Virus record (IMG/VR): IMGVR_UViG_3300015198_000093
Location: 1-20,164 of that record
Length of the DNA stretch: 20,164 nt
Direction: 5' to 3' (one strand)
DNA from: a virus
The notes under the pieces are model-generated. The model had not been told where the DNA came from, ran no database searches, and was given only the letters and a program-made list of their open reading frames with translations. A program made the position numbers and the translations under genes. Shown here in pieces: positions 1 through 20,164 of the stretch (the stretch's first letter is position 1; each line of letters begins with the position of its first letter).

Positions 1-116
1 GGAATGTGATCGCCTATAAGCATCAAATCCGCTAAATCCGCTTTACCTAAACGAAATTTTAGCAATGCTGCCTGTAGTTTTAAGTCGAATAGTTTGTTTA
101 CTAATCCGTCGATCAT
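1..116 (-). CDS. Hypothetical protein, N-terminal part only (cut by window edge)
   Basis: The reading frame starts with an ATG at 116 on the minus strand and stays open to the window edge (about 38 residues visible, beginning MIDGLVNKLFDLK). An AGGAGA Shine-Dalgarno site lies at 123-128, six bases upstream of the ATG, which fixes the start well. The visible part is rich in Leu, Lys and Ala and looks helical. It is the last visible gene of the leftward block and starts about 30 bases after the stop of the 81-aa gene, so it is probably co-transcribed with it. I do not recognise a family, and the C-terminus is missing. Confidence 0.6.
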   Translation of the reverse strand, partial: MIDGLVNKLFDLKLQAALLKFRLGKADLADLMLIGDHI

Positions 117-144
117 TTATTTTCTCCTATTTTTATTGCAACGC

Positions 145-390
145 TTATGCTGTTGCTTGAAGTTGCTGATCGCTAATCTGGTTGTCAATTTCTTTAAGTT
201 GACTTAAAACCATGTCTCGTAGAGCGTGCAAGGCTTCTAGTCGAGTTGAATACGTATTTCCTTTTTCTATGGGGTAATAGTGATGAAATATACTTACACC
301 CCAATCTCCTACAGAATTTTTTACAAGACAACCTTCTGTTACGCACGGTTTGTTTTGAACTGAATCGTAACGAATAACCCAGACTTTCAT
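145..390 (-). CDS. Small hypothetical protein (81 aa)
   Basis: The start is an ATG at 390, preceded by a GAGGT ribosome-binding site five bases upstream. The ATG overlaps the TGA stop of the preceding gene in an ATGA arrangement, the usual sign of translational coupling. The N-terminal half is predicted beta-rich and aromatic (MKVWVIRYDS, then HHYYPIEKG). The C-terminal half, from about residue 48, looks like one amphipathic helix (ALHALRDMVLSQLKEIDNQI). There is no signal peptide or membrane segment. I recognise no family. Its place in the leftward block suggests an early or accessory phage function, which is inference only. Confidence 0.6.
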   Translation of the reverse strand: MKVWVIRYDSVQNKPCVTEGCLVKNSVGDWGVSIFHHYYPIEKGNTYSTRLEALHALRDMVLSQLKEIDNQISDQQLQATA

Positions 391-764
391 GATTTACCTC
401 GCACTACATCGGCTAAAGTATTGCCTTCTACGCTATCCCATATACCCGACATACCAGCGTTGCCGACATGCTGATACGCTCTTGTATCTTCTAGCCAGCA
501 TTTCTGTATATACGCTTCTAGCTGGTCACGTGTACTATTTACATAAAGATGGTTTACGATCTGCCAACGGTTACGCGGGTAATCATTTGCAATGACACGG
601 CCTACAAATGGCACACCGTGTAGTTGCGCTATTGGCATTAACGGCTGGTCTAGTTGCCATTGCCAGAGTCCAAAGCATAACGTCTTTAAGTTGGCAGCAC
701 TAAACCAGATAACAGGTTGTCCTTTGTATAAGTGACTGAATTGTATTTGTGTAGTATTATTCAT
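387..764 (-). CDS. Hypothetical protein (125 aa)
   Basis: I place the start at the ATG at 764 (protein begins MNNTTQIQFSHLYKG), because an AAAGGGTG site at 769-776 sits just upstream of it. A longer form starting at 806 is open, but it has no ribosome-binding site and its start lies inside a hairpin loop. The protein is rich in Trp, Tyr and His (for example GLWQWQLDQP) and predicted mixed alpha/beta and soluble. Its stop overlaps the start of the 81-aa gene, so the two are likely translated together. I do not recognise it. Confidence 0.6.
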   Translation of the reverse strand: MNNTTQIQFSHLYKGQPVIWFSAANLKTLCFGLWQWQLDQPLMPIAQLHGVPFVGRVIANDYPRNRWQIVNHLYVNSTRDQLEAYIQKCWLEDTRAYQHVGNAGMSGIWDSVEGNTLADVVRGKS

Positions 765-792
765 ATGCACCCTTTCGTAAGGCGGTGTGCGG

Positions 793-824
793 GTCGCTGT
801 AATCATTTGAAGGGCTACAGCGAC
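793..824. other. Intergenic inverted repeat (9-bp stem, 14-nt loop)
   Basis: Perfect arms GTCGCTGTA (793-801) and TACAGCGAC (816-824) lie in the 67-bp gap between the 470-aa gene and the 125-aa gene. The hairpin comes right after the stop of the 470-aa gene on the minus strand, where a terminator would be expected. No T-run follows the stem in that direction. It may be a weak terminator, a 3'-end stabiliser or a processing site. Confidence 0.4.
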
Positions 825-831
825 TTAATCA

Positions 832-2244
832 TTAAACAGTGGCACGATCTTGACGTATCATTGCGTCAATTTTTGTTTCTAAACCGTTAAACACATCATG
901 CTCGTACAGGTAAAGAATGTCGTTTACTTTCCACATAGTTCGGTTAGCGTCTTCTACAGAGAAAACTGTTAGACTAAAGTCACTTCTTTGCAGTCTTCGA
1001 TTAAACGTGTTAGTTGCTATCCCGAAATACACGGAAATCTCTGCTTGTGGAATACGAGTATTTAATGTTAAACCTTCTGGTAAAACATACAAGTTTCCAA
1101 GTGGACGATCATCTGGATTTTGATCGCTATTTACTCTCAATAAACGAATTTTATTTTCACCGCTTTCAGATTCACTTTCCATTCCAGTTGTATCTGCGGA
1201 AACATCACCCTCTTGTGAGTCCGATACATAGATAGTGGTATATTGCGGATTATTGTTACTTTCCATAGGAGTAGTACCAGTGGAAACTTCGACTGTTTCT
1301 GCATGGAAAGTTGATCCAATTTCGGGCGTAACTGGTACTAACTTTCCATTTTCAGAATCGCGTGGAAAGCTGGCTACATCTGACTTTCCATCAAGCGTAG
1401 CAGTATTATGGAAAGTTGCGTTTTCTTGTTGGGAACTAGATCGAATGACACCTTCGATATTTCCTTGACTTACTACATCGTCTAAAGTTACTTTTCCACC
1501 TAAAACATTAGCGAAATTAGCGAAAAATTTCTTTGCCTTAGGCGTTCCTAAAACCATCATAGCAATAATGGCTCGATTTGTACCTACTTTGCCGTCAATT
1601 AGTGCATCTGCCTCATCAGAGGCATTTCTTAATAACCGCCCTTGAATTTCTTGCTCAACATGGGCGACTTCTTCTTCTGCTGATCGTTTACGTTCGCCAA
1701 CAACGCCAGCGAGAAACAAAATTGCAGAGTACATCACTGCATGGAATACATACTTCCAGGGCTTCGGTAACTCTGGCACATTTGTTATATGTAGGTCAGG
1801 CCATATAGCAGCGTTTAGTAAAGTCAAAGCATACATGTTATAGAGTGTGATGAATAAGAGTGTACCAATAGTCTTGACCCATTCCCACGGGCTATATTTC
1901 GCTCCCGAGGATAACATGTCATTGACTGCTTTAACTTGTCGTATCTCAAACAGAGAGAAGGCGACCGTACTGAAGATTGCTGATATACCAAGATAGTAAA
2001 TAGTGAACTTCTTATCTGGCAACAATAAGCCAGCACTATTGTAAAATAATTGAGCCAACATCGTATTAGCGACTAATGCTAGAACAATGTGAGTGATTGC
2101 GGTATCACGGAGATACCGTTGGAACTTCACACTGAAAGACATTTTTGTTTTTTTAGAATTTTTAGACGCTTCTATTTCGTCTTTTTCTGACAGAGCTTTC
2201 TTTGTTTTACGGGCAATTGGTTTAACTGGTGTGTCGATAGCCAT
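832..2244 (-). CDS. Membrane protein with four predicted transmembrane helices and a putative C-terminal helix-turn-helix (470 aa)
   Basis: The start at 2244 has a near-perfect AAAGGAGG site a few bases upstream. Residues 1-45 are charged and Lys-rich. Hydrophobic segments follow at about 50-74, 81-100, 123-149 and 165-183. Residues 185-260 are helical and charged. Residues 265-365 form a Ser/Thr/Glu/Asn-rich, probably disordered linker. The last 80 residues are folded-looking: IPQAEISVYFGIATNTFNRR (399-418) resembles a helix-turn-helix, and MWKVNDILYLYEHDV (437-451) resembles the end of an excisionase or MerR-like domain. The layout recalls actinobacterial plasmid-transfer proteins that pair membrane segments with a C-terminal helix-turn-helix. 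That is an analogy, not shown homology. The linker-coding DNA carries an unusual 9-bp repeat array. Function is unknown: a membrane-tethered regulator, a replication or segregation anchor, or a host-interaction protein are all possible. Confidence 0.75.
   Translation of the reverse strand: MAIDTPVKPIARKTKKALSEKDEIEASKNSKKTKMSFSVKFQRYLRDTAITHIVLALVANTMLAQLFYNSAGLLLPDKKFTIYYLGISAIFSTVAFSLFEIRQVKAVNDMLSSGAKYSPWEWVKTIGTLLFITLYNMYALTLLNAAIWPDLHITNVPELPKPWKYVFHAVMYSAILFLAGVVGERKRSAEEEVAHVEQEIQGRLLRNASDEADALIDGKVGTNRAIIAMMVLGTPKAKKFFANFANVLGGKVTLDDVVSQGNIEGVIRSSSQQENATFHNTATLDGKSDVASFPRDSENGKLVPVTPEIGSTFHAETVEVSTGTTPMESNNNPQYTTIYVSDSQEGDVSADTTGMESESESGENKIRLLRVNSDQNPDDRPLGNLYVLPEGLTLNTRIPQAEISVYFGIATNTFNRRLQRSDFSLTVFSVEDANRTMWKVNDILYLYEHDVFNGLETKIDAMIRQDRATV
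1174..1416. repeat. Array of six exact 9-bp ACTTTCCAT / ATGGAAAGT motifs
   Basis: ACTTTCCAT occurs on the plus strand at 1174, 1258, 1341 and 1383, and its reverse complement ATGGAAAGT at 1303 and 1408. A diverged copy, GTGGAAAGC, is at 1362, and an 8/9 match, ACTTTCCAC, is at 926. All lie inside the 470-aa gene. Relative to that gene the motif is read as Met-Glu-Ser (two copies), as Gly-Lys in a shifted register (two copies), and in reverse as Thr-Phe-His (two copies). A repeated peptide therefore cannot explain it. Spacing is irregular (25-84 bp). I found no other exact copy by eye in the window. Confidence 0.6.
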
Positions 2245-2267
2245 GTTTTCCTCCTTTCAGGTAAAAT

Positions 2268-2302
2268 ATATGCGTTGTCATATGGGAATCGACAACGCAT
2301 AT
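2268..2302 (-). terminator. Intercistronic hairpin, likely factor-independent terminator or attenuator
   Basis: Perfect 12-bp arms ATATGCGTTGTC (2268-2279) and GACAACGCATAT (2291-2302) enclose an 11-nt loop. On the minus strand the stem starts just after the 178-aa gene and is followed by ATTTTA. The downstream 470-aa gene starts only 23 bases beyond the stem, which leaves no room for a separate promoter between them. The hairpin probably ends most transcripts of the 178-aa gene and lets a fraction read through. Confidence 0.65.
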
Positions 2303-2310
2303 TTAATAAA

Positions 2311-2847
2311 CTATTCCTGTGTTGGCTTACTAGCTGCCTGAACTTCCGCCTTTACATCGTTTACATTACCTTGCAATGCAATAGCAGCAGTCGTAAGTTG
2401 ACGATTAACGGCTAAGGTAAGTGTACGGACATTATCAAACTGCTTGATGATATTCTGGCAATCCAGAATGAGCTTATCTGTTGCCTTCTCTAATTTTGTA
2501 ATTTGCTCAGAACTACCACCTTTTACACTGAATGCTTGTGAACGTGTCCACATAGCAAACCATGTAAATCGGCCTTTTGTACCAGTCTCACTTTTTAGTG
2601 TTTGAACCGCTTGTGCTGCTACGGTCATTGCTTCTTTAGCTTTAACAATGGCTTCTAATGTAGAAGCACTTCGATCAACCACTAAACCAGTTTTACGATC
2701 ATCGCTGATAAACGTATTAGCTTTTAGGGCAGTCTCTAGATTTCCAATTTCAACTTTCAATGCTTTGCGAGATGCTTCCGCCGCCGCTAGCATTTTATTG
2801 GTATTAGCCTCTTGTTCTGGTGTCTGTGCTTTTTTAGTATTCGCCAT
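2311..2847 (-). CDS. Helical soluble protein of unknown function (178 aa)
   Basis: The start at 2847 is preceded by AGAGGAAAAAACTC, a good ribosome-binding site. The protein is rich in Ala, Lys, Thr and Gln and is predicted almost entirely alpha-helical. Helices fall at about residues 8-45, 60-90 and 110-175, with a short aromatic stretch FTWFAMWTRSQAF near residues 94-106 that could be a membrane-surface or packing segment. There is no signal peptide and no clear catalytic motif. It is the first gene of the leftward block, so it is expected to be the most strongly expressed, and a terminator-like hairpin follows it directly. I do not recognise the family. It could be an early structural or DNA-associated protein, but nothing in the sequence settles that. 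Confidence 0.65.
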   Translation of the reverse strand: MANTKKAQTPEQEANTNKMLAAAEASRKALKVEIGNLETALKANTFISDDRKTGLVVDRSASTLEAIVKAKEAMTVAAQAVQTLKSETGTKGRFTWFAMWTRSQAFSVKGGSSEQITKLEKATDKLILDCQNIIKQFDNVRTLTLAVNRQLTTAAIALQGNVNDVKAEVQAASKPTQE

Positions 2848-2885
2848 GAGTTTTTTCCTCTTTCTTTGGTATGCAATTTCTAAAC

Positions 2886-2949
2886 AGTGTGAATATAATT
2901 GTTGGACACACTAGATACTACTGTTTATTTGCATCCGTACAAATAGTAT
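2886..2949. promoter_or_regulatory. Palindrome-rich divergent regulatory region (candidate operators)
   Basis: AGTGTG (2886-2891) pairs with CACACT (2907-2912). ATACTA (2915-2920) pairs with TAGTAT (2944-2949), and inside that TATTTG (2926-2931) pairs with CAAATA (2940-2945). These dyads sit between the divergent 178-aa and helix-turn-helix genes. The inner one overlaps the -35 element of the rightward promoter. They are candidate operators for the adjacent DNA-binding protein. Binding itself is inference. Confidence 0.45.
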
Positions 2950-2957
2950 GGCATAAT
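2929..2957 (+). promoter_or_regulatory. Candidate promoter for the helix-turn-helix gene
   Basis: TTGCAT at 2929-2934 and CATAAT at 2952-2957 are separated by the optimal 17 bp and resemble the sigma-70/sigma-A consensus. Transcription would start near 2964, giving a leader of about 75 bases before the chosen ATG at 3039. Confidence 0.55.
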
Positions 2958-3038
2958 ACAGGTATAAGTGTCAAGGTGGTACTATTGGATAGAAAAACTG
3001 TTTTGGCATTTAACAAAAGAGGAAAGAAGAAAATACAG

Positions 3039-3332
3039 ATGACATTAGAAGATACGCAAGAAATGACGCAAGATGAATTAAGACAGGCGTTCTTGCCATT
3101 GTCCAAAGATGGTAAAGATAAAATCAAAGCAGATATACGGAGCTTGGATTTTATTACGATAAAACAAGTTATGCTCTTGCTCGATTTTCAATATAGTTTT
3201 GAGACTATTAGAACTTGGGTAAATAATGAATCATTACCTCGCACAAGATTAGGTGGAGATAAAGGGGCAATTCTGATTAAAATAACTGATTTTGATGAAT
3301 TTTTAAAGAATGGGTATAAAAGAGCCAATTAG
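3039..3332 (+). CDS. Small helix-turn-helix DNA-binding protein, excisionase/MerR-like (97 aa)
   Basis: I choose the ATG at 3039 (protein begins MTLEDTQEMTQDEL), because AGAGGAAAGA lies about ten bases upstream and the open frame above it runs through the promoter. Residues 1-35 are acidic and helical. Residues 38-62 (FITIKQVMLLLDFQYSFETI and on to RTWV) fit a helix-turn-helix of the excisionase/MerR type. They are followed by a basic turn, LPRTRLGG, and a wing-like strand, AILIKITDFDEFLKNG. Proteins like this act as excisionases, transcription regulators or recombination directionality factors. The gene is divergent from the leftward block and next to several palindromes, so a local regulator is the most likely role. 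No integrase is visible to support an excisionase role. Confidence 0.6.
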   Translation: MTLEDTQEMTQDELRQAFLPLSKDGKDKIKADIRSLDFITIKQVMLLLDFQYSFETIRTWVNNESLPRTRLGGDKGAILIKITDFDEFLKNGYKRAN

Positions 3333-3492
3333 TGCATTTATCGTCATATATTGACGTGATTTAAATTATATGGCACACTATCTACATGTGGCAACCATGT
3401 CACATACCGTTCCGATTTGCTGATAACCATTTTACGGCGGGAGTTGGCATTTCGGTCTATATCATATTCAGGTCTATGGTATAGTTATTGCA

Positions 3493-3560
3493 CAACAAAA
3501 AGATACTCACTGGATTTTTTACTCTTCTCTTTGTTTTAATCCAGTGAGTATCTTTTGTTG
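3493..3560. terminator. Long bidirectional hairpin terminator between convergent genes
   Basis: The left arm at 3493-3516 (CAACAAAAAGATACTCACTG then GATT) is complementary to the right arm at 3538-3560 with a single bulged A. The loop is 21 nt and pyrimidine-rich. The inner 15-bp stem is preceded by an A-tract and followed by TTTTGTTG, so it has terminator form in both directions. It lies between the rightward helix-turn-helix gene and the leftward lysin gene. The 160 bases before it (3333-3492) hold only short dyads, such as CGTCA-TGACG near 3343-3357, and no gene that I can support. Confidence 0.75.
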
Positions 3561-3567
3561 CTATTGA

Positions 3568-4185
3568 CTAATAAATAAAACTGACACCCCAACCAGACGA
3601 AACAATGCGGGTATCGACATTCCACATTCCCGCTACGGCTGCCATTTCACGAATGGCGAACGTTCCATTACCATAGACTGCATCAACTATTCCCACGTGT
3701 CCAGCAACGGGATTTGCACCATCCACCCCTGCCTGAAACACGGCTATCGCTCCAACGCGAGGATAGTTACCAGTGGCATACCCTTGTGATGCTGCTACCC
3801 ATGCAAAATCTTTGGCGTATGCAGTAGGCGGTAAATAGATATCGGGTCGCTGATTAAACACGTACCAGACACAACTACCTGGGTAGCCAATGTTGGGATG
3901 ATTACCTGTGTACACTTGTGGTTGCTGGTAGGAATTGGTAACTGAAGGGGCGTTACCAGACAAACAAATGTGTTGACCTACATAGATTAAATTGGGATTG
4001 GGAATCCCATTTTCATTTGCTATTTTCTGCCAGTCTGAAGGGCTAATTCCGCTCAATGTATCACGGCTTTGTACGATGTACTCATTACTGCATGACGCAT
4101 GGGCTACAGAGGGTATAAGCATCAAGGCAAATGCACTAGCAATAACTACGCTTATCCCAAGATTCTTAAACAAAATAAACTCCAT
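3568..4185 (-). CDS. Secreted LysM-CHAP peptidoglycan hydrolase (endolysin-like, 205 aa)
   Basis: Residues 1-30 form a signal peptide: a Lys in the N-region, a hydrophobic core, and a likely cleavage after VAHA. A LysM cell-wall-binding domain spans about 35-76 (YIVQSRDTLSGI at one end, NLIYVGQHICL at the other). A CHAP amidase/endopeptidase domain spans about 95-205, with candidate catalytic Cys105 (GSCVWYV), His163 (GHVGIVD) and Glu180 (IREMAA). CHAP enzymes cut peptide or amide bonds in peptidoglycan. The signal peptide implies Sec-dependent export rather than release by a holin, and no holin gene is visible. The ATG at 4185 has no usable ribosome-binding site. A TTG at 4173 has GGAG six bases upstream and would give a 201-aa protein with the same signal peptide. 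The gene runs against the structural operon, so it is separately controlled. A host cell-wall enzyme or virion-associated lysin are alternatives. Confidence 0.85.
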   Translation of the reverse strand: MEFILFKNLGISVVIASAFALMLIPSVAHASCSNEYIVQSRDTLSGISPSDWQKIANENGIPNPNLIYVGQHICLSGNAPSVTNSYQQPQVYTGNHPNIGYPGSCVWYVFNQRPDIYLPPTAYAKDFAWVAASQGYATGNYPRVGAIAVFQAGVDGANPVAGHVGIVDAVYGNGTFAIREMAAVAGMWNVDTRIVSSGWGVSFIY

Positions 4186-4188
4186 TTC

Positions 4189-4206
4189 CTGAGTGACTAA
4201 ACTCAG
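4189..4206 (-). promoter_or_regulatory. Leader hairpin just upstream of the lysin start
   Basis: CTGAGT (4189-4194) and ACTCAG (4201-4206) form a 6-bp stem with a 6-nt loop. It ends three bases before the ATG at 4185, which blocks any Shine-Dalgarno site for that ATG. This favours initiation at the TTG at 4173 or points to translational control of the lysin. Confidence 0.4.
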
Positions 4207-4210
4207 ATAC

Positions 4211-4244
4211 GCATATGGTATGCTACTGTAGATACATACGTCAA
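4211..4244 (-). promoter_or_regulatory. Candidate lysin promoter with overlapping dyad
   Basis: Read on the minus strand, TTGACG (4244-4239) and TACCAT (4220-4215) are 18 bp apart, an acceptable -35/-10 pair for the lysin gene. The dyad GCATA-TGG-TATGC (4211-4223) overlaps the -10. On the plus strand the same bases contain TGGTATGCT, an extended -10-like sequence that could serve the terminase operon. No good -35 accompanies it. The divergent genes may share this control point. Confidence 0.4.
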
Positions 4245-4272
4245 CACAGTGGCTAAAAGGATAAACTTGTCG

Positions 4273-4848
4273 ATGGATCGTTTTCAGTTATTGGAACTAG
4301 CAGATCGGGTCGAAGATGCAATGCTTCAAGGCTACATAACACCCCATGAAATAGCGAAATTTGCTCAATGTTCCAATCCACAAGCACGCAGTTGTATGGA
4401 ACATATACATAAACGCTGGCACCGTAACCAGTCACACCAATCAAGAGAAGATAAACGCGAGCAAGCCATATTTATGTCGATGAATGCTCTACGAAAAACA
4501 TACGTACTCTATGAGTCAGCCAAAGATCAGGACGCTCTAGGAGAGGCAAACAGGGCTATGGGGAACATCATACGCATATTGAGCCAAGTAGCCAACCTAG
4601 AAGGTCTAAATGAGCGTACAGTTCGTATAGGGGGCGATAAAGATGGTATACCTATCGTTACTGAAGCACAATCGCAAGTATTGATATTAGAGGGATTGGT
4701 AAATAATGGATATATTGACACAACAATACTTAAACAAATCGAATCCACAATCCTTAATCGATCTGATAGTAGCACGGAAGTCATTGGCAGTATACGGGAA
4801 GCTGACACGCAATTTGACACCACAACCACATCACAATGGGGTCATTAA
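4273..4848 (+). CDS. Terminase small subunit-like protein (191 aa)
   Basis: It lies directly upstream of and overlaps the large terminase gene, the usual place of the DNA-recognition small subunit. The N-terminal part is helical, with a possible helix-turn-helix near ITPHEIAKFAQCSNPQARSC. A long charged helical middle (REDKREQAIFMSMNALRKTY and on) could oligomerise, as small terminases form rings. The acidic Ser/Thr-rich tail may contact the large subunit. The start is uncertain: ATG 4273 has AAAAGGA 11 bases upstream, TTG 4267 has the same site 5 bases upstream, and a GTG at 4249 gives 199 aa without a clear site. Assignment rests on position and general architecture, not on a recognised family signature. 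Confidence 0.6.
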   Translation: MDRFQLLELADRVEDAMLQGYITPHEIAKFAQCSNPQARSCMEHIHKRWHRNQSHQSREDKREQAIFMSMNALRKTYVLYESAKDQDALGEANRAMGNIIRILSQVANLEGLNERTVRIGGDKDGIPIVTEAQSQVLILEGLVNNGYIDTTILKQIESTILNRSDSSTEVIGSIREADTQFDTTTTSQWGH

Positions 4849-6229
4849 AGCCGTTCAACCTGACACGTGGAATAAAGGTGCCTGTGTTGTTTGCCCCCCA
4901 GGTAGCGGTAAATCAACATGGATCAGCGAAATAGCCCCAAGCTGGTTTATCGGCAATAATCCTGATAAATTCATCCTTCACTTACATGCTAACGATGATA
5001 AATCAGATTCCTATCTCAAAGTGGTCATGCAAACATTTGAGGGCAACCAAGCCCATAGAGATATCTTTCCTGATGTATTGCCCGATTATGATCGCGGTTG
5101 GTCAGGAAAAGGGCTGTACTTCAAGTGGAAAGATAAAACAGGTAAACATCCTCTCAGAGATGAGCATGGTTGGGCGCATTTACCGAATAAAGACCCACAA
5201 TATGTGTCAATTGGATTTTGGGGCGGGTCTATCGGTCGGCGTGCGGATATTATCATCCTCGATGATCCGTTCGACCCCGCTGATGTTGATAGTCCTGTAT
5301 TTAGGGCTAAATTTCTACGTCGTTTTAACATGGTGATTAAAACACGCTTAAAACCAAGAGGGCGTATTATTTTTGTGTGTAATCGCTGGCATCATGATGA
5401 TATGGTTCCACATCTGGAAGAAATGGGATTTCAGATTGTTACCTTTCCTGCTATCAGTGTTGACCATGACGGCAATGAACAATCGTATTGGGAAACGATG
5501 TTTCCTATTGCTGAACTACAGGACTACCGCAAAGACTTAGGCACCATTGACTTTAATTGTTTGTATCAAGGCGATCCGAGCGGGGTCGAAGGCGCGATCA
5601 TTAAACGGGCATGGTTTAAGTATTTCAAGCTAGTCGATGGGTATCTGCATATACATGATCCCGTATTACCCATTGAAATTATTCCCCTGTCGTCATTGCG
5701 TTTATTTCAGGCAGTTGACCCTGCTGCCAGTATACGAACAACAGCCGACTATTTCGCTATTGCTACCGTTGGCGTGGATAAACGGGGTCGATTCTTTGTG
5801 CTAGATATGATACGCAAGCGTCTACAAGGTCCAGACCAACCCGCCCTTATGCGGAATGCGTATGATCAATGGCACCCCTATGCACAAGGGGTTGAAAAGG
5901 TTGGCTATCAGTTGACGCTTGTTCAGTATGCCAACGAACTAGGTTTACCGATTAAAGAACTGCCACGATTTGGGGATAAACTATCGCGCCACCTCACGTT
6001 AGCAGCACGGTATCAGGCTGGCAGAATTTATCATCGTGTTAATGTTTCTTGGCTAGGAGATATGGAAGTTGAACTGACACAGATACCGAAGTCGGCACAT
6101 GACGATCAGGCTGACGTTCTAGCTGACGCTATGGAAGAACTATCATCATCTGTACCACGTGTCACGGCAATACAATTAGCACAGGTGAATCGTTCGCATG
6201 GTCGATCATTTTTAGGACGTAAATTTTAA
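4706..6229 (+). CDS. terL: Phage terminase large subunit (507 aa)
   Basis: This is the packaging motor ATPase and nuclease that cuts concatemeric DNA and pumps it into the prohead. Residues 22-50 (ARKSLAVYGKL, PHHNGVIKA) match the segment that precedes the ATPase core in this family. Walker A is CPPGSGKST at 63-71. Walker B is IIILDD at 182-187, and the coupling segment IIFVCNRWHHDD lies at 221-232. The RNase H-like nuclease domain has candidate metal-binding Asp338 (AVDPA), Glu397 (GVEKVGYQ) and Asp466/Asp467/Asp470 (HDDQAD). The length is normal. The ATG at 4706 has AGAGGG 11 bases upstream and is the only ATG before Walker A. The gene overlaps the small-subunit gene by 143 bp, and the conserved N-terminal segment lies inside that overlap, so the overlap looks genuine. 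Confidence 0.95.
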   Translation: MDILTQQYLNKSNPQSLIDLIVARKSLAVYGKLTRNLTPQPHHNGVIKAVQPDTWNKGACVVCPPGSGKSTWISEIAPSWFIGNNPDKFILHLHANDDKSDSYLKVVMQTFEGNQAHRDIFPDVLPDYDRGWSGKGLYFKWKDKTGKHPLRDEHGWAHLPNKDPQYVSIGFWGGSIGRRADIIILDDPFDPADVDSPVFRAKFLRRFNMVIKTRLKPRGRIIFVCNRWHHDDMVPHLEEMGFQIVTFPAISVDHDGNEQSYWETMFPIAELQDYRKDLGTIDFNCLYQGDPSGVEGAIIKRAWFKYFKLVDGYLHIHDPVLPIEIIPLSSLRLFQAVDPAASIRTTADYFAIATVGVDKRGRFFVLDMIRKRLQGPDQPALMRNAYDQWHPYAQGVEKVGYQLTLVQYANELGLPIKELPRFGDKLSRHLTLAARYQAGRIYHRVNVSWLGDMEVELTQIPKSAHDDQADVLADAMEELSSSVPRVTAIQLAQVNRSHGRSFLGRKF

Positions 6230-6259
6230 TTACACTTGCACTCATGTGATAGCGTGTAA
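6230..6259. other. Imperfect hairpin after the terminase gene
   Basis: TTACAC (6230-6235) pairs with GTGTAA (6254-6259), with extra GC pairing inside after a small bulge. It starts at the base after the terminase stop. No T-run follows, so a terminator is unlikely. An RNA-processing or stability element in the 89-bp gap before the portal gene is possible. Confidence 0.3.
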
Positions 6260-6318
6260 GTAGGACACAAATATACATATGTATCCACAGTGTCAAACAC
6301 TCTAAAGGAACTAGAGAC

Positions 6319-7926
6319 ATGTCGGTACGAAAACGGGTCGATGGTACCATACCTGACGGACTCAGCATTACACAAATGCTTAGAGAATCCGGCACCTCTG
6401 GTACAAAAAACTTTAGTGGTATTCTCTCTGATGAATACCTACCGCAACTCTCCTTTTACCAAGCCCCAACGGTCTACAATCAAATGCGTCGCAGTGATGC
6501 AACCATAGCAGCACTCATTGCTGCTTATACCATGCCTTTGAGAGCCGCTAAATGGTACATACAACCTCATGATGATTCACCCGAATCGTTAGACTATGCC
6601 GATTTCATACACGATAATTTGTGGTCATTCGGTACACAAACATTCGATGATTTTTTACGCGAGGCACTTACATTCTTACCATTCGGTTTTTCATGGTTTG
6701 AGAAGGTATTTAGTTACATCGAGGATGGTGATCATAAAGGCAAACTAGGATGGGATAAATTTGCTTTCAGGTATCAGACAACACGATACCGCTACAACAC
6801 AAAGCTAGTCGGCAATACGCGAAAACTGGTATCAGTCACACAGTTTGCACCCCCTGATTACCACATGACCGAGATTCCTGTTGAAAAGTTACTCATATTC
6901 TCACATCAAAAAGAAGGCGATAACCATGATGGTATTGCACTTCTGAGATCGTGTTACAAACACTGGTACATGAAAGAAAAACTGTACATGTTGCAGGTCA
7001 TTGGACTAGAACGATCTGCCATTGGCGTACCATTTGCCAAGTACCTACAGTCTGCCTCACAGGATGAAATTAACACGATAACGCAGATGGTAGAGAACCT
7101 ACGCTTTGACGATCAAGCAGCCATCCAGTATGACGGCAACACGGTAGAGATTGGTTACCTTGCCAATAAGTTTGACAATCTTGGCCTACAAGCAGCAATT
7201 GAACACCATGATACACAAATCATGAAAAGTGGACTTGCTCAATTTGTCAACTTGGGTACACGTGGGGCGGGTACAACTGGATCGTATGCTCTAAGCCAAG
7301 ATCAATCGCAGATGTTTTTAGATGCACTGAATGGAGAGGCAAATTATTTCGGTTCAGCATTCCATTTACAGGCTACGATGGAGTTATTGCAACTCAATTA
7401 TAAGAATGTTACGCCGAGTATGATGCCTCGCTTATCGCATGGGGATATTGGTCAACAGGCATTGGTTAAGTTAGCACAAGCTCTTAACTCATTTGCTCAA
7501 TATGGATTCATTACCCCCGATCCACATACCGAAAACGTTATTCGTGAAATTATGGATTTGCCCCCACGCGATGAAGATTGGCGCGATGAACAAGTCGCGT
7601 TAAACCAAACACCATTTCCTGAACGTGATGATAATAGTATTCCTAATCCCGCTGGCGTACCTGGTAACGGTATTGGGGCTGGCACAAAGGGCAATGCTGG
7701 CAAACAACAAGGCACGAAACAAAAGGCTGGCCTACGTACCAAAGGGTTGAATAGCGGTAAACAGATAGGCTCAAAATCAGGGGGCGGTTTAGCAGCACAT
7801 GAGAAATTTTCCGAAGCATTAGAGGAATTTAAGCAAACCTCAAACACATGGAAGCCAGAACGCCCAAGCATCAAAGCAGCACGAACTCGAAGGCCATACG
7901 AAATTATCACAGAGGTAGCACAATGA
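6319..7926 (+). CDS. Portal protein, Mu gp29-like (DUF935 type), 535 aa
   Basis: The portal dodecamer forms the vertex through which DNA enters and leaves the head and docks the terminase and neck. The sequence has the look of the DUF935 / Mu gp29 portal family: LSFYQAPTVYNQMRRSDATI, then AALIAAYTMPLRAAKWYIQP near residues 65-85, LPFGFSWFEKVF, and a long helical region (SGLAQFVNLGTRGAG through GQQALVKLAQALNSFAQYGF). A C-terminal stretch at about 440-495 is Gly/Lys/Gln/Asn-rich and probably disordered, which is unusual for the family. The ATG at 6319 follows AAAGGA. That site sits in the loop of a 5-bp hairpin (CTCTA 6300-6304, TAGAG 6312-6316), so it stays accessible. The gene order terminase, portal, Mu I-like protease supports the call. 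Confidence 0.88.
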   Translation: MSVRKRVDGTIPDGLSITQMLRESGTSGTKNFSGILSDEYLPQLSFYQAPTVYNQMRRSDATIAALIAAYTMPLRAAKWYIQPHDDSPESLDYADFIHDNLWSFGTQTFDDFLREALTFLPFGFSWFEKVFSYIEDGDHKGKLGWDKFAFRYQTTRYRYNTKLVGNTRKLVSVTQFAPPDYHMTEIPVEKLLIFSHQKEGDNHDGIALLRSCYKHWYMKEKLYMLQVIGLERSAIGVPFAKYLQSASQDEINTITQMVENLRFDDQAAIQYDGNTVEIGYLANKFDNLGLQAAIEHHDTQIMKSGLAQFVNLGTRGAGTTGSYALSQDQSQMFLDALNGEANYFGSAFHLQATMELLQLNYKNVTPSMMPRLSHGDIGQQALVKLAQALNSFAQYGFITPDPHTENVIREIMDLPPRDEDWRDEQVALNQTPFPERDDNSIPNPAGVPGNGIGAGTKGNAGKQQGTKQKAGLRTKGLNSGKQIGSKSGGGLAAHEKFSEALEEFKQTSNTWKPERPSIKAARTRRPYEIITEVAQ

Positions 7927-8978
7927 ATAAACGGTTTGGATTAACACCCGTAAAGTTAGCCGATAAGATACAAATTTTACGAGTAGGCAAGTGGAACTTT
8001 GATGATTATGGCGAAGTCGATATCACCTCAGAAGATATTGCTCAATTTGTCAGTAATTTCAAGAATAATGTACGCCGTCAAAAACTGCCTATCAACATCG
8101 AGCATGACCACAATCTAGGCGCAATAGGTTGGGTCACGGACGTAACGGCCAATGAAGACAATACAGCCGTCTACATGACTCCTGAATGGACAGAGAGCGG
8201 TAAAACGCTAGTTGTGGATAATAAAGCATTTGGGTATACGAGTGCTGAAATTTATCGACAATGGCGCGACCCTGAATTAAATCAGGATCATACCAATGTA
8301 CTCTCAGGCGTGGCAGTAACGAACTTCCCCCGTATGAAGGGTATGGAGATGATTGCTGCTAGCGAAGCTACACCACTACGCGCTATCTTGTTAAGCGAAA
8401 GTCACACCATTACCGCGTTAGACCTACTCTCTAGTATCACGAAACAGCAAAGGACGGACATTATGGATAAACCAAACATACCCCCTATTTCTACGAATGA
8501 AATAAATCTAGCAGAACTTAATAGTCGGCTGAAACTGGCAGAAGATCGCTATCTCGCTGCTGAAAAAGTCGCTACCGATACCGTCACGAAAATGTCTGAA
8601 CTACAGACACAAATGACAGAGCAAGCTACGTTACTGGCTTCTGAACAATCCAAACGGGTCGCTTTAGAATGTGCTGAATCTATTGACGTGGCGAAACGTC
8701 AAGGACGTATATCCCCTGTACAAGCAACAACCTACCTCGCTGAACTACCAAAGATGAATCAGTCAACACGCGACATGTGGTTAGCAGATATTGCTGCACG
8801 ACCCGCTATTGTTGGACTAGTCGAACTAGGTCACGCAACGGGATCGGAAAGTACCATCGACCCACAAGATCGCACCCAACTCGCAGAAGTTGCGAAACAG
8901 TTAGCTATCAAGGAACACATCTCTCTGAAAGAAGCAACTATTAAAGCTGCCAAACAGATGAAAGCGGGGAATCAATAA
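7923..8978 (+). CDS. Mu I-like prohead protease fused to scaffold region (351 aa)
   Basis: Residues 10-160 match the Mu I-like prohead protease layout: LPINIEHDHNLGAIGWV (55-71), AVYMTPEWTESGK (82-94) and AFGYTSAEIY (102-111). His61 and Ser107 are candidate catalytic residues. The enzyme trims scaffold and capsid proteins during head maturation. From about residue 195 the protein becomes a long coiled coil (LAELNSRLKLAEDRYLAAEK and on), typical of scaffold, ending in a helical tail. The ATG at 7923 overlaps the portal TGA (ATGA) with AGAGGT upstream. A longer form starting at 7848 would overlap the portal C-terminus with no ribosome-binding site, so I reject it. An internal start at residue 181 probably makes scaffold alone. 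Confidence 0.85.
   Translation: MNKRFGLTPVKLADKIQILRVGKWNFDDYGEVDITSEDIAQFVSNFKNNVRRQKLPINIEHDHNLGAIGWVTDVTANEDNTAVYMTPEWTESGKTLVVDNKAFGYTSAEIYRQWRDPELNQDHTNVLSGVAVTNFPRMKGMEMIAASEATPLRAILLSESHTITALDLLSSITKQQRTDIMDKPNIPPISTNEINLAELNSRLKLAEDRYLAAEKVATDTVTKMSELQTQMTEQATLLASEQSKRVALECAESIDVAKRQGRISPVQATTYLAELPKMNQSTRDMWLADIAARPAIVGLVELGHATGSESTIDPQDRTQLAEVAKQLAIKEHISLKEATIKAAKQMKAGNQ
8463..8978 (+). CDS. Probable in-frame internal scaffold gene (171 aa)
   Basis: The ATG at 8463 is in frame with the protease gene (codon 181) and has a strong AGGA site at 8451-8454, eight bases upstream. The product begins MDKPNIPPISTNEINLAELN and consists of the coiled-coil and helical C-terminal part only. In Mu (I and Z) and lambda (C and Nu3), scaffold is made from an internal start in the protease gene, and this arrangement fits that pattern. 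The scaffold would line the prohead and be digested by the protease. Independent translation is inference from the ribosome-binding site and precedent. Confidence 0.7.
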   Translation: MDKPNIPPISTNEINLAELNSRLKLAEDRYLAAEKVATDTVTKMSELQTQMTEQATLLASEQSKRVALECAESIDVAKRQGRISPVQATTYLAELPKMNQSTRDMWLADIAARPAIVGLVELGHATGSESTIDPQDRTQLAEVAKQLAIKEHISLKEATIKAAKQMKAGNQ

Positions 8979-8979
8979 C

Positions 8980-9438
8980 ATGGCTGGACAATCGAAACCG
9001 TTACCAGAACGAACGTATATCTGGAATACCGCCGTTACCACGTATGCAGGTGCGCCTGTAGTTATATCAGCAGTAGCAAACACCGTTACTAATCCTGCTG
9101 GCACGGCTGCCGATATCATTGTCGGTATCGCACAAGAGGACGCGGGTCCGCTTGCACCTATCCAAGCCGTGAATGCACAATCTTTAGCAGTACAGTATTT
9201 TGGCACCGCTCGCTGCATTGCCAAAGGAACGATTAACGTAGGCAATGCCGTCAAAATCGGACCGACCATTTCTATCACACCAGCAGGATACACCTCAGCA
9301 ATTACCGTCTATACGGTACAGGCTGCTACACAGACGGCAGCAGGTTCACAACCATACCCTATTGTCGGTTGGGCGGAAACACCATCAGCAGCAGACGGAA
9401 CTTATGTGTACGTTCGCTTAGACATGATCACGTACTAA
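8980..9438 (+). CDS. Head decoration / capsid cement protein, DUF2190-like (152 aa)
   Basis: The gene follows the protease/scaffold gene after one base and precedes the major capsid gene, where head-stabilising proteins usually lie. The sequence is Ala/Thr/Val/Gly-rich and beta-predicted, with the arrangement typical of DUF2190-like cement proteins: VVISAVANTVTNPAG, IIVGIAQEDAGPLAPIQAV, GTARCIAKGTINVGNAVKIG and IVGWAETPSAADGTYVYVRL. The conserved elements are a 'value, then G-I-A-x-E-D-A' strand near residue 48 and a C-terminal 'G-W-A-x-T-x-A-x-D-G' turn. It would bind the outside of the capsid after expansion. GCGGGG lies upstream at a somewhat long spacing. Confidence 0.75.
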   Translation: MAGQSKPLPERTYIWNTAVTTYAGAPVVISAVANTVTNPAGTAADIIVGIAQEDAGPLAPIQAVNAQSLAVQYFGTARCIAKGTINVGNAVKIGPTISITPAGYTSAITVYTVQAATQTAAGSQPYPIVGWAETPSAADGTYVYVRLDMITY

Positions 9439-9487
9439 GACTAGCGATAACAGCTAGAGAAATTAACATACAAGGAGTGTATAGAAC

Positions 9488-10426
9488 ATGCCACAGTTTA
9501 ATCAGGTCCACATCGATCAGGCATTGACCAATATTAGTATTGCGTATGTCAATGATGATTATGTTGCAGGTCGCGTATTACCACAATTGCCTGTCGAGAA
9601 ACAATCAGATCGTTATTTCGTGTATGGTAAAGAACATTTACGTGTGAGAGAATCGCGTGTGCGTCCAGGTGCCATTGCAGACGAATTTGAGTACACGCTC
9701 TCACAGGCAAGTTACTATGCTACACGTCGCGCACGTCGCCATTTAGTCACGGATGAAGAAACACGCATTGCCGATAATCCATTGTTGCCTGAAGCGGACT
9801 CTGCCGAGATTTTAACCGACTTGCTGACACTTATTTTAGAGAATGACGTGGCTACTTATTTAACCTCGTCTACGAACTTGACCAACTTTGTTGCACTTTC
9901 AGGCGGTAATCAATGGAGCGACTTTGTGAATAGCGCACCATTGACCAACATCAAAACCGCTCGTACATCGGTTCGCTACAATGCACTAAAACGCGCTAAT
10001 AGTATCATCATCCCTTATGAGTCGGCATTGGTACTAGCAGAGCATCCGAGCATCAAGGACCTGATTAAGTACACCGATCCTAAATCGCTTACCATTGGCG
10101 GTTTACCCCCTGTGATTCGTGGCTTAACGGTTATTGAACCAGCAGCGATTGCTGATAGTTCTGTAGAGGGACTTGCATTTACTGGTTTACCTGTTTGGGG
10201 TAAAAACGTTATTGTGTGTTACATCAATCCCAACGCTGGCCGACGTGTCATTTCAATGGGCTACACGTTTATGGCGACCGACTCGATCACGAACGCAATG
10301 GGCGTAAACACTCGTAAATACAGAGACGAGCCACGTGGCGGCGATTGGATCGAAACGGCTGCTACCTATGATTTCCGTGTCACTGCCGTAGGTGCTGGCT
10401 ATCTCTTTAACACTGTTATTGCCTAA
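9488..10426 (+). CDS. Major capsid protein, HK97-fold type (312 aa)
   Basis: Position after the decoration protein, length and composition identify the main shell protein. The ATG follows AAGGAGTG with good spacing, in line with high expression. The N-terminal part (QALTNISIAYVNDDYVAGRV, LPQLPVEKQSDRYFVYGKE) resembles the short N-arm of capsid proteins found with Mu-like proteases. RARRHLVTDEETRIADNP is the expected charged helix region, and KRANSIIIPYESALVLAEHP marks the P-domain. Near the C-terminus, GYTFMATDSITNAMGVNTRK and YRDEPRGGDWIETAATYDFR fit the A-domain and the closing strand seen in these proteins. No HK97-type crosslinking can be inferred. The exact subfamily would need a profile search. 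Confidence 0.85.
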   Translation: MPQFNQVHIDQALTNISIAYVNDDYVAGRVLPQLPVEKQSDRYFVYGKEHLRVRESRVRPGAIADEFEYTLSQASYYATRRARRHLVTDEETRIADNPLLPEADSAEILTDLLTLILENDVATYLTSSTNLTNFVALSGGNQWSDFVNSAPLTNIKTARTSVRYNALKRANSIIIPYESALVLAEHPSIKDLIKYTDPKSLTIGGLPPVIRGLTVIEPAAIADSSVEGLAFTGLPVWGKNVIVCYINPNAGRRVISMGYTFMATDSITNAMGVNTRKYRDEPRGGDWIETAATYDFRVTAVGAGYLFNTVIA

Positions 10427-10453
10427 ACTATTTCGCTCTTAGGAGAAAACACT

Positions 10454-10771
10454 ATGCCGAATGAAGACAACTTAACCCCGCGGGAAATCGAACGACGACT
10501 AGAGATTTTAGAGGGAGCTACTAAACAGTTAATTCCCTCTGACTCTGGCACATTGCCTACACCTACCGCAATTTTTACAGTAGTAGCTAGTGGCGTTGTT
10601 GGGGCATCACAGGCAACAATCCCACATGGTTTAGGGTACATCCCGACTATTTACGGTATCGTCATGACAACGGCGGGTATCATGTATCAATCGGCTGCAC
10701 CTGATGTAACGAATGTGTATGTCTTTGCTGATACAGTAGCACGTCAAGCCAATATTATTGTAGGGAGATAA
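10454..10771 (+). CDS. Small virion-associated protein, unknown role (105 aa)
   Basis: The start has TAGGAGA seven bases upstream. Residues 1-28 (LTPREIERRLEILEGATKQL) form a charged helix or short coiled coil. The remainder is beta-rich, with IPHGLGYIPTIYGIVMTTAG near 57-76 and VYVFADTVARQANIIVGR at the end. The 'PHGLGxxPT' turn followed by strands recalls small beta-sandwich domains found in phage head-fibre and tail proteins. It sits right after the capsid gene, so a head-associated or trimeric fibre-like role is plausible. I cannot name a family with confidence. Confidence 0.55.
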   Translation: MPNEDNLTPREIERRLEILEGATKQLIPSDSGTLPTPTAIFTVVASGVVGASQATIPHGLGYIPTIYGIVMTTAGIMYQSAAPDVTNVYVFADTVARQANIIVGR

Positions 10772-10777
10772 CCGAAA

Positions 10778-11167
10778 ATGGCAAAAAGTAAGCCAGTGGA
10801 ACGTACTCATAAAGTCACAGGCAACATTCTCCATGACAATAAATTCTACACGTTTGGCGACACGATCATCTTTGGGGAAGAAATATCCGAAGAACATATC
10901 CTTGAATTGTTAGCGTTAGGAATGCTTGAAGGACCGATTGCTACAGAGAAAACATTTGAACGTGCTTTTAACGAACGTGAAACAACAATGGCGGGTATGA
11001 CTCCTGATCAGCAACGAAACATGTGGAAGTCTTTTATTGCCCTTACGGAAGAATCACGTAAATATCAGGAACTTGCGGAAGCGCGAATGAAGGATACCGA
11101 TAAGGGCAACCGTGACCAACGTATTGATGAAAGCATTGCTGCTCAAAAACATATCGGAGCCAGTTAA
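10778..11167 (+). CDS. Hypothetical head-region protein (129 aa)
   Basis: The gene begins six bases after the previous stop, with AGGGAG upstream. Residues 1-55 include KVTGNILHDNKFYTFGDTII and a helical ELLALGMLEGP. This resembles short phage proteins, common next to capsid genes, in which a small beta-turn motif sits above a helix. Residues 60-129 are highly charged and helical (ERAFNERETTMAGMTPDQQR, then AEARMKDTDKGNRDQRIDES), probably an extended coiled coil. There is no catalytic motif. It is part of the tightly packed head-gene run, so a structural or assembly role is likely. The family is not recognised. Confidence 0.5.
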   Translation: MAKSKPVERTHKVTGNILHDNKFYTFGDTIIFGEEISEEHILELLALGMLEGPIATEKTFERAFNERETTMAGMTPDQQRNMWKSFIALTEESRKYQELAEARMKDTDKGNRDQRIDESIAAQKHIGAS

Positions 11168-11177
11168 GGGGTAAAAT

Positions 11178-11606
11178 ATGGCATTTACAGGACCGCTTAT
11201 TGTACCCGTTGCAGACATACGACAAGTTGTTTCTGCTAGTAACGTCACGGTTAATATTTGCTCTGTGAGAGCTATTCGGGATACAGCAGGACACGATCCA
11301 ACCAATGACGTTTTGATTAACGTTATTGATTGCCGTGCATTCTCTGGTAACAAAGTATTGTTTGTTCAGAATACCACTGACCAAACAGTCACTTTCTCGA
11401 TAGCAGCGTCGTTCGATGGTGTGACCAATACCGTATATGCGTTAGGTACCAGTAAAACCGTAACAGCTAGCTTTGCTGGGTGGTTTGATCCAAATACTGC
11501 TACACCATTAGGGTATAACTATCCCTATTTAAGTTTGCTCTTGTCGTTTACGGTCGCTCCAACGGTCGGCGGTATCACGGCTAATCTTATCATGAGGACA
11601 ATCTAA
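11178..11606 (+). CDS. Beta-rich virion protein, unknown (142 aa)
   Basis: AAGGGG lies seven bases before the ATG. The protein is rich in Thr, Val, Ala and Asn and predicted mostly beta-strand, with NKVLFVQNTTDQTVTFSIAA (about 58-77) and a closing FTVAPTVGGITANLIMRTI. Such sequences are typical of jelly-roll or Ig-like virion domains. Its TAA stop overlaps the ATG of the next gene (TAATG), so the two are likely translated as a coupled pair and may work together at the head-tail junction or in fibre attachment. No family was recognised. Confidence 0.5.
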   Translation: MAFTGPLIVPVADIRQVVSASNVTVNICSVRAIRDTAGHDPTNDVLINVIDCRAFSGNKVLFVQNTTDQTVTFSIAASFDGVTNTVYALGTSKTVTASFAGWFDPNTATPLGYNYPYLSLLLSFTVAPTVGGITANLIMRTI

Positions 11607-11950
11607 TGGCTTGGACACGTTCACAACTAGAATTACCTTTTTCACCTATTGAGGTATTGTCGAGTGACACACGCATTATTGCCTGTGACTTGACCAACTA
11701 TCTTCAATCGGGAACGGTCAATTCTCTCACTGTGAAAGTGTTGGGTGGTCCTCTCGATGCTCAAAACTTGTGGATAGATGTAACTGCTACCATGTTGCCA
11801 ACATCGACACTCACAGGGAATGTTGCTAGTATTACTGTCAAATCATTTACCGTAGGCTATGGGTATCGTGTTGTACTCGTATGGAATAGTGCTGCTACAG
11901 GGAACTATCAAACGTTGTCGAGATTCTTCATTGTGAGGTGCTTGTACTAA
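11606..11950 (+). CDS. Beta-rich protein resembling phage fibre-tail adaptor domains (114 aa)
   Basis: The start overlaps the preceding stop, with GAGGA seven bases upstream. The N-terminus, PFSPIEVLSSDTRIIACDLT, is followed by NYLQSGTVNSLTVKV, a strand-rich middle, and GYGYRVVLVWNSA before RFFIVRCLY. The order 'set-point, D-L-T-x-x-L-x-x-G, strand, glycine, Y-R-V' resembles small adaptor-type beta-sandwich proteins that many phages encode between the capsid and head-tail connector genes. The resemblance is from memory of the pattern, and a profile search is needed. Its own stop overlaps the next start in the same way, giving three coupled genes in a row. Confidence 0.45.
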   Translation: MAWTRSQLELPFSPIEVLSSDTRIIACDLTNYLQSGTVNSLTVKVLGGPLDAQNLWIDVTATMLPTSTLTGNVASITVKSFTVGYGYRVVLVWNSAATGNYQTLSRFFIVRCLY

Positions 11951-12465
11951 TGCCATATCCTTATATATTTTCTGAATTTACTACCCCTAACAACACGGCA
12001 TATGCCGACATTCAGGCGGTACAAGCATATTTGTTGACGTATAAGATATCCGATGATGAGATACTCAATACGCGACAAATACACGAATGGCTTATTTCCT
12101 GTACACGTGAAATTGATGCAGTATTTCTTAAAACAGGTTTACAAGTTCCACCCCCTGCTAATAGCCCTATTCTGGCTATCCTACAACAAACATGTGCGGT
12201 AGGAACGGTTGCTCTCATTTGTGGGGCGCGTCACGAAACAGGCGATGAACAAATGGGGATGTATGCCAATGCCATGACTAACGCCTATGATTCTCAACTA
12301 GGTTTGTTGGAGCGTGGGGATATTTCAGGTGTGCAATTAGGAATGTTCAGTTCTGGTTGGAATGACGTAGACGATACACGGCTATTGTTTCGTTCTGGCA
12401 ATCAACAACCTGATCGTCAAGGAAATGCAAGAGTACCCTATTTTACGTCTACGGACACATGGTAA
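11950..12465 (+). CDS. Head-tail connector/adaptor-like protein (171 aa)
   Basis: I take the ATG at 11950 (protein begins MPYPYIFSEF), because GAGGTG lies upstream at good spacing and the ATG overlaps the preceding TAA. A start at 11938 would add four residues. Residues 18-100 are helical with the pattern of gp6/DUF1320-like connectors: YADIQAVQAYLLTYKISDDE, then EWLISCTREIDAVFLKTGLQ, VPPPANSP, and a hydrophobic helix ILAILQQTCAVGTVALICGA. These proteins form a ring under the portal and contact the tail. The C-terminal 60 residues (SGVQLGMFSSGWNDVDDTRL and on) look extended. Position before the gp10-like gene agrees with the call. Confidence 0.6.
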   Translation: MPYPYIFSEFTTPNNTAYADIQAVQAYLLTYKISDDEILNTRQIHEWLISCTREIDAVFLKTGLQVPPPANSPILAILQQTCAVGTVALICGARHETGDEQMGMYANAMTNAYDSQLGLLERGDISGVQLGMFSSGWNDVDDTRLLFRSGNQQPDRQGNARVPYFTSTDTW

Positions 12466-12470
12466 TCACC

Positions 12471-12692
12471 ATGAGACGAAAAGTAAACGAAACAGGATGG
12501 GGCAAGAGTCACAACGGTAACAAAGCGAAAACACAGATGATTGAACGGCACAAAACCAAAGTCAAGCAGCATAAAGTCAAAAAACATGGAACGGCATTAC
12601 AAAGTAGTTATCAAGCACGCAATGGCGCGATGATCGGCAATTATAGTGGTGCAGGTGCATCGGGTTGGGATAACGGTAATACGAATGGCTAA
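12471..12692 (+). CDS. Small highly basic protein (73 aa)
   Basis: The first 45 residues are very rich in Lys, His and Arg (MRRKVNETGWGKSHNGNKAK, then HKTKVKQHKVKKHG). The last 25 are Gly/Asn/Ser-rich. Such a protein may bind DNA or RNA or be an unstructured peptide bound to the neck. There is no clear ribosome-binding site, and it starts five bases after the previous stop, so reinitiation is likely. Its own TAA lies inside the first codons of the next gene (overlap of 8 bases). An alternative ATG at 12459 would add four residues. It fills an otherwise non-coding gap in a compact operon, which supports it as real. Function is unknown. Confidence 0.5.
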   Translation: MRRKVNETGWGKSHNGNKAKTQMIERHKTKVKQHKVKKHGTALQSSYQARNGAMIGNYSGAGASGWDNGNTNG

Positions 12693-13206
12693 TGCAGTTG
12701 CGCTAAATATTCAGTTGTCTCAGACCAGTAAATCACGTCTACGCAATCTGGCAGGTCAATTTGCCAAATCAAGTGAAGTGCTGGACCTTGCCCGTTCCCG
12801 CATATCGACTGTCGCCTATCGTGCGTTATCCATTGCTCAAAATCTTGCACCCAGGGACACAGGTGCCTTTGCAAGCGGTTTATCGTTAATGGACTATGGA
12901 ACGAACGGATTTGCTATCGTGTCGAATAACCCCTTCTTATTGCAATGGTTGCGCGAGGGAACGGGTGTGTATGCAGGTAAGGGACGCATTACCCCTGTGA
13001 ATGCACGTGCGATGGTGTTTACGGAATGGCGTGGGGCAATGATGGCCGCTAATTTTCGTGGTGCATATGCGTTTACATCTATTGCTGGCATGGCTGCTAA
13101 TCCCTGGGAAATGACGGCACAATTTGAGATCAAGGCCGATCTCGATGCTGAACTACCACGAATCGCGTATGATTGGGCTGCATTTCTAGGGGGATCGGTA
13201 CGGTAG
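12685..13206 (+). CDS. HK97 gp10-like neck / tail completion protein (173 aa)
   Basis: I choose the ATG at 12685 (protein begins MANAVALNIQLSQ). An upstream ATG at 12646 lies within the preceding gene without a ribosome-binding site. Residues 40-65 (AYRALSIAQNLAPRDTGAFA) carry the 'A-P-x-D-T-G' signature of HK97 gp10-like proteins. It is followed by VSNNPFLLQWLREGTG (79-94), equivalent to the usual 'Y-x-x-F-x-E-x-G-T' segment. The C-terminal AAFLGGSVR follows a typical terminal helix. These proteins join the connector to the tail. Position between connector and tail terminator genes fits exactly. Confidence 0.75.
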   Translation: MANAVALNIQLSQTSKSRLRNLAGQFAKSSEVLDLARSRISTVAYRALSIAQNLAPRDTGAFASGLSLMDYGTNGFAIVSNNPFLLQWLREGTGVYAGKGRITPVNARAMVFTEWRGAMMAANFRGAYAFTSIAGMAANPWEMTAQFEIKADLDAELPRIAYDWAAFLGGSVR

Positions 13207-13207
13207 C

Positions 13208-13759
13208 ATGTATACACAAATATGTGAATATCTGAAATTATTACTGATATCCCCTGCTTTACTGCCAGAGATTAACGCCATTGAGCAAGACTTTCGCAAC
13301 GGCATTACCATCAACTCAACTGATCGCAATGGCGTTCCCTATCCTTTAATGCTCAATAATGCGTTAGAGGTTGCCCCTTTAGCGCAATGCGATACGACTG
13401 AACCAATAAAGCAAATGGCTGGACCCTACCCAAGAGCATTTGTGTATCATATTCAATCCGAGTATGCCAGTGATAAACAAGAGACTAACTTACGGGTTGG
13501 TCAACATCGTATTGGCATATCGCTTTATGGATCGGCGAAAATCCCTGAACAAGCAGAGATGGTGGTATCGCGCCTTTCCTTTGCTGCTATGAAATTGATA
13601 GAACGCAATCAATATATGTTTTCTCAGTTACCACGATCAGGTGGTGCTTCTTCACTGGCATATGTCGAAAGTGCGGTAACGGGTATGCACTTACCCGCAT
13701 CGGTTGTGCCATTTCATATAGTTTTAGTGGTCAAGGTTTACGAAACACGCAACGCATAA
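13208..13759 (+). CDS. Tail terminator-like protein (183 aa)
   Basis: It comes directly after the gp10-like gene, the standard position of the protein that caps the tail tube and joins it to the neck. The N-terminal helix (YTQICEYLKLLLISPALLPE) is followed by a central strand-rich part (YPRAFVYHIQSEYASDKQET, then LRVGQHRIGISLYG), a helix (PEQAEMVVSRLSFAAMKLIE) and closing strands (PFHIVLVVKVYET). This alpha/beta order matches tail terminators of the gpU type. The ribosome-binding site is weak and the previous stop is only one base upstream, so coupling is likely. Family identity is inferred from order and predicted fold. Confidence 0.6.
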   Translation: MYTQICEYLKLLLISPALLPEINAIEQDFRNGITINSTDRNGVPYPLMLNNALEVAPLAQCDTTEPIKQMAGPYPRAFVYHIQSEYASDKQETNLRVGQHRIGISLYGSAKIPEQAEMVVSRLSFAAMKLIERNQYMFSQLPRSGGASSLAYVESAVTGMHLPASVVPFHIVLVVKVYETRNA

Positions 13760-13771
13760 GGAGATGTACGC

Positions 13772-14659
13772 ATGGCAGCAATCACGACAATTCAGGCTAC
13801 AGCAGCTATTGACAACATTGGTCAAACCGTTGTTGACGCACTTGCTGGACTACCAACAACGTCACAACAAACAACAGTCAACACCGATCTTGGCACACAA
13901 GTTACTCGTATTCTTGCCTACACTGATTCGGTTATCGAATCGATCATGTCAAGTGCATGGGTCGCTGAACAACGAAATAGTGTTTTACAAGCATTACCCA
14001 ACGGACCGCTGGTAACGTTTCTTGCGACTACCAATTATGCCAAACTATTGCAGAACGCTCCATACATCGCGTGTGACGCTTTAGATTTCGCATGCGGTCA
14101 AACATCAGGCTATACGGGACTAGCGAGCTTGTTGAGTCTTACAGGCACCCTCGTAGACCTTTATTCCGCAGATGTATTTAATTCATTTGTTTCAGCAGTC
14201 ACTTCAGGTGCATACATTCGTAAATATGGCACAAACATACCAGCGAAGATAGTAACTACGAGTGTATTTGTGCATGGTAATGTCGATACACTCAACTTGT
14301 TTACGACTAATAGCACAACTACAGGATTGCTAACGGCTGGTTCAGCAACATTAGTATTGCTCACAGGTGGTAACACGATTCCGTCAGGTGGGGTATTGGA
14401 AGCGTATGCTGGCAACACGATTGGTGGTGCTGCTTCTACTTATGTCATTACTGTTACCTATACCAATTTCGGCGGTACGGCGGGACAGGTCGGCACATTC
14501 ACTGTTACCAAAGGTGCCACTATCAATACTGTGTTTGCCCCTGGTGGCACCTATTATGTTGCCAGTATTCAAAGTGTTGCTATCACTACAGGTACAGCCA
14601 ATGGATCGGGCGATATTATTAACTTTCGTCTTAAACCAGCACGAACTATTACCGCTTAG
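13772..14659 (+). CDS. Uncharacterised virion protein, helical N-terminal and beta C-terminal domain (295 aa)
   Basis: AAGGAG lies seven bases before the ATG. Residues 1-170 are helical and include ATTNYAKLLQNAPYIACDAL and ASLLSLTGTLVDLYSADVF. Residues 175-295 are Gly/Thr/Val/Ser-rich strands (STYVITVTYTNFGGTAGQVG), likely an Ig-like or beta-sandwich module. Genes between the tail terminator and tail tube are commonly tail or sheath proteins. This one does not look like a sheath, because it is too short and lacks its fold pattern. It may be a tail-surface or neck-decorating protein, and its strong ribosome-binding site suggests a good copy number. I do not recognise the family. Confidence 0.55.
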   Translation: MAAITTIQATAAIDNIGQTVVDALAGLPTTSQQTTVNTDLGTQVTRILAYTDSVIESIMSSAWVAEQRNSVLQALPNGPLVTFLATTNYAKLLQNAPYIACDALDFACGQTSGYTGLASLLSLTGTLVDLYSADVFNSFVSAVTSGAYIRKYGTNIPAKIVTTSVFVHGNVDTLNLFTTNSTTTGLLTAGSATLVLLTGGNTIPSGGVLEAYAGNTIGGAASTYVITVTYTNFGGTAGQVGTFTVTKGATINTVFAPGGTYYVASIQSVAITTGTANGSGDIINFRLKPARTITA

Positions 14660-14670
14660 GAGATCATGAC

Positions 14671-15120
14671 ATGGCATATGTGAGACAGAATCCACATGGG
14701 TTGCTGATTTTAGAAAAAACAGCAGCTCCAATAATAAGAAAAACTGATGCGTATTGTTTACTGATTAAGATTCCCGCACGTCAATTTACAACGCAAGGGG
14801 GTATCTTCCTCTCAGAGCAAATTGAACATTGGGAACGCATGACCTCAAACGGCGCGGTAGTTCGTTGTCATACCCGTTTAGAAGCGGAAGAGGCGCGATC
14901 AATCGTGTGGTCAGGCGTGGATGATGGTCATTTTCTTACTGTTGCAGTCTCGTCGTATGATCCATGTGATGATGATATTCCGTACCATGATTGGATTCGT
15001 GGCATGCGTGGAAGAAAACTGGCAGCATTAGGTTTAACAGAAAGCGAACTACCTGAATCGCAGGATCAATCGCTTGCCTTTTTGAGTGATAAAGACTGGT
15101 TGGCGAACGGGCCAAGATAA
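14671..15120 (+). CDS. Hypothetical tail-region protein (149 aa)
   Basis: AGGAGA lies seven bases before the ATG. The protein is acidic and mixed alpha/beta, with ILEKTAAPIIRKTDAYCLLI near the N-terminus, a central HTRLEAEEARSIVWSGVDDG and a helical acidic C-terminus, GLTESELPESQDQSLAFLSD. There is no signal peptide, membrane segment or recognised motif. It sits just before the tail-tube gene, so a tail-assembly or accessory role is likely by context. Function remains unassigned. Confidence 0.5.
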   Translation: MAYVRQNPHGLLILEKTAAPIIRKTDAYCLLIKIPARQFTTQGGIFLSEQIEHWERMTSNGAVVRCHTRLEAEEARSIVWSGVDDGHFLTVAVSSYDPCDDDIPYHDWIRGMRGRKLAALGLTESELPESQDQSLAFLSDKDWLANGPR

Positions 15121-15140
15121 CGTAAAGGAGTACAAAAACA

Positions 15141-15665
15141 ATGGGAATCACGGCAAGCAAAATCAGACTTGGCGCACCATCAATTATGTTAGTGGGAACG
15201 CAAGACATGGGTGTAACGAAAGGTGGCGTTATGCTCAAATACAATCCTACCATGATGGATATCGAATGCGATCAATACCTTTCACCTGTAGCGGTATTTC
15301 GTACTAAAGAAGAGTGTACCATCGAGGCATCATTCCTACAGACTCAGGCAGCCATTGTAGCGGTCGCTATGGCCGTTCAGGGACTTGGCAACGTCGTCAC
15401 TACGGCTGGTACACCTAACACCGATAAATTGTCCTTTGGCGGTCAGGTAGTGGTTCCTACGACTACCCTTGATATAACCATTCCGAAGAATGACGGTACA
15501 ACGAATAATTTACTCGTACACCTCAACAAAGTGCATAGCCACAAAGAAACAACGTTACCCTTTGCACGTGACAAAGACACCGAGTACAAATCGACATTCT
15601 ACTGTCTCGCTGATTCGACTCAGGCAGTTGGGGCGCATTTAGGCTATTTCACAGAGCAATACTAA
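15141..15665 (+). CDS. Major tail tube protein (174 aa)
   Basis: An AAAGGAG site lies ten bases before the ATG. The sequence fits a tail-tube subunit: an N-terminal GAPSIMLVGTQDMGVTKGG, then VMLKYNPTMMDIECDQYLSP with the usual 'Y-x-P-x-x-x-D-I-x-x-D-Q' element, then TKEECTIEASFLQTQAAIVA (strand plus the single alpha helix of the fold). It ends with paired strands and a loop (LLVHLNKVHSHKETTLPFAR, then DTEYKSTFYCLADSTQAVG). Stacked hexamers of this protein form the tube. It sits immediately before the tail-assembly chaperone pair and tape measure, the expected order. Confidence 0.82.
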   Translation: MGITASKIRLGAPSIMLVGTQDMGVTKGGVMLKYNPTMMDIECDQYLSPVAVFRTKEECTIEASFLQTQAAIVAVAMAVQGLGNVVTTAGTPNTDKLSFGGQVVVPTTTLDITIPKNDGTTNNLLVHLNKVHSHKETTLPFARDKDTEYKSTFYCLADSTQAVGAHLGYFTEQY

Positions 15666-15696
15666 TCTCCGCAATAAAAAAGAGGAAAACAACACA

Positions 15697-16281
15697 ATGG
15701 CACGTACAGCAGAGGAAGCGATACTCCAAACAGTCAATGTTGGCGGTCGGGAATTTCCTATTGGTCAAATCACGATACATCAACTTTTTCGTCTCAAAAA
15801 CACGGTAGTTTCATTAGTGCTGTCAGGTCGATCCGCCCATTCCAAACGAGAATTAGCGGATAATCTGGCAGCAATCGAGGCAATCAAAACCGACATGCCA
15901 ACCATTAAAGCACAGTTAGCTACTTCACTTGGTATTGATGAATCACTGGTAGAAGAAGCGTTAGTTCTCAAAAATGTGAGTGAAGAATTACAACGCAAGA
16001 TTAACTACGCTGAAAATACCAACGGCTATGACGGTAATCTAGGGGCATTGCTGGAAGTATTAGAGAGTATGACTGAGAAGCAAATCACCGATTTAGCGGT
16101 TATCATGCTGGATCGTTCCTCTCACTCTGAAGTCTCTTACAAGTTTGTTGAGCAACATTTTAACCTAGATTGGTTCACTGAAGCGTTGGCGATATTCTTA
16201 GAGACCAACAATATCGCAAGTATCATAAAAAACTTGCAGAGGTTGGGGACGGTAGCCTCTATGCAAATGCCCCAAGCCTAG
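15697..16281 (+). CDS. Tail assembly chaperone, zero-frame product (gpG-like, 194 aa)
   Basis: The gene sits between the tail tube and tape-measure genes, the standard place of the lambda gpG-like chaperone that coats the tape measure during tail assembly. AGAGGA precedes the ATG. The protein is helical and moderately acidic: VNVGGREFPIGQITIHQLF near the start, then RELADNLAAIEAIKTDMPTI and MTEKQITDLAVIMLDRSSHS, ending LQRLGTVASMQMPQA. Codons 177-179 contain the slippery heptamer A AAA AAC, and a -1 shift there leads into the long open frame that follows. The unshifted product ends at 16281. Identification rests on gene order, size and the frameshift. Confidence 0.85.
   Translation: MARTAEEAILQTVNVGGREFPIGQITIHQLFRLKNTVVSLVLSGRSAHSKRELADNLAAIEAIKTDMPTIKAQLATSLGIDESLVEEALVLKNVSEELQRKINYAENTNGYDGNLGALLEVLESMTEKQITDLAVIMLDRSSHSEVSYKFVEQHFNLDWFTEALAIFLETNNIASIIKNLQRLGTVASMQMPQA
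16227..16278 (+). promoter_or_regulatory. Programmed -1 ribosomal frameshift signal
   Basis: The heptamer AAAAAAC at 16227-16233 is read in the zero frame as A AAA AAC, the canonical X XXY YYZ slippery sequence. After a 7-nt spacer, GGTTGGGG (16241-16248) can pair with CCCCAAGCC (16270-16278), leaving one bulged G and a 21-nt loop. A competing stem pairs AGAGG (16238-16242) with CCTCT (16256-16260). Either may stall the ribosome. The two overlap in sequence, so a simple pseudoknot is only marginally possible. Confidence 0.85.
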
Positions 16282-16694
16282 AAGATACCGACGCACATGA
16301 TTTTCTAGCGCAATTAGTACGACACATTACTGATCTGATGCGCTATGGATATAGAGAACGGGACATTCTGGATCATACTTGTGAATGGCTGAATTATACC
16401 TATCTTTTTGAGCGGGACAGAGAAGTTCAGCAAATCAGAATGAAAGAGGGCATGCGGTTACAAGCCGCCCGACTCACAGGCATTATGTTTCATGACCCTG
16501 AAAAGGGAACGGAATTTTACGAATCCCTTGTAGCTACCCTCAATGGCGAGGATAACAGCGATGATGATTGGCTAAGTAACCCGAATGCGTCAACAGATTT
16601 AGCAGCCCTAGAAGGAACTATACAAAGGAGAATCGATGAGCGAACCAACACCAGTAGTAGCGACGGACCCAACACAGACACCAGTAGTAGTTGA
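16233..16694 (+). CDS. Tail assembly chaperone frameshift extension (gpT-like part of the gpGT fusion)
   Basis: The -1 frame is open from the slippery site to the TGA at 16694. After codon 179 of the upstream frame it continues LAEVGDGSLYANAPSLED and then DLMRYGYRERDILDHTCEW, a helical charged region typical of the T-part of tail chaperone fusions. The fusion would be about 332 aa (179 plus 153). The first ATG in this frame, at 16338, has no ribosome-binding site, so separate translation is unlikely. In lambda, gpG and gpGT are made in a fixed ratio and the T-part recruits tail-tube protein, and the same role is expected here. The last 25 residues are Thr/Ser/Asp-rich and overlap the start of the next gene by 59 bases in another frame. 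Confidence 0.85.
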   Translation, partial: LAEVGDGSLYANAPSLEDTDAHDFLAQLVRHITDLMRYGYRERDILDHTCEWLNYTYLFERDREVQQIRMKEGMRLQAARLTGIMFHDPEKGTEFYESLVATLNGEDNSDDDWLSNPNASTDLAALEGTIQRRIDERTNTSSSDGPNTDTSSS

Positions 16695-17037
16695 ACCAAC
16701 ACCTGTCGCAGTAGTTCCCAATCCAACACCTGTCGCAGTAGTTCCCAATCCAACACCTGTAGTTGAACCAACACAAGACATTGAATTAACTGAGGGCGAA
16801 ACGTTGCATATCAATGTACATGCTGCACCATCAGTAGTTCCTGTACCAACCGTAGACCTCACACAACCATCTGAGTTAGTGTATGACGGTCCTAGTGACT
16901 TTTTGACCATTCCTATGACCATCGCTAAAGGTGCGTCATTTGCCTATACACCAGTGTTTGCTGAGTGGGTCAAACAGTTGCAAGATGCAAACCATTCATT
17001 CCATGTTGCTACCATCGCACAGACATCTAAGGCATAG
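16636..17037 (+). CDS. Pro/Val/Thr-rich repeat protein between chaperone and tape measure (133 aa)
   Basis: AAAGGAG lies six bases before the ATG, so this start inside the end of the chaperone extension is well supported. Residues 1-48 are a low-complexity Pro/Val/Thr/Asn tract with the repeating unit PTPVAVVPN encoded by 27-bp direct repeats. Residues 50-133 look folded and include VDLTQPSELVYDGPSDFLTI and FAYTPVFAEWVKQLQDANHS. The proline tract is probably an extended linker or spike. Few tailed phages I can recall have a gene of this type here, so the role is unknown. A small tail-tip or tail-chaperone accessory protein is one guess. Confidence 0.65.
   Translation: MSEPTPVVATDPTQTPVVVEPTPVAVVPNPTPVAVVPNPTPVVEPTQDIELTEGETLHINVHAAPSVVPVPTVDLTQPSELVYDGPSDFLTIPMTIAKGASFAYTPVFAEWVKQLQDANHSFHVATIAQTSKA
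16696..16760 (+). repeat. Direct 27-bp repeats, two complete copies plus a partial third
   Basis: A 27-bp unit starting CCAACACCTGTCGCAGTAGT occurs at 16696-16722 and again at 16723-16749 without a mismatch. The first 11 bases recur at 16750-16760. The unit length is a multiple of three, so it adds nine-residue PTPVAVVPN blocks to the encoded protein. Flanking GTAGTTGAACCAACAC copies extend the redundancy. Perfect identity suggests recent slippage or unequal crossover. Confidence 0.9.
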
Positions 17038-17070
17038 ACCTAACGGATTTACGCAAACAAGGATGTAGTC

Positions 17071-20000
17071 ATGTCGAGTATTGTTTTTTCCTTTGACGCA
17101 GAGGCTATTGGCGTTCTGAGTGCTTTAGATGCTATACGTAGTGGCATTGAGGGCATCATTAGCGTTGCTGAAACACTCTCATCGTCATTCGGGCAAATCA
17201 ATAGTAGTGCTGAAACACTCGATATCGGCATGACATCTTTGTTTGCTAATTTCGGAGCCATTACAGGGGCAGCCGATCAAGCGTCTCAGAGCATGGGGCG
17301 ATCATCCAATAGCGCAAGGGACTTAGCCTACCAACTTTCGCAATTAGCGCAACGATCCAGTGATTTAGCGGAATCGCATAAAGATGCCGTTGCTAAAATT
17401 GAAGTGCAAGAGCAACGGTTAAGTGATACGACTACCGAAGAAATACAGAAACGCAATGACGCATTTACCGCTTCAATGGATAAACTGGTTGAGTCACATC
17501 AAAATGCCATTGATTCCATTACCCGACAAGAGGAAAACCTTACACAGACGTATCTAGAGACGATGAATAATCGACTCATTAAATTACAGAATCCTATTGC
17601 ATTACAACATCAGCAATTAGTCAATGCGCTACAGCAACAAATATCAGGTTTACTCACTATTGGTGATACCGCTGGTGCAAGTAATTTATCAACACGATTA
17701 GATGCAGAGAATGCAAAATATCAAACATTTCTTACAACAAAAATAGAACCGTATTATAAGGAATTAGACCAAAAAGGGTATGACCATAACGCGAATCAAT
17801 TAACGGCATTAGAGAATCGGCTTTCCAAAGAGAACTCAAATTATGCCGATCAAGCGACACTGCTACAAAAAAATCGTGACCAACAATTAGTTGACATCAA
17901 CAAACACTACAATCAACAAGAGGCCGACTTACAGACCCATTTATCCAACGAAAATGAACAATACGCGAAACAACAACGCGATATTTCAGAACAACAAGCT
18001 CATGATATTTCTAATGCTGCTAGTTCAGGTGGTAGGGGAGGTAAAGGTGCATCAGCAGATATTGGTAAACCCCCTCCTACTGCTGATGGTATAGACTTGT
18101 TAAAAAGGCTTGGTATTGATCCTCAAAAAAATCCAATGGATGCAACTAATGCGATACAAGCGTGGATACTTGGCGAAAAGTACAAAGGGCAATCATTAGG
18201 GAATGGGCGTGGTCAAGCGTTTAATACACAAATGACCATACCCCAAACACAAAGCGTGGTAGAGCAATCGCTAGCATTAGGTCAAGACCCGACTTTAGCG
18301 GTACGTGGCAACGAAAACTATGTAGACTTATTTGCTAACTTACTTGCCTATACAGGTGGCACCGCTCCAACTCGTTCACAAACTAGTCGCTTTGGCTCAT
18401 TAGAGCAAATCATGGAAAAGGTCATGGCTGGCAATACGCAAGGGCTAGAGCGACAATTTGCAACTTTGGGTATATCAAAAACACTTTTAGAAAATAGCGG
18501 GGTAAAGTTTGGCGGGACAACAGGCAATACCATTGAGAATAGTGCTGATGTATTCGGAGCGTTAGAAACGTTATCCCATACAGCAGCCCCAGGTTTAGGT
18601 AAAAAAGAAGCAACTGAATCATTCTCTGGTTTGATGAATCAGTATAAAGATTTATGGTATAAAACCTCACAACAAATAGGTGATCCGAATAATCCCGATG
18701 GTTTGTGGAAGCAGTTCGATAAGCAAATTGGTCGATTATTAGTATTTCTACTTGCACATCAGGAAGATTTTGTGAAGTTTGGTCAAACTATTTTCAAAGG
18801 TGTGATCGATGCTTTCACGAAATTTAATGATTTTATCTTGTCGAAAAAAGGCACGGACACGTTACATGAAATAGGCCACGCATTTCAGGAAATAGGCGAT
18901 GCTCTCAAATGGATCGGTGAGCATAAAGATATCGTGCTACTGATCATTTCGTTACTAGGCATGCAAGCGGGATCAAAGTTATTAGGTGCTGCTGGTAGCG
19001 GATTAATGAACGGTGTAAAAGGCTTTGCATCAGGTGGCCTTGTAGGGGGATTAGGAATTGCTGGCGGTTTGGCTAGCGATATGTCTAGTGGTATAGGTGG
19101 ATTAGCTTCATCAGGAATGGGTGCAGCAAGTTCTGGTATTCAAGGCATATTTAATAAAATGTTTGGAGGATTTTCTTTAGGGAATCTTACACGAGAAACG
19201 TTTAATCCGCTTTCACGTGATTTACAAAACTTTGGGGGTAAAAGTGGTGGAAATCCATTTAGTCCTTCTGGTTTACTTGGGTCAGGTGGGGGAATCTTTG
19301 GTTTACTTGGCTCAGGAGAAAATGTAAAAGGCAACGCACCTAATTTTAGTAGTGATCCCAAAGGAGTAAAACAGTCACTTGATGCAATATCAATGGCAAT
19401 ACGCGCATTAGGTGACATAAATATTACTGGTAAAAATGTGTATGTCAGTGGACCTCAGAGTAGAGGATCACGTTCGGGTAGTGGTAGTGCTGGTAATACC
19501 GTCGCTGACGACATATTCGGAGCCGAAGAGCAAGGATTGACAAATAGCGGTGGTCAGTCTTTACAAAAACAGTTTACCGATCTTGTACAAAAGTTTTACA
19601 GAAAACAACCATCTGGACTACTAGGCGATGAGAAGGGAATGGTCGAATCAACATTTGCTGGTGGTGGTCAAAGACCGATAATCAAAGACATTACTGATTT
19701 ATATAAAGGTCAAGGTTTGCTTGGATCAGGGGCGATGCAAATGCCTGGTTCAGCATCGGGCGATGCAATACATATGGGCGGGTCATTCTTCCAAGATCGT
19801 GCAGGTGGGGCATTAGCACGGAATATCGTTAATGACATTCCTATCATTGCAGGTAAAAGTGCTGGCAGTGAAATGGGACCGCTCAGCAACGCTGCTATGG
19901 GGATACTTCCTAACCTTATGAAATTAGGACCAATATTAGGACCGATCATTATGGGTATCGGTCCAGCCCTTGCAGGTATGGCAGTCGCAGCAGGACCGAT

Positions 20001-20164
20001 TATTCTTGTAGGGGCTGCTATCGCTGGTTTAATAGCAATACTGGTAATGAACCGTGAAAAGATCATGCCCTTTATCAACACTCTGATAAACTTCTTTCAA
20101 CATCAACTAAAAGACGCTGGTAAAGAATTACATAAATTTGTCAAGGAAGTGACCGATAGAATTG
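17071..20164 (+). CDS. Tape measure protein, N-terminal part (runs off the right edge; at least 1031 aa)
   Basis: The ATG at 17071 has AAGGATG upstream, and the frame stays open to the window end. Tape-measure proteins set tail length and are ejected first during infection. Residues 1-90 are helical. Residues 90-310 form a Gln/Glu/Asn-rich coiled coil containing a 40-residue-spaced near-repeat (LAESHKDAVAKIEVQEQRL at 99-117, LVESHQNAIDSITRQEENL at 139-157). Residues 370-600 include the usual RFGSLEQIMEKVMAGNTQGL and FATLGISKTLLENSGVKFGG elements. Hydrophobic or Gly-rich segments lie near 621-670 (DIVLLIISLLGMQAGSKLLG) and 949-1005 (GPIIMGIGPALAGMAVAAG), likely membrane-inserting parts for genome delivery. 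The length so far implies a tail of considerable length. No lysozyme-like domain is visible yet. Confidence 0.92.
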   Translation, partial: MSSIVFSFDAEAIGVLSALDAIRSGIEGIISVAETLSSSFGQINSSAETLDIGMTSLFANFGAITGAADQASQSMGRSSNSARDLAYQLSQLAQRSSDLAESHKDAVAKIEVQEQRLSDTTTEEIQKRNDAFTASMDKLVESHQNAIDSITRQEENLTQTYLETMNNRLIKLQNPIALQHQQLVNALQQQISGLLTIGDTAGASNLSTRLDAENAKYQTFLTTKIEPYYKELDQKGYDHNANQLTALENRLSKENSNYADQATLLQKNRDQQLVDINKHYNQQEADLQTHLSNENEQYAKQQRDISEQQAHDISNAASSGGRGGKGASADIGKPPPTADGIDLLKRLGIDPQKNPMDATNAIQAWILGEKYKGQSLGNGRGQAFNTQMTIPQTQSVVEQSLALGQDPTLAVRGNENYVDLFANLLAYTGGTAPTRSQTSRFGSLEQIMEKVMAGNTQGLERQFATLGISKTLLENSGVKFGGTTGNTIENSADVFGALETLSHTAAPGLGKKEATESFSGLMNQYKDLWYKTSQQIGDPNNPDGLWKQFDKQIGRLLVFLLAHQEDFVKFGQTIFKGVIDAFTKFNDFILSKKGTDTLHEIGHAFQEIGDALKWIGEHKDIVLLIISLLGMQAGSKLLGAAGSGLMNGVKGFASGGLVGGLGIAGGLASDMSSGIGGLASSGMGAASSGIQGIFNKMFGGFSLGNLTRETFNPLSRDLQNFGGKSGGNPFSPSGLLGSGGGIFGLLGSGENVKGNAPNFSSDPKGVKQSLDAISMAIRALGDINITGKNVYVSGPQSRGSRSGSGSAGNTVADDIFGAEEQGLTNSGGQSLQKQFTDLVQKFYRKQPSGLLGDEKGMVESTFAGGGQRPIIKDITDLYKGQGLLGSGAMQMPGSASGDAIHMGGSFFQDRAGGALARNIVNDIPIIAGKSAGSEMGPLSNAAMGILPNLMKLGPILGPIIMGIGPALAGMAVAAGPIILVGAAIAGLIAILVMNREKIMPFINTLINFFQHQLKDAGKELHKFVKEVTDRI

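Follow-up and report, generated by a model that had tools for sequence, protein, structure and literature searches.

A putative membrane-anchored DNA-binding protein of an uncultured phage, with a phased 9-bp array inside its own gene

The holding of phage or plasmid DNA at the membrane is known from few systems: p16.7 and p1 of phage phi29, the Spd and TraB proteins, and AlpAC. FtsK, in its recognition of KOPS, is membrane-associated and reads short (8-bp) repeats by means of a C-terminal winged helix. In phi29 the membrane proteins p16.7 and p1 organise phage DNA replication, p16.7 binding both single-stranded DNA and the terminal protein (PMC4974454). Among plasmid proteins, TraB recognises clt repeats, and SpdA2 of pIJ101 is a stability protein that has its recognition site, sps, inside the sequence encoding it (PMC4170104). 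AlpA of prophage CGP3 is a DNA-binding adaptor, which recognises the alpS repeats close to its gene, in a system that moves phage DNA towards the membrane (PMC4446434). In phage lambda the iterons of ori-lambda are located inside the O gene (PMC5043065).

The stretch analysed here, hereafter the window, is the 20,164-bp IMG/VR virus record IMGVR_UViG_3300015198_000093 from an uncultured phage (GC content 43%). It encodes a 470-aa protein with predicted membrane helices, a putative DNA-binding C-terminus and an array of 9-bp repeats within the gene itself. Each known system compared shares one or two features with this protein; in the open-licence literature we found no system that joins a membrane anchor, a reader and an in-gene array.

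A sequence-only reading of this DNA had held that no phage system was described with such a protein. For the idea itself this is too strong: in phi29, replication of the phage DNA is brought to the membrane by two membrane proteins of the phage itself, p16.7 and p1. However, no sequence similarity to the window protein was found in phage records, and phi29 replication is protein-primed. Nor do we know of an iteron array within the p16.7 gene. Spd proteins of the DUF2637 type are integral membrane proteins that bind double-stranded DNA, and the window protein has, from sequence only, predicted helices and a helix-turn-helix (HTH)-like segment; but binding by SpdB2 of the Streptomyces plasmid pSVH1 is non-specific, and neither a search of the window's record with the DUF2637 model (Pfam PF10935, E<=10) nor the Pfam scan gave a match to this family. 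With TraB/clt the likeness lies in attachment to the membrane and in a winged helix at the C-terminus for short repeats, to which a putative winged HTH (wHTH) and the 9-bp array in the gene would correspond here. Unlike TraB and FtsK, the window protein is of 470 aa, is without a Pfam match and lacks the FtsK/SpoIIIE motor ATPase domain (Pfam, NCBIfam and PHROG).

Lambda O offers a parallel for the array: its iterons lie inside its own gene, and the six phased 9-bp copies described below lie in a gene whose product may bind them. O is soluble, however, with an N-terminal DNA-binding domain and 19-bp inverted-repeat iterons, whereas the window protein has its HTH-like part at the C-terminus, four membrane helices before it and a 9-bp word; Pfam detects no RepO/HTH_36-type DNA-binding domain in it. 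SpdA2 also has its site inside its own coding region, but it is a small DNA-binding protein, sps consists of one palindrome and not of dispersed copies, and no membrane anchor is described for it in PMC4170104. AlpA works through an actin-like filament, whereas in the window protein the anchor would be part of the same polypeptide. By the tests run, the 470-aa protein is not a member of the DUF2637/SpdB, FtsK/TraB or RepO groups.

The window contains a tailed-phage late block that runs rightward from ~4.2 kb and comprises a small-terminase-like ORF, TerL (phrog_38, 2.9e-79 in the PHROG search), the portal (phrog_113, 2.8e-64), other structural genes and a tape-measure-like ORF cut at the end. 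Left of it lie leftward genes of 178, 470, 139 and 81 aa, which diverge from a small HTH_17-like gene. These presumably form an early block, a label taken from the divergence of the leftward operon from the late genes. The 470-aa gene (Table 1) has its ATG behind a strong Shine-Dalgarno sequence, GAAAGGAGGAAAAC-ATG, and the inverted repeat upstream of it is a candidate operator or hairpin. Within the 20-kb fragment neither a ParA nor a replication partner can be seen. Two further repeats were noted elsewhere in the window: a perfect 19-bp inverted repeat with a 21-nt spacer (3498-3556), between the convergent HTH gene and a CHAP/LysM endolysin gene, which is likely a bidirectional terminator; and a 27-bp tandem repeat of 2.5 copies (16694-16760) in a Pro/Thr/Val-rich ORF adjoining the tape measure gene.

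Table 1. Features of the 470-aa gene and its neighbourhood, in window coordinates.
Feature	Position	Strand	Basis
470-aa orphan membrane protein CDS with HTH-like C-terminus, ATG start	832..2244	-	ORF list
Four predicted transmembrane helices, residues 49-183, N-in/C-in	1696..2100	-	hydropathy; loop charges
Helical cytoplasmic region, residues 184-262	1459..1695	-	helices in low-confidence model; composition
Acidic linker, residues 263-363; its DNA holds the whole array	1156..1458	-	composition
C-terminal domain, residues 364-470, putative wHTH	835..1155	-	sub-threshold Pfam matches; HTH profile
HTH-like 20-mer, residues 400-419	988..1047	-	HTH profile
ATGGAAAGT copy 1, encodes MES	1174..1182	-	exact
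ATGGAAAGT copy 2, encodes MES	1258..1266	-	exact
ATGGAAAGT copy 3, opposite orientation, encodes TFH	1303..1311	+	exact
ATGGAAAGT copy 4, encodes NGKL	1341..1349	-	exact
ATGGAAAGT copy 5, encodes DGKS	1383..1391	-	exact
ATGGAAAGT copy 6, opposite orientation, encodes TFH	1408..1416	+	exact
Degenerate copy GTGGAAACT, imperfect dyad with copy 2	1280..1288	+	
Degenerate copy GTGGAAAGC, imperfect dyad with copy 4	1362..1370	+	
One-mismatch copy GTGGAAAGT, outside main array	926..934	-	
Perfect 12-bp inverted repeat, 11-nt spacer, between 178-aa gene and Shine-Dalgarno of 470-aa gene	2268..2302	.	
178-aa gene upstream of 470-aa gene, leftward operon member	2311..2847	-	ORF list; Pfam and PHROG searches
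Small HTH_17/excisionase-like regulator, divergent; rival candidate array binder	2871..3332	+	Pfam HTH_17 3.9e-4, under gathering score

Hydropathy places four hydrophobic helices at residues 49-67, 80-98, 129-147 and 165-183, joined on the outside by short loops of 12 and 17 aa. The N-terminus is basic (13 K/R against 6 D/E) and ERKR follows the fourth helix; by the positive-inside rule both fit an N-in/C-in topology, which would put the C-terminus in the cytoplasm. The 101-residue linker is rich in S, T, E and G and carries 18 acidic residues against four basic. The sequence-only reading had proposed four membrane helices (50-183) and a disordered linker of about 100 residues, and had suggested topology prediction as a check; helices and linker are borne out by hydropathy and composition, and the loop charges agree.

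The protein has no significant match in Pfam, PHROG, NCBIfam, PADLOC or among PDB sequences. The sequence-only reading had singled out an unrelated transporter or signalling family as the resemblance that would speak against it: no confident match of this kind, nor any to holin or defence families, was found in the libraries searched (Pfam, PHROG, NCBIfam and PADLOC). Likewise, tblastn gave no significant match in 50,697 phage records and no relative among plasmids, and peptide-pattern scans of IMG/VR and GTDB genomes, by which only close relatives are detectable, returned none.

Of particular interest is the DNA that encodes the linker. The 9-bp word ATGGAAAGT occurs in six exact copies in the 20-kb window, all of them at 1174-1416 (243 bp) and in both orientations. 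The best 9-mer cluster in order-3 Markov simulations (n=300) reached four copies, and synonymous-codon shuffles (n=2000) gave at most four copies of the word, with a mean of 0.98; together these rule out chance as the origin of the array. A protein-level repeat is ruled out as well: the word is found in both orientations and in several frames (MES, TFH, NGK/DGK), which means that the DNA word is constrained and not the peptide. The 33-bp surroundings of copies 1 and 2 are 76% identical, forming a direct repeat, and this pair may stem from a local duplication.

Copies in the same orientation are spaced by 84, 83, 42 and 105 bp, that is, by 8, 7.9, 4 and 10 helical turns. Phasing to 10.5 bp gives R=0.97 with P about 0.003-0.004 under position and frame-preserving nulls, for six sites only and with the offset between the two orientations fitted. 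Degenerate GGAAA partners follow sites by 12-16 bp, so the array can also be taken for a set of imperfect dyads. The six intergenic stretches scanned, the divergent promoter region included, hold no copy even when two mismatches are allowed, which argues for one assembly site and against scattered operators. The array is iteron- or centromere-like, and the 9-bp array that the sequence-only reading had seen in the gene thus proves to be six exact, phased and non-random copies. It is not built of canonical DnaA boxes, ATGGAAAGT sharing little beyond TCCA with TTATCCACA, and Rfam gave no match. An IMG/VR scan for paired ATGGAAAGT returned, among the three-copy matches listed, protein repeats, tandem repeats or coding genes without sign of kinship.

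Computation establishes the reading frame, its hydrophobic helices, the make-up of the linker and the array with its phasing. On this foundation we put forward, as a serious but still tentative possibility, that the 470-aa protein is anchored in the membrane and binds DNA sequence-specifically, with its cognate array in its own gene, serving partition or membrane-localised replication. The four N-terminal helices would anchor it in the cytoplasmic membrane, while the long, acidic and flexible linker would give the winged-HTH-like C-terminal domain reach into the cytoplasm, and this domain would read ATGGAAAGT. The six phased copies, together with the degenerate ones, would form one cis site, a centromere or an origin, and several protein copies would assemble on a single face of the array DNA. 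This would tie the DNA of the phage (or plasmid-prophage) to the membrane and serve either its partition or its replication at that site.

A syntenic sister phage, IMGVR_UViG_3300010396_000010 (72 kb), was reached via the major capsid protein; its identity to the window is 50% for that protein, 55% for TerL and 60% for the portal. No sequence homologue of the 470-aa protein is found in it. It does encode a 485-aa protein (L014:4360-5817(-)) in which four helices are predicted at the N-terminus and the C-terminal half is soluble. A 423-aa protein of IMGVR_UViG_3300030115_000006 (L021:1914-3185(+)) is related to it with 38% identity over the C-terminal domain, although only three helices of the 423-aa protein rise above the hydropathy threshold. 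Window protein and the two others have a common layout (N-terminal helices, a middle region and a C-terminal domain), but their sequences differ: direct homology of the window protein with the sister-phage four-helix protein was rejected for want of any signal in BLASTP or hhalign (probability 0.2%). Neither a classical HTH (HTH profile) nor an array inside the gene was found for the sister-phage four-helix proteins. The 485-aa and 423-aa proteins define a multi-helix phage membrane protein family in their own right, with a conserved C-terminal domain, a GQGYKFGTMYA motif and no database match.

In-gene repeats nonetheless occur in the sister phage, within a separate gene for a wHTH protein (L015:4476-5708(+); HTH_36 1.1e-6) that holds five exact copies of the 13-bp AAAGGGTGACATT, at 4838, 4880, 4903, 4934 and 4955. 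By analogy these are a candidate lambda-O-like internal origin. Among 60 phage sequences of at least 9 kb, the other high scorers inspected were, the sister phage excepted, tandem, AT-rich or protein repeats. Several other genes were noted: in the sister phage a ParB (L014:31-969(+); ParB_N 1.4e-10), an integrase-like ORF (L015:18140-19486) and a sigma-factor-like ORF (L015:8400-9290), and at L021:3283-5289(-) an ORF for a secreted protein whose glycosyl-hydrolase-like sequence and PTPVPTSTIAPTNTPP linkers recall Chloroflexota.

The sister-phage arrangement bears on the main rival explanation, that the array is an iteron origin for another initiator, encoded outside the fragment, and sits in a permissive linker segment of an unrelated membrane protein gene. 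Five exact iterons in a separate HTH_36 wHTH gene are what this explanation would draw on, as is the fact that no coding DNA is less constrained than that of a linker. In lambda, however, and seemingly in the sister phage too, the protein that binds the iterons is encoded by the gene in which they lie, and here that would be the 470-aa protein; moreover, the DNA around the array, with an AT content of 58-65%, shows no conspicuous A+T-rich unwinding element. We consider this explanation rather unlikely.

A second rival is that the C-terminus does not bind DNA at all, the protein being an ordinary phage membrane protein (an exclusion or lysis helper) and the array having an unrelated role. What matters here is the evidence for an HTH. 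A 20-residue-wide profile made from 23 classical HTH sequences has its best match in the protein at residues 400-419 (QAEISVYFGIATNTFNRRLQ), with 10.0 bits; known HTHs scored on the same profile by leave-one-out range from 5.7 to 31.8. Against shuffles this score has P=0.002 for the 107-aa C-terminus but only P=0.03 for the whole protein, a figure that favours the rival. So does the AlphaFold model of the C-terminal 107 aa from single sequence, which is strand-rich and without an HTH at low confidence (pLDDT 51); the full-length model has pLDDT 36. Structure prediction was the check that the sequence-only reading had asked for, and these single-sequence models are too poor either to confirm or to refute an HTH. 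On the other side, all matches of the C-terminal 107 aa searched alone against Pfam, while below threshold (PrtN 0.046, HTH_24 0.13, Sigma70_r4_2 0.13), are to HTH families, and no defence, holin or transporter model matches. An HTH in the C-terminus is thus likely on profile and family evidence, supported rather than proved, in line with the HTH-like segment that the sequence-only reading had placed at 399-418. An ordinary membrane protein is, in our estimate, unlikely.

Less probable again is that the array serves as a group of operators through which a phage regulator, such as the HTH_17 protein, controls the leftward operon. Such a regulator is encoded next door and cooperative repressors typically use phased dyads, but the array lies 0.8-1.1 kb inside the gene, the scanned intergenic regions hold no copy, and the perfect inverted repeat at the gene's 5′ end is the better operator candidate. 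Very improbable is a membrane-bound transcription regulator of CadC/ToxR-like logic, sensing the envelope and autoregulating through the array: membrane helices plus an HTH-like domain would suit it, but there are four helices with short outside loops and no sensor domain, and the sites are far from the promoter.

Returning to a membrane-anchored DNA-binding protein with its own array, this reading is supported by six copies within 243 bp in both orientations, their phasing, the HTH-like segment and a predicted cytoplasmic C-terminus, and by the sister phage, with its four-helix protein of like layout and its in-gene iterons in a wHTH protein. It is weakened by the want of a homologue, of an HTH in the poor AlphaFold models and of a visible ParA or replication partner, by the small number of sites, by the possible 33-bp duplication, and by the sister four-helix proteins, which lack sequence similarity, a classical HTH and an in-gene array. 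Of the overall picture drawn from sequence alone, the helices, linker, HTH-like C-terminus and array have stood, while binding of the array by this protein and DNA tethering are inferred.

The window protein may tether phage DNA, as its sequence suggests. A more specific proposal is correspondingly more doubtful: a one-gene DNA tether, with anchor, linker and reader in one polypeptide and the site in the linker-coding DNA, that would need neither a ParA nor a partner from the cytoskeleton to hold a plasmid-prophage or replicating phage genome at the membrane. If true, a single gene that codes for the tether and also carries the DNA site of that tether would constitute a compact, portable system.
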